DNA from: Syntrophomonas sp.
Lineage (GTDB): Bacteria > Bacillota > Syntrophomonadia > Syntrophomonadales > Syntrophomonadaceae
Assembly (NCBI GenBank): GCA_016841245.1
Contig: JAENZN010000002.1
Location: 10,843-74,842, forward strand
Direction: 5' to 3'
Length of the DNA: 64,000 nucleotides
Position 1 is the first letter of the stretch; every line of letters starts with the position of its first letter. Below, piece after piece: positions 1 to 64,000 of the stretch. The translations under genes and the position numbers were made by a program. The notes beneath the pieces were generated by a model. The model was not told the origin of the DNA. It ran no database searches and saw only the letters and a program-made list of their open reading frames with translations.

Positions 1-720
1 CCAGCATACCCCGTAAGCGGTGGGGTTAGGCCCTCCCAGACTGCTTATGGTCCCGTTGCCGGTGGCGCTGTTTGAAGTGATACCGCTCACTGGCTCGGTA
101 GTAACCGTGGGCGCCTGGGGAAGGGTGATAAAGGATACCTGTGCGCCATAAGAGGTGCCGGCGCTGTTGGCAGTGTAAGCCCGTACGTAATAGGTGGTAT
201 TGGGGCTCAATCCGCTAATGCTGCTGGTGAACGCTCCGGTTGCAATAACCGCTCCCTGCTCGGTCTTGCTATCGGCTGTAGTTGGGCTGCCGCCGGTATT
301 CCAGCATACTCCATGCTGGCTGGGGTTGGGTATCCCTAGATCGCTTATATTGCCGTTACCGACAGCGCTGGTCGCCGTGATATCACTTGCATCCTGAGTG
401 CTAACCGTCGGGGCTATTCCGTTGGTGGTAAAGCTTACCTCATTTCCATAAGATGTACCCGCAGTATTGGTGGCATAGGCCCGTACGTAATAGGTGGTAT
501 TGGGGCTCAAGCCGGTAATGCTGCTGGTAAATACTCCGGTTGAGCCTGCCGCTCCTTTATCTGTATAATTGTCAGCGGTAGTCGGATTGCCGCCTGTATT
601 CCAGCATACCCCGTAAGCGGTAGGGTTGGGGTCGCCCAGACTGTTTATGTTCCCGTTGCCGGTGGCGCTGGTCGCCGTGACACCACTCACCGCCTGGGTG
701 GTGACGCTGGGTGCGGAAGA
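1..720 (-). repeat. Tandem 300-bp coding repeats (100-residue modules)
   Basis: Near-identical blocks begin at about 1, 301 and 601; each starts with CCAGCATAC on the + strand and carries the CCCGTTGCCGGTGGCGCTG-like segment 50-70 bases later. The period is 300 bp, so each unit encodes 100 residues in frame. The middle copy is the most diverged. The array continues beyond the left edge. Confidence 0.85.
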
Positions 721-1290
721 ATATGTGATCTCCAGACAGGGTTCCTTACCCCCAGTCAAATGATCAAAGAACTGACATGCATCATCGGCAGGTCCGGTAA
801 TTACAAAGGTAACATAATCATCACTTTGAGATCTGATAAAATCGCTAACATCAAAAATTGTAGGATCAGCGTTGTTGTTAACAAGGGTGGCGGTGTCTAT
901 AGATGATAAGGTACCGTCGGCCGGCATGGTCAGACCTGCTTCACTCCATGAGTCATCACTTGATCCCCAAATGGTTAAGGATACTGGGTGATCACTGTCG
1001 CTATATATGTTAACGACTGCTGTTTGTACAGGACTGGTGATTCCGGACAGGTCAAACTTCAAAGCCGCCTTCTGGTCGCCATAATCTGCAAGATATCCTG
1101 CATACAGGTAACAAAAAGGATCAGTACCATAATAGTCATAAATTCCTGTATCATCCTCGAAGACGTCCTCACATGCATTTACGGAAAGATCTGCTGCCTG
1201 AGCTCCATTAATGGGGGCTAACAGCAGTATCAGCGATGCCCAGATTAAGACCAGGATAAACTTGTTTAATGCTTTAATTTCTTTAACCAT
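1..1290 (-). CDS. Secreted repeat protein with DNRLRE/CBM96-like N-terminal domain (partial, C-terminus outside window)
   Basis: The ATG at 1290 follows an AGGAGG site by seven bases; 430 codons lie in the window and the gene continues past the left edge. Residues about 8-30 form a hydrophobic signal peptide ending near AQAAD. The next ~170 residues (AALKFDLSGI, a threonine/aspartate-rich beta pattern, and the closing CLEITYSS) resemble the DNRLRE/CBM96 beta-sandwich found on secreted carbohydrate-active or adhesin proteins. After that come repeats of about 100 residues with the motifs PNPTAYGVCW and PNTTYYVRAYATN, typical of fibronectin III-like modules. It is probably exported and cell-surface associated. 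It is the last gene of a minus-strand run behind three tail-collar genes. Its ligand cannot be read from the sequence. Confidence 0.75.
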   Translation of the reverse strand, partial: MVKEIKALNKFILVLIWASLILLLAPINGAQAADLSVNACEDVFEDDTGIYDYYGTDPFCYLYAGYLADYGDQKAALKFDLSGITSPVQTAVVNIYSDSDHPVSLTIWGSSDDSWSEAGLTMPADGTLSSIDTATLVNNNADPTIFDVSDFIRSQSDDYVTFVITGPADDACQFFDHLTGGKEPCLEITYSSAPSVTTQAVSGVTATSATGNGNINSLGDPNPTAYGVCWNTGGNPTTADNYTDKGAAGSTGVFTSSITGLSPNTTYYVRAYATNTAGTSYGNEVSFTTNGIAPTVSTQDASDITATSAVGNGNISDLGIPNPSQHGVCWNTGGSPTTADSKTEQGAVIATGAFTSSISGLSPNTTYYVRAYTANSAGTSYGAQVSFITLPQAPTVTTEPVSGITSNSATGNGTISSLGGPNPTAYGVCW

Positions 1291-1331
1291 ATAAAATCCT
1301 CCTAAGTGCAGTAAACCCCTCAAATTTCATA

Positions 1332-1847
1332 CTAACTGCGGGGCGGGAAAAGTCCTTCCAGGGCGATGATGAAGTTTAAGCCCAAGCATGGCTGCACATT
1401 ATTATGGGCTTTATCTCCCCCGGCTGCCTGTATTGCCTGAGGGTGCATGGCTGTATCAGGCACATCGTTATAGACCTGCACGCCCAGTCTTCCCGGTGTG
1501 TTGGCCCATATGCTGCCATCCGGGCTTTCTGTGTCAGCTGTGGTTTGGCAGCTGGGGACATGGCTGTGGACAGGAAGATTGGGGACAGTTAAAGTAACTT
1601 CAGTGGTGCCGCCATTTTCCCCAAGTTCGCGCGGTGTTAAACTTGGCCCGGCACCTTGATGAAGAGCTGCCCGGCCGCGCAGATCAGGGAGGTGGAAAAC
1701 GCTTTGGTTGCCTCCGTAAGTGTTGCCAATAACTGCATAAAGGGCTGGATTTTCCTGCACCTGAAGCTGCTGACCATTACAGAAGGCCCACCCCCTGGGG
1801 GCAAAGCTGCCTGCGAATATACGAATTTCACCGATAAAAGGCTCCAT
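1332..1847 (-). CDS. Phage tail collar domain protein (Mdp family), copy 1
   Basis: 171 residues. The N-terminus EPFIGEIRIFAG, the central TYGGNQSVFHLPDLRGR and the LPVHSH motif are signatures of the tail-collar domain (PF07484, microcystin-dependent-protein family). The C-terminus ends in a conserved ALEGLFPPR pattern shared with its two neighbours. An AGGAGG site sits nine bases before the ATG. No other phage structural gene is near, so this is not an obvious prophage tail. In the family such proteins form trimeric fibre tips, with HxH residues that may bind metal. It lies 42 bases upstream of the secreted repeat protein and 15 bases after copy 2, so the genes are likely co-transcribed. Its role in the cell is unknown. 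Confidence 0.85.
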   Translation of the reverse strand: MEPFIGEIRIFAGSFAPRGWAFCNGQQLQVQENPALYAVIGNTYGGNQSVFHLPDLRGRAALHQGAGPSLTPRELGENGGTTEVTLTVPNLPVHSHVPSCQTTADTESPDGSIWANTPGRLGVQVYNDVPDTAMHPQAIQAAGGDKAHNNVQPCLGLNFIIALEGLFPPRS

Positions 1848-1862
1848 ATTCCACTACCTCCT

Positions 1863-2360
1863 TTAATTACGTTGTGGATAATCACCCGTCAATGCGATAC
1901 AATAATTCACTACAGTGAAGGGCTGCATATTGGGGTGCTCATGGGAGGCTCCGATGCTTGCCAGGGCCGGAGCAGCATTAGTTTTGTTTGCCTCCCCGCT
2001 ATAAGGGTTCTGGCCTGAGTTGGCCCAAACATGATCTGTCGCTGCCTGACTATTGGCGGCTTGTGAGCTGCCCCGGGCTTGATGGGTATGCGCAGGCATC
2101 TCATCTAATACCAGTTCATGGTTTTCTTCGCCTTGTTTTTCTCCTGGAATTATATTGTTGCCGGCATGAACCGGGGTTCTGCCCCGCAGGTCGGGCAGGG
2201 CAAAGGTGATTCGGCCGTCTCCGCCATAGGTTGTACCCAGCAGCGAATATAGGGTCTGGTTTTCAATGATATTCATAATACGGCCGTCACAAATAGCCCA
2301 GCCTTTGGGGGCATATCCAAATGAAAATAATCTTATTTCACCTATAAATGGCTCAGCCAT
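1863..2360 (-). CDS. Phage tail collar domain protein (Mdp family), copy 2
   Basis: 165 residues from the ATG at 2360, chosen because GGAGGA lies eight bases upstream; an ATG eight codons earlier would itself overlap that ribosome site. It carries EPFIGEIRLFSFG, TYGGDGRITFALPDLRGR, MPAHTH and a C-terminal NMQPFTVVNYCIALTGDYP, all tail-collar landmarks. The segment between the HxH motif and the C-terminal block is alanine- and asparagine-rich and is the most variable part among the three paralogues, as expected if it forms a specificity loop. It sits in the middle of the three-gene array. Confidence 0.85.
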   Translation of the reverse strand: MAEPFIGEIRLFSFGYAPKGWAICDGRIMNIIENQTLYSLLGTTYGGDGRITFALPDLRGRTPVHAGNNIIPGEKQGEENHELVLDEMPAHTHQARGSSQAANSQAATDHVWANSGQNPYSGEANKTNAAPALASIGASHEHPNMQPFTVVNYCIALTGDYPQRN

Positions 2361-2399
2361 GTTCAATTCCTCCTTTTTCATCACGATACGGTCGATTTA

Positions 2400-2915
2400 C
2401 TAATCCCGGTTGGGGAAAATGCCGTTTTGTACACAGATTATGTAACTGATACAAAGGTATGGCATCATATTGTCATGGCCCTGGCTTTCTCCCGTTGAAG
2501 TTATTGCACCGGAATTCATTAAGCCGTTGGAAACGCTGGAAGAATACTGGTTAACATTGGCCGCCCAAAACGCATCAGCGGGACTGGCCAGAGTTCCGGC
2601 AGCAGTACTTATCTCCACCGGATGGGTATGGGAAGGAAGATGCGAAACGGAAAGCTCAACTTTCTCCATGCCTCCCATTTGCCCCATTAATCGATTGCTT
2701 AAACCTGTTCCCTGTCCCTGGTTAACGGGAGTGCGCCCCCGTAAATCGGGAAGAGCGAAAGTATTGACCCCGTCCCCTCCGTAGGTTGTGCCTATTAATG
2801 AGAATAGTGCATCATACTGGGCTATGGGCAAAAGCTGCCCATTACAAAATTCCCAATATTCTGGGGGATAGTAGCCGGCAAACATCCTGATTTCTCCTAA
2901 ATACGGATCAGCCAT
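2400..2915 (-). CDS. Phage tail collar domain protein (Mdp family), copy 3
   Basis: 171 residues with ADPYLGEIRMFAG, TYGGDGVNTFALPDLRGR, LPSHTH and NMMPYLCISYIICVQNG. AAGGAGG lies eight bases before the ATG. It is the most upstream of the three paralogues and follows the GNAT gene by 289 bases. The three proteins share the N- and C-terminal blocks but differ in the middle, pointing to old tandem duplication with diversification. The family is widespread in Firmicutes outside prophages; the biological function there is not established. Confidence 0.85.
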   Translation of the reverse strand: MADPYLGEIRMFAGYYPPEYWEFCNGQLLPIAQYDALFSLIGTTYGGDGVNTFALPDLRGRTPVNQGQGTGLSNRLMGQMGGMEKVELSVSHLPSHTHPVEISTAAGTLASPADAFWAANVNQYSSSVSNGLMNSGAITSTGESQGHDNMMPYLCISYIICVQNGIFPNRD

Positions 2916-3204
2916 ACTTGATACCTCCTTCTATAAATAATAAATGCCTTATATGTAAACGGAAGAATAACTCCGATTATAGTAAACGCATGAACCCTCC
3001 TCGTATCGCCGCTGTCCGTATCTCTGGTCCCGGGGACCATAAAAAGCGGTATTTCACCCATTTGATCATGTTTCAGCTGACATAATACCCGGTTCAGCCA
3101 AGGTTCCACTGGTAAAATGAGCGGAAATCGTTCCTGTAATTTGAAGCCTGGCAGCAGTCCCGTAACAATTGCAATATTATGTCGGGAATGGGTTAGGGTC
3201 CAGG

Positions 3205-3669
3205 TTAAGATTTATACCACACCATGCTTAGATAGACTTCTCCGACATCGCTTATATGAAAACCCAGACGTTCATAAAGTCTACGGGCAGGGTTGGTTTT
3301 CATTACCGATAATCGCAATGATCCTCCGGGATTGATTTCTCCCTGTAATTCCTGCAATAGAGCCGCCCCGATACCCAGATTATGAAAATTTGCCAGCAGA
3401 CTTATATCTACCAGAACGGTTTCCGTTTCGTTTCTGGCCAGCAGCATACGGCCTGCCGGGGTGTTCCCGGAAAGAACGATTCTGCTTTCTAAATTAGGAT
3501 ATTGCACCTGATAGGAACGCTGCTGAAATTTAAATTGCGTGCGTAAAAATTCCAGCTGCTCTTCGCTGCTCCATCCCCAGGAAGCCATTTCCGCCGTCCT
3601 TGTATCCGCATAGACGGTAAAGAAAAACGGGTTGTCCGCATCTGCTTCAATAGAGTGATAGCTATTCAT
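3205..3669 (-). CDS. GNAT-family N-acetyltransferase
   Basis: 154 residues. The block LLVDISLLANFHNLGIGAALLQ contains the GNAT motif A acetyl-CoA loop (here NLGIGAAL in place of RGxGxG/A). The following SLRLSVMKTNPARRLYERLGF is motif B, with the usual asparagine and tyrosine. The substrate is not predictable. It is the first gene of the minus-strand tail-collar cluster and has its own promoter-like sequence at 3726-3753. A GNAT gene beside Mdp-type tail-collar genes hints that it modifies one of these products, which is inference only. Confidence 0.8.
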   Translation of the reverse strand: MNSYHSIEADADNPFFFTVYADTRTAEMASWGWSSEEQLEFLRTQFKFQQRSYQVQYPNLESRIVLSGNTPAGRMLLARNETETVLVDISLLANFHNLGIGAALLQELQGEINPGGSLRLSVMKTNPARRLYERLGFHISDVGEVYLSMVWYKS

Positions 3670-3725
3670 AATTATGTCATTCCCTTATTTTCCTGATGTT
3701 CCATATACTAACATTATAATTAAAC

Positions 3726-3753
3726 TTTATATTTATATCGCTTATTATGTCAA
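3726..3753 (-). promoter_or_regulatory. Sigma-A promoter for the GNAT/tail-collar cluster
   Basis: Read on the minus strand, TTGACA (3753-3748) and TATAAA (3731-3726) are separated by 16 bases. The GNAT start codon lies about 57 bases downstream of the -10 box. Sequence pattern only. Confidence 0.55.
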
Positions 3754-3960
3754 TCATTTTTACTTCATTTTACAAAAACAAACAATTATATTAAGCTATC
3801 CCTAGCCCTGAAGTTTATTGGCGGCCATTTATGCCCATATAAACGTAAAAATGTAATATTAGGTTATTATGTATATTTATTATAAGTTAATATCATAATT
3901 ATTAATTTATGGTTGTTAGGTACAACTTTTGTCTTGAAATCAGCATAGAAGGAATAGTTA

Positions 3961-4680
3961 ATGATGGATATTAAAAAAAATTTAGGTATCCTATCCCTGG
4001 CTTTACTGATTTTTGCCTTTATGTTTGGCGTGATGACGCCCAGCGGCTTCTGTATTGGTGATAGTGTTCTAAGGTCTATTGGTTTAAAGGCATGGTCAAA
4101 CGAGTCTGCTGAGCGTGCTGTAATTGGATTCCATAATACATTTCTTTTTTCACTTGCATTTGCTATTTTGGGGTACACAGGAGCTAAACATAACCTGAAA
4201 AATATTTATCCCAAGCTTGTAGAAAAACTACCTTTAATTGCAGTCATCTTGTTTTTATCTTCCAGCCTGCTATTTAACTGGGGGTACAGCGTAGTTTTGT
4301 CCTTTTCTAAAGGTGTAAACGCAGTTGACTATTTACCTGAACAGAGCAGCTGCAATTATACTATAGGTCCTGCAAATAACGAGATTTTGTATTCTTACCA
4401 GATTACCTTAAGGAATTATTCTAAGAGTATGGTGAAGTTTAACATGCAAGTACAAAAGCCTTCGAATGATTGGATTAATATGTCGGATGTTATGACAACA
4501 GATGTTCAAGGTCAGCAGCCCTTAAGAGAATTTATCTTGGAACCTGAAGAGACAAAAGAATTTCAATTCAAAATGAAAAACCAGGATACTGAAAACAGCT
4601 CGTCTTTTTTCGGTAGTTTACATAGACCTAATATCGTTATATTTGATGAAAAAAGCAGTAGGGAGTTTATAGTTTATTAA
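3961..4680 (+). CDS. Membrane protein of unknown function with three N-terminal helices
   Basis: 239 residues; GAAGGA lies seven bases before the ATG. Hydrophobic segments at about residues 8-26, 60-76 and 88-108 predict three membrane helices. The remaining ~130 residues are polar with a beta-like pattern (ILYSYQITLRNYSKSMVKF, then a FILEPEETKEFQF stretch) reminiscent of an immunoglobulin-type or DUF-class extracytoplasmic domain. I do not recognise the family. It is a lone gene, divergent from the GNAT cluster, and is followed by a strong hairpin at 4758-4788. It is more AT-rich than its neighbours, which could reflect acquisition. Confidence 0.65.
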   Translation: MMDIKKNLGILSLALLIFAFMFGVMTPSGFCIGDSVLRSIGLKAWSNESAERAVIGFHNTFLFSLAFAILGYTGAKHNLKNIYPKLVEKLPLIAVILFLSSSLLFNWGYSVVLSFSKGVNAVDYLPEQSSCNYTIGPANNEILYSYQITLRNYSKSMVKFNMQVQKPSNDWINMSDVMTTDVQGQQPLREFILEPEETKEFQFKMKNQDTENSSSFFGSLHRPNIVIFDEKSSREFIVY

Positions 4681-4757
4681 TTCTGCTGCACTCATTTATT
4701 AATCTAATCGTTATATATTATCGATTCAGCGGCACACGGGAGTTAGGGGAAAATAAC

Positions 4758-4788
4758 AACGCCCGCCTTCTTGCATAAGGCGGGCGTT
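4758..4788. terminator. Perfect 12-bp stem hairpin, likely terminator
   Basis: AACGCCCGCCTT (4758-4769) pairs perfectly with AAGGCGGGCGTT (4777-4788) around a seven-base loop. Only short T runs follow on either strand, so it may end transcription of the upstream + strand gene with modest strength. Confidence 0.65.
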
Positions 4789-4897
4789 CTAAGCTCCTTT
4801 ATGTAATTATAGGTAACATGCTGATAATTATACGTCAGTAAACCTGAAGTCTACTGCTGGTATTAACTTTTATCTGTAGATATATGGAGCAAAAAGA

Positions 4898-4994
4898 ATG
4901 GCGAAAAATAAGATTAGAACAATTGCATCGATTATGGTTTGTGTAATGTTTTTATGTCAGGGTGTGGTCATGAGAATGTAGCTGACAGTACCCC
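4898..4994 (+). pseudogene. Remnant of a lipoprotein gene (signal peptide and lipobox, frameshifted)
   Basis: The ATG at 4898 opens MAKNKIRTIASIMVCVMFL, a good lipoprotein signal peptide. Moving one frame after that restores LSGCGHENVADSTP, a classic lipobox and mature start. The reading frame as it stands stops after 27 codons, and the remaining sequence is cut off by the convergent XRE gene. This is best read as the 5' scrap of a dead lipoprotein gene. Confidence 0.4.
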
Positions 4995-5753
4995 TTACCT
5001 CCCCTTCAATCTTTTCAAAATCTTGGCCTGTACGTTAACGGAACTCAATATGTCCTGGGGAGATAGGCCGTATTCGGCAGCGGTTTCTATTACTCCCAGC
5101 CATTCTTCCTGATCTTTTATAGTCAAGTAATCGGTATAGGTTTCATAGTCTGGGGCATCTCGTCTTATGATAGCAGCCAGATATCCAACGGGCTGGTATC
5201 CTTCTGCCTGGTAGTCTATGTCCGGGTAGTGGGGATTAGCTGACTTTAATACTGGCTGTTTGGCTTCTTTAAAGTAAAACCTTAATGAGATCTCGGAATA
5301 TTCTCCAAATGTTTTCCTTCTAACTACTATTATCTGCCCTGATTGAGGTTCTTCAGATTCTCTGCAGATGGCCAGGTCACCATGCAGAATTCCTGCACCG
5401 ATCATACTGTCGTCGCTGACCTTCAGTACAAAGTCTGCAGAAAGGTATTTGGGAACGTCCAGGTATTCTTCGATGTTTTCATTATCCAGCAGGGGGAGGT
5501 CGGGATGGACGCGACCCAGGATGGGGAGCTCATATGATGTTTTTATTGAATCTGTTTCTACATCTATCAGATGACTCAGGGGAATATCAAAATGCCTGGC
5601 AAGAAGCTTAATGGATTCTATATTCATGCTGATTTTATCAGTTTCATACTTAGAAATGGCAGATTTTTTTACATTAAGAATCTTACCTAATTGCTCCTGA
5701 GTAAGGTTATTATTTTCTCGTAATTGCCTTAATCGTTCACCAAAGCTTCCCAA
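4995..5753 (-). CDS. XRE-family regulator with LexA-like (S24) domain
   Basis: 252 residues from the TTG at 5753, which has GAGAGGTGG about seven bases upstream; a start 29 codons earlier is possible but lacks a ribosome site and would run through the operator-like palindromes. Residues 5-60 are an HTH_3 domain (LTQEQLGKILNVKKSAISKY). From residue ~76 the chain matches the S24 fold, with the SDDSM nucleophile serine at ~116. In the place of the general-base lysine (family pattern TvKr) I read SLRFYF, an arginine, so self-cleavage may be lost. It faces the deacetylase gene at 5952 and probably represses it and itself through sites at 5783-5819. Confidence 0.8.
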   Translation of the reverse strand: MGSFGERLRQLRENNNLTQEQLGKILNVKKSAISKYETDKISMNIESIKLLARHFDIPLSHLIDVETDSIKTSYELPILGRVHPDLPLLDNENIEEYLDVPKYLSADFVLKVSDDSMIGAGILHGDLAICRESEEPQSGQIIVVRRKTFGEYSEISLRFYFKEAKQPVLKSANPHYPDIDYQAEGYQPVGYLAAIIRRDAPDYETYTDYLTIKDQEEWLGVIETAAEYGLSPQDILSSVNVQAKILKRLKGR

Positions 5754-5782
5754 TTTGCCCACCTCTCTTGTCATTATACATT

Positions 5783-5819
5783 TCCAAATAGGACACTTTT
5801 TATTTATATCCAACTTGGA
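5783..5819. promoter_or_regulatory. Two operator-like palindromes upstream of the XRE/S24 gene
   Basis: TCCAACTTGGA (5809-5819) is a perfect palindrome; TCCAAATAGGA (5783-5793) is its imperfect copy 26 bases away, and both are followed by CAC. They overlap the likely promoter of the minus-strand regulator (TATAAT at 5778-5773). Related half sites (ATTTGGAAAT) occur near 5880. Autoregulation is inferred. Confidence 0.45.
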
Positions 5820-5839
5820 CACTATTTCCGGTAAAGGCA

Positions 5840-5868
5840 TTGAAAGTTTCTGATTAGGATACTATAAT
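5840..5868 (+). promoter_or_regulatory. Sigma-A promoter for the first deacetylase gene
   Basis: TTGAAA (5840-5845), a 17-base spacer and TATAAT (5863-5868), about 84 bases ahead of the start codon at 5952. It lies just beyond the palindromes assigned to the divergent XRE regulator. Confidence 0.6.
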
Positions 5869-5951
5869 TGAAGTATCTGATTTGGAAATTAATGTATTTA
5901 AATAAAAATAGACGGGGTATGTTGATATTTAAGCAAAAGGACGTGTGGTAA

Positions 5952-6602
5952 ATGCCGTATGATAAGTCTTCGATCATATTTGTCAGGGGGGATATTCATT
6001 CCAGGCAGATTGCCCTGACCTATGATTGCAGGGCAGAACGGGGAAACGCTATAGAAGTTCTAGATGTTCTGCAGAGTCATGGAGTGTCGGCTTCATTCTT
6101 TATTACCGGTCAGTGGGCGGAAAAAAATCCTGATATCTGCCGAAAGATCATCAATGAAGGGCATGAAGTGGGAAATCATTCTTATGATCATCCGGATCTG
6201 ACCCGGATAAGCATGAAGGAGCTGGTAAGACAGGCCACTGAAGCGGATAAATCGATATACCGAGTAACTGGAAAGCATACCTATCCGTTGTTCAGACTCC
6301 CGTTTGGATCATACAGCCGCCTGGTGCTGGATGTACTGGGGGAGATGGGGTATGAGTACTGCGTTCATTGGAGCCGGGAGACCCTGGATTATCAGCAGCT
6401 GCCGGCAGATCGTATTGTGAACCGGATTGTAAATAATATCCGGAACGGCGAGATTATTCTTATGCATGTACTGGGGCAGGGGACTGCCCGGGCTTCTGAT
6501 GCGGCGGTACGCGAACTGAAGAAGCAGGGCTATGAATTTGTGACGGTAGGCAGTATGGTGAAAAAGGTAGTTGAGTTGCGTGATGAAGAGAAAGATGGCT
6601 AG
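5952..6602 (+). CDS. Polysaccharide deacetylase (NodB domain), copy A
   Basis: 216 residues, almost entirely one NodB/CE4 domain with no signal peptide, so it is probably cytoplasmic. Motif 1 reads LTYDCRAERG: the catalytic-base aspartate (D25) is kept, but the second, metal-binding aspartate of TFDD is a cysteine and the following glycycine position is arginine. Motif 2 HSYDH (76-80), motif 3 RLPFGSY and the late LMHVLG motif are intact. Length and sequence match copy B at 8028-8678, where motif 1 is TYDCGADRG. It is transcribed away from an XRE regulator. The substrate may be peptidoglycan-related or another N-acyl sugar; not determinable here. Confidence 0.8.
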   Translation: MPYDKSSIIFVRGDIHSRQIALTYDCRAERGNAIEVLDVLQSHGVSASFFITGQWAEKNPDICRKIINEGHEVGNHSYDHPDLTRISMKELVRQATEADKSIYRVTGKHTYPLFRLPFGSYSRLVLDVLGEMGYEYCVHWSRETLDYQQLPADRIVNRIVNNIRNGEIILMHVLGQGTARASDAAVRELKKQGYEFVTVGSMVKKVVELRDEEKDG

Positions 6603-7115
6603 GGTTTCGCCTGCACTGACCGCTCGGTCGGTGTCAAAGGAATGAGTTGCTTCCTGGTTCCCAAAGGCAGCTCGGGACTTATTGTAGGCGAACATTCCGA
6701 CAAGATGGGAGTTCGGGGCTCCCAGACTTCTGAAGTGGTGTTTAAAGACTGTGTCGTAGCGGCTGACTGCCTGGTCGGCAAAGAGGGGGATGGTTTCAAG
6801 ATCGCTATGAGTGCGCTTGATGTAGGCCGTATAGGCATCGCTGCTATGTCCACCGGCATCGCCCAGGGCTGCCTGGATGAATCCATTAAGTATTCGAAGG
6901 AGCGGGTTCAGTTTAAGAAGCCTATTCCCAGCCAACAGGCTATTCAATGGTTTATCGCCGACATTGCCACTGATATCGACGCAGCCCGTTTCCTGTATAT
7001 GAATGCCGCATTTATTAAAGACCAAGGCAAACCATTCAGTATCGCTGCCTCCAAGGCCAAGCTGTTTTGTTCGGAATGCGCGGCCCGGCACAGCACTAAA
7101 GCAGTACAGATTCAT
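6603..7115 (+). pseudogene. Internal fragment of an acyl-CoA dehydrogenase gene
   Basis: In frame with, and directly after, the stop of the deacetylase gene, about 170 codons encode the middle and C-terminal core of an acyl-CoA dehydrogenase: CFLVPKGSSGLIVGEHSDKM, the ALDVGRIGIAAMSTGIAQG helix, SKERVQFKKPIPSQQAIQ and a final TKAVQIH. This corresponds to residues ~175-345 of a ~380-residue enzyme. The N-terminal domain and the last ~35 residues are missing; after 7115 the frame runs into unrelated sequence. It is a relic, possibly left by recombination that placed the two deacetylase copies on either side. Confidence 0.75.
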
Positions 7116-7506
7116 TATACTTATCTGTATTCTTCAAGTGATAGAATTCCAAATCTTCGGTATTAACAGTGGACATGTAAGCTGTCCAACTGCCCTTCTT
7201 GCTAAAATGCTCGCCGTCACTCCAAGCGGTTTCAGTTTGTGGTATGAACGGAGTCGCGGTGGAGAAATGTTGGGGGATGAGATCCCGGGTAGTGCGGGGA
7301 AGTAGTGAAAATACCAGCTGGGATATCTATACAAATTGTTAATTATACAGGACCAATTGCTTTTATGGAAACAATTATCTGAACTCTGTCATGCGGGCGA
7401 AACTTGTGAAAACACTGAAGGGCAATAATAACGAGGAACAGCAGGAAAATGATATCTAGTGGCAGTTTATTCAGGCAGTAAACAAATGTTTACGTGAAGT
7501 GAATTA
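7116..7506. other. Gene-poor stretch with degenerate coding scraps
   Basis: No intact gene seen. On the + strand at about 7166-7305 a frame reads LLAKMLAVTPSGFSLWYER, faintly like the start of an IS3-type OrfB transposase, but it is too short and diverged to call. Another short frame ends at about 7432. The stretch looks like accumulated debris between the two deacetylase loci. Confidence 0.3.
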
Positions 7507-7743
7507 TTATTCATCGGTTAGATCTTTGAAAACGGAATCATCGAAAAACTCACTGATAGACATGTCCAGGCCGGAAGAGATTCGTTTAATGGTCAAAACG
7601 TTTGGATTTTTGCTTTTACCCTTTAAAATGCTATCTACGGTGGATTGGGTTAAGCAGGATAAGGTGGCCAGTTTGTTTATTGAAATTCCACGTTGGCTGC
7701 AAAGAGATTGTATCCTAAGTGCAACTGCTTCAGAGATTAAAAT
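7507..7743 (-). CDS. Small XRE-family regulator, apparently starting at ATT
   Basis: A 78-residue HTH protein: EAVALRIQSLCSQRGISINK, then LTQSTVDSILKGKSKNPNVL and a GLDMSISEFF tail, a standard short XRE/HTH_3 repressor. There is no ATG, GTG or TTG between the upstream in-frame TAG and the HTH. GAGGTG (7756-7751) lies exactly seven bases before an ATT at 7743-7741, so ATT initiation is the best reading; the alternative is a gene dead by start-codon loss. It is divergent from deacetylase copy B, with two matching palindromes in between (7814-7874). Confidence 0.65.
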   Translation of the reverse strand: MLISEAVALRIQSLCSQRGISINKLATLSCLTQSTVDSILKGKSKNPNVLTIKRISSGLDMSISEFFDDSVFKDLTDE

Positions 7744-7813
7744 AATTATACACCTCGATAAATTAAATGATATTTTGCTAAAGCAATTCTAACAAAAATC
7801 CTTAAAATTCAAT

Positions 7814-7874
7814 AACGATATATCGTTGAGATTTGATGGAAGGTTATGTAAACTATTGTTAACGATTTGTCGTT
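7814..7874. promoter_or_regulatory. Pair of 14-bp operator palindromes
   Basis: AACGATATATCGTT (7814-7827) is a perfect palindrome and AACGATTTGTCGTT (7861-7874) its near copy, 47 bases apart start to start. They flank a + strand promoter-like pair TTGAGA (7825-7830) and TAAACT (7848-7853, 17-base spacer). This is the arrangement expected for binding by the adjacent small XRE repressor. Confidence 0.55.
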
Positions 7875-7924
7875 ATATATCGGTGGAGTAGAAATAAATG
7901 GGTCAGCGATTAAGGGCCATGAGG

Positions 7925-8005
7925 CCAGGGGACACACCAGGGCCAAGGAACGGGGACACACCTGCTGCCACAGGAATGTCCCCCATGCCAGGAGATGTTC
8001 CCAAT
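7925..8005 (+). repeat. GGGACACACC-type intergenic repeat element
   Basis: Two GGGGACACACC boxes (7928-7938 and 7952-7962) and a closing TGTCCCC (7977-7983) form the short version of the hairpin family seen elsewhere in the window; the inner stem is CCTG/CAGG. The element lies between the operator region and deacetylase copy B. It interrupts a start-like frame MGQRLRAMR at 7898 that has GGTGGAG upstream. Confidence 0.75.
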
Positions 8006-8027
8006 ATATATATGGGGGAGATTAACC

Positions 8028-8678
8028 ATGCCGTATGATAAGTCTTCTATAATTTTTGCCAGGGGGGATATTCATTCCAGGCAGATTGCCCTGACTTATG
8101 ATTGTGGGGCAGATCGGGGAAAAGCTGTGGAGATTTTAGATGTTCTGCAGGGTCATGGAGTTCGGGCTACTTTTTTTGTGACCGGGAAATGGGCTGAAAA
8201 GAATACTGACATAGCCCGAAGAATTGTTCGTGAAGGTCATGAAGTGGGAAATCATTCCTATAACCATCTGGATTTGACCCAGGTAAGTCTGGAGGAGTTG
8301 ATACAGCAGATCCATGAAGCTGACAATTCGATATATCGGGCTACGGGAAAGCACCCCCAGCCTCTTTTTCGGTTGCCTTTTGGGTCATATAGCCGGCAGG
8401 TTCTTGATATACTGGGGGATATGGGTTATAAGTACTGCATTCATTGGAGCCTGGAGACTTTGGATTATCAGCAGCGAACGGCAAATAATATTGTTTATAG
8501 GATTTTAAGAAACATCAGGAACGGAGATATTATTCTAATGCATGTACTGGGGGAGGGAACTGCTGAGGCCTCTGATCTGGCAGTAACTAAACTGAAGAAT
8601 CAAGGTTATGAATTTGTGACGATAGGAAGTATGGTGAGAAAGGTATTTGAGTTGCGTGATGAAGAGAAGGATGGCTAG
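8028..8678 (+). CDS. Polysaccharide deacetylase (NodB domain), copy B
   Basis: 216 residues from the ATG at 8028, chosen for the GGGGGAG site seven bases upstream and for agreement with copy A. Motifs: LTYDCGADRG (base aspartate kept, metal aspartate replaced by cysteine), HSYNH, RLPFGSY and LMHVLGEG. No signal peptide. It closely resembles copy A throughout, including the last 20 codons, so the pair arose by duplication; the two upstream regulators are unrelated in sequence. The 5' leader contains a GGGACACACC repeat element that may separate it from its original promoter. Confidence 0.8.
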   Translation: MPYDKSSIIFARGDIHSRQIALTYDCGADRGKAVEILDVLQGHGVRATFFVTGKWAEKNTDIARRIVREGHEVGNHSYNHLDLTQVSLEELIQQIHEADNSIYRATGKHPQPLFRLPFGSYSRQVLDILGDMGYKYCIHWSLETLDYQQRTANNIVYRILRNIRNGDIILMHVLGEGTAEASDLAVTKLKNQGYEFVTIGSMVRKVFELRDEEKDG

Positions 8679-8768
8679 TGTCTCGGTGGAATGAGGAGTG
8701 TTTTTTTGTAGTTCAGGTGGAGGGAATTTTAATGAATAAATCTGCGGGTAAGTGAAATAATAATATGC

Positions 8769-9103
8769 ATGGCTATGCTGTTTACCAGCACGGAAAAGGA
8801 TTTAATCAAGATCGGGGAAGCAGCCTTTGAACACTACTACTCTGTTTTTATGGGAGAAGAGGTACCGGACGAGTATCGGATTACAAGTTATAAGCTTAAG
8901 GACATTTCACTTCTCGCGGGTGATGAGAAGGAATTCTGTGTGCAGATAGAATCGGACTATTCTACGACAGGGCTCTGCTTTTTGAGCGCCAACGTAGTTT
9001 TAAACCAACGGATACGGGCTATGAGTGTGATCAGTACGTCCAGGCTTCAACACCTAGAATGTACAGTATACTATACTTTTTTCGGAGAATTGCCTGTGTT
9101 TAA
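8769..9103 (+). pseudogene. Frameshifted gene of unknown family
   Basis: From 8769 about 80 codons read EKDLIKIGEAAFEHYYSVFM and CVQIESDYSTTGLCFLSAN. Near 9008 one extra or missing base moves the sensible frame to SFKPTDTGYECDQYVQASTP, ending at TAA 9101-9103. Joined, they make a ~111-residue protein that I do not recognise. There is no clear ribosome site, so the 5' end may also be lost. Its 3' end is close to the convergent kinase gene at 9139. Confidence 0.45.
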
Positions 9104-9138
9104 TCTAGCGAAAAGGGGACCAGGGAGCAAGCTCAATC

Positions 9139-9765
9139 CTAACCGTCAAACTTTATTTTTAAATAGGCACAAATTACTTTCACGCATTTATCACGTCCGA
9201 TTCTATCGCTGTTCAGGGTTATATCATAAGCAGTCGGATCTCTCCAGTCCTTTCCGCCGGTGTAAAATTTGTAGTAATCATAACGATATTTATCGGTCCT
9301 GGTAATCATTTTATGGGCTTTTTCTTCCGTAATGCCCATTTTGTTCATTACGGATGTCACGCAGGCTTCCCTGGGAGCTTCGATATAAATGCTGACGACA
9401 TTGTCATAATCCTGTAGAAGGGAATTTGCACATTTTCCCACAATGATACAGGATTGAGATTCTGCCAGAGAACGTATGATATTGGCCTGAATATTAAACA
9501 GATTTACATCGGATGTAAACCTGCGGCTGCTAGGTTCTACTATATAGGTGCTGGGCATTGCCCCTAACAAAGCGGCAAACTTATGTCCCTTCAGTTTTTC
9601 ATCGGCCTCGGCAAAAATGGCTTCTGCAATACCACTATGTTCGGAAGCCATTTGCAGAATCCTTCTTTCATAATATGGAATGCCAAGCTCCCAGGAAAGT
9701 TTTTCAGCAATTTCTTTTCCGCCGCTTCCAAAACCCCGGGCGATAGTTATTACATAATTATCCAT
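9139..9765 (-). CDS. Cytidylate-kinase-like family protein
   Basis: 208 residues. The start VITIARGFGSGGKEIAEKL is the P-loop of the cytidylate_kin2 family (GxGSGG form), followed by GIPYYERRIL. The LID-like arginines (TRTDKYRYDYYKFYTG) and YDITLNSDRIG, the usual family ending, are present. GGAGGT lies five bases before the ATG. The natural substrate of this family is not settled; members are common in anaerobic Firmicutes, often at the end of catabolic operons. It follows 4-hydroxybutyrate dehydrogenase by 163 bases and may be the last gene of that unit. Confidence 0.85.
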   Translation of the reverse strand: MDNYVITIARGFGSGGKEIAEKLSWELGIPYYERRILQMASEHSGIAEAIFAEADEKLKGHKFAALLGAMPSTYIVEPSSRRFTSDVNLFNIQANIIRSLAESQSCIIVGKCANSLLQDYDNVVSIYIEAPREACVTSVMNKMGITEEKAHKMITRTDKYRYDYYKFYTGGKDWRDPTAYDITLNSDRIGRDKCVKVICAYLKIKFDG

Positions 9766-9928
9766 TTTAAACCTCCATTACAGCACTTTATCATCAACAA
9801 ATTCTGGTTCATCCCTTTATATGTCCCTGCTTTTCCCATGACTGGATTCCCCATACTTGATTCTTCATACGGAGACCGTATATTTTATACATGTTATCCA
9901 TTCAAAAAACTCTTTTAAGGATAGCTGA

Positions 9929-11047
9929 TCAGAATAATGACTGATATATCCTTAACACTTCGTCGGCATCCAATTTTGTATAATTATTGGCAGTAAGCCG
10001 TCCCTGTTTTGTCATCACAACGTCCGTATATACCGGAAGTTCTTCTTCTTTCACACCATATTCATGTAAAAACTGCTTCGGTAAAATCTTATCCAGCAGT
10101 GCTTCCAATTTCTTGTAAACATCATCCGGCCCACAGGAAAGTACTTCCGCCAGAATTGAGTCCAGCTGCTGAATCTTTCCTTCCGGCTGTAAACGCCTAT
10201 AAGCCTTGAATACTCCGGTAAAAATAACATAGTTTGCTTCGCCGTGGGGTACATGATACGCACCGGAAAATGGCATACTCATGGCGTGAACCGCCGCACA
10301 GCCTGCATTTCCAAACGCGATCCCGGCGCAGGTACTTGCCAGCAGAAAATCCTCCATCAGAGTGAATCTGGCCTCTTCTCCCTCTTCGGCTATCTTCAAA
10401 TAACCATTTAAGATCAGGCGTATGGCTTTCTCCGAATACATTTCCGTAAAAGGATTTGCTTTTGGTGACACAAAAGATTCGATGGCATGAATCAACGCAT
10501 CAATGGAGCTGGTAGCAAAGAATTTGAATGGGAGTCCATCCAGAAGTTCCGGTATCAGAACTGCATAATCCGCAAATTCATCATCAGTCTGAAGACCCAG
10601 CTTGGTCTTCCTGGCAGTGAGTTCAATAACCGCCACACTGGTAACCTCACTGCCGGTGCCGCAGGTAGTGGGAACTATGATCAATTCTTTTACTTTTTTA
10701 GTCGGTATAATTTTGTCGTACAATTGTACAACAGGAGAAATGGTCTCCTGTACCAGCAGCTTGGCAATATCGATAATACTCCCGCCGCCAATCGCAATAA
10801 CACGTTTATGGGGGATGCCCTTAATGTCTTGATAGATAGCCTCCACCATTAAATCGGTAGGTTCCCCCTCGCCATATTTCTTCAGGTATACAACAGCTGC
10901 ACCTTTTGTATAAACGTCAAAATATCCATCGAAAATAGCGGGGTCAGTAAGAATCAGATCGCCTGCACCGACCTGAAATTCCTCACAAAATTCCCTGCAG
11001 CTATCGGCCTGATAAATGGCCGGCATAACTCTGAACTGCTGTAACAT
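9929..11047 (-). CDS. 4hbD: 4-hydroxybutyrate dehydrogenase (iron-type alcohol dehydrogenase)
   Basis: 372 residues, the normal family length. AIGGGSIIDIAK is the NAD-binding loop of group III alcohol dehydrogenases and VPTTCGTGSEVTSVAVIEL the conserved core. DALIHAIESF, AVHAMSMPFSG and YHVPHGEANY carry the aspartate and histidine metal ligands. The overall sequence strongly recalls the Clostridium kluyveri enzyme that reduces succinate semialdehyde to 4-hydroxybutyrate. GGGAGG precedes the ATG, 25 bases after the aminotransferase stop. Next to a GABA aminotransferase it completes GABA to 4-hydroxybutyrate conversion. The onward CoA-transferase and dehydratase are not in the window. Confidence 0.88.
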   Translation of the reverse strand: MLQQFRVMPAIYQADSCREFCEEFQVGAGDLILTDPAIFDGYFDVYTKGAAVVYLKKYGEGEPTDLMVEAIYQDIKGIPHKRVIAIGGGSIIDIAKLLVQETISPVVQLYDKIIPTKKVKELIIVPTTCGTGSEVTSVAVIELTARKTKLGLQTDDEFADYAVLIPELLDGLPFKFFATSSIDALIHAIESFVSPKANPFTEMYSEKAIRLILNGYLKIAEEGEEARFTLMEDFLLASTCAGIAFGNAGCAAVHAMSMPFSGAYHVPHGEANYVIFTGVFKAYRRLQPEGKIQQLDSILAEVLSCGPDDVYKKLEALLDKILPKQFLHEYGVKEEELPVYTDVVMTKQGRLTANNYTKLDADEVLRIYQSLF

Positions 11048-11072
11048 TAATACATACCTCCCTCATTTGCAA

Positions 11073-12425
11073 TTACATACATGTTTGGATGCCATCTTCC
11101 ATTATTTTAAAGCCGGCTTCCAGCTGCTCGTCGGTAATTACCAGCGGGGCCAGAAAACGTATAACGTTTAAATAGGTACCGGCATTTTCAACCAGAAGTC
11201 CGTGCTGTGCACAATAAGCAACCAGCTTGCTTACCAGTTCGGGATGGGGCTCTTTGCCGGCCTGGTCTTTTACGAATTCTATACCGATCATGGCTCCAAG
11301 TCCTCTTACGTCTCCAACTACCGGGTATTTCTCCTTCCAGCCGTTGAATGCTTCCAGACATTTTGCCCCGATATGCCGGGCTTTTTTCGCAAAATCCTCT
11401 TTCTCCATGATTTCAATTGTCTTCAGTGCGGCAGCACATGCCAATGCATTGCCTCCGAAGGTTCCTCCGATAACTCCACCGGGGACTGCATCCATAATTT
11501 CAGCTCGGGCACAGATAGCACTGATGGGCACACCTGCGGCAATTGATTTGGCGGCGGCAAGAATATCCGGTGCGCATCCGGCTTCCGCCCAGTAAGAGGA
11601 AGCGAACATTCTGCCTGTTCTGCAGAAACCACTTTGTACTTCATCCACAACCAGCATAATGCCATTCTCATCACAGATCCGGCGCACTGCTTTCACCCAC
11701 TCGATAGGAGCCGGAATGAATCCGCCTTCACCCTGCAGCGGTTCCAGTACGATAGCCGCCACATATTCTGCCGGTGAAGCTTCTTCAAATACGTCTTTCA
11801 ATTTCGCAATATAATAATCAATCGCTTCTTCATCAGTCATGCCTTCCGGTTTACGGTATAGATAGGGAAAGGGGGCCCGGTATACACCGTCCGGGAAAGG
11901 TCCCATACCTTTGGCATAAGACTTCTTGGAAGTCATAGCCATGGTCAGTGCCGTTCTTCCGTGGAAAGCACCGCTGAATACAATGATATTGGGGCGCCCG
12001 GTAAATGCCTTGGCCAGCTTGACGGCATTTTCATCTGCTTCCGCACCGCTGTTGGCAAAGAAAGTCTTATTCTTATCACCCTTTACAGGAACTATTTCAT
12101 TGATTTTCTCAGCCAGGGCAACATAACCTTCATGGGTGGTGATATTAAACATGGCATGGAAATATTTTTCTGCCTGAGCCTTTACCGCTTCAACAACTTC
12201 CGGTCTTGAGTAGCCCATATTCAAAACCCCTACTCCGCCTACCCAGTCCAGGAAATAGTTACCGTCCACATCTTCAATCATGGCCCCTTCGCCTCTTTTA
12301 ATTACACAAGGGTAAACACAGCGGATAGCGCCCGGGGTAGCTTCGGCTCTTCGGTCGATAATTTTCCTGGCCTCAGCGGCGGGAACGGTTTCCGTAATGA
12401 TTTGGGGCAGTTGTTCTCTCAACAT
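11073..12425 (-). CDS. gabT: 4-aminobutyrate aminotransferase
   Basis: 450 residues, class-III PLP aminotransferase. The cofactor loop FANSGAEADENAVKLAK, the FSGAFHGRTALTMA stretch, the VVDEVQSGFCRTG aspartate motif and the Schiff-base lysine in AAAKSIAAGVPISA (about residue 293) are all present. It converts GABA and 2-oxoglutarate to succinate semialdehyde and glutamate. GAGGAG lies before the ATG, and the gene is only 14 bases behind the M20 hydrolase. Operon context with 4-hydroxybutyrate dehydrogenase favours GABA over other omega-amino acids, though 5-aminovalerate cannot be excluded. Confidence 0.85.
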   Translation of the reverse strand: MLREQLPQIITETVPAAEARKIIDRRAEATPGAIRCVYPCVIKRGEGAMIEDVDGNYFLDWVGGVGVLNMGYSRPEVVEAVKAQAEKYFHAMFNITTHEGYVALAEKINEIVPVKGDKNKTFFANSGAEADENAVKLAKAFTGRPNIIVFSGAFHGRTALTMAMTSKKSYAKGMGPFPDGVYRAPFPYLYRKPEGMTDEEAIDYYIAKLKDVFEEASPAEYVAAIVLEPLQGEGGFIPAPIEWVKAVRRICDENGIMLVVDEVQSGFCRTGRMFASSYWAEAGCAPDILAAAKSIAAGVPISAICARAEIMDAVPGGVIGGTFGGNALACAAALKTIEIMEKEDFAKKARHIGAKCLEAFNGWKEKYPVVGDVRGLGAMIGIEFVKDQAGKEPHPELVSKLVAYCAQHGLLVENAGTYLNVIRFLAPLVITDEQLEAGFKIMEDGIQTCM

Positions 12426-12439
12426 AATTCATTTCTCCT

Positions 12440-13855
12440 CTACACCAATAAATAATTTCGGTATTTTTCCATAGCTTCACGGTTGATCGTTACCGGTGGT
12501 TTAATATCTTTTGGTATCAGGGTCACATACTCGTGGTCTTTTATTCGGGAGTTAAGTTCCGCCTGGGCGCTTTCTACCAGATTGGGATTCTGAATCACTT
12601 CCATATTGGAAATTGCCAGCAGCTTGGCGGCATGCACCATAGCTTTCATTCCGATGGAGCTCCCCACACATGTCGTAACCCGCCAGTTATGCCAGCCGCC
12701 TCCCGGGGCCACTGCCAGGGTAAAGTTGCCGCAGGGCGCTTTCCAGCTGTATTCCGCACTGTCTGTAACACCCATTCCGCATTCTTTGGGTTCCAAAATT
12801 TCTGTCGGAAGACCTGTTTCCGGCATCCCGCTGTTCTTCTGAATTGCTTTAACCAGGTTCTGTTCCTCTTCGGTATAGGGAATCGTCCCCAGCGCTTTTA
12901 TGTTCCGGTACAATACATCTGCCATCACCCGGTTGGGGATTTTTTCCCTGGATGCGGAAATAAACTCTTTTTCCACAGTTGTTTCAGTTGCCATAGCCCC
13001 CGCTTGGGCGCATTTATCGATCCTGGCCATAACCTCTTGCATTTCTTCACTGGTCTTAAATCTTCCGATGCACCAGAGAGTGGAACGTTCGGGAACAACA
13101 TTGGGAATCTCCGGTCCGACATCACTGAAGGAATAGTTGATGGTATTCGCAGCTGCCTGCTCTTCCGGGCGAACATGCTCACGCAGTATTTCAATAGCAT
13201 GAGCGGTCCACATGGCTGCATCCAAAGCGCTTCTCCCATACCAGGGGGAATTTCCATGGGCATTTTTGCCATGGAAATGATATCTCACGTTAAAATAAGC
13301 ACTGCAGTAATCAGCATGGGCCTGATTACTGTACATTGGATGCCAGTCCAATACATAATCAAGTCCGTCAAACCAGCCGTCTCTGGCAAGAAAGGGTTTA
13401 CCCACGCAGATTTCCTCGGCCGGAGTACCAAACACCTTTAAGCTTGCTTCAATTTGGTGAGTCTCCAATACTTGCTTTAAGGCAACAGCACAAAGAACGG
13501 CGGACACGCCCAGTATGTTGTGTCCACAACCATGTCCCGGTGCTCCCGGGACAACCGGATCATATTCAGGAGCTGCTGCTTTTTGGGAAAGTCCCGGGAG
13601 GCAGTCATATTCCACACTGAGACCAAGCACCGGTTTGCCCTGCCCATATTCGGCAATGAAAGCGGTGGGCATTTCTGCAATTCCCCTGGTCACCTGGAAA
13701 CCGTACTTTTCAAGGGTATCCGCGATCAAAGCAGATGATTGATATTCTTCCATACCCAGCTCGGGATTTTCCCAGAGTGTTTTTGATATCTGGATGAACT
13801 CTTCCCGGTTCTTGTCTATCCAGTCAAGAAGCTCTGTTTTCAGCATCTCTTCCAA
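12440..13855 (-). CDS. M20 amidohydrolase, AbgB-like, copy 2
   Basis: 471 residues from a TTG at 13855 with AAGGGGGG seven bases upstream. Metal and catalytic residues of M20D peptidases are visible: APGHGCGHNILG, GTPAEEICVGKPF (Glu pair), LDWHPMY, and a late GGWHNWRVTTCVGSSIGMK. AbgB-type enzymes split amides such as p-aminobenzoyl-glutamate; here the substrate is probably another N-acyl amino acid or amide. It is paralogous to the next gene upstream (13870-15294), and the pair may form the two-subunit enzyme seen for AbgA/AbgB, or two enzymes of different specificity. Part of the GABA operon. Confidence 0.8.
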   Translation of the reverse strand: MEEMLKTELLDWIDKNREEFIQISKTLWENPELGMEEYQSSALIADTLEKYGFQVTRGIAEMPTAFIAEYGQGKPVLGLSVEYDCLPGLSQKAAAPEYDPVVPGAPGHGCGHNILGVSAVLCAVALKQVLETHQIEASLKVFGTPAEEICVGKPFLARDGWFDGLDYVLDWHPMYSNQAHADYCSAYFNVRYHFHGKNAHGNSPWYGRSALDAAMWTAHAIEILREHVRPEEQAAANTINYSFSDVGPEIPNVVPERSTLWCIGRFKTSEEMQEVMARIDKCAQAGAMATETTVEKEFISASREKIPNRVMADVLYRNIKALGTIPYTEEEQNLVKAIQKNSGMPETGLPTEILEPKECGMGVTDSAEYSWKAPCGNFTLAVAPGGGWHNWRVTTCVGSSIGMKAMVHAAKLLAISNMEVIQNPNLVESAQAELNSRIKDHEYVTLIPKDIKPPVTINREAMEKYRNYLLV

Positions 13856-13869
13856 GGCAATTCCCCCCC

Positions 13870-15294
13870 TTACTCTGCATCATAGAATTTACGGTATTTA
13901 TCCATGGTTGCCTTATTAATGCCAAGGCAGGGCATTACATTTTCCGGAATCAGGCACTGATAAACTCTGCCATTCATTCGCTCTTTCCACTCGGTTGTTG
14001 CATCAGTCAGCAGCTGGGTATCCTCAAGTACGGATATGCCGCAGACTGCCAGCAGCTTCCCGGCCTGGCGCAATGTCTTCATGCCAATGGATGAACCGGC
14101 ACAGGATACAATTTTCCAGTTGTGCCAGCCGCCCTCCGGAGCCAGGGTCATCCAGAATGTTGCATACGGAGCATTCCATGAAAATTCCGAAGTATCACAT
14201 ACTACTGTACCGCTGGTGCCAAATTCCATTATTTCGGCATCCAATCCCTTTGGTTCTATTCCATCGGAAATCTGCATCTGCCTGGCTTTTTCCTGTTCCT
14301 CTTCGGTAAACTCAGGGGCTCCCAGTTCCACAAAGTTGTCGTAAATCATCCTGGAAAGCACCTTGTTGGGGATTTTTTCGTGGGTTTTGGAAAGGATTTC
14401 CTTGCTTACGGCGGTTTCCGTGGCCAGTGCACCTGCTTGAGCACATTTATCAATCCTGGCAATTACATCTTCCATGATTTCAGAGGTCGTAAACCGTCCT
14501 ACACACCACATGGTGGTGTGGTCCGGTACAACGTTGGGAATCTCCGGTCCGGTATCCGAGAAAGTGTAGTTTACGGTATTGGCCTTATCTGCGGCCGCCG
14601 GCTCATAATGTTCTCTCAGCATTTCAATGCCATGACCGGCCAGGAGCGCCGCGTCAAATGCACTCCTTCCCTGCCATGGACTGTTGCCGTGGGCTGTCCT
14701 GCCGGTAAAATGATATTTGATGCTGAAATATGCACTGCAGGTATCATAATGGGCCTTATTATAATAAAATGGATGCCAGTCCAGGAAACAATCCACATCA
14801 TCGTAATATCCGTCTCTGGCCATAAATGGTTTCCCAATACAGATCTCCTCAGCCGGGGAACCGAATACTTTAATTGTTCCTTGGCTTTGTTTCGCTTCCA
14901 TAACCTGCTTTAAAGCTATCGCGCCGAGCACTGCCGCTGTTCCGAGAATACTGTGTCCGCAGCCTTGTCCCGGTGCTCCGGCAATAATCGGTTCCTTTTC
15001 AGTACTTCCCGCTTTCTGGGACAGTCCGGGGAGGCAGTCATATTCCGCATTGAAACCAATAACTGGTTCATCACTGCCATAGGTGGCAATAAATGCGGTA
15101 GGCATTCCGGAAACACCCATCTCTACAGTGAAGCCGTATTTTATCAACACATCGGTTAGTTTCCGGGAGGCTTCATATTCCTCCAGACCCAGTTCCGGAT
15201 GACTCCAGATGTATTTGGAAATCTCCTCAAATTCATCTCCATGCTCGTCAATCCAGGCCTTTGCCATTTCTTTATACTCATTTACATTACTCAT
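13870..15294 (-). CDS. M20 amidohydrolase, AbgB-like, copy 1
   Basis: 474 residues; GGAGTGG sits before the ATG. It has the same landmarks as its neighbour: APGQGCGHSILG, GSPAEEICIGKPF, LDWHPFYY, AHGNSPWQGRSAFDAA (dimerisation domain) and GGWHNWKIVSCAGSSIGMK. The two proteins align from end to end, so they are a tandem duplication. The gene lies directly downstream of the LivM permease (128-base gap). A transporter for amino-acid-like compounds, two amidohydrolases and GabT together suggest that an N-acylated or amide-linked GABA precursor is imported and cleaved; this is inference. Confidence 0.8.
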   Translation of the reverse strand: MSNVNEYKEMAKAWIDEHGDEFEEISKYIWSHPELGLEEYEASRKLTDVLIKYGFTVEMGVSGMPTAFIATYGSDEPVIGFNAEYDCLPGLSQKAGSTEKEPIIAGAPGQGCGHSILGTAAVLGAIALKQVMEAKQSQGTIKVFGSPAEEICIGKPFMARDGYYDDVDCFLDWHPFYYNKAHYDTCSAYFSIKYHFTGRTAHGNSPWQGRSAFDAALLAGHGIEMLREHYEPAAADKANTVNYTFSDTGPEIPNVVPDHTTMWCVGRFTTSEIMEDVIARIDKCAQAGALATETAVSKEILSKTHEKIPNKVLSRMIYDNFVELGAPEFTEEEQEKARQMQISDGIEPKGLDAEIMEFGTSGTVVCDTSEFSWNAPYATFWMTLAPEGGWHNWKIVSCAGSSIGMKTLRQAGKLLAVCGISVLEDTQLLTDATTEWKERMNGRVYQCLIPENVMPCLGINKATMDKYRKFYDAE

Positions 15295-15422
15295 TTACAC
15301 CACTCCATCCAATCATAAATCCTGCTTACAACACGTAACAAAAATCTGATCTGGCATATCCATCACAGCCATATGTCAGGCACCCCTGCGCCTTTTCAGT
15401 AGATTTTATTCAACCGGCAGTT

Positions 15423-16484
15423 TTACCCTGATTCACTGAATTCCGTTAATGGAACTTTTTTATTTAGCCTGAGGTTTTTAATTTTATTTATCCAGCTGAT
15501 GAACTGCGCGCTGCTGTTCAACATGCCATTGGGAAGTACTAAAGTAGTTATGATAAGGATCAGTGCATAAATCAATAACTTGTAACTATCAATTCCCTGC
15601 AGGGTTTCCATAGTTAGGGTGAGGAAAAATGCCCCAAAGATAGGCCCTCTGATAGTTGCGATCCCTCCCAATACATTCATGGCAATCAGCTCTGTCATCA
15701 TACTCGGTCCAAATACATCGGTGGGGGTCAGTATCTTAATATAGTGGGCAAAGAATACGCCGCAGAAACCTGCCATGAAAGCGCTGATTAAGAATACCTT
15801 AATCTTGGTCCTGACGATATCAACGCCCAGGGACTCAGCCGCCTCCTGTGAATCGCGGATTGATTTCATGGCCAGACCGGTCGAAGATTTTGCCAGTAAA
15901 GCACATACCAGAGTTATTGCTGCAAAGATAATAAATATCAGATAATAGTAGGGAATCTTATCGGCTCCATTAAAATTGATTCCCAAAATATTATTAAAGG
16001 CATCCATCTGCCAGAAGCCCAGCTCACCGCGCGTCCAGTCAACCAGGTTTATGAATATAAGACGAACAATCTCGGCCAGGCACATGGTTGCGATAATGAT
16101 ATACGGGGCCGCTTTCAGGCGTAATACAGGAATGGCAACTAAAAGTCCCACTAAGGTCGCGCAGAGTGGTCCCACAATAAATCCCAGCCAGGGGCTCATG
16201 TGCAGATAATAGTTCATCATGGCAGAGGTGTATGCTGCTATTCCAAAAAACACCTGTTGGGCCAGACTCCATATTCCCATATAGCCCATTAAGAGATTCC
16301 AGCTGAGTGTCATGGCCGCCCACATCATACAAAGAATAAGAACACCCTCTACGTATGACTCATTCCTGTAACTGCTTATTCGCAGAATTGCCGGAATTAT
16401 AAGTAAGACAGCGAAAAATATCAGTGAGATAACTGCGTTTGATTTGCTTTTTTCATAAAATATTAAAATATTATTTTTATTCAT
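15423..16484 (-). CDS. livM: Branched-chain-type ABC transporter permease LivM
   Basis: 353 residues, highly hydrophobic with eight to ten predicted helices. The EAA-like cytoplasmic loop is in KSIRDSQEAAESLGVDIVRTK, a LivM signature, and the GGIATIRGPIFGAFFL stretch is typical of the C-terminal half. It starts six bases after the LivH stop, giving translational coupling. It forms the membrane channel with LivH. Confidence 0.88.
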   Translation of the reverse strand: MNKNNILIFYEKSKSNAVISLIFFAVLLIIPAILRISSYRNESYVEGVLILCMMWAAMTLSWNLLMGYMGIWSLAQQVFFGIAAYTSAMMNYYLHMSPWLGFIVGPLCATLVGLLVAIPVLRLKAAPYIIIATMCLAEIVRLIFINLVDWTRGELGFWQMDAFNNILGINFNGADKIPYYYLIFIIFAAITLVCALLAKSSTGLAMKSIRDSQEAAESLGVDIVRTKIKVFLISAFMAGFCGVFFAHYIKILTPTDVFGPSMMTELIAMNVLGGIATIRGPIFGAFFLTLTMETLQGIDSYKLLIYALILIITTLVLPNGMLNSSAQFISWINKIKNLRLNKKVPLTEFSESG

Positions 16485-16490
16485 GTTCTA

Positions 16491-17357
16491 TCACTCCATC
16501 TTCCCGAATATTCCTGCGGGCCTGAACCAGAACATAACAATTACCAGTGCATACGCGATAACATTCTGCCAGCCGCTTCCCAAAAACTGGGTGACATAGC
16601 TCTCAATAATACCCAGCGCCAGGCCGGCAACAATAGAACCTTCGACACTTCCAAGTCCGCCTACGATACAGACAACGAAGGATTTTAACTGGATCGACCC
16701 GCCCATCCACGGATTAATACCATAAATAGGAGCCAGCAAACATCCGGCTATGGCACAAAGTCCAGCCGCTATACCAAATGTCACCATATAAATTTGTTTG
16801 GTGTTAATACCCATCAAAGTTGCTGAAAACGTATCCTGTGCAGTTGCCGAGATAGCCCAGCCAAACCTGGTTTTTTTAATTACCATCATTACCACAATAA
16901 GAGTAACCATCGCCACTGCAGCTACAATCAGCCGCTGTCCCGCCATGGTAAGTCCCATAAATTGAAAAATTGCATCATTGAAATATGGAACTCCAACATT
17001 TTTTTCACCCCAGGTCAACTGAGCAATATTCTGCAGAAGAATACCGATAGCCAGCGTAAGGATGAATGGAGTGTCACCAAACTTACCGCGTCCCAGAGAA
17101 GGGGCCAGTACGAACTTTTCCATTACCATACCTAAAATGAATACTGCCGCAATACCTATGATAATAGAAGGAACAACCGGGAAACCCATAAGTATCGAAA
17201 ATGTGTAGAACATGAACGCACCTATCATATAAAAGTCTCCATGTGCTATATTGATCATCTTCAATACACCCCAGGTAACAGTAAGCCCGACTCCCAGCAC
17301 GGCATAATAAGAACCACTGATAATACCGTTAATCAGGTTTTGTACAAAAACAGTCAT
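16491..17357 (-). CDS. livH: Branched-chain-type ABC transporter permease LivH
   Basis: 288 residues. The N-terminal NGIISGSYYAVLGVGLTVTW and MINIAHGDFYMIGAF motifs and the C-terminal VVCIVGGLGSVEGSIVAGL segment are standard LivH features. About eight membrane helices. It lies between livF and livM with gaps of 12 and 6 bases, in one transcription unit. Confidence 0.88.
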   Translation of the reverse strand: MTVFVQNLINGIISGSYYAVLGVGLTVTWGVLKMINIAHGDFYMIGAFMFYTFSILMGFPVVPSIIIGIAAVFILGMVMEKFVLAPSLGRGKFGDTPFILTLAIGILLQNIAQLTWGEKNVGVPYFNDAIFQFMGLTMAGQRLIVAAVAMVTLIVVMMVIKKTRFGWAISATAQDTFSATLMGINTKQIYMVTFGIAAGLCAIAGCLLAPIYGINPWMGGSIQLKSFVVCIVGGLGSVEGSIVAGLALGIIESYVTQFLGSGWQNVIAYALVIVMFWFRPAGIFGKME

Positions 17358-17369
17358 AATTGCTACTCC

Positions 17370-18077
17370 TTACAATCCTAAATACAATTTCTGAATATCC
17401 GCAGATTCCAACATACTTTGGGCACTGCCGGACATACCGATTACTCCATTTTCCAATACATAACCGCGGTCTGCGGTCTGCAGGGCAATATTGGCATTCT
17501 GCTCCACGACAACAATGGTAATTCCTTTTTCTTTATTGATCTTGGTTATGACGTCAAAAACGGTATCCACAATATTGGGCGCCAGACCGAGAGACGGCTC
17601 ATCCATCATTAAAAACTTGGGATTTGACATCAGTACTCTTCCGATGGCACACATCTGCTGTTCGCCCCCGGACATGGTTCCCGCGTACTGTATCAGCCTT
17701 TCTTTCAATCTGGGGAACAACGTCAGCACCCAGTCATACGTATCATTTATTTTCCTTTTATCTTTAAATGCATAGGCTCCCAGCAGGAGGTTTTCCTTAA
17801 CGGTCAGTTCCGGGAACAGATGTCGTCCTTCCGGTGCCAGGGTAATTCCTTTGGTAACCAGCTTATGGGCAGGAACCTTCATCAAATTCTCGCCCTGAAA
17901 TTCGATTACACCTGATCTTTTTGTCTCTATGCCGCAAATTGTCTTCATGAGGGTGGTTTTCCCAGCTCCATTGGAACCAAGGATGGTAACGATTTCCTTA
18001 TCATTTACTTCCAGATTAACGTCATAGAGTACCTGAACGTCTCCATAATATGCATTCAGGTTGGATATCTTAAGCAA
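17370..18077 (-). CDS. livF: ABC transporter ATPase LivF
   Basis: 235 residues from the TTG at 18077, preceded by AAGGAGGA; this start overlaps the end of livG by eight bases, the usual tight coupling. Walker A GSNGAGKTTLMK, the Q-loop region, signature MSGGEQQMCAIGRVL and Walker B FLMMDEPSLGLAP are intact. The C-terminal VVVEQNANIALQTADRGYVLENG is typical of LivF. It energises uptake together with LivG. Confidence 0.9.
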   Translation of the reverse strand: MLKISNLNAYYGDVQVLYDVNLEVNDKEIVTILGSNGAGKTTLMKTICGIETKRSGVIEFQGENLMKVPAHKLVTKGITLAPEGRHLFPELTVKENLLLGAYAFKDKRKINDTYDWVLTLFPRLKERLIQYAGTMSGGEQQMCAIGRVLMSNPKFLMMDEPSLGLAPNIVDTVFDVITKINKEKGITIVVVEQNANIALQTADRGYVLENGVIGMSGSAQSMLESADIQKLYLGL

Positions 18078-18825
18078 CTGAAATCCTCCTTGCCGTGGAG
18101 CCCAGATAAGCTTCAATTACGTCCGGATTCCTCATAACATCTGCGGGAAGACCTTCGGCAAGCTTTTCTCCATGATTAATAACCACTATATAATCGGAAA
18201 TACCGATAATTGCCTTCATAACATGTTCAATCATCAAAATGCTGACTCCCATGCTGTTGATGTCTTTAATAACATCCATCATTTCCAGTACTTCAGTAGG
18301 ATTAAGACCTCCGATAACCTCATCCAGAAGAAGAAGACTTGGTTTTGTAGCCAGCGCTCTGGCCATTTCCAGTTTTTTTCTCTGGGCTACGTTAAGGCTC
18401 ATGGCATATTCATCTTTCTTGTCTATCAGTCCCACATATTCCAGAAGATCTTCGGCCTCTTTTTCACAATCCGACATTTTCGGTTTATTTTTGGCGCCGT
18501 GGAAAGCACCAACTATGACATTCTCCAAAAGGGTGTTTTTTTCAAATGGTTTGGTTACCTGAAAAGTACGTGCAATTCCCAATTTGCATCTTTCGTTAGC
18601 CTTCTTGCCGTTCATGGACTGCCCGTTGAATTCAACATTTCCGCTATATCCCTGATAAAATCCCGACAAGGTGTTGAACAGAGTTGTCTTTCCCGCACCA
18701 TTCGGTCCGATAATGCCAAGTATCTTACCTCTCTCAAGTTTAAGGGAAACCTCGTTTATGGCCATCAGGCCCCCGAATCTCATGCACACATTGTCCACTT
18801 CCAGAATGTAGTCTGTCTGCCTCAT
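18070..18825 (-). CDS. livG: ABC transporter ATPase LivG
   Basis: 251 residues. Walker A GPNGAGKTTLFNTLSGFY, the LGIARTFQVTKPF loop and Walker B LLLLDEVIGGLNPTEV followed by MIEHVMKAIIGISDYIVVINHG match LivG. The usual LSYGQQR-type signature reads LNVAQRKKLEMARAL, a mild variant. It begins 88 bases after the binding-protein gene, with a hairpin at 18855-18885 in the gap, and ends overlapping livF. Confidence 0.88.
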   Translation of the reverse strand: MRQTDYILEVDNVCMRFGGLMAINEVSLKLERGKILGIIGPNGAGKTTLFNTLSGFYQGYSGNVEFNGQSMNGKKANERCKLGIARTFQVTKPFEKNTLLENVIVGAFHGAKNKPKMSDCEKEAEDLLEYVGLIDKKDEYAMSLNVAQRKKLEMARALATKPSLLLLDEVIGGLNPTEVLEMMDVIKDINSMGVSILMIEHVMKAIIGISDYIVVINHGEKLAEGLPADVMRNPDVIEAYLGSTARRISVA

Positions 18826-18854
18826 GTATTTTCACTTCCTTTCCAGGTAAATCC

Positions 18855-18885
18855 GGGGGTATTTCCATGAGTAGAAATACACCCC
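18855..18885 (-). terminator. Intercistronic hairpin between livK and livG
   Basis: GGGG-GTATTTC (18855-18865) pairs with GAAATAC-A-CCCC (18874-18885), with one bulged base. No T run follows on the minus strand. Such hairpins after binding-protein genes usually protect the upstream mRNA and reduce expression of the downstream transporter genes. Confidence 0.45.
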
Positions 18886-18913
18886 GCATATTACCTTATT
18901 AATCTGGCATCAA

Positions 18914-20167
18914 TTACTCTGTCGGCTGATATTCACTGATAGATGCTGATGCCGGATAAATAACATAGCTCTCTCCATCCTGAATCTGAGCCACATTAAC
19001 TGCGACATAGCCTTCACCATAATAGATGGTGTGGCTGTCAGGGTTAAACTTGATGAGACCTTTATATTCGTCAAATCCGTCTTCAGATAACAATGCTGCG
19101 GCAAGTATCTCCGGATCTACGGAGCCACAGGCTTCCATAGCCTCCAAGACCACCATCATATCGGAATAACCATCGATGTAATCGAAGGTCACATCCTCTC
19201 CATTGTAATCTTTAAGTTTCTGAGCAAATTCCTTAGCCTTGGGATTATGTTCAATATCTATAAGCATGGGAGCCCACATAAGTCCATCCGCAGCAGATCC
19301 GATCTGGCTTTTGAATTCTGGCTGCATCGGGTAATAAATTGCCATATGCGGTACAGTCCCAAGTCCGTTTTCATCCAGCTGTTTGATAAGAGCCACCCCG
19401 GTTGCCACTGTCGTTGAACAGGAGAAAATAACGTCGGTACCGGAGCTCTTGATGTCACTGATGACGGAATATAAATCGGTTGCACCAAATTCCCAGTAGT
19501 TTTCAGACACCACTTTATAGCCTGCTGCCTGCATCTTTTCCACAACAGCTGCCAGGTTAGAACGGCCATAGTCTGTTTCATCGCCGCAGATAGCGATGGT
19601 TTTGTGGGGAGCTTCCAATTTACCCTGATCAATCAGATCCAGAATGGTACTGGCACAGACTTCACCATAGGCACTGGAATCCCATCCGAATTTAAAGAAG
19701 TGTTTATAGCTTTCCGGGTCATTAACAATCTTCTCAGTTATTGCAGAACTTACCGGCTCTAAAGTTGCCATGGCTATATCATATTTTTTAGCCAGTTCCA
19801 TTGTTGCAATACCGACTGCGCTGTTGAAAGACTCACAGAACAGGAAATCCACCTTGTCACTTGTAATAAGCTTTTCACAGTTTGAAAGACCTGTCTGAGC
19901 GTTGGAACCGGTGTCATAATAAACTGCTTCCACTTTTTTCTTAACGCCGTCAATGGTAATACCGCCAGCTTCATTTACCTCATCAATTGCCATCTTAATA
20001 CCGGTGTTAACATTTACTCCTGATTCCGCTGAATTACCGGTTGTCGGTCCGGATACCCCAATTTTGATGGTGTCGCCCTTTGCTTCATCAGAGCTGCCGC
20101 CGCAGCCGATAAGGCCAGTCATCATTAACGCTGCTGCAACTAACAAAGCTAAAACTTTTTTTCTCAT
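18914..20167 (-). CDS. ABC transporter substrate-binding lipoprotein (LivK-like, Peripla_BP_6)
   Basis: 417 residues from the ATG at 20167, with TGGAGG ahead of it. The signal peptide MRKKVLALLVAAALMMTG ends in the lipobox LIGC, giving lipidation at Cys22 and a serine/glycine-rich linker. KIGVSGPTTGNSAESGVNVNTG and VNEAGGITIDGVKKKVEAVY are the Leu/Ile/Val-binding protein fold. The real ligand need not be a branched-chain amino acid; with two amidohydrolases and gabT in the operon, a GABA conjugate or related amide is likely. First gene of the transporter unit. Confidence 0.85.
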   Translation of the reverse strand: MRKKVLALLVAAALMMTGLIGCGGSSDEAKGDTIKIGVSGPTTGNSAESGVNVNTGIKMAIDEVNEAGGITIDGVKKKVEAVYYDTGSNAQTGLSNCEKLITSDKVDFLFCESFNSAVGIATMELAKKYDIAMATLEPVSSAITEKIVNDPESYKHFFKFGWDSSAYGEVCASTILDLIDQGKLEAPHKTIAICGDETDYGRSNLAAVVEKMQAAGYKVVSENYWEFGATDLYSVISDIKSSGTDVIFSCSTTVATGVALIKQLDENGLGTVPHMAIYYPMQPEFKSQIGSAADGLMWAPMLIDIEHNPKAKEFAQKLKDYNGEDVTFDYIDGYSDMMVVLEAMEACGSVDPEILAAALLSEDGFDEYKGLIKFNPDSHTIYYGEGYVAVNVAQIQDGESYVIYPASASISEYQPTE

Positions 20168-20227
20168 CTTGTTTCCTCCACTTTCTTCTGCATTTTTTTG
20201 TTGTGATTTGTTAAGCAGAAAAAAACA

Positions 20228-20255
20228 AAAGGCACAAGGTTTTCCTTGCGCCTTT
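20228..20255 (-). terminator. Rho-independent terminator between the PucR gene and livK
   Basis: Read on the minus strand, AAAGGC-G-CAAGG, a four-base loop AAAA and CCTTG-T-GCCTTT form a stem of 11 pairs with one mismatch, followed by TTTTGTTTTTTT. It ends the regulator transcript. Because I see no good promoter in the 60 bases between it and livK, it might instead act as an attenuator for read-through into the operon. Confidence 0.7.
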
Positions 20256-20343
20256 GCATGTCTTATTCCTAGCTTATACATGCATTCTACCACAGCATTA
20301 ATAATTTTTAATTAGAAGAAAAAATAAAAATCTTTGTAAAACT

Positions 20344-21522
20344 TTACAATTGATTAATGTCCCTTATATAAAAGGCAATATAGAGTTTTACCCGATCTTG
20401 CGTGCTATACAGTTCAAATCCGAGCATTTCGGAAATTTTCTTCAAATAGTAAGAAACGGTATTCCTGTGCACGAAGCACTCTTCAGCTACTTTTTGCATA
20501 TTTCCATCCAGTTCAAGATACTTGCTTAGGATTTTGCAATAATTGGTATTGTTCTCCCGGTCATACTTTTCCAGGGTTCCTATGGTATTGTTCTCATAAT
20601 CTGTAAGCTGTTCCATATCCCGGACTGATAAAAGCAGAGCAAGGATGCCCAGGTCTTCCCAATGCCACACCGGTTTGTCTTCCTTCATAGCCAGTTTGCA
20701 TATTATGCTCAAGGTTTCAAAATATTCTGCCAGTCGGTCTATGGTAAGGTCATATTTGCTTACTGAAAAGTATATCCTGCCATTTTGGTGCTGCCATTTC
20801 CAGAAGGAAGATATCTCGGCTATTATATTCTGTACCTGCTTTTTATTGGTGGAGGGAATTATAATCGTCAGATAACAGTCATGTCTGAAAATAACATACT
20901 TTTTCTGGGTTTTGTTTATTATCCTCTCGCAGTGCAGACGCAGGTCATAGAAGAGTTTGGTGTTATCGTAACGCTCGGCCCCTTCTCCCATTATCAGGGG
21001 CATGCACTTAACCATACAATATTTTTCATCAAGCAAAATCCCTTCTTTTTGCAGTGCAGGCAGATATAATTCGGTTTCAGACGGTGAAAAAATAGCATTT
21101 TTAAAGGCACTGCACAGGTTCTGGCTTTCCTGTTCGTTTTGTATAATCAGATTGCAGAATTCCCGGTCAAATTCTACCAGCCGCACCTCCCATGGCAAAA
21201 TAAATATGGGAAAATTATTATCATTGGCAAAATCGATAATTTCCTGCGGTATACTGGTAATAAACGGACCGGTGTTAAATACCAGCCCACTGGCTTTTAC
21301 TTCGAAAACGCTTTTGGTAAAATCGATCAGCTCCTGCACAGTAGGATTTTTAACCCCGGTCATGACAACCAGTTCCTGCCCTTTCAGGAAATTTACAACC
21401 CGTATATCCTCTACGGTATGAATCCAGCTTATCGTGTTCCAAATGCCTGATCTGCCAGCCAGCAGCTTAATACCATATTTTCGCATGGCCGTATAATAAA
21501 TTTTTTCCAGTGTTAAAGCCAC
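20344..21522 (-). CDS. PucR-family transcriptional regulator
   Basis: 392 residues from the GTG at 21522, with GGGAG a few bases upstream; a longer start exists but has no ribosome site. Residues ~20-120 are the PucR N-terminal domain (HTVEDIRVVNFLKGQELVVM, QELIDFTKSVFEVKASGLVF). The C-terminus carries the PucR helix-turn-helix (NMQKVAEECFVHRNTVSYYL, then a RVKLYIAFYI tail). PucR proteins activate purine or amide catabolism genes, often adjacent ones. Its place directly upstream of, and co-oriented with, the Liv-M20-gabT operon makes it the probable regulator. Confidence 0.85.
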   Translation of the reverse strand: MALTLEKIYYTAMRKYGIKLLAGRSGIWNTISWIHTVEDIRVVNFLKGQELVVMTGVKNPTVQELIDFTKSVFEVKASGLVFNTGPFITSIPQEIIDFANDNNFPIFILPWEVRLVEFDREFCNLIIQNEQESQNLCSAFKNAIFSPSETELYLPALQKEGILLDEKYCMVKCMPLIMGEGAERYDNTKLFYDLRLHCERIINKTQKKYVIFRHDCYLTIIIPSTNKKQVQNIIAEISSFWKWQHQNGRIYFSVSKYDLTIDRLAEYFETLSIICKLAMKEDKPVWHWEDLGILALLLSVRDMEQLTDYENNTIGTLEKYDRENNTNYCKILSKYLELDGNMQKVAEECFVHRNTVSYYLKKISEMLGFELYSTQDRVKLYIAFYIRDINQL

Positions 21523-21594
21523 AGTACCCAACTCCCAAACCTGAATATTCAATATTATAATTATTTTACAAAAGCCAAGAAAATTAGAAGCCAA

Positions 21595-22059
21595 TCAGTG
21601 TTTTGCTTTACCGTTTATAGCTTCGATAGAAATTTCATATACTGTTGTTTTGTCTGCCGCCGCGCCGATATATTTTAGTCCTGCATTTTTGTATTCAGCG
21701 GAATACTTATCGATAATATCTTCAAGGATCACCTGCTTCATAGCTGCGACCTCATTTATCCTGCCAAAAACTATAGCACTTTCAAATCTCGTATTAAATG
21801 AGTCCGCTAGGACTTCAACACCCTCTGTTACGGTAAAACACACCTTATCACAATATTGGATGTTCGCTCTCTTATGACCGTTAGCTGCAGAACTGTGGAA
21901 ATAAATTTTTCCGTTTTTATAAATATAGTTTACCTGTACACCATATGGATATCCATCCTCACCAATTGTTGATAAGACACCATATATACCATTTTCTAGT
22001 ATTGCTATTGATGCCTCCTCGGATATTTGCTTGTCCTTTCGTCTCATTTCCCTAAACAT
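21595..22059 (-). CDS. Pyridoxamine-5'-phosphate-oxidase-family (NimA-like) flavoprotein
   Basis: 154 residues from the ATG at 22059, with GAGGAG eight bases upstream. MRRKDKQISEEASIAILENG, GVLSTIGEDGYPYGVQVNYI and KIYFHSSAANGHKRANI are the NimA/split-barrel pattern, including the histidine that binds cofactor in NimA. It may be a nitroreductase or heme/flavin-binding protein; substrate unknown. It is 72 bases ahead of the PucR gene on the same strand but need not be functionally linked. Confidence 0.8.
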   Translation of the reverse strand: MFREMRRKDKQISEEASIAILENGIYGVLSTIGEDGYPYGVQVNYIYKNGKIYFHSSAANGHKRANIQYCDKVCFTVTEGVEVLADSFNTRFESAIVFGRINEVAAMKQVILEDIIDKYSAEYKNAGLKYIGAAADKTTVYEISIEAINGKAKH

Positions 22060-22493
22060 ATTTAGCGCTCCTCTTAAAATATTTTTGTAATTGATTATCA
22101 AAAACTTAATAGCCTGTATAGCACCAGATGGGGCTGTCTCATCAGTGATTATCTTAATCCCCGACAGAACAGCCCCTTTGCTTTTCAGTATATTTTCTTT
22201 GTTTTGTGGTTAATGAAGAAGACCGACTTTATGATTGTTATTATACGCCAAGTAAGGCTAGTTTTAAATAAGCAAGGATTTAATAACATTATTTTCCACT
22301 GGTTTCTCGTTTTGGGGTTCTAACATAAAGAAATTTCGACCTCTTGATGATCTGCTGCAGCCAGATGGAGATTTTCTTGAAAAAATCAAAGTCTACAGAA
22401 ATGTATCCAATTATGCCTGCACGAATAGATATAGGAACACCGGTCGATATTATTAAGTAGAAAAAGATATGATTAAAGAAAGCGGCAGGGCAT
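22060..22493. repeat. Intergenic region with an IS-end-like inverted repeat
   Basis: GGGGCTGT (22130-22137) and ACAGCCCC (22169-22176) are perfect inverted repeats 31 bases apart; the left arm continues as GGGGCTGTCTCAT, which resembles termini of clostridial insertion sequences, and TTTGCTTTT follows the right arm. It could be a solo IS remnant or a terminator. The rest (22180-22493) shows no convincing gene on either strand. Confidence 0.4.
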
Positions 22494-23099
22494 ATGAATT
22501 TCCAGCCAGGCATTGAATCGTACCTTACTGTAACAGTAGATATATTAAGCATCATAGGTGTTTTTTTTATAGTCAGGAAAGATTATAAAGGTTATGGGCT
22601 GCTTTTTTTATTGGCAGCAGTAACAGGTAATATTTTGTGCTATGCTTTCGTGAAGCTGTCTTTTTATTCTTTCCCTTACCTCATTTTTCCCGGGATATCA
22701 AACATGCCGATTGAAACCATATCTGTTTTTTTCCCTTTCCTGGTAATATTCAGCGTCAGGTATAGTCCCAGGGAGTGGGTACATAAAATAGGTTTTTACT
22801 GGGTGATTGTTCACCTGGGTATGACAGCTGAGACCCTGGCTAACCAGTTTACGGATACCATACGATATAATTGGGCCTGGGATTTCTGGGATTCTTATAC
22901 CTGGTGGTGGATATATCTTCTGCTCTATGAGTTTATCGGCGGTTTGATCGTCCGTGATGAGGCCAGAAAACCGCTTGCTGCTGCAGATTTGAGGCAGGGA
23001 AGCTGGGGATATTATCTGCTTCATTTTATCTTGATAACAACAATTTTTGCCGGTGGGCTCTATTTGGGATTGGCTGCCGAAAGAGCCGACGTTTTATGA
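22494..23099 (+). CDS. Multipass membrane protein, CBO0543-like
   Basis: 201 residues with five or six hydrophobic helices (about 12-30, 36-52, 62-80, 82-95, 140-158, 172-192). The WDFWDSYTWWWIYLLLYEF segment and overall layout recall the CBO0543 family of Firmicute membrane proteins, whose function is unknown. Tryptophan-rich loops suggest an interface location. No strong ribosome site precedes the ATG, so the start is uncertain. A repeat block follows it immediately. Confidence 0.65.
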   Translation: MNFQPGIESYLTVTVDILSIIGVFFIVRKDYKGYGLLFLLAAVTGNILCYAFVKLSFYSFPYLIFPGISNMPIETISVFFPFLVIFSVRYSPREWVHKIGFYWVIVHLGMTAETLANQFTDTIRYNWAWDFWDSYTWWWIYLLLYEFIGGLIVRDEARKPLAAADLRQGSWGYYLLHFILITTIFAGGLYLGLAAERADVL

Positions 23100-23249
23100 G
23101 AATTGCGGAACGATCACAGGTCATTTCACTATTTTATCCTGGAGGTTAATGATCTTACCATCACGAAGGTACCAGCCTTGTTATGATTAATTGTCTGGCG
23201 TTCTTTGCGCTCCGGACAATCCAGGCTCTAACCCTATGGAAAAATTCGG

Positions 23250-23684
23250 CTAAGGTCAGGGGATACACCTGCTGGGAAGTATGAGAAAGCTAAGTACTGC
23301 CATGGATTGCTGGTGCTAAAATGAAGTTCTCGGGCTAAGGAAAGGGGACACACCTATATCAAGTCTAATGAGTCAGTTAAGTGAATTAAAAGAAGGTGGG
23401 GCATTATTGTGAGATTCTCAGATCAAGGAACAGGGACACACCTTCCCGGGAGTACCTTGTTGAAGGAATGTCCCTGGGTATAGAAACCCAGGGGGTGTAA
23501 AAACACCCCCTGGGTTATGGGATGGAGAGATCCTGTCATTGGTTAGATTAATAGGCAGTTTCTCTATCCTCTTGACAGGCAGGTTAAGGTCAGGGGACAC
23601 ACCTACTCGTTATAGTTTACCTACGGTCCCGCTGCGCGTGACAGGAAACAGATGCGACAGTCCCCCGGTTTCCTGGGAATGTCC
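23250..23684 (+). repeat. GGGACACACC-type repeat block after the first chemotaxis gene
   Basis: Boxes at 23258-23269 (variant GGGGATACACC), 23344-23354, 23433-23442 and 23593-23603; closing TGTCCC at 23469-23474 and TGTCCCC at about 23677-23683. The unit 23433-23474 forms the hairpin with inner stem CCTTC/GAAGG. The segment 23276-23355 (CTAAGTACTGCCATGGATTG and so on) recurs at about 48690 and 48960. The block ends four bases before the chemotaxis gene stop codon. Confidence 0.85.
23485..23516. terminator. Perfect 14-bp hairpin with AAAA loop
   Basis: AACCCAGGGGGTGT (23485-23498) pairs without mismatch with ACACCCCCTGGGTT (23503-23516) around AAAA. No T run follows on either strand. It lies inside the repeat block; it could be a bidirectional terminator or a separate mobile palindrome. 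Confidence 0.5.
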
Positions 23685-23687
23685 CCA

Positions 23688-25685
23688 TTATTGGATCTTA
23701 AATTGCTGTATTAGTTCATTTAGTTGTTCGGCATTTTCAGCCATTTTTTTAGCTGCGGTGTTGACGTCCATGGCTCCGCCGGCCGCTTGTTCACTGCCTT
23801 TAGCTATTTCTTGGGAACTTGCTGCGGTCTGCTGAATGGTGGCAGCGGTATTGCTTATAGCCTTGTTGATTTCTTGAGCAGAACTGGTTACGTCCTTGAC
23901 GCTGTCGGACACGTTCTGTACCAGGTCAGCAATAATATCCGAATCTTCTTTGTATTGTGCTCCTGTATTAACCATCTGATCATAATCTGGGATTACTTCA
24001 TCATTTATAAAAGCTAGCAGTTCATTGGCGTGATCGGTTAAATTTCCTATGGAAACCTGCACTTGTTTAGTTAAGGATTGAATATTCAATACCGATTGGG
24101 AGGAATCTTCAGCCAGTTTTCTTACTTCCTCAGCCACCACTGCAAATCCCCGGCCGTGTTCACCGGCCCGGGCTGCTTCTATTGCTGCGTTAAGGGCTAA
24201 CAGGTTAGTCTGGTCAGCAATGCCGGCTATGCTCTCAGCTAAGCTGGAAATTTCCGCTACCACTTTTGCTTCCTGGATAGCCTTGATTACGGCATCTTTA
24301 ATACCGCTGTATACTCCTTCTGCCTGAATACGTGATTCCTGGGCCTGATGCTGAACTTTCAAAGCTCGTGTTTCTATCTCGCTTGACTGCTGGTAGCCCA
24401 GTTTGGTCTGTTCTTCCACTTGTTCCAGGGCCGCTCCTATTTCCTGACCGGAAGCACTTATTTCTTCGGCAGCCGCAGATACCTCCTGCATACCTGCTGC
24501 TATTTCTTCTGTAGACGCGGATACTTCTTCCATGTTGGCACCTATATTTTCAGATGAAGCTGCTAATTCTTCGCTGGCCGAGGCTACGTCATTAGATTGA
24601 GCTGCTATCCCGCGGATTATTTCTCGAATTTTTACGTTGATTTCGTTGAATGCCCTGGATAAGTCACCGATCTCATCCTTGCTTTTCAGAAATTCAGGTG
24701 ATACCTCAACGCTGAAATCACCTGTGGCCATAACCCGGGCATGTTCTGCTGCCCTAACTATAGGTTGGGAAATCTGTCGTCCTGTGAAAAAGGCTAATCC
24801 CAATCCTAATAAGAGGGCTATTATGGATGCAATGAATGAAGCGTTTTTTAATCCGCCCAAACCAGCCATGACTTCACTCTTGTCGCATACGATAGCTGCT
24901 GACCATCCGGTGTCTTTAATGGGGGCAAATGCCATTTCATAGGTAATACCATTATATGAATACTGCCCAAAGTGATTTTCGCCATTTATCATTAGAGTTT
25001 CAAGTTCGGCCAGGGATTTTAAATTTGGATCTGTTTTAGCTTTTTCTATGGTATTATCCTGTGCGGTAACCAGGGTGTAATCAGGATGGGCAATTTTGGT
25101 TCCTTTACCATCCAGCATATATGCGTAGCCGCTGCTGCCAAAGCTAATATCATTAGTTATAGTGCTTAATACTGAAATATCCAGGCAGCCCACCAGAACT
25201 CCGGTTATGGTTCCATTATTTTCTATAGGGCAGCTGATAGGAATTAAGAGAGAGGAATCTACTTTGGAAATGATGGGGTCATTCATGGAACTCTCTCCGG
25301 ATATGGCTTTGAGGAAATAGTCCCGGTTGCTGATATCAACCATGTTGCCATCGATAGTTTTCATGATTCCGTCCGGTGCTGCAACTCCGATTAGTTTATA
25401 TCCGAGACGTTCATTCTCGGCCTGTAGGACTGGAAATTGCGCAGCCCAATCCATTCCCTTTATTTCACCGCGCACTGCAATAGAATTAAGAACTGCTAAT
25501 TGAGCCTTTACTCCTCTGGCTATCAGTTTGGCGCCGTCCTCTGCCTTGCCAGGGAGGGTTTGTTCGATACTTGTCTGCAGCAGCTGGCTGGAATTGTAAT
25601 ATGAGACTCCTCCCAGTGCAGCACATACAATTAAGACAATAATGCCGATATAGACCATTAAACGCTGATTGATACTATGCAACAT
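23688..25685 (-). CDS. Methyl-accepting chemotaxis protein 1 (dCache sensor)
   Basis: 665 residues from the ATG at 25685 with AAAGGAG upstream. One membrane helix at about 10-32, an extracytoplasmic double-Cache region to ~280 ([20 protein letters not shown] is the ligand-site motif of amino-acid/organic-acid Cache domains), a second helix ~285-305, HAMP, then the signalling domain with the CheA/CheW tip [20 protein letters not shown]. It differs clearly from the three other receptors. A lone gene facing a repeat block at its 3' end. Confidence 0.92.
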
Positions 25686-25961
25686 CTTCAACTCCTTTTT
25701 GTTCAGCAAATTATGCCAATTTCATAGTTATGTCTGGCATATCCGCATAAATACATAAACATATAGTACAAACAACCTCCTTTAACGAATAATTTGGTAC
25801 TACCATGCAATGCAATAATAATGCCAACACTTTAGGAGGGGTTATGGAAGATATATATCCGCGGTATTACTGAGTTTTATGGTTTTTGATACAGTTAGAT
25901 AAGATTAAATTGGGGATGGACAAAAATGTAAGTTTAACAAATATGTGTTACAAAATTGTTG

Positions 25962-27428
25962 CTATTTGTCGCTGGAGCTGCCGCTATCCCATTTCTTTAG
26001 TTTGTATGAAAGGGATCGGGCGGAAATATCAAGATACCGGGCGGTTTTACTGATATTCCCATTATGCATTGCTAATACTCGCGTGATTACGTCCTTATTG
26101 ACCTTCTCCAGAGGTAATCTGTCTGCGGGTAAATCAAATCTTATAGAATCCGGGCTGTGCACGGGTACCGGATTCTTATTTCTGTTCTGGGGATCGCCTC
26201 TAATAGCGTCCAGGTGTTTTACCTTTAAGGCGGTATCGTTGTGAAGTAAAGTGATTGAATTAATTACACTGCGCAGCTGCCTGATATTACCGGGCCAGGG
26301 GTGGGAATGCAGCAGTCGGGCGGCTGGATCACTAATACTGACAAAGTCTTTCTTTCTTGCTATCGAGAACTCCTGGAGAAAAACCTGGGCCAGAGGAATG
26401 ATATCGGAAATTCTCTCCCGAAGAGGAGGTACTTTCAGGTGAACAGTATTTATTCGATAAAATAAATCGCTTCTAAAGCGTTTGTTTTCAACCAGTTCTT
26501 CAATATTTTTATTTGTAGCACAAATTATACGTACATCATTCTGTATTTGCTTCAAGCCGCCTAAACGATAATACTTTTTCTCCTGAATTACCCGGAGTAA
26601 TTTGGCCTGCAGTTTAATAGGCAGTTCCGTTATTTCATCCAGGAAAAGAGTGCCCCCTTCAGCTAAATCAAATTTACCCTTTTTCCCGCTGCTAACTGCA
26701 CCGGTAAAGGCTCCGGCCTCGTAGCCAAAAATCTCGCTTTCGAACAGGTTATGGGTCAGGGTTGAACAATTGACGGCAACAAATGGACGATAGGTATCAT
26801 CGCTGTGATTGGCAAAATGTATATAGCGGGCGATCAGTTCTTTACCGGTGCCTGTTTCTCCTTCGATGAGAACAGGAATTGTGCGATCAGCATGCAGTAC
26901 CGGGGCCAGTTCATAGATCTGCTTGATAACAGAAGAATTGAGAAATACCGGGCCAATGTCCTTGATTACAATATTAGGTATGTTAGTTTCCGGCAAATCG
27001 GAGGGAAGCTGTTTTAAATCAGGTCTATGCATATTGCTTAAATTATGCGGAGTTTTGATTTGATCCAGATGTCCAGCGGCTTGATTTATTATCTTACCAA
27101 GATATTTCCAATTGATAGGCTTCATTAAAAAATCATAGGCCCCTCTGCGAAAAGCCTGAATTGCACAGTCTGCATCAGCATGGGCAGAATATAAAATTAC
27201 ATAGGGTTTGATATCGGATTTTGGCTGATTGATTTTATCCAACAGATCAAGACCGGTCAGGTCTGGTATATTTGCATCAGTCAATATCAACTGGAAATCT
27301 CCTTTATAGTATTTATCCAGAGCTTTGCTCCCATTGTCGGCCGTTACAACCTGGTGACCCAGACCGTTTAAGAAACTTTTCGCATTCTGAAGATGGTGGC
27401 GTTCCTGGTCTACTAATAATATGCGCAC
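25962..27428 (-). CDS. Sigma-54-dependent response regulator (REC-AAA-Fis)
   Basis: 488 residues from the GTG at 27428, ten bases after GGAGGT; another GTG six codons earlier overlaps that site. The receiver domain (MRILLVDQE, phospho-acceptor D51 in LTDANIPD, K in LMKPINW) has glutamine in place of one acidic-pocket aspartate. The AAA domain has Walker A GETGTGKE (~190), the sigma-54 contact GAFTGA (~240) and EGGTLFLDE. The C-terminus is a Fis-type helix-turn-helix (NGNISKTARYLDISARSLSY). No kinase gene is adjacent, so its partner and targets are unknown. Confidence 0.9.
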   Translation of the reverse strand: MRILLVDQERHHLQNAKSFLNGLGHQVVTADNGSKALDKYYKGDFQLILTDANIPDLTGLDLLDKINQPKSDIKPYVILYSAHADADCAIQAFRRGAYDFLMKPINWKYLGKIINQAAGHLDQIKTPHNLSNMHRPDLKQLPSDLPETNIPNIVIKDIGPVFLNSSVIKQIYELAPVLHADRTIPVLIEGETGTGKELIARYIHFANHSDDTYRPFVAVNCSTLTHNLFESEIFGYEAGAFTGAVSSGKKGKFDLAEGGTLFLDEITELPIKLQAKLLRVIQEKKYYRLGGLKQIQNDVRIICATNKNIEELVENKRFRSDLFYRINTVHLKVPPLRERISDIIPLAQVFLQEFSIARKKDFVSISDPAARLLHSHPWPGNIRQLRSVINSITLLHNDTALKVKHLDAIRGDPQNRNKNPVPVHSPDSIRFDLPADRLPLEKVNKDVITRVLAMHNGNISKTARYLDISARSLSYKLKKWDSGSSSDK

Positions 27429-28124
27429 TTGGATTTGTACCTCCACGGAATCGTCTATCTAAATCTATTATCCTGTTATAGAAGCAAAACTGCTATCCTG
27501 CTGTTACTATTTACTGTGGTTTGGTTTTTGTAACGTCAGGATTCCAAACCCATTTTTGGGTGTGGATTTATTATCTGCTTATCCAGCAGCAGATAAATCC
27601 AATGGATTTGCCAGGTTTGATGAAGAATACTGATATGCCCATTATAAGTATAATAATTATTTATGGCATATGTTTGCCAGGCTAGAATCAATATACTTGA
27701 TTTGCATATTAAATACAATAAATTGATATACAATTAGCCAAATTTATTGTGCATAATGTATACCTTAGTGAATGCAGTAGTTGTGAATATCCCTATTATA
27801 TAATGAGGAAATGTGCGTTTCTTATCAGGGTTGGATTCAATGCAGAAATATCTTTATAACCTTTGTTTTGATATCACTTAGAAAATCGGGAGATGAAACA
27901 GAATTAGCTGTCACCGACAGTGATTGCTGCTTATTTGATTTATCGTAAGGTGAAGCGAGGAATTGGATGTGCTAAGCAGAAGCTTAGAGGATGATGGACT
28001 GCTGATCTGAGGTGAAGGGGCTTACGGGACAAGTATCAGCTAAAGTAGGGGGCATATAAGCTGTGCAGGGAAAAATTAACAAATGCTTAGTGAAATATTT
28101 CCGGTTGATACAATGGCAATAGAA
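27429..28124. other. Long intergenic region without recognisable gene
   Basis: About 700 bases, AT-rich in 27600-27800. Short frames on both strands lack ribosome sites and protein-like composition. A TGGCATATGTTTGCC sequence near 27663 resembles a sigma-54 -24/-12 element but the GG-GC spacing is one base short. Confidence 0.5.
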
Positions 28125-28151
28125 GGGGCGAAGGTTTTAATCCCTCGCCCC
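28125..28151 (-). terminator. Hairpin after the DUF2922 gene
   Basis: GGGGCGA (28125-28131) pairs with TCGCCCC (28145-28151); on the minus strand it is followed by TTCTATT. It lies nine bases beyond the DUF2922 stop. Confidence 0.5.
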
Positions 28152-28159
28152 CTGGTTGA

Positions 28160-28387
28160 CTACACGATATTGAATTCGTCTTTCTGGGTGATAATTAACT
28201 GGGCGCTGACTTTTCCTACTAGTTCTCCGCCGGTTCCTGAAAAGATGTTCTTGCTGATGATATTATCCATGGCTGCTGTTACTTCCGCATCAGTTGCATC
28301 GCTTCTGGCATCTGTTATGCGGATTACATGTTTTTTGTCAAGTTCAGTGGCGAATGTCATCTCCAGGGTTCTGCTTGTTTCGCTCAA
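28160..28387 (-). CDS. DUF2922 family protein
   Basis: 75 residues, starting at a TTG with GGAGG eight bases upstream. RTLEMTFATELDKKHVIRI, then EVTAAMDNIISKNIFSGTGG and VSAQLIITQKDEFNI match the DUF2922 pattern over the whole length. These small proteins are common in Firmicutes beside DUF1659 genes; function unknown. It is the second gene of a pair with 28509-28733, separated by a 9-bp-stem hairpin. Confidence 0.85.
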   Translation of the reverse strand: MSETSRTLEMTFATELDKKHVIRITDARSDATDAEVTAAMDNIISKNIFSGTGGELVGKVSAQLIITQKDEFNIV

Positions 28388-28405
28388 ATTTTTTGCCTCC
28401 TCAGG

Positions 28406-28441
28406 CAGCGGTTTAGAGGAATGATTTCATCCAAACCGCTG
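28406..28441 (-). terminator. Intercistronic hairpin between DUF1659 and DUF2922 genes
   Basis: CAGCGGTTT (28406-28414) pairs with AAACCGCTG (28433-28441). No T run follows on the minus strand. It probably stabilises or processes the two-gene mRNA, or partly terminates it. Confidence 0.45.
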
Positions 28442-28508
28442 TATTCGCTGATGAAAGAAAGGTGGTAATATATGGGGTACATCCCTGGTGTTGGTTAATG
28501 GATGCCTG

Positions 28509-28733
28509 CTATACCTCTTCTATTTTACAAGAGTCATTTCGTTGGATGGAAAGACTGGTCTTTTCCTGCAGGCCTAAAAGGCTTTGGGCTACTGAAAAAA
28601 CATCTTCGCTATCTGCTGTGGTTTTAACATATTTGTAGCCCCGGTTCTTTTTTAACTGCTGTCCGCTCGCTCCGATGCCGTTATCCATGACCAATACCAT
28701 TTCGGTACTTACCGGTATTGTTGTTACTGCCAC
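28509..28733 (-). CDS. DUF1659 family protein
   Basis: 74 residues from a GTG with AGGAGGT seven bases upstream. AVTTIPVSTEMVLVMDNG, RGYKYVKTTADSEDVFSVAQ and LLGLQEKTSLSIQRND match DUF1659 end to end. Function unknown. A perfect 8-bp hairpin (28759-28781) sits in its leader. Confidence 0.85.
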   Translation of the reverse strand: MAVTTIPVSTEMVLVMDNGIGASGQQLKKNRGYKYVKTTADSEDVFSVAQSLLGLQEKTSLSIQRNDSCKIEEV

Positions 28734-28758
28734 GTGTTGGACCTCCTGCCCTGATTTT

Positions 28759-28781
28759 AGAAGTCTCTGGGTAAGACTTCT
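28759..28781 (-). promoter_or_regulatory. Leader hairpin upstream of DUF1659 gene
   Basis: AGAAGTCT (28759-28766) and AGACTTCT (28774-28781) form a perfect stem with a seven-base loop, about 26 bases before the GTG start. It could be an operator or an mRNA stabilising element. Confidence 0.4.
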
Positions 28782-28985
28782 AAGATATAGTATGTAAAAA
28801 CATGGAAAGTGTTCTGGTTCCAGGTAACAAATTTTTTGGAGCTAATCTAATGTTAACTCTGGAAGTGTGTAAAGCACTCTTTATAAGAATTGCAGGCAAG
28901 CTGGAGAGCTGCGTGATGCGGTGAGAAGGATTAGAACCTGGTTTTATAGAAGATAACCTTATAAGAAAGGCAGGGATATGGAAAA

Positions 28986-29747
28986 ATGGATAAAAAGGCA
29001 GTTGACCAGGTTGTTAGTGTTCTGGCTAATTCTCGTAATACGATAGTTGTAACCGGTGCAGGAATCAGTACGGAGGCAGGTATTCCTGATTTTCGGGGAG
29101 CAGATGGGATTTACCGAAAACTGGGGGAAAATAAGGTGATGAATATCATCAATATAAATGCTTTTAATCGTGATCCGGAGGGATTTTATGAATTCTACCG
29201 TCAATACTTTGTATTTCCTCCGTCAGAACCCGGAAAGGCACACCGGGTGCTGTCGGATATGGAGAAAAAGGGCAGGGTGAAGGGGATCGTTACCCAGAAT
29301 ATTGACAGTCTGCATGAAAGGGCAGGCAGCCGTAAAGTAATCGCTATTCATGGTACGGCTGATCGCTATGTCTGCCGAAATCGGGGGTGCAAGGAGGTCT
29401 ATGGTGATGAATACGTCAACAGCTGTGAGGGTATAGTACCATTCTGTGAAAAGTGCGGCAGCATTTTAAAGCCTGATGTAGTTTTATTTGGAGAGAATAT
29501 AAAAAATTATGTTGAGGCGCGGGATATGATAATGGGGGCTCAGGTATTGTTGGTCATAGGCTCATCGCTGACTGTTTACCCCCTGGCTGGTTTTGTTAAA
29601 GAATTTTCAGCTTTTTACCAGGATTTGATTATTATTAATAAAGGGCGCACTCAGCTGGATCATGCCGCTCTGGTTAAAATTGATGGGGGTCATACCGGGG
29701 ATACGCTGGAGGAGATAAACCGTCAGATGGATCTCAGGGGTTACTGA
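28986..29747 (+). CDS. cobB: Sirtuin-type NAD-dependent protein deacylase
   Basis: 253 residues. TGAGISTEAGIPDFRGADG is the NAD-binding sirtuin signature, TQNIDSLHERAG the catalytic region with the histidine in AIHG. Zinc ligands are the cysteine pairs in CRNRGC (~128) and CEKCG (~153). GSSLTVYPLAGFV completes the Rossmann fold. It removes acyl groups from lysines, releasing nicotinamide and O-acyl-ADP-ribose, and in syntrophic anaerobes may regulate acyl-CoA metabolism. The TspO gene follows by 32 bases. Confidence 0.9.
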   Translation: MDKKAVDQVVSVLANSRNTIVVTGAGISTEAGIPDFRGADGIYRKLGENKVMNIININAFNRDPEGFYEFYRQYFVFPPSEPGKAHRVLSDMEKKGRVKGIVTQNIDSLHERAGSRKVIAIHGTADRYVCRNRGCKEVYGDEYVNSCEGIVPFCEKCGSILKPDVVLFGENIKNYVEARDMIMGAQVLLVIGSSLTVYPLAGFVKEFSAFYQDLIIINKGRTQLDHAALVKIDGGHTGDTLEEINRQMDLRGY

Positions 29748-29779
29748 TAAGGCTTTAAGGAATGAATGGGGGAATTGGC

Positions 29780-30280
29780 ATGAAAGGTATTTTGAGGGTG
29801 AAGCGGACTATAGGATGGCCTGCTCTGATTGCTGCTGTGGCCCTTTCTCTAGGGACTGGTGGGTTGAGCTTCTTTTTATCGAGTAATGCTTTTGATGCTT
29901 ATCAGGCTTTGCAACAGCCAGGGTTTGCACCACCTGGGTGGATATTTGCCCCGGTCTGGACTTTGCTGTTTATTATGATGGGTATCGCCAGTTATCGCGT
30001 ATTTATGTATGGCCTGGATAGAAAAACCGTCAGGTCTGCCCTGGGAATATTTTTGTTGCAGCTGGTGTTTAATTTCTTCTGGACTCTGATATTTTTTAGG
30101 TGGGAATTAAGAGGCTGGGCTGTTATCGAAATACTGGTGTTGTTAGCATTGATTGTAATTAGTACCTGGCAGTTTTTCAGAATAGATCGAATAGCTGGTA
30201 TATTGATGGTTCCTTATGTGCTATGGGTATCGTTTGCTGCGGTTTTAAATTTTAGCATATGGATTCTTAACATGTTATAA
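29780..30280 (+). CDS. tspO: TspO/MBR family membrane protein
   Basis: 166 residues from the ATG at 29780 (GGGGGA site seven bases upstream). Five hydrophobic helices. FALPPGWIFAPVWTLLF-like TspO core is seen as PGFAPPGWIFAPVWTLLFIM, followed by LQLVFNFFWTLIFF, and WQFFRIDRIAGILMVPYVLW. Members bind porphyrins and tetrapyrroles. Probably co-transcribed with the sirtuin gene. Confidence 0.88.
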   Translation: MKGILRVKRTIGWPALIAAVALSLGTGGLSFFLSSNAFDAYQALQQPGFAPPGWIFAPVWTLLFIMMGIASYRVFMYGLDRKTVRSALGIFLLQLVFNFFWTLIFFRWELRGWAVIEILVLLALIVISTWQFFRIDRIAGILMVPYVLWVSFAAVLNFSIWILNML

Positions 30281-30403
30281 GGCTGCACAACTGAGAAGTT
30301 GAGTAGATGGATGTGGGCGAAGCAATGACTGCCCCTGCTAATCAATGGATGCATTCTTAAAGTGGGCAGAACAGTTTCGTCCTTTGCTATTTCAGGAAAA
30401 GCT

Positions 30404-30718
30404 AAGTTAAGGGGACACACCTGGTTAAGTATAAGGGTGTTAGCTGAGTGAGTTAAAGAAGGTGGGGCATAATTTTGAGATTCTCAAGTCAAGGAACAGG
30501 GACACACTTCGGCTGGGAGAATGGAGTTAGCTGGATATATCTCAAGATTGGTGGGCAGTGAGATGTGATTCTCGGGCTAAGGAAAGGGGACTCGCCTCGG
30601 CTGGGACTAATGAGGCAGCTAAGTGAATTAAAGGAGGTGAGGCATTATTGTAAGATTCTCGGGTCAAGGAACAGGGACACACCTGCCCTTGGAGAACTTG
30701 GCGGCAGGAATGTCCCCG
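30404..30718 (+). repeat. GGGACACACC-type repeat block after chemotaxis gene 2
   Basis: Boxes at 30411-30421, 30498-30507 (GGGACACACT) and 30674-30683, plus a diverged GGGGACTCGCC near 30587. The last box opens the full hairpin 30674-30716: GGGACA, inner stem CCTGCC (30682-30687) with GGCAGG (30703-30708), and TGTCCC. The block stops seven bases before the chemotaxis gene stop. Confidence 0.85.
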
Positions 30719-30725
30719 AGTATAG

Positions 30726-32711
30726 TTAAGAAATTTTGAATTGGAGTATTAGGTTGTTTAGTATTTCTGCGCTTTCGGCCAGTCGGGCTGCGGTGGAGTT
30801 TATCTCCAGGGCAGCAGTGGCAGCAGTTTCGGTGTGTCTAGCTATTTCCTGAGAGCCGGCGCTGGATTGTTCAATAGTAGCAGCAGTAGATTCGATAGCC
30901 TGGCTTACATCGTGCATGGCCACCATAATATGCTGAATGCTTTGGCTGGTATCGCCGGTCAGCCTGCTTAGCAATTCCGCGTTCTCAGCATAGAATGCTC
31001 CTGCTTCGGCCATGCGTCCATAGTCCCTGGTTACATCCTTGTTGATGAACTCTAGTAATTCACCTGTATTGCCTATGAGATTATCAATGGCACTCTGAAC
31101 TTGATGGGTCAGGCCCTGTATGGCATCAACCGTGTTAGCAGAATCTTCGGCCAGTTTCCTTACTTCTTCTGCTACCACCGCAAAGCCTTTGCCGTGTTCA
31201 CCGGCCCGGGCAGCTTCTATAGCGGCGTTAAGAGCCAGCAGATTGGTCTGATTGGCTATGTCGGCTATTTTTTCGGCCATCCCGGATATTTCATTGATAA
31301 CTTTGGAATCGTCAATAGCCCCTTCCACTTTTTGACGGATAGAATCGTATACTTTTGTGGTTTCATCCAGCATCTTGGCCGTTTCAGTCTTGGTATAAGC
31401 GGCCCGTTTTTCAACTTCCAAAGAGTCATGATGGCTTTTTTCAGCTTCACTGTTAGCCTGAGTGAGGGTAGCGGAGATTTCTTCCGATGAAGCGTTGATT
31501 TCTTCCGTGGCCGCTGAGACTTCTTCCATTCCGGCAGATATTTCCTCTACCGCAGCCGAATTTTCCTGCATACCAGTGGCGATGTTCTGGCTGGATGCTG
31601 AGAGCTGCTGGCTGGATGCAGCCACTTCCTGGGAATTGCGTGATATGTCGATAACCATCTGGTGTAAATTCTTAATCATATTATCCATACTGCGCAATAG
31701 ATGGCCTATTTCATCTTTTTTGCTCAACATAGATGGGGCGATTTCCACGGTAAGGTCACCCTGGGCTAGTTGCTCGCTGTAGTCGGCAGCAACAGATATT
31801 GGTTTAGCTATCCGTGCACCCAGCCATACTGCAATTAGTGCGCCCAGTATGAGAAAGGCAAAGGATGCAGCTACTGTCTTTTGGGACATGTTAGTTATTC
31901 CCGCCATGACTTCATCTTTGGGTGCGGTAACCGCTACCGACCAGCCGGTACCTGCTACCGGTGCATAGCCCATAAACTTTATTTTGCCATCAGTCCACAG
32001 GTATTCGCCGAAATCTGCTTCACCTGCAGTCATTTTATCTACATGGGCAATAAGGTCTGTAAGTCCGCTGTCAGCCGGTTTGTACTGTTCCAGTACCAGC
32101 TGCTGGTTGGGGTGAGCGATAACAATACCTTTCGCATTACACATATAAGCATAGCCGGTTTCTCCAAAGCTTATTTCTGCGACTTGCTGAGATAATACTG
32201 CAGCGTCTAGAGCTGCTACCAGGACTCCTTTGGTATTCCCGGCATTATCTTTTATGGGAACTGCCAGAGTGACGACTACACTGGAATCGACCTCGCTAAC
32301 TAAAGGATCCGAGATGTTGGGCTGGCCTTGTAAAGCCTTCTGGAAATAGTCCCGGTCTGCTATATTAATAGCAGTTCCGGTATTTGTAACGAAATTTCCG
32401 TTCGGGGTGGCTGGCCCGCACTGCAGGTATCCAAGCCTGGAACTTTCGCTTTTCAGCAGCGGCATTTGCTGTTCTAGATCCATGCTTATGATTTTCTCAT
32501 TGGCAGCCAAGGTTTCCAGTACCGCCAACTGCTTGTTTGCTGCATCGGCCACTAACTGAGCTGCGTCTTGAGCCTTGGTAGACACCTGGTCTTCGATATT
32601 TTCTAACAAGGTCTTAGAGGCCATGCTGTATGCAATAAAACCAAGTCCTGTACACACCAATAATAGAATCACTGTTACATATAAAGTCAATTGTGCTCGG
32701 ATGCTCTTCAA
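30726..32711 (-). CDS. Methyl-accepting chemotaxis protein 2 (dCache sensor)
   Basis: 661 residues from a TTG start after GGGAGG. Helix at ~10-30, double-Cache sensor (RDYFQKALQGQPNISDPLVS), helix ~280-300, HAMP and a signalling domain with [20 protein letters not shown]. It is nearly identical to chemotaxis protein 3: the proteins agree from about residue 65 to the end, and the DNA is identical to my eye from 30787 to 32509, while both gene ends differ at many positions. This looks like gene conversion after an older duplication. Confidence 0.92.
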   Translation of the reverse strand: MKSIRAQLTLYVTVILLLVCTGLGFIAYSMASKTLLENIEDQVSTKAQDAAQLVADAANKQLAVLETLAANEKIISMDLEQQMPLLKSESSRLGYLQCGPATPNGNFVTNTGTAINIADRDYFQKALQGQPNISDPLVSEVDSSVVVTLAVPIKDNAGNTKGVLVAALDAAVLSQQVAEISFGETGYAYMCNAKGIVIAHPNQQLVLEQYKPADSGLTDLIAHVDKMTAGEADFGEYLWTDGKIKFMGYAPVAGTGWSVAVTAPKDEVMAGITNMSQKTVAASFAFLILGALIAVWLGARIAKPISVAADYSEQLAQGDLTVEIAPSMLSKKDEIGHLLRSMDNMIKNLHQMVIDISRNSQEVAASSQQLSASSQNIATGMQENSAAVEEISAGMEEVSAATEEINASSEEISATLTQANSEAEKSHHDSLEVEKRAAYTKTETAKMLDETTKVYDSIRQKVEGAIDDSKVINEISGMAEKIADIANQTNLLALNAAIEAARAGEHGKGFAVVAEEVRKLAEDSANTVDAIQGLTHQVQSAIDNLIGNTGELLEFINKDVTRDYGRMAEAGAFYAENAELLSRLTGDTSQSIQHIMVAMHDVSQAIESTAATIEQSSAGSQEIARHTETAATAALEINSTAARLAESAEILNNLILQFKIS

Positions 32712-33039
32712 TATAAAACTCTCCCTCCCAATGGTAATTTTATATCTTGTTTAAACAAATGGGACTTTCCATAAACACCCTCCCCTCATTTAATGTGGTA
32801 GTCCTAAATTACATAATAACTTAGTCTATAAGCTATTAATTCTCTCTTATTATCTTGAATTCCTGCTAAAATAAGGCTAAAGATAGTGAATATTTTAACA
32901 ATTTAGGACCCAAAAACTGGAAATAAGGAAGCTTATTTGCTATGTGATATCCGTTTCGTGCGAAAAGAGATGCCGTTAAGGGTTTGCGAACCATGGTTCT
33001 AAATTTCAGAATATTCCTGCCTTTTATTGGAAGTCTCGG

Positions 33040-33353
33040 AGTAAAGAAAGGGGGGGCACGCCTCGGCTGGGAGTACGGAGTTATCTGGATATATCTCAAG
33101 ATTGGTGGGCAGTGAGATGGGATTCTCGGGTCAAGGAAAGGGGACACACCTGGTTAAGGATTACGGAGTTAGTTGAGTGGTTTTTGAGGATGGTAGGAAG
33201 TGAGAATGAGGGTCTCGGGCTAAGGAAAGGGGACACACCTGCCCTTGGAGAACTTGGCGGCAGGAATGTCCCCGTTACAGGCAGGAATGTCCCTGGGTAT
33301 AGGAATGTCCCGGCTAAGGTCAGGGGACACACCTGCTCCGCAGGAATGTCCCC
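33040..33353 (+). repeat. GGGACACACC-type repeat block after chemotaxis gene 3
   Basis: Boxes at 33140-33150, 33229-33239 and 33323-33333. Two complete hairpins: 33229-33273 (inner stem CCTGCC/GGCAGG) and 33323-33353 (CCTGC/GCAGG, three-base loop). Between them are two extra AGGAATGTCCC units. Upstream of the block, 32712-33040 holds AT-rich sequence with no gene seen. Confidence 0.88.
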
Positions 33354-33360
33354 AGTATAG

Positions 33361-35346
33361 TTAAGAAATTTTGAATTGGAGGATGAGGTTGTTTAGTATT
33401 TCTGCACTTTCGGCCAGGCGAGCTGCGGTGGAGTTTATCTCCAGGGCAGCAGTGGCAGCAGTTTCGGTGTGTCTAGCTATTTCCTGAGAGCCGGCGCTGG
33501 ATTGTTCAATAGTAGCAGCAGTAGATTCGATAGCCTGGCTTACATCGTGCATGGCCACCATAATATGCTGAATGCTTTGGCTGGTATCGCCGGTCAGCCT
33601 GCTTAGCAATTCCGCGTTCTCAGCATAGAATGCTCCTGCTTCGGCCATGCGTCCATAGTCCCTGGTTACATCCTTGTTGATGAACTCTAGTAATTCACCT
33701 GTATTGCCTATGAGATTATCAATGGCACTCTGAACTTGATGGGTCAGGCCCTGTATGGCATCAACCGTGTTAGCAGAATCTTCGGCCAGTTTCCTTACTT
33801 CTTCTGCTACCACCGCAAAGCCTTTGCCGTGTTCACCGGCCCGGGCAGCTTCTATAGCGGCGTTAAGAGCCAGCAGATTGGTCTGATTGGCTATGTCGGC
33901 TATTTTTTCGGCCATCCCGGATATTTCATTGATAACTTTGGAATCGTCAATAGCCCCTTCCACTTTTTGACGGATAGAATCGTATACTTTTGTGGTTTCA
34001 TCCAGCATCTTGGCCGTTTCAGTCTTGGTATAAGCGGCCCGTTTTTCAACTTCCAAAGAGTCATGATGGCTTTTTTCAGCTTCACTGTTAGCCTGAGTGA
34101 GGGTAGCGGAGATTTCTTCCGATGAAGCGTTGATTTCTTCCGTGGCCGCTGAGACTTCTTCCATTCCGGCAGATATTTCCTCTACCGCAGCCGAATTTTC
34201 CTGCATACCAGTGGCGATGTTCTGGCTGGATGCTGAGAGCTGCTGGCTGGATGCAGCCACTTCCTGGGAATTGCGTGATATGTCGATAACCATCTGGTGT
34301 AAATTCTTAATCATATTATCCATACTGCGCAATAGATGGCCTATTTCATCTTTTTTGCTCAACATAGATGGGGCGATTTCCACGGTAAGGTCACCCTGGG
34401 CTAGTTGCTCGCTGTAGTCGGCAGCAACAGATATTGGTTTAGCTATCCGTGCACCCAGCCATACTGCAATTAGTGCGCCCAGTATGAGAAAGGCAAAGGA
34501 TGCAGCTACTGTCTTTTGGGACATGTTAGTTATTCCCGCCATGACTTCATCTTTGGGTGCGGTAACCGCTACCGACCAGCCGGTACCTGCTACCGGTGCA
34601 TAGCCCATAAACTTTATTTTGCCATCAGTCCACAGGTATTCGCCGAAATCTGCTTCACCTGCAGTCATTTTATCTACATGGGCAATAAGGTCTGTAAGTC
34701 CGCTGTCAGCCGGTTTGTACTGTTCCAGTACCAGCTGCTGGTTGGGGTGAGCGATAACAATACCTTTCGCATTACACATATAAGCATAGCCGGTTTCTCC
34801 AAAGCTTATTTCTGCGACTTGCTGAGATAATACTGCAGCGTCTAGAGCTGCTACCAGGACTCCTTTGGTATTCCCGGCATTATCTTTTATGGGAACTGCC
34901 AGAGTGACGACTACACTGGAATCGACCTCGCTAACTAAAGGATCCGAGATGTTGGGCTGGCCTTGTAAAGCCTTCTGGAAATAGTCCCGGTCTGCTATAT
35001 TAATAGCAGTTCCGGTATTTGTAACGAAATTTCCGTTCGGGGTGGCTGGCCCGCACTGCAGGTATCCAAGCCTGGAACTTTCGCTTTTCAGCAGCGGCAT
35101 TTGCTGTTCTAGATCCATGCTTATGATTTTCTCATTGGCAGCCAGGGTTTCCAGTACCGCCAACTGCTTGTCTACCGCATCAGCTACTACCTGAGCTGCG
35201 TCTTCGGCCTTGGTAGACACCTGGCTTTCGATATTCTCCAACAAGGTCTTGGAGGCCATGCTGTATGAAATAAAACCAAGTCCTACACATACCAATAAAA
35301 GTGTGGTTGCTACATACACGGTCAATTGTGCCCGTATACTTTTCAT
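33361..35346 (-). CDS. Methyl-accepting chemotaxis protein 3 (dCache sensor)
   Basis: 661 residues from an ATG. Same architecture as protein 2. The first ~64 residues (signal-anchor helix and first linker) and the last ~20 codons differ at the DNA level from its neighbour, while the sensor and signalling core are identical. The two receptors should therefore sense the same ligand; differences in the membrane anchor could tune expression or insertion. The repeat block lies directly at its 3' end. Confidence 0.92.
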   Translation of the reverse strand: MKSIRAQLTVYVATTLLLVCVGLGFISYSMASKTLLENIESQVSTKAEDAAQVVADAVDKQLAVLETLAANEKIISMDLEQQMPLLKSESSRLGYLQCGPATPNGNFVTNTGTAINIADRDYFQKALQGQPNISDPLVSEVDSSVVVTLAVPIKDNAGNTKGVLVAALDAAVLSQQVAEISFGETGYAYMCNAKGIVIAHPNQQLVLEQYKPADSGLTDLIAHVDKMTAGEADFGEYLWTDGKIKFMGYAPVAGTGWSVAVTAPKDEVMAGITNMSQKTVAASFAFLILGALIAVWLGARIAKPISVAADYSEQLAQGDLTVEIAPSMLSKKDEIGHLLRSMDNMIKNLHQMVIDISRNSQEVAASSQQLSASSQNIATGMQENSAAVEEISAGMEEVSAATEEINASSEEISATLTQANSEAEKSHHDSLEVEKRAAYTKTETAKMLDETTKVYDSIRQKVEGAIDDSKVINEISGMAEKIADIANQTNLLALNAAIEAARAGEHGKGFAVVAEEVRKLAEDSANTVDAIQGLTHQVQSAIDNLIGNTGELLEFINKDVTRDYGRMAEAGAFYAENAELLSRLTGDTSQSIQHIMVAMHDVSQAIESTAATIEQSSAGSQEIARHTETAATAALEINSTAARLAESAEILNNLILQFKIS

Positions 35347-35694
35347 TAAGCTATCTCTCCCTCCCGATCTGATAAGTCAATATTATGTTCTTTGCGGATT
35401 CTAAATTGCATTTACTGCTGCTGCTATTAACTAGACCCAATTAAATATAAACTCCCCCGTACTTAAGCGATACCCCCCTTCTTTTTTCAAATAGGTCCTG
35501 CTATAAGACCCAAATTGCGCACAATCGGGACTAACGGTTAAACAATTCTATACAAATTAAGACAAATCCTGCTATATAAAGCAATAATTAAGAAAAAAGA
35601 AAAAATTAAGGACTTGTTGTCTAGGTCTAAAGCATAAAGCAGTCTGCGGATGTAATTTATTCGACCGGCTGCCTATTATTTTGATTACGAGAAG

Positions 35695-35861
35695 GTAGGT
35701 CGTCGTGAGAGTCTCGGACTAATGGTAGGGGACACACCGGGTGAAGGACCACGGAGTTTGCTGAGTGGATGACATGGATGGTGGGCTGGGAGTATGAAAG
35801 TCTCAAGTCAAGGAACAGGGACACACCAGCCCTTGGAGAACTTGGGGCAGGAATGTCCCTG
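35695..35861 (+). repeat. GGGACACACC-type repeat block after chemotaxis gene 4
   Basis: Boxes at 35728-35738 and 35818-35827, and closing TGTCCC at 35854-35859. In the hairpin 35818-35859 the inner stem is CCAGCC/GGCAGG with one A-A mismatch. The upstream part 35347-35690 is AT-rich and holds no gene that I can see. Confidence 0.82.
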
Positions 35862-35868
35862 AGTATAG

Positions 35869-37962
35869 TTATGCGATATGGGATTCGGGATGGCCTTGGC
35901 TGTCCTGGAATAATTCTTCCAGGGGGGGTTCTGTTCCGGTCCTATTTACATTGGTCATAACCGGATTGCTATCATCCAGCTTGAATTGCTGCATTAGTTC
36001 GTATAGAATCCCGGCACTTTCAGCCAGTTTTTCTGAGGCGCTGTTTATTTCCATGGCGGCGGTGGCTGCAGTTTCGGTATTGCGAGCAATTTCCTGAGAA
36101 CCGGCACTGGCTTGCTGGGCAGATGCTGCAGTAGCTTCTATGGCTCGGGTTACTTCCTGCATGGAAAGCAGAAGCTGATTCATATTTTTGCTGGTATCTG
36201 ATGTCAGATCAGACCAGCTATCTGCATCCTGGCTGTAATATTGACCGGCAGTAACCGTGCGGCTATAGTCATTAATTACTGTGTCATTGATGAATTCAAG
36301 CAGTTGGCTGGTAGTATTGACCAGATTGTGCAGGGCTCCCTGTACCTGCTGGGTCAAGCCGTGGATACCTTCTACGGTGGATGAAGAGTCTTCGGCTAGT
36401 TTTCTCACTTCTTCTGCGACCACCGCAAAGCCCTTGCCGTGTTCTCCTGCCCGGGCGGCTTCGATAGCTGCGTTTAAAGCGAGCAGGTTGGTCTGGTTAG
36501 CAATATCGGAAATGTTTACTGCCAGATTGTTAATCTGGTCTATTACCCGTGCTTCTTCTACTGCTTTTTCTAATTGGGCTTTAATCCCGGTATATATTTT
36601 TTCTGACTTATCCTTGGCTTCGGTAGCTTCGCGTTCTGTATAACGAGCTCGTTTTTTAATAGGTACTGAGTCTTCGAAGCCTTTTTGTGCCATTTCATTG
36701 ACTTCCATTACCGCAGAAGAAATCTCTTCGGCGGAAGCGTTGATTTCCTCTGCGGCAGCTGACACTTCCTCCATACCTGCGACTATTTCTTCTACCGAAG
36801 CTGAAGTCTGCTGCATACCGCTGGCAATGTTCTCGCTGGATGCTGCCAGCTCGTCGCTGGATGCCGCAACTTCCTGGGCGTTCATAAGGATATTACTCAT
36901 AGTCGTCTTTAAACTCTTTGCCATGTTATCAAGGCTGCGAGCCATTTCGCCAAGTTCATCGCTTTGTTTTAGATATTTTTCTTCGATTTTTACCGTAAGA
37001 TCCCCTCCGGCTATTAGGGCGGCATGACCTGAAGCTGCTTTGATAGGGTTGGATATGACCGTACCTAACCAAAAAGCTACTAATGAACCAAGAATAATAA
37101 AGGCCAGGGCAGCCAAGAGAATGTTAAACTTCATTTTTTCTACTCCGGCCATAAGCTCGCTTTCGGGGGCGGTGATGGCAATAGACCAGTCCGCGCCTGG
37201 CACCTGAGCAAAGGACATTAGCTTAACAGAATTGTCAGTCCAGACATATTTGCCAAAACCAGACTCACCGGAGAGCATCTTTTCGATCAGTACTAGTAGC
37301 TCGGATACATTGTTTTTGGTATCTTGGAACGGATTATAGGTATTGATCATGTCATGATTGGGGTGTGCAATTACAGTACCCTCTTTATTAATCATGTATC
37401 CATATCCGGTTTCACCGAACTGAACGTTTTCGACTACGTTGCTCAAGGCAGCGGCATCCATTGTGGCTGAGAGGACTCCTGTGATATTACCTCCAGCATC
37501 TTGGATCGGCGCTGCGGCTACTATGACAAGGCTGTTATCTGCCTCGCTGATTAGCGGTTCGGACACGTTGGAATGGCCCTGGAGAGCTTTTTTGAAATAC
37601 TCCAGGTCTGCGTCATTGGAGAGCGAACCGTCTGTACCATGGAAAGTACCGTTCCTTTCTATCAGTCCTATCATCAAATAACCCAATCGGTCTTTTTGGG
37701 CCTGTAAAGTGGGCATCATCTGGGTTAGATCCATGCTTTGAACTACTGGAGTTGAAGCCAGGGTTTCCAGGTTGCCTAGGTTGGCATCTACCTGCTGGCT
37801 GACCATGGTGGCCACATCCTGCGCCTTGGCCAGGGCGCTGTCCTCGATTGATGCTTCCAGAGATTTGGATGCCATGTTATAAGCTATCAATCCACATCCT
37901 ATACATACCAGAGTAACTGTGATAACAACATAAATCGTTAGTTTCGTACGCAAACTTCTCAC
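35869..37962 (-). CDS. Methyl-accepting chemotaxis protein 4 (dCache sensor, C-terminal tail)
   Basis: 697 residues from a GTG with GGGAGGGG upstream. It has the same plan as the other receptors (Cache motif [20 protein letters not shown], signalling tip [20 protein letters not shown]). It ends with about 34 extra residues after the QQFKL terminus shared by its paralogues; the tail is acidic and proline-rich ([20 protein letters not shown]). The tail has no clear CheR pentapeptide. It is the most upstream of the three clustered receptors. Confidence 0.92.
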
Positions 37963-38292
37963 AATATAACCCCTCCCATTATTAGTAATCCCATTTTCAC
38001 CCCTAACATAAATTATTGATACGCAAAATATTCTTCTTGGTGGTATTTTTTCTCAGATTATATATATATTTATATTTTTCGAAAGAATATCAATAATGCT
38101 TTAACTGAATGATAATAATCGGCAAAATACTGCACTAGAGGCCTGAAAGTAAGTGCGTGAAGACATAATTGTGAAATGGAGGAGAGTTATGATAAGAAAA
38201 TGTGCAAATAATGTCGAAATTTCTTGCAAGTGAGATGGCGTTATAGGATAATATAAATGACCTTCATTCCATTTTTATAACTATACTTTTCA
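37963..38292. other. Intergenic region, no clear gene
   Basis: AT-rich. A ribosome site GGAGGA at about 38180 precedes an ATG opening only a 14-codon frame. No known riboswitch consensus was recognised. Confidence 0.4.
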
Positions 38293-38312
38293 GAGCCCGT
38301 GTTTGCGGGCTC
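38293..38312 (+). terminator. Short hairpin terminator
   Basis: GAGCCCG (38293-38299) pairs with CGGGCTC (38306-38312), followed by ATATTTTG on the + strand. No annotated + strand gene precedes it, so it may end a short unannotated RNA. Confidence 0.45.
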
Positions 38313-38348
38313 ATATTTTGTGGACCAAGTCGACTTCCAGACGATGAC

Positions 38349-38381
38349 AAAAAAGCCCCTCCGGGGACTACCCCGGGGGGC
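38349..38381 (-). terminator. Rho-independent terminator for the small-gene cluster
   Basis: GCCCC (38355-38359) and CCGGGG (38361-38366) pair with CCCCGG (38371-38376) and GGGGC (38377-38381) around ACTA; on the minus strand six T residues follow (38354-38349). A strong terminator, placed downstream of the minus-strand gene at 38473-38595. Confidence 0.8.
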
Positions 38382-38472
38382 GGAGAAACTGCTGTGCCTT
38401 CGAAAATATTCCTAATTATAATAAAAGCCGGGAATATCACCCGGCTAATCTCATAGTATTTATCATCACATC

Positions 38473-38595
38473 TTATTTCATTTTGTTAGCCATATGACTT
38501 ATCATCATATTTTGGTTGCGATTTTCCATTATAATCGCCTGTTCAAGGCCTGCACAGTCTATGTTTTGATTGACAGCTTCTTTAGTCAACCACAT
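38473..38595 (-). CDS. Small protein, unknown (40 residues)
   Basis: From the ATG at 38595 the frame reads WLTKEAVNQNIDCAGLEQA and IIMENRNQNMMISHMANKMK. AAAAGGA lies ten bases upstream. In-frame sequence before the ATG also looks protein-like (GCKKDPLAM), so the true start might be a non-standard codon further up. Methionine- and asparagine-rich, predicted helical, soluble. A terminator follows at 38349-38381. Function unknown. Confidence 0.5.
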   Translation of the reverse strand: MWLTKEAVNQNIDCAGLEQAIIMENRNQNMMISHMANKMK

Positions 38596-38706
38596 GGCTA
38601 GAGGATCCTTTTTGCATCCTTGTATTTTGCTTTAATGATAATATCATAAAATAGTAATAAATAATAAAGCATTCAAACAGGTTTTAATATCCCTATAATC
38701 CCATAA

Positions 38707-38739
38707 AAAATGGTTCACTTTCTTGGAGTGAACCATTTT
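38707..38739 (-). terminator. Perfect 13-bp terminator hairpin
   Basis: AAAATGGTTCACT (38707-38719) pairs with AGTGAACCATTTT (38727-38739); on the minus strand the stem runs into TTTTTTATGG. It ends the small gene at 38754-38915. Confidence 0.8.
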
Positions 38740-38753
38740 AAGTAGAACAGCAA

Positions 38754-38915
38754 TTAGTCCATCGGCCCGCCTTCCCAATATTGTCTGGCTTTTCTTAAGC
38801 CATAGGCTCCAAAATAGAGACCATTGACAAATGCCAGAGGGATGGCCATGGCTCCAAAAGTATTGAATTTCTGTTTCAGGTCTTCCTTACCGTCGGTTGT
38901 TCTATATCTAGTCAA
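38754..38915 (-). CDS. Small membrane-associated protein, unknown (53 residues)
   Basis: TTG start at 38915 with GGAGGG six bases upstream. The charged N-terminus (RYRTTDGKEDLKQKF) is followed by one hydrophobic stretch (GAMAIPLAFVNGLYFGAYGL) and a short RKARQYWEGG tail. One membrane helix is likely. A perfect terminator follows. I do not recognise the family. Confidence 0.65.
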   Translation of the reverse strand: MTRYRTTDGKEDLKQKFNTFGAMAIPLAFVNGLYFGAYGLRKARQYWEGGPMD

Positions 38916-38976
38916 TTGTATCCCTCCTTTATCTTATTTTTAACAGTTAAGAGAGAAATATTGCAGGATATAATTA

Positions 38977-39081
38977 TCACTTTTTGTTAGTTACGGTAGG
39001 AATGACTTTATAAAACATTAAATACAATAATGTTCCGCCAATTAAAATAATAAAAAATAAACTTAAAATTTTAATAAACAT
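38977..39081 (-). CDS. Small single-helix membrane protein (34 residues)
   Basis: ATG at 39081 with GGGTGAT upstream. MFIKILSLFFIILIGGTLLY and the rest form one membrane helix with a short KVIPTVTNKK tail. It may be translated together with the 53-residue protein 61 bases downstream. Function unknown. Confidence 0.5.
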   Translation of the reverse strand: MFIKILSLFFIILIGGTLLYLMFYKVIPTVTNKK

Positions 39082-39279
39082 AAAGCAATCACCCGTACTT
39101 AAGATTTGCTATAAGCTGATTTTTAATACATTTTCAAAAAGATGAAAAAATACTAGAAAGGGTATAATTGAGGAAGTGTTTTGTATTATCCAACCCTCCT
39201 GCGGGGGGTGCCTCGCGCCGGCAACGGATGTGCCTTTATTTCATTAGGATACAATTAAGCCGGCAGAGCCTGGCTGTGA

Positions 39280-40365
39280 TTAATTGAAGGGTACTTCGTC
39301 TTCATGAATGGGACGAGTGATCATTATCGTCTTTAAACGAGATAGGTCTATTTCCCTGGGATTAGCAATTCGCTTTTTATTTTTATCCAGGACTATTCTA
39401 AGTTTTGGCCGGGCCGGGTTATTTTTATTCACATCTATAACTATACAAATATCACCGGTGGTCAGCTGCACAAAGCTTCCGATTGGATAAATAGCAACAT
39501 TGGATTTAAGTGACATTACACAGTCAAAATCCAGGTAGCTGCCTGCCATACGGGTTAAAATGTTTAAAGCCTGATTAACATTGTAGGCAGGTCGGTAAGG
39601 ACGGTCTGCGAGAAGGGCGTCATAAACATCTGCCACTGCTACAATTCTAGCATACTGGTGTATATCCAACCCACCTAATCCCCTGGGATAACCATTCCCA
39701 TCCCATCTTTCGTGATGCTGGAAGGCGATGTGTGCAGAGAGGAGAGATATTTCCATATATTCTCGGAGAATGTTAAAGCCATATTCGGTATGACGTTGAA
39801 TCTCATTGAATTCTTCTGGGGTCAAGTCACCAGGCTTGTTTAGTATCTCTTTATCTATTTTGGTCTTGCCAATATCATGCAGAAGCGCACCTACGCCAAG
39901 TTCCTTAAGTTTGGGCTCGCTGTAACCCAGGGAAAGTGCGGTTATAATAGATAAAACACAAACATTAACCGAATGGCCAAAAGTATAGTCATCGAAACTA
40001 CGTATGTCAGTAAGATGTACCAGTATATTACTATTATTAAGTAATTCATCTAGTATGTTATTTACCACGTTTTTAACTGCCTGGACGTTGAAATTGCTGC
40101 TTTTTTCCAGTTTTGCGAAGCTGGTTTTTATGACTTTAACAGTTTCCGCTCTGGTTTGTTCTGATACAATATCATTTACCAGTACTTCATCGTCCAGCAA
40201 GCCATCTTTAATAAAGATAGATGCAATGCCCAGTTCAGATAATCGTGATATGTATTGTTCATTCAGACACATACCGGAACTAAGTAATACACGACTATCA
40301 CTGTCGATTATTGTCCGGGCTACCACCATATCCGGTTTTAAATTAACGGTTTTTATTCTTCTCAC
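39280..40365 (-). CDS. HD-GYP domain protein (c-di-GMP phosphodiesterase family)
   Basis: 361 residues from the GTG at 40365, with AAAGGTGA four bases upstream. The HD motif is LLHDIGKTKID and the GYP motif is GNGYPRGLGGL; HSVNVCVLSII and HHERWDGNG supply the other metal ligands. The N-terminal ~110 residues (PDMVVARTIIDSDSRVLLS) are the DUF3391-like domain common in these proteins. It probably hydrolyses cyclic di-GMP and fits a motility/chemotaxis neighbourhood. Whether this copy is active is not known. Confidence 0.88.
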   Translation of the reverse strand: MRRIKTVNLKPDMVVARTIIDSDSRVLLSSGMCLNEQYISRLSELGIASIFIKDGLLDDEVLVNDIVSEQTRAETVKVIKTSFAKLEKSSNFNVQAVKNVVNNILDELLNNSNILVHLTDIRSFDDYTFGHSVNVCVLSIITALSLGYSEPKLKELGVGALLHDIGKTKIDKEILNKPGDLTPEEFNEIQRHTEYGFNILREYMEISLLSAHIAFQHHERWDGNGYPRGLGGLDIHQYARIVAVADVYDALLADRPYRPAYNVNQALNILTRMAGSYLDFDCVMSLKSNVAIYPIGSFVQLTTGDICIVIDVNKNNPARPKLRIVLDKNKKRIANPREIDLSRLKTIMITRPIHEDEVPFN

Positions 40366-40678
40366 AAAATCACCTTTATGATAAAGCTGATATATTATAT
40401 CGAACAAAACAACATATTACCTTAATTTCGGTATCTGATAAATACTTCCCTGCAAATTAGTACATTATTTTACATAAAAACTCTAAAAAATTCTATATAT
40501 TTAATTGCATAGGGTTTTTAATCGGTATTAAGAAGTAAGGTTTAAGTTATTTATCTCTGAGTTTTGTATGACGCCTATCCTTTAGTATGAACGTCTAAGG
40601 GGTTAGTTGCTATATCAAATACAAAATGATACATTACAAGTAAATAAATACGCGATTTTATCGTATGGGAGAATGGAT
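40366..40678. other. AT-rich intergenic region between divergent genes
   Basis: No gene seen. It should contain promoters for both the HD-GYP gene (minus) and the 666-residue gene (plus), but I could not identify a convincing pair of boxes. Confidence 0.4.
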
Positions 40679-42679
40679 ATGAAAAAACCAAAGAATTACT
40701 TTCCCAAGCCGGTATTAAAGAGTTTTATTGATGATATAAAAAAATTAGTTGCCACAAACGAAAGCCGAATGATCATATTGGAAATGATGGAAGATATTCC
40801 GTATGAACTCAGACCTGATCTGATTCAGAACCTTGGTACATTTTACGATCCGCAACTGGTTGATTTTTTTTATCTCTTAAAATTAGAGTATGGCAGGGAA
40901 TTTGAACTCATATGCAACCGGGTTTTGGAAAAGTATAGTATGGCTGGAATTGATACCGCTCCACCTCGGATTTTTGCTGGGGTTTTCCAAGGGGCTTATG
41001 CCAGTGTGACCCGGCATAGCGGACGCATTGCAGTTGATGTAGCCTGGTCTACGGGAAAGAAAAAAGTACAGGCTGAATGTTTCTATTTAACTTTTAACGC
41101 TGATGGTATCCATAGCTTTTTTCTAGTAGAAGGAATGAGTGAACAGCGCTATGAAGAGGACCGTAAATGTTTGAAAGATATGGTTGCGCTGAGCTTTGAA
41201 GAAGTGTGTTTCCTGGTATCCCGGGCTTATGATTACAATATTCGGCATATGAGCAAGCCTGCACCGGGCCGGTTTCTATATAATAAATATTTGAGTCAGG
41301 CTGGAAAATTCTCGAGTGTCTGGCAAAGAAGCCTGATCAATAAATTATCCATAAAATTAACTCCCCGGCAGATAGTTAACAGTCTCTTCCATGCGGTTAA
41401 AAATCAGGATATTGACTATGTATACGCGTTGCTGCCAGGAGGGGGCAATTCCGATAAAGGCGGCTTGGATTCAACCCTGCTGCTGCAGGGGAATATGCTG
41501 GTGGAAGGTGGAGTCACTGATGCCCAGGGAACCCATGAGCATGTTAGCATAAAGGCTTATGCAATAACACTGGAGGAACGTCAGCTTCTTCGTCATGAGT
41601 ATGACATTAAGCTGGCTAGAAACCAGGATCGGTCCTGGTATATAGACTATATTAGAAATGTTGCCACCGAAAAGGTAGGCCCTAATGCTTCCATAAATCC
41701 TTTTGATAAAGAGATATTTTGCCGTGTATATGAGATTATTAATCTGGATCTTCTTTTTGACATCATAGATAAAGTTGACGATATAAGGGAAGTTAAAGAA
41801 CTGCCTTATGGGATGCATATGCGGATAACGTGCAGTGAAGAAGATTTTACCATGCCCGTTTCAATTTTGAGTGATGTTCTGGCGGATTTGGTTATCAATG
41901 GCGAAGAATTTGTGGTTATGAGCCGGGATTATGATGCTATATTGGAGTTCGATTGTATATTAACCAGGGGTATTAGTTATCCAGCAGTTAAAATAGGTGA
42001 ATATGAAGTAAATGTATTGACTGCCTTCCGATATCTGGGAGGACAGTATCTGAGGTTTGAGGATATACTGCTGCAGGACGAAGGGGACAGTATTTTTGAG
42101 GATGGAATGCGTTTTATCAGTACCCGTTATCTGATAAAAGACCGGGAAATGGTTCTTAAACAGATAAATTCCCTGGAAAACATCGCTTATCGTTTCCAGG
42201 ATGATTATGATGTATTCTACCAACTGGATGGAGATGATGATGAGGGCGAGTTCCTGGCTGAGTATATGGTGGGTATGAATTGGATAACCTTATCCACCTT
42301 TGGGGATCGCGATATGAACAAAGCCAGGAAAAATTTTGAGAACAAAATGTTCGAGTGCCTGGAATTTGATGGCTTAGAAGTTCGTAAGGAGGGTATATTT
42401 GATATTCTGACTGGTGACGTGAAAAAGGAATATCCGGATTTGGAGCAGTTCTTGAAAGATATATACTTGAATAAGTGGTTTAATTCCCGATTGCCTACTC
42501 TGCATGGTATGAGTCCTTCCGAGGCCTGCCAGACTGAGGAGGGAAATCGGTTATTGTGGGCTATGCTTAAAAGAATAAAAGAGAAAAATAGAATGAAATA
42601 TCTCTCTGGCAGCGCAGGATATATTCAGTTGAATGAATATATTAGAAAGTTGGAACAAAAAAAACAAAAAAACATATGA
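40679..42679 (+). CDS. Large protein of unknown function (666 residues)
   Basis: From the ATG at 40679, seven bases after GGGAG; earlier starts lack a ribosome site. A long soluble protein with no signal peptide or membrane helix, rich in Asp/Glu (an acidic run DGDDDEGEF near residue 520). The last ~60 residues (LNKWFNSRLPTLHGMSPSEA, EEGNRLLWAML) recall the C-terminal domain of MbcA/ParS/Xre antitoxins and of SEC-C-associated proteins. Otherwise I recognise nothing. It stands alone between the HD-GYP gene and the leucine T-box promoter. Confidence 0.75.
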   Translation: MKKPKNYFPKPVLKSFIDDIKKLVATNESRMIILEMMEDIPYELRPDLIQNLGTFYDPQLVDFFYLLKLEYGREFELICNRVLEKYSMAGIDTAPPRIFAGVFQGAYASVTRHSGRIAVDVAWSTGKKKVQAECFYLTFNADGIHSFFLVEGMSEQRYEEDRKCLKDMVALSFEEVCFLVSRAYDYNIRHMSKPAPGRFLYNKYLSQAGKFSSVWQRSLINKLSIKLTPRQIVNSLFHAVKNQDIDYVYALLPGGGNSDKGGLDSTLLLQGNMLVEGGVTDAQGTHEHVSIKAYAITLEERQLLRHEYDIKLARNQDRSWYIDYIRNVATEKVGPNASINPFDKEIFCRVYEIINLDLLFDIIDKVDDIREVKELPYGMHMRITCSEEDFTMPVSILSDVLADLVINGEEFVVMSRDYDAILEFDCILTRGISYPAVKIGEYEVNVLTAFRYLGGQYLRFEDILLQDEGDSIFEDGMRFISTRYLIKDREMVLKQINSLENIAYRFQDDYDVFYQLDGDDDEGEFLAEYMVGMNWITLSTFGDRDMNKARKNFENKMFECLEFDGLEVRKEGIFDILTGDVKKEYPDLEQFLKDIYLNKWFNSRLPTLHGMSPSEACQTEEGNRLLWAMLKRIKEKNRMKYLSGSAGYIQLNEYIRKLEQKKQKNI

Positions 42680-42687
42680 ATACGCTA

Positions 42688-42716
42688 TTGACAGTGACCT
42701 GCGCTTTAAATATACT
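42688..42716 (+). promoter_or_regulatory. Sigma-A promoter of the ilv-leu operon
   Basis: TTGACA (42688-42693), a 17-base spacer and TATACT (42711-42716). Transcription would start near 42723, at the base of the T-box leader. Confidence 0.85.
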
Positions 42717-42722
42717 CTATAG

Positions 42723-43009
42723 ATAACCATATAAATTAACGCTGTGACAGGAACTGACATATGGAATCACTTGATAACAGAGAACCGGAAGTGCTGAGAA
42801 CCGGGATCAATATTTCATATGGTGCTCATCCTCGAGCCGCTATCTGAAAAGCATTCCAGCTTAGTAGGTGCTGCCGGACGAAAAAAGTTCGTTAAAAAGT
42901 AAGCATATGGTATTTATGTGCATCATAAGAGGTTGTGTTTTTTGCACGACAACCAGGGTGGTACCGCGGGATATCCCTCTCGTCCCTGAAGTGGGCGAGA
43001 GGGTTTTTT
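42723..43009 (+). promoter_or_regulatory. T-box leader, probable leucine (CUC) specifier
   Basis: The T-box sequence AGGGTGGTACCGCGGG is at 42955-42970, and a terminator with stem CCCTCTCG (42975-42982)/CGAGAGGG (42996-43003) and six T residues follows. In stem I, helices AGGA (42749-42752)/TCCT (42829-42832) and CATATG (42758-42763)/CATATG (42816-42821) enclose an internal loop of ACTGA and GTGCTCA, placing CTC (42825-42827) at the specifier position with a purine after it. The bulge UGGU fits a tRNA ending ACCA. Uncharged leucine tRNA would favour antitermination and transcription of ilvD onward. Confidence 0.85.
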
Positions 43010-43186
43010 ATACCTTTTTTTCGGTAGTAACAATACTGTTCCGACCAGAAGAAATATATCGGAAGGGGTTAACCTGGACCTATATTCAATAAATTATTAA
43101 TAGAGTTCAGGAAATAGTAAGAGAACCGGAAGCAGCCATTTTTAAGCATACTATTGAACCTAGTAGTATTGAAAGGAGATAAAACC

Positions 43187-44848
43187 ATGAAAAGCGATCT
43201 TGCTAAAAAGGGATTGGAAAAAGCTCCTCATCGTTCATTATTCAAGGCCCTGGGTTTGACTGAGGAAGAAATATCCAGGCCGTTAATTGGAGTAGTTAAC
43301 TCCAAAAATGATATTGTGCCAGGACATATTAATCTGGATAAAATCGCTGAGGCGGTTAAGACCGGAATCAGCATGGCCGGAGGGACCCCTATTGAATTTC
43401 ATACCATTGGGGTTTGTGACGGAATAGCTATGAATCATATTGGAATGAAATATTCCCTGGGCAGCCGCGAGTTAATAGCAGACTCCATAGAAATCATGGC
43501 TACTGCCCATGCTTTTGATGGACTGGTCTTTATTACTAACTGTGATAAGATTGTGCCGGGTATGCTTATGGCAGCCGCTCGACTTAACCTGCCTTCTATA
43601 TTTATCAGTGGTGGACCCATGCTGGCAGGAACGGTTGACGGCAGGAAGCTTAGTTTGACCCAGGTATTCGAAGGGGTAGGAGCTGCAGCCGCTGGACGCA
43701 TGAGTGCGGAAGAATTGGTCTATCTGGAAGAACACGCCTGTCCCACCTGTGGATCATGTGCGGGTATGTTTACGGCCAACTCCATGAACTGCCTTACCGA
43801 GGCTCTGGGCATGGGGCTGCCTGGAAACGGTACCATACCTGCGGTATATTCAGAAAGAATTCGCCTGGCTAAAACAGCTGGCATGAAGATAATGGAACTG
43901 CTGGAAAAGGATATTCGTCCTCTGGATATTATGACTCCGGATGCTTTCGCCAATGCTATACATATAGATATGGCCATCGGATGCTCTACTAATTCTGTTC
44001 TCCATCTTCTAGCAGTTGCCAGTGAATGTGGAGTAAAGGTCGATTTAGACCTTTTCAATAAAGTGAGTGCAGAAACACCCAACCTTTGCCGCTTGAGCCC
44101 GGCCGGACCTCATCATATGGAAGATCTGTATCGGGCGGGTGGAGTGCAGGCCCTGTATAATGAATTAGACAAAAAGGGTCTGATAACCCCGGACTGCATT
44201 ACTGTTACCGCAAAAACCGTGGGAGAGAACATTGCCAGCCAGGCAGTGGAAGATTATGAAGTAATCAGACCCGTAGATGATCCTTACAGTACTACGGGAG
44301 GGCTTGCTATGCTGTTTGGCAATGTGGCCAGGGAAGGTGCAGTAGTCAAGAGGAGCGCAGTGGCCGAAGAAATGATGCAGCACGAGGGCCCGGCCAGGGT
44401 TTTCAATTCCGAAGAAGAAGCGGTCGAAGCTATACTGGCCAACCAGATTAATTCTGGGGATGTTATAGTGATACGCTATGAAGGTCCCCGAGGGGGACCG
44501 GGTATGAGAGAAATGCTTACCCCAACTTCTGCGGTAGCTGGCATGGGAATGGATAAAGAAGTCGCTCTAATTACCGATGGACGTTTTTCCGGTGCTACCA
44601 GGGGAGCTTCCATTGGTCATGTTTCTCCGGAGGCTGCTGCTGGAGGTGTCATTGCTCTGGTGGAGGACGGGGATATAATACGAATAGATATACCTGCCCT
44701 ACGACTAGACCTATTGGTCGAAGATAAGCTACTAGAAGAAAGAAGAGCCAGATGGCGGGAGCCCGACGCAAAAATAAAGACCGGTTACATGAAACGTTAT
44801 GCTCAAATGGTACAATCAGCAAGTACCGGAGCAATCTTCCAGAAATAA
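43187..44848 (+). CDS. ilvD: Dihydroxy-acid dehydratase
   Basis: 553 residues from the ATG at 43187 (AAAGGAG eight bases upstream). The iron-sulfur cluster cysteines are in [12 protein letters not shown] (~118) and [16 protein letters not shown] (~184). The C-terminal domain has [17 protein letters not shown] and [16 protein letters not shown]. It dehydrates 2,3-dihydroxy-isovalerate and its methylvalerate homologue, the third common step of valine/leucine and isoleucine synthesis. It is the first structural gene after the T-box. Confidence 0.97.
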
Positions 44849-44871
44849 TCTTAAGACCTAACCGGTTTAAC

Positions 44872-44897
44872 ATAGCGGGCCATGCCAGGCCCGCTAT
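44872..44897 (+). terminator. Hairpin between ilvD and ilvB
   Basis: ATAGCGGGCC (44872-44881) pairs perfectly with GGCCCGCTAT (44888-44897), followed by TATGTTTT. It may partly terminate, lowering expression after ilvD. A second palindrome GGATAAAT-ATT-ATTTATCC is at 44941-44959. Confidence 0.6.
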
Positions 44898-45017
44898 TAT
44901 GTTTTAAGTGTATCCGAACCTGACTAACCGGACCAACTCAGGATAAATATTATTTATCCGGGATAATATAAAGTGCCTTTGGCTATTTTCAGCCGGAATA
45001 AAAACGGAGGTGATCGT

Positions 45018-46700
45018 GTGAAGTTAAAGGGAGCCGAGATTTTGCTGCAAAGTCTGAAGCAGGAAGGCGTGGACACCATATTTGGATACCCGGGAGGTAC
45101 AGTTTTACCTATTTATGATGCTTTATATGATTCGGATATTCGTCACATTTTGGTTCGCCATGAACAGGGAGCGGCTCACGCTGCAGATGCTTATGCTAGA
45201 GTAACTGGAAAAACCGGTGTATGTATTGCTACCTCAGGTCCGGGTGCTACTAACCTGGTTACCGGAATAGCCACCGCTAATATGGACTCTATTCCTATGG
45301 TTTGTTTTACCGGTCAGGTAGCAAGTCCCTTAATTGGCCGGGATGCCTTTCAAGAAGCCGATATAACCGGTATTACCATGCCTATTACTAAACACAATTA
45401 TGTTTTGGAGAGAACCGAAGATGTAGCCAGGATCGTGAAGGAAGCCTTTTATATTGCTTCCACCAACCGTCCAGGTCCGGTAGTGGTAGATCTTCCCAAA
45501 GATCTTATGGAAAAGGAAATAGATTATGATCCTTATAATTCTGAAATAAATCTTCGCGGTTATCGGGTTATGAAAGGGTGTAATTATGGCCAGGTAGTTT
45601 TGGCTGCAGGAATCATAAATAAATCAGAAAGACCTGTTATATACGCCGGCGGCGGAGTTATTGCATCAGATGCTGCTGAAGAATTGAAAGAACTGGCAGA
45701 GAAACGAAAAATACCGGTTACTACCACGCTCATGGGAATGAGTGCTTTCCCGGGCACCAATTATCTGTCCCTGGGTATGCTGGGGATGCACGGGACTCGT
45801 TATGCAAACTATGCTATCGGCGAATGTGATCTCTTGATTGCAGTAGGGGTTCGTTTTGATGACCGGGTTACCGGTAAAATAGCGGAATTTGCTCCCCATG
45901 CCAGGATTATTCATATTGATATTGATGCCGCCGAAATTGGTAAGAATGTTGATGTGCATATACCAATAGTAGGTGAGGTCAAGGAAGTATTACAGGCTAT
46001 CAATAAGCGTATCGAAACAGTGGAGGAATTTGGTGAGTGGCACCAGACTATTGACCGCTGGAAGGGCGAATATCCATTGCGGTACGGTACATCTAGTGAG
46101 GGGCGCATTATGCCCCAGCATGTAATAGAAAAAATATCTGACCTAACCCAGGGTGAAGCAATCATAACTACTGAAGTTGGGCAAAATCAGATGTGGGCAG
46201 CCCATTATTACAAGTTCAAAAATCCCCGTTCCTTTGTGACTTCTGGAGGACTGGGCACTATGGGATTTGGCCTTCCGGCCGCCATTGGTGCCAAAATTGC
46301 CTGCCCGGATCGTCCGGTTATCGATATTGCCGGAGATGGCAGTATACAGATGAACATACAGGAACTCGGCACTGCGATAGCATATAAGATTCCGGTCATT
46401 ATATGTATATTAAATAATCAGTACCTGGGGATGGTCAGGCAGTGGCAGAGTCTATTTTATGGGGGAAGGTTCTCTTATACTGATATAAGCAATCAACCAG
46501 ACTTTGTAAAACTGGCTGAGGCTTATGGAGCTGTGGGCATGAGGGTTAAAACCACTCAGGAAGTAGATGGCGCACTGAGAGAAGCATTAAAAGTAACTGA
46601 TCGACCGGTAGTGATTGATTTCTGGGTTGACCGTATGGCGGATGTTTATCCCATGGTAGCGCCCGGTGAATCTCTGCTGAATATGCTGGGGGAGGAATAA
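45018..46700 (+). CDS. ilvB: Acetolactate synthase large subunit
   Basis: 560 residues from the GTG at 45018, five bases after [27 protein letters not shown] and the catalytic glutamate in [19 protein letters not shown] mark the N-terminal TPP domain. The C-terminal TPP-binding motif is [14 protein letters not shown] with [12 protein letters not shown]. It condenses pyruvate with pyruvate or 2-oxobutyrate. It ends two bases before ilvN. Confidence 0.97.
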
Positions 46701-46702
46701 TC

Positions 46703-47191
46703 ATGAAAAAACATACTCTGGCAGTAACTGTTGAAAACAAGCCCGGTGTATTAACCAGGGTTGCCACCTTGTTCAGGAGAAGAGGGTATAATATCGATAG
46801 CCTGGCGGTGGGTGAAACAGAAAATCCCTCTGTATCCCGTATGACTATAGATGTTACTGGTGATGATAAAATAATTGAACAGGTCAGCAAACAACTTTAT
46901 AAACTGGTAGATGTTATAAAAGTAGTTGATATTACCGAAGAGCGTCTGGTTACCCGTGAATTGATATTGATAAAAGTTAAAGCAGATCCCAGTGTTAGAT
47001 CAGAGATCGTGCAGCTGGTGGAGATTTTCAGAGCCAGGATTGTGGATATTGGCAAGAATACACTGATTGTAGAAGCTACTGGAGATGCCGGGAAAATGGA
47101 GGCTATTGAGGATTCATTAAAACCTTTTGGGATATTAGAACTGGTAAGGACCGGGAAGATAGCTATTGTGCGCGGACCACAAAATTCTTAG
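46703..47191 (+). CDS. ilvN: Acetolactate synthase small (regulatory) subunit
   Basis: 162 residues. The ACT domain (TLAVTVENKPGVLTRVATLF, RRGYNIDSLAVG) occupies the first ~75 residues; the second half (LILIKVKADPSVRSEIVQLV, ending GKIAIVRG) matches the IlvN/IlvH C-terminal domain. The ribosome site GGAGGA lies across the ilvB stop, showing coupling. It confers feedback sensitivity to valine. Confidence 0.95.
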   Translation: MKKHTLAVTVENKPGVLTRVATLFRRRGYNIDSLAVGETENPSVSRMTIDVTGDDKIIEQVSKQLYKLVDVIKVVDITEERLVTRELILIKVKADPSVRSEIVQLVEIFRARIVDIGKNTLIVEATGDAGKMEAIEDSLKPFGILELVRTGKIAIVRGPQNS

Positions 47192-47250
47192 GTAACCCCG
47201 AGAGAAATTCTCGTTAAGAAAATAAATAAAAAATTTGGAGGATGGTATTA

Positions 47251-48264
<1,014 letters not shown>

Positions 48265-48267
48265 GAA

Positions 48268-49120
48268 ATAGGGACAGGGGACACACCTGGGTCAAGGAAC
48301 AGGGAGGTTTCTGAGTACATCTCAAGATTGGTGGGCAGTGAGGTGAGGTTCTCGGGCTAAGGTCAGGGGACACACCTACCCTTGGAGGACCTGGCGGTAG
48401 GAATGTCCCCATTGCAGGTTGAGTGGTTTTCGAGAATGGCAGGAAGTGGGGACGAGATTCTCAGGCTAAGGAACAGGGACACACCTGGGTCAAGGAACAG
48501 GGAGGTTTCTGAGTACATCTCAAGATTGGTGGGCAGTGAGGTGAGGTTCTCGGGCTAAGGTCAGGGGACACACCTACCCTTGGAGGACCTGGCGGTAGGA
48601 ATGTCCCCATTGCAGGTTGAGTGGTTTTCGAGAATGGCAGGAAGTGGGGACGAGATTCTCAGGCTAAGGAACAGGGACACACCTGGGTCAAGGAAGTATG
48701 AGAAGGCTAAGTACTGCCATGGATTGCTGGTGCTAAAATGAAGTTCTCAGGCTAAGGAACGGGGACACACCTGCCTTAAGGTTCCAGGTTTTGCAGGAAT
48801 GTCCCCATTGTGTAGGAATGTCCCTGGGTATAGGAATGTCCCGGTTAATGTCAGGGGACACACCTGGTCGAGGAACAGGGAGGTTTCTGAGTACATCTCA
48901 AGATTGGTGGGCAGTGAGGTGAGGTTCTCGGGCTAAGGTCAGGGGACACACCTGGGTCAAGGAAGTATGAGAAGGCTAAGTACTGCCATGGATTGCTGGT
49001 GCTAAAATGAAGTTCTCAGGCTAAGGAACGGGGACACACCTGCCTTAAGGTTCCAGGTTTTGCAGGAATGTCCCCATTATGTAGGAATGTCCTTGGGTAT
49101 AGGAATGTCCCGGTTATATA
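48268..49120 (+). repeat. Large GGGACACACC-type repeat array between ilvC and leuA
   Basis: About 850 bases with nine GGG(G)ACACACC boxes. The first 198 bases (about 48277-48474) are repeated exactly once in tandem (about 48475-48672), each with a hairpin whose inner stem is CCTACC/GGTAGG (48366-48410 and 48564-48608). A second mosaic unit (about 48687-48845) recurs at about 48956-49114 with two base changes, carrying hairpins 48761-48806 and 49030-49075 (CCTGC/GCAGG). No gene is seen. The array lies within an operon, so it is transcribed. Confidence 0.9.
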
Positions 49121-49135
49121 TAGGAGGATTTTTAA

Positions 49136-50680
49136 ATGGATGATAAGAATAGGGTATATCTTTTCGATACTACGCTGCGGGATGGCGAACAATCTCCTGG
49201 AGTAAGTTTAAATGAAGAGGAAAAACTTGAAATAGCTTTGCAGCTCGCACGTCTGGGTGTAGACATTATCGAAGCTGGATTTCCCGTTTCTTCTCCTGGA
49301 GACTTTAAAGCCGTACAAAGAATTGCCAATGTGGTGAAGGGATCGGTTATTGCCGGTTTATGCCGGGCTAATCGTATTGATATAGATAGGACCTGGGAAG
49401 CGCTTAAAGGAGCTGAGAGCCCCAGAATACACACTTTTTTGGCTACCTCTCCCATACATCTTAAATATAAGCTGCATAAATCCCGGGATGAAGTCTTGGT
49501 GCAGGCGGTAGAAGCAGTTAAATATGCTAAAAGATACTGTAGTGATGTTGAATTCTCGGCAGAAGATGCATCGAGAAGTGATCCTGATTATCTCGCTCTG
49601 GTGGTGGAGAAGGTTATAGAAGCCGGGGCAACTACCGTAAATCTGCCTGATACCGTTGGCTATGGAGTGCCAGAGGAGTTTGGAGCTTTTATTAAGGACA
49701 TTATGAGTAAGGTTCCTAATGTAGATAAGGCGGTTATCAGCATACACTGCCACGATGACCTGGGTATGGCCGTAGCTAATTCATTGGCCGGGATGCTGAA
49801 CGGTGCCCGGCAGGTTGAGTGTGCTGTTAATGGTATCGGAGAAAGGGCGGGTAATGCTTCACTGGAAGAAATAATAATGGCCCTTTATACTCGTCAGAGC
49901 TTTTACAATAAAAAGATTAATATCAATTACGGGGAAATTTATCGTACCAGCCGCCTGGTGAGCACCCTCACTGGGATGAGTGTTCAGCCCAACAAAGCTA
50001 TAATAGGTAAGAACGCCTTTCTTCATGAATCAGGGATACATCAAGATGGGGTATTAAAAGAACGTTCTACCTATGAAATTATGAGTCCTGAACTGATAGG
50101 TTTAAGCCAGAGCAATTTAGTGCTGGGCAAGCATTCGGGACGGCATGCTTTCAGGGATCATATGGAAGAACTGGGTTATATTCTGGCTGAGGATGAACTT
50201 GATAAAGCTTTTCATGGCTTTAAAGAGATTGCCGACAAGAAAAAACAGGTTACCAATGATGATCTGGAAGCGCTGGTAAAAGATCGGGTATGGGCAATTC
50301 CAGAACGCTTCAGCCTCACTTACCTGCATGTATCCAGTGGTACTGCGGTCTTACCGACGGCAACTGTGAAGCTGGAGATAGACAATATGACTTTCGAAGC
50401 TGCTGCTACGGGAGATGGACCGGTTGACGCGGGCTGCAAGGCGGTAGACAGGATAACTGATATTTACGGGAGTATGCTGGATTATAAACTGAACGCCATT
50501 GGCGGCGGAAAAGACGCCTTGGGAGAAGTGCTTTCGCGCATTGACATAGGCGGCAGCGTTTATAATGGCAGGGGCTTGAGTACTGATATCATAGAAGCTA
50601 GTGTTCAATCCTACGTTAATGCGATCAATAAATATTATTATGAAAAACATCGAGATACAAAAAGCAATGGGGAACATTAG
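49136..50680 (+). CDS. leuA: 2-isopropylmalate synthase
   Basis: 514 residues; AGGAGG eight bases before the [23 protein letters not shown] opens the DRE-TIM metallolyase barrel, with the metal-binding [16 protein letters not shown] and [14 protein letters not shown]. The last ~120 residues are the allosteric leucine-binding domain ([20 protein letters not shown]). It commits 2-oxoisovalerate to leucine. It sits after the repeat array and 23 bases before leuC. Confidence 0.96.
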
Positions 50681-50703
50681 ACCCCGTGAAAGGAGCTGCT
50701 CTC

Positions 50704-51963
50704 ATGGGAATGACCATCAGCCAGAAGATTCTGGCCGCCCATGCTGGAAGAGATTATGTTGAGCCGGGAGAACTGTTGAACTGCAAGTTGGATGTAGTTT
50801 TGGGTAATGATGTAACGGCACCGGTAGCTATCTCGGAATTTAAACGACTGGATCTGGATAAGGTTTTTGACCAGGAAAAAATAGTACTGGTTCCAGACCA
50901 TTTTGCCCCCAATAAAGATATAAAATCTGCTGAACAGTGCAAAATAATGAGGGATTTCGCAGGTCAGTACGGGATAAAAAACTATTTCGAAATAGGACAG
51001 ATGGGTATAGAGCACTGCCTGCTGCCAGAACAGGGACTGGTTCTGCCCGGAGATTTAATTATTGGAGCTGATTCCCATACCTGTACTTATGGAGCTCTGG
51101 GTGCATTTGCTACTGGAGTAGGTTCCACGGATATGGCAGCCGGAATGGCAACCGGGGAAGCCTGGTTTAAGGTACCGGAAGCCATAAAGTTTGTTTATTA
51201 TGGCAAATTGTCGGAATGGGTAGGAGGAAAAGACTTGATCCTCCACACCATCGGTGATATAGGAGTTGAGGGAGCTCGTTACATGTCCATGGAGTTTACT
51301 GGAGAAGTAATAAGGAACCTGTCTATGGATAATCGTTTCACAATGGCTAATATGGCTATCGAGGCGGGAGGGAAAAACGGCATAATAGAGCCAGATGCCA
51401 TAACCCTGGAGTATATAAGGCATCGGGCTAAGCGGTCCTTTACCTTATATAAGTCTGATGAGGATGCGGTTTATTGTGAAATAAGAGAATACGATGTATC
51501 CGGGTTAGAACCGGTAGTAGCATTTCCGCATCTGCCTGAAAACACCAGGTCAGTCAGTGAGGCCACCGGGATAACTTTGGATCAGGTGGTGATAGGCTCC
51601 TGTACTAACGGCAGAATTGAAGATCTGGAAATGGCCGCCCGGATATTAAAAGGGAAAAAGATCCATCCGGAGATTAGAACTATAATATTACCGGGAACCC
51701 AGCAGATTTTCCTGGAAGCCATGCGCAGGGGATATATTGAAATATTTATTGAGGCCGGTGCAGCAGTAAGTACTCCTACCTGTGGACCATGTCTGGGTGG
51801 GCACATGGGGATTCTAGCCAAAGGAGAAAAGGCTCTGGCCACTACCAATCGGAACTTTGTGGGCCGCATGGGACACCCGGAAAGTGAAGTATACCTGGCC
51901 AGCCCAGCAGTTGCAGCAGCAAGTGCCATAAAAGGTAAAATTACTCCTCCCTGGGAAGTTTAA
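50704..51963 (+). CDS. leuC: 3-isopropylmalate dehydratase large subunit
   Basis: 419 residues from the ATG at 50704 (AAAGGAG eight bases upstream). Iron-sulfur ligands: [11 protein letters not shown] (~298) and [13 protein letters not shown] (~359-362). [14 protein letters not shown] and [20 protein letters not shown] are aconitase-family active-site segments. The length fits the shorter HacA/LeuC2 class. It works with LeuD, from which it is separated here by a 285-base repeat insertion. Confidence 0.96.
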
Positions 51964-51964
51964 G

Positions 51965-52225
51965 GTCAGGGGACACACCTGCCTGGGGGAACCTGGGTGG
52001 TAGGAATGTCCCCATTGCAGGTTGAATGGTTTTCGAGGATAGTAGGAAGTGGGGACGAGATTCTCAGGCTAAGGAAAGGGGACACACCAGGTCGAGACTA
52101 CAGAGTTTTCTGAGTGGATCTCGTGGATGGTTGGCAGTGAGTATGAAGGTCTTAGGCTAAGGAACGGGGACACACCAGGCCATGGAGTTCCTGGTGCCAG
52201 GAATGTCCCCATGCCAGGGAATGTC
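51965..52225 (+). repeat. GGGACACACC-type repeat block between leuC and leuD
   Basis: Boxes at 51969-51979, about 52078-52088 and 52166-52176. Hairpin 51969-52013 has inner stem CCTGCC/GGTAGG with one G-U wobble; hairpin 52166-52210 has CCAGG/CCTGG within its loop. It separates two genes whose products form one enzyme and that are usually adjacent. Confidence 0.88.
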
Positions 52226-52248
52226 CCCATTTATAAAGGAGGTTTACT

Positions 52249-52743
52249 ATGATTTTTTCAGGCAGGGTGCATAAATTTGGGGCCGATATTGATACCGATG
52301 CTATAATACCGGCGAGATATTTGAACACCTTTGACCCTCAGGAACTTGCCGGGCACTGTATGGAAGATGCCGACCCGGAATTTCCTAATAAGGTTCAGGC
52401 AGGTGATATTATAGCCGCAGATAAAAATTTCGGCTGCGGAAGTTCCCGGGAGCATGCTCCCATCGCCATAAAAGGGGCGGGCGTATCCTGTGTGATTGCC
52501 AAATCCTTTGCCCGGATATTCTACCGTAATTGTATAAATATCGGGCTGCCCATACTTGAATGCAGTGAGGCCGTGGATGCTATTAAAGAAGGCGATCAGG
52601 TGGAGGTGGATCTGAAAACCGGCAAAATAACTAATTTAAGGACTTCAGAAGAATACCAGGCGATACCTTTTCCTGAGTTTATGCAGCAAATTATGGATAA
52701 GGGCGGGCTGATAAATTATGTTAAAGAAAGAAAGGGAAGCTGA
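52249..52743 (+). CDS. leuD: 3-isopropylmalate dehydratase small subunit
   Basis: 164 residues; AAAGGAGG eight bases upstream. [13 protein letters not shown] is the family start, and [19 protein letters not shown] (~60-80) the swivelling-domain substrate loop. It pairs with LeuC. leuB begins 12 bases later. Confidence 0.96.
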
Positions 52744-52755
52744 GGAATGACGTTG

Positions 52756-53850
52756 ATGTATAATATTGCAGTACTTCCAGGGGATGGAATTGGAGTTGAG
52801 ATCGTACCCGAAGCTATTAAAGCATTAAAAGCCGTAGCGGAGAAATTTGGTCATGAATTTAAGTTTGAGGAAGCTCTGATAGGGGGGGCCGCATATGATG
52901 CGGTAGGTCATCCGCTGCCTCCGGAAACTTTAGAAATATGTAAAAAATCAGATGCAGTACTTTTGGGAGCCATAGGTGGACCACAATATGATGAACTGCC
53001 AGTACACCTGCGTCCTGAAATCGGCGCTTTATTGCCATTAAGGAAAGAGCTGGCGCTTTTTTCAAATCTTCGTCCTTGTATACTTTTTCCGGGGCTTCTC
53101 CAGGCCTCAACCATTAAAGAAGAAGTTATTCAGGGAGTCGATATAATGGTAATCCGGGAATTGACCGGCGGTCTGTATTTTGGCGATAAATACCGGGAAA
53201 AGACTCTGGATGGGGGAGAAAAAGCGACCGATATACTTACCTATTCTACTGATGAAATTGAAAGAATCGTCCGCTTTGCCTATGAGGTGGCCAGGAAAAG
53301 AAGAAAAAAATTATGCTCGGTAGATAAGGCCAATGTTCTGGAGTCTTCTCGTCTGTGGCGGGAAACTGTAAGTGTCCTGGAAAAGGAATATCCAGATGTT
53401 GAAACCATACATATGTATGTAGACAATTGTTCTATGCAGCTTATTAGAGATCCCCGGCAGTTTGATGTTATTGTAACAGAGAACATGTTTGGAGATATAT
53501 TAACAGATGAAGCATCCATGTTAACTGGTTCCATCGGTATGCTGCCCAGTGCTTCCATTGGCGGAGAAGTAGGGCTTTATGAACCCTCTCATGGGAGTGC
53601 TCCTGATATTGCGGGTCAGAATAAAGCTAACCCGCTGGCCACTATTTTATCAGCCGCGATGCTCTTGCGGTATTCCTTTAATATGGATAAGGAAGCGGAA
53701 GTTATAGAACAGGCAGTTACCAGGGTCCTGGAAGAAGGATATCGGACCGGAGATTTATTATCCTGCAGTGATTCTGGAGGGAAGGAAATAAAAGTACTGG
53801 GAACCAGAGAAATGGGCGATGTTATTGTGGAAAAAATAATGCTGCTATAA
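52756..53850 (+). CDS. leuB: 3-isopropylmalate dehydrogenase
   Basis: 364 residues from the ATG at 52756 (GAGGA nine bases upstream; an ATG three codons earlier overlaps it). [28 protein letters not shown], and [20 protein letters not shown] with [16 protein letters not shown] are the beta-decarboxylating dehydrogenase landmarks. It oxidises 3-isopropylmalate, and in concert with CimA also the methylmalate intermediate of the citramalate route. Confidence 0.96.
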
Positions 53851-53892
53851 AGTACAGAAGATTATGGGTAATTTAGTGAGGAGGGCATAAAA

Positions 53893-55476
53893 ATTGGGAA
53901 TATCAAATTGGATGTAGCAATATATGATACTACCCTGCGAGATGGGTCACAGGGAGAAGGTCTGTCGTTTACTATTGATGACAAGTTGAAAATAGCTAAA
54001 AAGTTGGACTATCTAGGTATTGCTTATATTGAAGGTGGCTGGCCGGGCAGCAATCCCAAGGATCTGGAATTTTTCAGGCAGGCGGCGGAGTTGGAACTTC
54101 AGCATGCCAAAATTACTGCCTTTAGCGCTACCCGTAAACCAGGCCTAAGCATTAAAGCGGACAGCAATATAAAAGCAGTACTGGAATCTGGAGTCTCGGT
54201 TGCTGCAATATTTGGGAAATCATGGGATTTTCATGTTGCCAGGGCCCTGGAGACTACCCTGGATGAAAACCTGAGAATGATCAAAGATAGCATTTCCTAC
54301 CTGAAAGACAAGGGATTAGAAGTGATATTTGATGCAGAACATTTTTTTGATGGGTATAAAAATAACCGGGACTATGCTCTGGAGGTACTGGCTGCTGCGG
54401 CTGAAGCGGGTGCAGATTGTCTGGTGCTCTGTGATACTAACGGGGGAACTATGCCCTGGGAAGCAGCAGATATTGTGGAACAGGTTAAACTGCATAATAC
54501 TATACAGCTGGGAGTACATGCGCATAATGACTCAGGCTGTGCCGTGGCTAATACCCTGATGGCAGTAAAGCATGGCTGTGTACACATACAGGGTACGATG
54601 AATGGTTATGGTGAACGCTGCGGTAATGTTGACTTGTGTACAGTCATACCCGGGCTGGAATTAAAAATGGGAAAAAAGACCTTACCGGCAGGTAATTTAA
54701 AACGACTGACCGAGGTATCGCGCTATATCAGTGAAATAGCTAATATGCCCCATCACAATAACCAGCCTTATGTGGGACATGGAGCTTTTGCCCATAAGGG
54801 GGGCATCCATGTAAGTGCCATGTTAAAGGATTCGCTTACTTATGAACATATTGATCCCGAAGAAGTAGGTAATCATCGGCGGGTGTTGGTTTCTGAATTG
54901 TCAGGTCTATCTAATTTGCTGTATAAAGCACGTGAATTCAACATTGATGTAAATGAATATGATGCCGAAACCCGCAAAGTCATAAGGCAGATCAAAGAAC
55001 TGGAAAACCAGGGTTTTCAGTTTGAAGGTGCAGAAGCCTCAATGGAACTGCTGTTGAGAAAAGCTTTTCGGCAGTATGAGGAATATTTTAAGTTAAAGAA
55101 TCTAAAGATTATCCTGGAAAAAAATGAAGATGGCGAAATGACGTCAGAAGCCATGATTAAAATATCAATTGATGATAAAATCGTACATACTGCAGCGGAA
55201 GGTGATGGTCCGGTTAACGCCCTTGATAATTCACTGCGAAAAGCTTTAAATGAAGTCTTCCCTCAAATCGAAGAAATGCATCTGGCAGATTATAAGGTGC
55301 GGGTACTGGATGGGAGCAAGGCTACGGCAGCACGAGTCAGGGTTTTAATTGAATCGGGCGATAAAGGAAATAAATGGAGTACGGTAGGAGTTTCGGAAAA
55401 TATTATTGAAGCTTCCTGGCAGGCTCTGGCAGACAGTATTAATTATCAGCTTATGAAGAAAAACATGGAAAAATAG
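53893..55476 (+). CDS. cimA: (R)-citramalate synthase, apparent ATT start
   Basis: About 527 residues. DVAIYDTTLRDGSQGEGLSF, HAHNDSGCAVANTL, MNGYGERCGNVDLCTVIPG and the C-terminal AAEGDGPVNALDNSLRKAL distinguish the TIGR00977 citramalate synthase from LeuA. It joins pyruvate and acetyl-CoA, giving isoleucine without threonine. The first in-frame TTG (53908) is 22 bases from GAGGAGGG (53878-53885), too far; an ATT at 53893 is exactly seven bases away and yields GNIKLDVAIYDTTL, the usual leader length. ATT initiation is therefore favoured. Last gene of the operon. Confidence 0.9.
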   Translation: MGNIKLDVAIYDTTLRDGSQGEGLSFTIDDKLKIAKKLDYLGIAYIEGGWPGSNPKDLEFFRQAAELELQHAKITAFSATRKPGLSIKADSNIKAVLESGVSVAAIFGKSWDFHVARALETTLDENLRMIKDSISYLKDKGLEVIFDAEHFFDGYKNNRDYALEVLAAAAEAGADCLVLCDTNGGTMPWEAADIVEQVKLHNTIQLGVHAHNDSGCAVANTLMAVKHGCVHIQGTMNGYGERCGNVDLCTVIPGLELKMGKKTLPAGNLKRLTEVSRYISEIANMPHHNNQPYVGHGAFAHKGGIHVSAMLKDSLTYEHIDPEEVGNHRRVLVSELSGLSNLLYKAREFNIDVNEYDAETRKVIRQIKELENQGFQFEGAEASMELLLRKAFRQYEEYFKLKNLKIILEKNEDGEMTSEAMIKISIDDKIVHTAAEGDGPVNALDNSLRKALNEVFPQIEEMHLADYKVRVLDGSKATAARVRVLIESGDKGNKWSTVGVSENIIEASWQALADSINYQLMKKNMEK

Positions 55477-55489
55477 CAGAAAAAGATTT

Positions 55490-55524
55490 AATAACCTTCT
55501 GTTTCCTTTTAAAAGAAGGTTATT
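55490..55524 (+). terminator. Terminator of the ilv-leu operon
   Basis: AATAACCTTCT (55490-55500) pairs with AGAAGGTTATT (55514-55524), followed by TCTATATT. It lies 14 bases after the cimA stop. Confidence 0.75.
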
Positions 55525-55761
55525 TCTATATTAATATAAACTTTTTCATGGATATTACATGTTAAATTACCAATTATTTGATGAAAAATATCGAAAGATA
55601 CACTTTATGCAAGAAGCATGACGGAAAAAAATGGCGATAAATTGGAAATTTTATATTGACTTATCATTATTTGTTTTATACACTGATGAAGGTGTTACTA
55701 CAAATATGGCAAAATATGTTAAAAATGAGTAATATACTTAATATACGAGGGGGTATTTGTT

Positions 55762-56088
55762 TTGCGAAGCCCGGTGATAAACTGCTATCGGGCTATACTG
55801 GCGCAGGTAAACCAGCTAGACAGTATATACCAGCCCAAAATTTATTTAAAGGACTTATACATGGATTTAACTGAACTGGCGTATTATCTGCTGGAAGAAA
55901 ATGAACATCATGCCTATAAGGGTGTTGAGCAGATGTATGAGACCATACGAGAAGTTGACCGTTACACATCGATGAATATGGCTAGCAGGGAAGAGGTTGA
56001 CTACATTGTTGGAGAAATAAAGACTCATCTTGAATTTTTAGCCATGCAGTTAATGGAAAAATCCAGTATAAGAACTCAAGTGCAATAA
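55762..56088 (+). CDS. Unknown small helical protein (108 residues)
   Basis: TTG start at 55762, eight bases after GAGGGGG. Mostly helical and charged: NQLDSIYQPKIYLKDLYMDL, HHAYKGVEQMYETIREVDRY, EEVDYIVGEIKTHLEFLAMQ. No membrane segment. I do not recognise the family. It is monocistronic with a clear terminator ten bases downstream. Confidence 0.65.
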   Translation: MRSPVINCYRAILAQVNQLDSIYQPKIYLKDLYMDLTELAYYLLEENEHHAYKGVEQMYETIREVDRYTSMNMASREEVDYIVGEIKTHLEFLAMQLMEKSSIRTQVQ

Positions 56089-56097
56089 TATTTTTTG

Positions 56098-56124
56098 CCC
56101 GGCGTATATTAGGCCGGGTTTTTT
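56098..56124 (+). terminator. Rho-independent terminator
   Basis: CCCGGC (56098-56103) pairs with GCCGGG (56113-56118), followed by six T residues (56119-56124). Confidence 0.85.
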
Positions 56125-56216
56125 ATTATATATAGATAGGGAATTGGCATTTGCACTAAACATCTGGCTCTGGTAAATTATACTTACAACTATACATAAT
56201 GGGAGGAAACAAGTGA

Positions 56217-57296
56217 ATGAAGGCTATGATTATGGCCGCAGGGGTTGGATCAAGACTTATGCCGTTAACCATGCATATACCAAAACCGATGGTTCCAGTA
56301 GGAAACCGGCCATTGATGGAACATATAGTTCATCTATTAGGCAAACATGGTTGTTCACAGGTAATAGCCAACCTGCATTATCATTCCCAGGTAATCAACG
56401 AGTATTTTAGGGATGGAACGAAATATGGAATGACAATCACTTATTCGCCGGAAGAAGAACTGATGGGAACCGCCGGAGGAGTGAAAAAGTGCGACTGGTT
56501 TTTGAATGATACTTTTGTGGTTATCAGTGGGGATGCTCTAACTGATATTGATGTTGCTTCACTGCTCGATGCCCACCGTCGGAACGGGGCTCTGGCTACC
56601 ATTGCCTTGAAGCAGGTGAATGAGGTAGAAAATTTTGGTATTGTAATAACTGATGAAAATAATAAAATCAAGAGCTTTCAGGAAAAACCGAAACCAGAAG
56701 AAGCTCTAAACAATATGGCTAATACCGGTATCTACATATTCGAACCCGAGATCTTCAAATATATCCCGGCTCGGCAGTTTTATGATTTTGGCAAGCAGGT
56801 TTTTCCCTATTTAGTTAAGATAGGAGCCCCTTTTTATGGGGTGGGTATCGATGACTACTGGTGCGATGTGGGAAATATTGCTGCTTATCGTCGGGCGCAC
56901 GAAGATTTACTGGCAGGTCGGGTCAGAACCGTACCATCCGGTCGGCTTATTTATTCGTCAGATCATGCCCAAGTGTTGGCTGGTAAGCAAGTGATAATCG
57001 GGGATAAGGTTAAGTTTCAGGGTACAGTAGCAATTGGCGATGGATGTATGATAGGTGCCGGGGCGGTTTTGAAAAACTCGATAATATGGAATGATAGTCG
57101 CATAGGGGACCGATCTGCAATAAGTGAGGCGGTTATAGGTTCCGGGTGTCAGTTGGGTTCATCGGTACGGTTAGAGACTGGCTCGGTAGTCGCCAGCGGG
57201 TGTATACTGGATGATGGTGATATAATACCTGCTAATTCCAAGGTATTCAATTCCACTGGTGGCGAAGGGAAGCTGGAAAAGGGCCAAATTGGATAA
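56217..57296 (+). CDS. Sugar nucleotidyltransferase with left-handed beta-helix (ManC/GlmU-like)
   Basis: 359 residues; GGAGG lies upstream. MKAMIMAAGVGSRLMPLT and PKPMVPVGNRPLMEHIV are the nucleotidyltransferase signature and PKP loop, followed by GTAGGVKKCDWFLND and VISGDALTDID with the metal aspartates. From ~250 the chain shows hexapeptide repeats (IGDGCMIGAGAVLKNSIIWN). It makes an NDP-sugar, probably GDP-mannose or a glucose-1-phosphate derivative, for cell-envelope polysaccharide. Single gene between two terminators. Confidence 0.85.
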   Translation: MKAMIMAAGVGSRLMPLTMHIPKPMVPVGNRPLMEHIVHLLGKHGCSQVIANLHYHSQVINEYFRDGTKYGMTITYSPEEELMGTAGGVKKCDWFLNDTFVVISGDALTDIDVASLLDAHRRNGALATIALKQVNEVENFGIVITDENNKIKSFQEKPKPEEALNNMANTGIYIFEPEIFKYIPARQFYDFGKQVFPYLVKIGAPFYGVGIDDYWCDVGNIAAYRRAHEDLLAGRVRTVPSGRLIYSSDHAQVLAGKQVIIGDKVKFQGTVAIGDGCMIGAGAVLKNSIIWNDSRIGDRSAISEAVIGSGCQLGSSVRLETGSVVASGCILDDGDIIPANSKVFNSTGGEGKLEKGQIG

Positions 57297-57302
57297 GAAT
57301 AT

Positions 57303-57340
57303 AAAAGGAGTCCCGTTATTAATTTAACAGGACTCCTTTT
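57303..57340. terminator. Bidirectional terminator
   Basis: AAAAGGAGTCC (57303-57313) pairs with GGACTCCTTTT (57330-57340); inner GTT/AAC extends the stem. The A and T runs work in both directions, serving the + gene at 56217 and the convergent - gene at 57351. Confidence 0.85.
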
Positions 57341-57350
57341 AAACTGTTAA

Positions 57351-57902
57351 TTATGACTCCAGGATTTCCTTAAAGTCGGAGTCTAAAGTTTCCATATCGA
57401 ATTCTTGGATATCCCTTAAATTCTCTTCCTGTAAAGGATAAATATTAATGACATAGAATCGGTTAGTTTCTTTTATAAGCATGGCTATTTCCATACTCAC
57501 CGGTTCACTGCCTTGGGTCAGTTCATACACTACCAAGGCGCTGTATTCACCTACTCGTGAATAAGCCGGGTTAACTTTTACCGCTACGTCAGCTGGGGTC
57601 GGATTTTGTTGTTCAACCTGAGAGAAAAACTGGGCTGCTTCATTCTCCAGGGTTGCCCTATCTGCCAGCAATTCGGCTGGTTTCAGATCAGCATACTCGG
57701 GCAGCAGCTGTGCGGCCCAGAAAACACTTATGTTTGCCGCTGCCAGGGGATAATCCTGGTTAAAGTAGGCTTCATAAAATTCAGTAACTGTATCCTCCGG
57801 TGTTGGTATGTCCACATATGCAGCATAATAATACATAGCACCTAGAATAATAATCACAAGTGCAAGTAGACTGCGAGGTACCCGGTAATTATTTTTGTCC
57901 AA
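57351..57902 (-). CDS. Membrane-anchored protein of unknown function
   Basis: 183 residues from the TTG at 57902; GGAGG is ten bases upstream, and an ATA directly before it would be at seven. One N-terminal helix (SLLALVIIILGAMYYYAAYV, about 10-30), then an extracytoplasmic domain TPEDTVTEFYEAYFNQDYPL and EYSALVVYELTQGSEPVSME, resembling NTF2-like or DUF4878-type lipid-side domains. No recognised family. Divergent from the BaiN-like gene; the start-proximal regions are 93 bases apart. Confidence 0.65.
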   Translation of the reverse strand: MDKNNYRVPRSLLALVIIILGAMYYYAAYVDIPTPEDTVTEFYEAYFNQDYPLAAANISVFWAAQLLPEYADLKPAELLADRATLENEAAQFFSQVEQQNPTPADVAVKVNPAYSRVGEYSALVVYELTQGSEPVSMEIAMLIKETNRFYVINIYPLQEENLRDIQEFDMETLDSDFKEILES

Positions 57903-57995
57903 TATTTTATAACCTCCTGTATTCAGGTTTTCTAATAAGTAAAATTTTAACAGAAAACTGCGAGGGGATAAAGCTAAATTATAATGGAGGTTCTT

Positions 57996-59240
57996 ATGGA
58001 GCACAAAGTAGTGGTAATCGGAGGGGGTCCGGCTGGGATGATGGCAGCTATTAACGCCCGGATTTACGGCGCTCAAGTTGTCTTAATAGAAAAAAACCAG
58101 CGGGTAGGGAAAAAACTTGGCATAACTGGTAAAGGCCGGGGTAATATTACCTCATCGGTGGAAATAGATGAATTTATTGCTTCCTATCCGGGCAATGGCA
58201 AATTTCTTTATAGTGCTTTAAACGAATTTTCTAATTATGATTTAATCGATTTTTTTGAACAAAAAGGATTAAAAACTAAGGTGGAAAGGGGGAATAGAGT
58301 TTTCCCGCAAAGCGAGCGGGCACTGGATGTAGTTAACCTGCTTTATCAGAACATGGTTGAAGCGGGGGTGCAAATCTTATCTGGACAAGAAGTCGTCGGC
58401 ATATTGATCAAATCCCAAAGGGTGGTTGGCGTGATGACAGCCCGGGACAGGATAATTGCCGATGCAGCTATTATAGCAACCGGGGGTATTTCCTATCCTG
58501 CTACCGGTTCTACCGGTGATGGATATAAATGGGCTCAAGAAGTCGGCCACCTGATTATAGCTCCCAGAGCTTCCTTGGTACCACTGGTGGCGGTTGAAGA
58601 ATGGGTTAAGGATCTGCAGGGTCTAAGCCTTAAAAATGTTCGGGCTTCAGCATGTAAAATTGATGGCAGGCAAATAAATGAAGAATTTGGGGAAATGCTG
58701 TTTACTCATTTTGGAGTGTCGGGGCCCATAATTCTGAGTATGAGCAGTGATATTGGGAAATACCTGTTTGAAGGGGAAAAAACAGTGATGCTTACTATCG
58801 ACTTGAAGCCAGCTCTTAGCGAAGAAAAACTGGATGAACGGGTGCAGCGGGATTTTGCCAAATATGCCCGGCGAAATTTAAAAAATTCTCTGGGTGAATT
58901 ACTGCCCAAAAAGATGATACCGGTCATTATCAGTTTGAGTGGGATAGACGGTGAAAAAGAGTGCGGCAGTATAAGCCGTGAGGAGCGCGGTTGGCTGGTA
59001 AAGCTCTTGAAATCTCTGTCTATGACTATCGTTGATACCCGTCCGGTAGCAGAAGCTATAGTTACCGCGGGAGGGGTTGATGTTAAAGAGGTTCACCCAC
59101 GCACCATGGAGTCCAAGCTCATAGGGGGATTGTTTTTTGCTGGCGAAGTACTTGATGTTGATGGTTATACTGGAGGATTTAACCTGCAGGCAGCATTTTC
59201 CACCGGGTATGCAGCTGGAAAATATGCGTCCATGAAATAG
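57996..59240 (+). CDS. NAD(P)/FAD-dependent oxidoreductase, HI0933/BaiN family
   Basis: 414 residues from the ATG at 57996, five bases after GGAGG. VVVIGGGPAGMMAAINARIY is the FAD-binding dinucleotide fold; KNQRVGKKLGITGKGRGNIT and ATGGISYPATGSTGDGY are family hallmarks. The C-terminal VTAGGVDVKEVHPRTMESK and GYTGGFNLQAAFSTG close the fold. Members include the bile-acid reductase BaiN, but most have no known substrate. Confidence 0.88.
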   Translation: MEHKVVVIGGGPAGMMAAINARIYGAQVVLIEKNQRVGKKLGITGKGRGNITSSVEIDEFIASYPGNGKFLYSALNEFSNYDLIDFFEQKGLKTKVERGNRVFPQSERALDVVNLLYQNMVEAGVQILSGQEVVGILIKSQRVVGVMTARDRIIADAAIIATGGISYPATGSTGDGYKWAQEVGHLIIAPRASLVPLVAVEEWVKDLQGLSLKNVRASACKIDGRQINEEFGEMLFTHFGVSGPIILSMSSDIGKYLFEGEKTVMLTIDLKPALSEEKLDERVQRDFAKYARRNLKNSLGELLPKKMIPVIISLSGIDGEKECGSISREERGWLVKLLKSLSMTIVDTRPVAEAIVTAGGVDVKEVHPRTMESKLIGGLFFAGEVLDVDGYTGGFNLQAAFSTGYAAGKYASMK

Positions 59241-59262
59241 CAGGATTTAGGCTTTTTCTCAA

Positions 59263-59291
59263 TTGACGCTCTATAGTAGTTCTGTTATCAT
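59263..59291 (+). promoter_or_regulatory. Sigma-A promoter for the MoxR/VWA pair
   Basis: TTGACG (59263-59268), a 17-base spacer and TATCAT (59286-59291), 53 bases before the ATG at 59344. Confidence 0.7.
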
Positions 59292-59343
59292 TTGTAAAGG
59301 ATTGGGAACAATATTTTTGATATTCACAGGGGGAATTGAAATC

Positions 59344-60210
59344 ATGTCAGCAAGTTTAAAAGCATACCAAGGTTCATCCGGTTATATCGTATCTGATGAA
59401 CTAAGCAACAGTGTAAATATAGCGATATCTCTTAAGAAGCCGCTCTTGATAAAGGGTGAACCAGGAACCGGCAAAACCATGCTGGCTCAAAGTATAGCTG
59501 AATCTCTGGATATGGATTTGATCATATGGAATATCAAATCAACCACTAAAGCCCAGGAAGGCTTGTATGTATATGACACGGTGCAGAGATTATATGATAG
59601 CCAGTTCGGTGAAAGTGATGTATCTAACATTAAGAAGTATATCAAACTGGGAAAACTGGGTGAGTCATTTGGGGCATCCCAACAGGTTGTCTTGTTAATA
59701 GACGAGATAGACAAAGCAGATCTGGAATTTCCCAATGATTTGCTGTGGGAATTGGATCAGATGAGTTTTTATATACCAGAAACCAAAGAGACTATAACTG
59801 CTAATCAAAGGCCGATAGTGATAATAACCAGTAATGCAGAGAAGGAACTGCCGGATGCTTTCTTACGCCGGTGTATCTTTCATTATATAGCTTTCCCAGA
59901 TCCGGATACCATGGAAAGTATCATCAGCGTCCACCATCCCAAACTGGAGAGGAAGCTGCTGGAACAGGCTATGGAGACTTTTTATATGCTGCGCAATATT
60001 CCTGATATCCAGAAAAAGCCGAGTACCAGCGAATTGATCGACTGGCTGCAGGCCTTGGTAGTCGGAGGGATAAGCCCCAGTAAGATAAAAAAAGAGCTTC
60101 CTTTCTTAGGTGTACTGCTCAAGAAAAACGAGGACCTGGATGTTCTTTTGAATCAGCTGCAGGGTAAAGGAAATGCCCGGAACCCGAATGTCATGGGACG
60201 TTTTCGTTAA
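59344..60210 (+). CDS. MoxR-type AAA ATPase
   Basis: 288 residues from the ATG at 59344, eight bases after GGGGG. Walker A KGEPGTGKTMLAQSIAESL (~38), Walker B LLIDEIDKADLEFPNDLL, sensor 1 IITSNAEKELPDAFLRRC. MoxR ATPases act as chaperones that insert cofactors or remodel complexes together with VWA proteins. The VWA gene follows by 20 bases, so the two form the usual pair. The client is unknown, as no cofactor enzyme is adjacent. Confidence 0.9.
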   Translation: MSASLKAYQGSSGYIVSDELSNSVNIAISLKKPLLIKGEPGTGKTMLAQSIAESLDMDLIIWNIKSTTKAQEGLYVYDTVQRLYDSQFGESDVSNIKKYIKLGKLGESFGASQQVVLLIDEIDKADLEFPNDLLWELDQMSFYIPETKETITANQRPIVIITSNAEKELPDAFLRRCIFHYIAFPDPDTMESIISVHHPKLERKLLEQAMETFYMLRNIPDIQKKPSTSELIDWLQALVVGGISPSKIKKELPFLGVLLKKNEDLDVLLNQLQGKGNARNPNVMGRFR

Positions 60211-60230
60211 ATAATACCGGGAGAGAATAA

Positions 60231-61442
60231 ATGTTCACGAATTTTTTTTACACACTTAAAAATTATGGGATGCCGGTATCTTTAAATGAATGGCAATCCC
60301 TGCTGGAGGCCCTGGAGGCAGGTCTGGCCGGATCGAGCTTGATTGGTTTCTATTATTTGGGGCGGGCTATGCTGGTTAAGACGGAAGCTCATTATGACCG
60401 TTTTGATATGGCATTTTCCAGCTTTTTTAAGGATATAGAAACACCGGAAGGACTGCCGGAAAAAATATGGGAATGGCTGAATAAAGAAATGCCAGAGGTC
60501 GAGGTAACTGAAGAGATGCGCAGAAATCACCAGCAGTTGGATCTGGATGAATTAAAACGCATGTTGGAAGAAAGACTTAAAGAGCAGACCGAGGAGCATC
60601 ATGGCGGGAATCGCTGGGTGGGTACCGGCGGAACTTCACCCTTTGGTCATTCTGGTTATCATCCAGGTGGCATACGTATTGGTGGAGAGAGCCGGAATTT
60701 ATCAGCGGTAAAAGTAGCCGGCATGAGAAGATTTCAGGAATTCAGGACCGATGAAACACTGGGAGTAAGGCAGTTTCAGATGGCGCTGCGGAAACTCAGG
60801 CAGTTTACTACCCGGCTGGATGGAGCCAGAACCGAGCTGGACCTGGATGCCACTATAGATAAAACCTGTGACAATGCAGGCCGGCTGGAACTGGTATGGA
60901 ATCGTCCGCGGGAAAACGCCATCAAGGTACTGTTATTAATGGATTCCGGCGGCTCCATGATTTCTTACAGCAGGTTATGCAACCAGCTGTTCACCGCAGT
61001 TAACCGTACTGCTCATTTCAAGGATTTAAAAGTTTTTTATTTCCATAACTGCCTTTACGACTGGATGTTTCATGATACCCACTGCAGTTTGAATGATTAT
61101 ACTCCCACGGATTATATTCTCAATCATTTATCTTCTGATTATAGGGTTATAATTGTGGGCGATGCCAGTATGGCCCTGTATGAGTTGATGCGGCCTGGGG
61201 GAATTATAGATTGGGAGTTATATAATCAAAAACCAGGTATTGAATGGCTAAGTATGCTGCGCCGTAAATTTGAATATTCAGTGTGGTTAAACCCCATTCC
61301 CAGAAAGTACTGGAGTTGGATGGATGGATCATATACTATCAAGAAAATTGCAGAAATCTTCCCCATGGAAGAACTGACTGTTGATGGGCTGGATAGAGCG
61401 ATTAAGAGCTTGAAAAGCCGTAAGGCGATAAGCGTGGGCTGA
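60231..61442 (+). CDS. VWA-domain protein, CoxE-like
   Basis: 403 residues. The N-terminal third is helical (GMPVSLNEWQSLLEALEAGL); a glycine/histidine-rich linker at ~125-145 (GTGGTSPFGHSGYHPGG) follows, then the VWA domain with the metal-ion site VLLLMDSGGSMISYSR and VIIVGDASMALYEL. CoxE-like proteins pair with MoxR ATPases (CoxD-type) in maturation of molybdenum/copper or other enzymes. A terminator follows at 61489-61514. Confidence 0.85.
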   Translation: MFTNFFYTLKNYGMPVSLNEWQSLLEALEAGLAGSSLIGFYYLGRAMLVKTEAHYDRFDMAFSSFFKDIETPEGLPEKIWEWLNKEMPEVEVTEEMRRNHQQLDLDELKRMLEERLKEQTEEHHGGNRWVGTGGTSPFGHSGYHPGGIRIGGESRNLSAVKVAGMRRFQEFRTDETLGVRQFQMALRKLRQFTTRLDGARTELDLDATIDKTCDNAGRLELVWNRPRENAIKVLLLMDSGGSMISYSRLCNQLFTAVNRTAHFKDLKVFYFHNCLYDWMFHDTHCSLNDYTPTDYILNHLSSDYRVIIVGDASMALYELMRPGGIIDWELYNQKPGIEWLSMLRRKFEYSVWLNPIPRKYWSWMDGSYTIKKIAEIFPMEELTVDGLDRAIKSLKSRKAISVG

Positions 61443-61488
61443 TTTAGAGACTTTATGGTATATTGGAATTACGAAACTGATTAATCAG

Positions 61489-61514
61489 GGGCGGGCAAAC
61501 AGCTCGCTCTTTTT
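61489..61514 (+). terminator. Terminator after the VWA gene
   Basis: GGGCGGGC (61489-61496) pairs with GCTCGCTC (61502-61509) with two G-U pairs, followed by five T residues. Confidence 0.8.
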
Positions 61515-61525
61515 GTTTCAATTTC

Positions 61526-61585
61526 GGTACCATGTACCAAAATCATTTAATAAAGATTGACTTTGCCAATCCTTGAATGTTAACA
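61526..61585 (+). promoter_or_regulatory. Operator palindrome and promoter upstream of the MarR gene
   Basis: GGTACCATGTACC (61526-61538) is a 5-3-5 palindrome of the size MarR dimers bind. Then TTGACT (61557-61562), a 17-base spacer and TTAACA (61580-61585) form a moderate promoter. Autoregulation is inferred. Confidence 0.5.
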
Positions 61586-61628
61586 TTTTATTAAATAACA
61601 TGTGAACAAAAAGGAGAACATTATACTA

Positions 61629-62048
61629 ATGGAAAAGTTTACTGACTTCTGGTGCTTCAGGATGGGAGCCATAACCCGTAAAATAAGCCGCGAATATAAT
61701 ACTCGTTATCAAGAATACGGGATTACCATTGGCCAGTCTTTTGTTTTATTCGATCTGCTTGATCATGATGGGGATGGTGTGAAAGATATTGCCGGGCGTA
61801 TTCAGCTGGACAGCCCGGCGGTTACCGGATTGATTGACAGGTTATCCAGAGCAGGATTGGTCCAGCGTATTGAAGATTCCTCAGATCGGCGCAGTGTTAA
61901 AATATTGTTAACTCAAAAAGGCCGGGATCTGGCTGAGCAAATCTTACCCATGGCCCAGGAATACAACCAGCATATAAAAGATACTATTGAATCCTTTGAT
62001 GTACCGGTATTTGAAAAATCCCTGACTCATCTGGAAAAGAACCTATAG
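61629..62048 (+). CDS. MarR-family transcriptional regulator
   Basis: 139 residues from the ATG at 61629 (AAGGAG about 13 bases upstream); a GTG nine codons earlier lacks any ribosome site. ITIGQSFVLFDLLDHDGDGV, QLDSPAVTGLIDRLSRAGLV and the wing RIEDSSDRRSVKILLTQKGR are the MarR winged helix. It lies upstream of the acyl-CoA dehydrogenase and may sense acyl-CoA or aromatic effectors to control fatty-acid oxidation. Confidence 0.88.
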   Translation: MEKFTDFWCFRMGAITRKISREYNTRYQEYGITIGQSFVLFDLLDHDGDGVKDIAGRIQLDSPAVTGLIDRLSRAGLVQRIEDSSDRRSVKILLTQKGRDLAEQILPMAQEYNQHIKDTIESFDVPVFEKSLTHLEKNL

Positions 62049-62061
62049 CTTAAAGAATCTG

Positions 62062-62130
62062 GGAAGCGGGGACAGGTCCCTTTTCCCAGTCTTGAATTGT
62101 TTGTGGGAAAAGGGATCTGTCACCGCTTCC
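62062..62130. repeat. 27-bp-arm inverted repeat with GGGACAGGTCCC-type core
   Basis: Left arm 62062-62088 starts GGAAGCGGGGACAGGTCCC; right arm 62104-62130 ends CTGTCACCGCTTCC. They pair over 27 positions with one mismatch and one G-U pair around a 15-base loop. It resembles REP-like palindromes mobilised in other Firmicutes. It lies 14 bases after the MarR gene and could also stop transcription. Confidence 0.75.
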
Positions 62131-62298
62131 TAGATAAAAGAACAGTCAGATATATGATATGGTGTTTCAATAAAGAACATACGTTTTATATAAAAAATAT
62201 GGCATAAGCATTTTTGTTATGATAAACTGAATAAAAATATTACATGTGCGTAATTTACTGCAAGAAAAAAATGAAATGATAAATAAGGAGGTTAAAGG

Positions 62299-63438
62299 AT
62301 GAATTTTAATTTTACCAAAGAACAATCACTGCTGCAGGCTATGGCCCGGGATTTTGCAGAGAAGAGATTGGAACCTATTGCCAGGCAGATTGATGAGGAA
62401 AATAAGATACCAGACCAAATATTTGCCGAGATGGGAGAACTGGAGTTGTTTGGAATACCCATAGCTGAAGAATATGGAGGAGCCGATGGCGGCTACGATG
62501 GATATGTCCTGGTGATGGAACAGATAGCCCGGGTATCGGGAGGCGTGGCTATGACTCTGGCAGCCCATACCCTGGGATTGGGAGCTATTCAAAAGTTTGG
62601 CACCGAGGAGCAGAAGCAAAAGTATCTGCCCGATGCCTGTAAAGGGAAAACCATAGCTTCATTTGCGTTTACTGAGCCTGCCACCGGTTCGGACCCTAAA
62701 CAGCTAACCAGCACAGCAGTTAAAGAAAGCGATACTTATGTTTTGAACGGCACCAAGCGTTTTATATCTAATGCCAACCAGCCCGGTCCCTGCGTGGTTT
62801 TTGCCCGGGAAAGTGAAAGCGGCGAAGTTACCGCCTTTATCGTAGACAAATGGTGTGAGGGTTACTCCATATCCGAGCCCTGGGCTAAAGTAGGAATGAA
62901 GGGCGGGGTGCTGGTCGATATATATATGGAAAACATAAAGGTGCCAGCAGAAAACTTACTGGGTAAATTAGGACAGGGCTTCCCGATACTTCTTTATGGT
63001 ATTGCTCTTGGAAAAGTCGGTACTGCTACCGCTGCTCTGGGTGGCACCCTGGCTGCTCTGGACGAAGCGGTTAAATATGTTAAAGAGAAAACCCATCGGG
63101 GTGCTCCTATTGCTAAATTCCAGGCTATTCAATTAAAAATCGCCGATTTGAAAATTAAATATGAAACTGCCCGCTGGCTGTGCTACCGTTTAGGATGGCT
63201 GGCCAATGATATTAAAGATCCGGCTGCCTTTGCTGCTGAAGCTGCGCTGGCTAAAGCTTTCTGTGGTGACAATGTGGTAGAAGCAGCCCGGATCGCCATG
63301 AATGCACATGGTTCTTATGGATTAATGAAAGACTATAATATTGAGCGTATACTCAGGGATGCCCTGATTGGCCCCGAAATCGAGGGAGTAGCAGATATGC
63401 AGAAAATGATTGTAGCGGGGTCAGTATTAAAAGGATAG
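62299..63438 (+). CDS. Acyl-CoA dehydrogenase
   Basis: 379 residues; AAGGAGG precedes the ATG by ten bases. Domain order is complete: N-terminal helices (MARDFAEKRLEPIARQIDEE), the FAD/substrate loop FAFTEPATGSDPKQLTST, the beta domain, and C-terminal THRGAPIAKFQAIQLKIADL with NAHGSYGLMKDYNIERILRD. The usual catalytic glutamate region reads LIGPEIEGVADMQKMIV. It oxidises acyl-CoA to enoyl-CoA with ETF as acceptor. The FixC-like gene follows by 20 bases, forming an electron-transfer unit. Confidence 0.92.
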   Translation: MNFNFTKEQSLLQAMARDFAEKRLEPIARQIDEENKIPDQIFAEMGELELFGIPIAEEYGGADGGYDGYVLVMEQIARVSGGVAMTLAAHTLGLGAIQKFGTEEQKQKYLPDACKGKTIASFAFTEPATGSDPKQLTSTAVKESDTYVLNGTKRFISNANQPGPCVVFARESESGEVTAFIVDKWCEGYSISEPWAKVGMKGGVLVDIYMENIKVPAENLLGKLGQGFPILLYGIALGKVGTATAALGGTLAALDEAVKYVKEKTHRGAPIAKFQAIQLKIADLKIKYETARWLCYRLGWLANDIKDPAAFAAEAALAKAFCGDNVVEAARIAMNAHGSYGLMKDYNIERILRDALIGPEIEGVADMQKMIVAGSVLKG

Positions 63439-63458
63439 AAGTGAGGTGCAGCGAGCAG

Positions 63459-64000
63459 ATGGAAGAAAAATTTGATGCTATAATAGTCGGTGCAGGTCTT
63501 GCCGGTCTGGGCGCCGCCTATACCCTGGCTCAGGAAGGCTTGGAAGTGCTTCTGCTGGAAAGGGGAGATTATCCTGGTTCCAAAAACGTGACCGGGGGAC
63601 GTATATATCTAAACCCCATAAGAGATATGTTTCCGGACCTGTGGAAAAAAGCTCCCCTGGAGCGGCATATTACTCAGGAAGGTGTCAGCGTTATGGCTGG
63701 AGAACGCTCTTTGAATGTGTCCTATCGGGGTGAAGAGCTGGATCAGGAGCCTTACCAGAGTTACAGCATACTAAGAGCCAAGTTTGACCGCTGGATGGCC
63801 AAACAGGCTGAAAGAAAAGGGGCAATGCTGGTTAGCAGAAGCAGGGTCGATGACCTGATAATTGAAAATGGCCGGGTTGAGGGTGTATATGCAGGAGGAG
63901 ATGAACTTCGTTCTCATACGGTCATCGCCTGCGATGGGGTGCTCTCGTTAATGGCGGAAAAAGCAGGACTGAGGAAAGCAGGTTCGGCAAGTCAATATGG
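63459..64000 (+). CDS. fixC: FixC-like ETF:quinone oxidoreductase (partial, 3' end outside window)
   Basis: ATG at 63459 with GAGGTG ten bases upstream; about 180 codons in the window. DAIIVGAGLAGLGAAYTLAQ is the FAD fold, and NVTGGRIYLNPIRDMFPDLW the FixC signature. YSILRAKFDRWMAKQAERKG and ACDGVLSLMAEKAGL follow as expected. It would pass electrons from ETF, reduced by the acyl-CoA dehydrogenase, to the quinone pool or a membrane complex; this is a hallmark of syntrophic fatty-acid oxidisers. Confidence 0.9.
   Translation, partial: MEEKFDAIIVGAGLAGLGAAYTLAQEGLEVLLLERGDYPGSKNVTGGRIYLNPIRDMFPDLWKKAPLERHITQEGVSVMAGERSLNVSYRGEELDQEPYQSYSILRAKFDRWMAKQAERKGAMLVSRSRVDDLIIENGRVEGVYAGGDELRSHTVIACDGVLSLMAEKAGLRKAGSASQY

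Follow-up and report, generated by a model that had tools for sequence, protein, structure and literature searches.

Two NodB genes and their divergent regulators

The window analyzed here, a stretch of 64,000 nucleotides from a Syntrophomonas genome, contains two paralogous genes of the NodB/CE4 family, each located opposite its own XRE-type regulator across a group of palindromes (Table 1). This arrangement, which had been proposed in a first-pass annotation, agrees with the genes, the Pfam domains and the site counts. Pfam PF01522 matches copies A and B at 4e-32 and 2e-35, with scores of 111 and 122 bits that exceed the gathering score of 23.1, and an N-terminal hydrophobic segment, which was looked for in both proteins, is absent from both. 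The two regulators are unrelated, as also noted previously: one matches HTH_3 and Peptidase_S24, the other, a protein of about 78 aa (hereafter XRE78), matches HTH_26/HTH_3, and the two are not orthologous. The gene starts require revision. The S24 gene does not begin at 5840; the start is ATG 5774, or TTG 5753, which has a better Shine-Dalgarno sequence. The 78-residue regulator itself was correctly recognized, with the correction that its start, by homology, is ATT, no ATG, GTG or TTG being available.

Table 1. Features of the two NodB loci (positions in the window)
Feature	Position	Strand	Remarks
XRE-S24 regulator	4995..5753	-	252 aa from TTG 5753; ATG 5774 possible; Pfam HTH_3 and Peptidase_S24
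S24 half of the regulator	~4995-5500	-	from alignments
HTH half of the regulator	~5560-5753	-	from alignments
Exchanged block (HTH codons, operators, promoter, NodB leader)	5500..5951	.	ends at the NodB A start codon
Operator-like site ATTTCCAAATAGGACAC	5780..5796	.	12/16
Operator-like site ATATCCAACTTGGACAC	5806..5822	.	14/16
Promoter-like TTGAAA-17-TATAAT for NodB A	5840..5868	+	11/12
Operator-like site GTTTCTGATTAGGATAC	5846..5862	.	occupies the whole 17-bp promoter spacer
Operator-like site GTATCTGATTTGGAAAT	5873..5889	.	covers the predicted transcription start
NodB/CE4 copy A	5952..6602	+	216 aa; motif 1 TYDC; no signal peptide
Truncated acyl-CoA dehydrogenase fragment	6642..7110	+	Pfam Acyl-CoA_dh_1 5e-31; between the copies, outside the mechanism
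XRE78, small HTH_26 regulator	7507..7746	-	ATT start (7746 or 7743); Shine-Dalgarno GAGGTG
Putative operator AACGATATATCGTT	7814..7827	.	overlaps the -35 element of NodB B
Promoter-like TTGAGA-17-TAAACT	7826..7854	+	where XRE78 loci of other genera have the promoter of the partner gene
Putative operator AACGATTTGTCGTT	7861..7874	.	47 bp from the first; same spacing in G040 and G012
Probable remnant start of lost partner XRE gene (MGQRLRAMR)	7898..7924	+	~9 codons
Dispersed repeat, GGGGACACACC family	7925..8000	+	separates NodB B from the captured promoter
NodB B leader GGGGGAGATTAACC	8014-8027	+	identical to the G003 NodB leader
NodB/CE4 copy B	8028..8678	+	216 aa

Four TATCCAA-TTGGATA-type sites separate NodB A from the XRE-S24 gene, and NodB B faces XRE78 across two AACGANNNNTCGTT palindromes located 47 bp apart. 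The palindromes at both loci exceed chance. The AACGANNNNTCGTT pattern has four distinct occurrences across the 3.9 Mb genome, including the two at XRE78/NodB B, and GTATCCAANTTGGATAC, a consensus drawn after the sites at both copy A and a related locus of another genus (G008b) had been seen, has only five matches of at least 12/16 in the 64 kb window, four of them within the 212 bp between the S24 and NodB A genes. The two other AACGANNNNTCGTT sites, both on C2, were considered as a possible XRE78 regulon, a reading that was set aside; the predicted open reading frames near one of them include a recombinase-like one.

The description of the two enzymes as near-duplicates was overstated. The copies are only 75% identical in protein and thus are not recent duplicates (79% nt identity, dS 0.69); copy A is closer to the NodB gene of another Syntrophomonas metagenome-assembled genome (MAG), G003 (89% nt identity), and these distances rule out a recent tandem duplication. 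The G003 gene itself mixes stretches that resemble A with others that resemble B. All four NodB genes of the genus are under purifying selection (dN/dS 0.15-0.32), and neither copy in the window contains stops or frameshifts. A phage origin of NodB was rejected, the relatives among viral contigs and phage records being only 33-38% identical. The idea that the acyl-CoA dehydrogenase fragment had recently been copied from a resident gene was likewise discarded, other similar copies in the genome being just 67-68% identical in nucleotides.

Relationships and distribution of the NodB proteins

The five motifs of CE4 enzymes are TFDD, H(S/T)xxH, RxPY, DxxD(W/Y) and I(V/I)LxH (PMC5855634); the corresponding sequences in the NodB copies are TYDC, HSYxH, RLPF, ExxDY and IILMH. 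The second, metal-binding Asp of motif 1 is thus replaced by Cys in both copies, and the general-base Asp25, the metal ligands His76 and His80, Arg115 of motif 3 and His172 of motif 5 are retained. The PdaA-type MurNAc deacetylases likewise lack the second Asp of motif 1 (PMC5855634). The structural model of copy B (pLDDT 93.9) has the full CE4 fold and is closest to Bc1960, PdaC, PdaA and the pseudoenzyme BA3943, with TM scores of 0.86 to Bc1960 and PdaA; the best sequence match of NodB in the PDB is PdaA (1ny1). Among the NCBIfam families, the best matches are PdaB (TIGR02764, 172-180 bits) and PdaA (TIGR02884, 147-152 bits), below the respective equivalog cut-offs of 237.4 and 298 bits. The NodB copies resemble PdaA in the loss of the second Asp and differ from both PdaA and PdaB in the absence of a signal or membrane segment, the Cys at the metal-Asp position and the putative control by XRE regulators. 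Enzymes of the PdaA type act on peptide-free MurNAc; what links the NodB copies to this activity is the motif-1 resemblance. The similarity to the rhizobial chitooligosaccharide deacetylase NodB (TIGR04243) is limited to the CE4 domain (121-124 bits, below the cut-off of 240), whereas motif 1 is different and nodulation genes were not seen nearby.

Taken at the level of sequence, these proteins are probably cytosolic CE4 deacetylases related to the spore-cortex enzymes PdaA and PdaB. Deacetylase activity appears likely because most of the catalytic residues are kept and the missing Asp is shared with the PdaA type; it is not certain given that a metal-binding Asp is replaced by Cys and that, in the G003 protein, the motif-5 His is replaced by Asn. 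A role in the modification of the cell wall or amino sugars is plausible.

To assess the conservation of the neighborhood, 80 NodB relatives were fetched from 84,980 genomes and the surrounding genes were scanned. An XRE gene directly beside NodB was found in only two Syntrophomonas MAGs among these 80 loci and in none of the other 78; five further XRE matches in this set are located farther from NodB. Each of these MAGs, taken to be G003 and G001, has a single NodB opposite an orthologous S24 regulator. The A-type pair is present in G000, G001 and G003 and absent from G002 and G004. Conservation of the neighborhood thus holds for the A-type pair within the genus and does not extend beyond it. 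Nearly all other NodB relatives possess an N-terminal hydrophobic segment, with exceptions that include Clostridium ragsdalei and Paenibacillus. The C. ragsdalei protein is of the TYDC type, and its gene has neighbors that, judged from sequence, are glycosyltransferase and UDP-sugar genes; G003 additionally encodes a CgeB-like/LysM/NodB fusion. These contexts are compatible with soluble or surface-glycan substrates. The cytosolic TYDC-type CE4 proteins restricted to the genus make up an uncharacterized branch of the family. Our searches of a literature library on XRE regulators combined with polysaccharide deacetylases and on Syntrophomonas deacetylases found nothing. The locus with the fusion gene in G003 (L028, 3924-8798) contains three consecutive genes for proteins that, by sequence, combine a CgeB-like glycosyltransferase with LysM; one of them also carries a lytic transglycosylase-like domain and another a NodB domain.

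Control regions of the two copies

At copy A, nucleotide identity between the window and G003, which is 75-100% in most flanking windows, is 74% at the left edge of the affected region, drops to 38-63% between approximately 5534 and 5951 and returns to 92% at the NodB start codon. Across the same stretch, G003 and G001 remain 75-90% alike. The regulators show a matching discontinuity: the window protein and that of G003 are 47% identical in the HTH half vs 84% in the S24 half, whereas the comparison with G008b, a regulator from another genus of the same family that has no NodB beside it, yields the opposite pattern (71% in the HTH half vs 44% in the S24 half). In tree tests, forcing the HTH domains of the genus together was rejected at p 0.011, in a tree of 65 columns with long branches, and forcing the window protein together with G008b in the S24 tree was rejected at p 2e-41. 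The operators follow the HTH domain. Sites of the GTATCCAANTTGGATAC type (12-14/16) number four in the window intergenic region and three upstream of G008b, and none were detected in G003, G001 or at copy B; G003 and G001 carry GTTCAC/GTGAAC-type repeats instead. No such operators were found within the stretch read for two additional HTH relatives, G057 and G055 (52-56%).

The geometry of the region is conserved through the change of operator type. As in the window, the 17-bp spacer of the G003 NodB promoter, TTGACG-GTTAACAATATGTGAAC-TAAGAT, is filled with an operator-like palindrome, and in G001 the palindrome GTTTACGATATGTGAAC occupies the 17-bp spacer in the same manner. The comparisons thus show, at the sequence level, that the HTH domain, the operators, the promoter and the leader at copy A have been replaced as a block, with the S24 half and NodB kept. 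The leader retained at copy B, GGGGGAGATTAACCATG, matches that of G003 exactly and the one at copy A is different, an indication that the derived state is the one at A. It might be argued that there was no exchange at A and that the HTH half and the intergenic DNA merely diverged faster in the window species, a reading to which the shortness and long branches of the HTH tree lend some weight. This scenario is highly improbable and already largely refuted: the boundary at the NodB start codon is sharp, G003 and G001 have not diverged to this extent in the same stretch, and the HTH domain and operators match those of a regulator from another genus.

The arrangement at A recalls phage immunity regions, with divergent promoters, several palindromes, an S24/XRE repressor and a joint exchange of HTH and operators. 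Unlike those regions, it would act on a deacetylase gene; phage genes were not recognized next to it, and S24 self-cleavage is not expected. Elsewhere in the same family, two genes for S24 regulators lie 3 kb from each other on G008:C32 (L019, L024); their S24 halves are 89% identical vs 33% for the HTH halves, and by the same kind of comparison, this pair is another HTH exchange.

The history of copy B is different. Relatives of XRE78 (49-66% identical) are present in five genomes of other genera, and no NodB was found in the neighborhoods read for the four closest (56-66%). At three of these four loci, an intact, different, SinR-like XRE gene lies opposite; in G040, only the start of this partner was read. 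G040 and G012 have the complete set of three AACGANNNNTCGTT-type sites; there, 47 bp separate the second from the third, and the promoter of the partner gene begins 12 bp into the second. In the window, two of these sites remain, with the 47-bp spacing and the promoter position unchanged; the partner gene is gone and the third operator is lost. The reading frame at 7898 probably is the truncated partner, judged from a short stretch, and its ATG lies 37 bp from the operator start vs approximately 38-39 bp for the partner in G040 and G012. In other genera, XRE78 and its operators are thus found with no NodB gene beside them, which makes the pairing in B secondary and, as far as these neighborhoods indicate, a promoter capture. 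XRE78 may be poorly made or dying and B in practice constitutive, given the ATT start and the lost third operator; dN/dS of XRE78 against the other genera is saturated. The homologs of XRE78 begin with ATG, GTG or TTG, and the gene in the window appears to use ATT (7741-7746). The GGGGACACACC pattern of the dispersed repeat is found, with at most two mismatches, in 57 places in the genome vs four for the reversed pattern. Arrays that contain GGGGACACACC also lie between ilvC and leuA (48266-49116) and between leuC and leuD (51961-52231), with units of approximately 88 and 198 bp and many copies 96-100% alike.

Regulatory model and alternative readings

The genes and motifs, their homology, the exchange boundaries and the conserved operator geometry are all apparent from the sequence comparisons, and the most coherent interpretation, which we hold with moderate confidence, is that of independently repressed, PdaA/PdaB-like cytosolic deacetylases whose control halves have been swapped by recombination. 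Each NodB would be transcribed, as first gene, from a sigma-A-type promoter overlapped by operators of the divergent XRE repressor, and this repressor probably acts on its own gene as well. At A, the HTH domain, operators, promoter and leader would have been replaced as a block, with the S24 half and NodB retained; at B, NodB with its own leader would have been joined, via the dispersed repeat, to the promoter of XRE78 and its lost partner. Repression and independent control of the two copies are predicted, as is deacetylation of a soluble GlcNAc- or MurNAc-type substrate. Because the control regions appear to have been swapped by recombination, the apparent module would be explained by rewired promoters and not by a stress or phage system of wide occurrence. 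The earlier suggestion of a functional module is accordingly narrowed: it is supported for A within the genus, but neither for B nor as a general stress- or phage-responsive system.

An alternative is that selection maintains the NodB pair as a module induced by stress or phage: damage or infection would trigger self-cleavage of the S24 protein, derepress NodB and alter the wall or nucleotide sugars. The S24/XRE architecture indeed resembles LexA and phage repressors, and the pairing is conserved in three species. LexA-like regulators are described as using a Ser-Lys dyad to cut an Ala-Gly bond (PMC12273997). Alignments with LexA show that the regulators of the genus keep the catalytic Ser, but the dyad is incomplete, with Lys replaced by Arg in all three members, and the Ala-Gly dipeptide is gone in two of the three (Pro-Asp in the window, Lys-Asp in G001), G003 alone keeping it. 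The PrlP protein of Streptococcus suis, which has the same HTH and S24 architecture (266 aa vs 252 aa) and is reported to self-cleave at Ala-Gly (PMC12273997), differs from the window protein in precisely these respects. The replacement of the catalytic Lys and the cleavage dipeptide makes classical SOS release unlikely and argues against induction by DNA damage via the usual LexA/CI route, as had been suggested for this locus; a ligand or protein partner is the more likely release signal. A search on LexA K156R in the same literature library found nothing. With the other 78 NodB relatives lacking an XRE neighbor and no close NodB among the viral contigs and phage records, we regard a stress- or phage-induced module as improbable.

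Somewhat less remote, although still doubtful, is the possibility that the locus is a graveyard of rearranged genes with incidental pairings, its two NodB products being pseudoenzymes or decaying copies. The acyl-CoA dehydrogenase fragment, the dispersed repeat, the ATT start of XRE78 and the probable truncated partner between the copies are compatible with such a history, as are the Cys in motif 1, the Asn in motif 5 of G003 and the close match of the fold to BA3943. The retention in A and B of the general-base Asp, both metal-binding His, the motif-3 Arg and the motif-5 His, the dN/dS values and the intact reading frames argue against decay, and the survival of the operator-promoter geometry through the exchange argues against incidental pairing.

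Within the favored scenario of swapped control halves, we tentatively suggest that the enzyme cassette is kept repressed and that the HTH domain, operators and promoter are repeatedly exchanged, the spacer always being filled with an operator, under selection for independent control of the paralogs in a manner reminiscent of phage immunity. Copy A would be a clean natural example of replacement of the DNA-binding half and the operator/promoter as one block, with the sensor half and target gene kept, and promoter capture would have rewired the second paralog; examples of this kind show how separate control of paralogs arises.

Other parts of the window contain additional groups of paralogs. Three genes in a row at 1332-2915 encode proteins of about 171 aa that resemble phage tail-collar or microcystin-dependent proteins, and two tandem genes (30726-32711 and 33361-35346) encode methyl-accepting chemotaxis proteins of 661 aa with 12 residue differences, all in the first 59.
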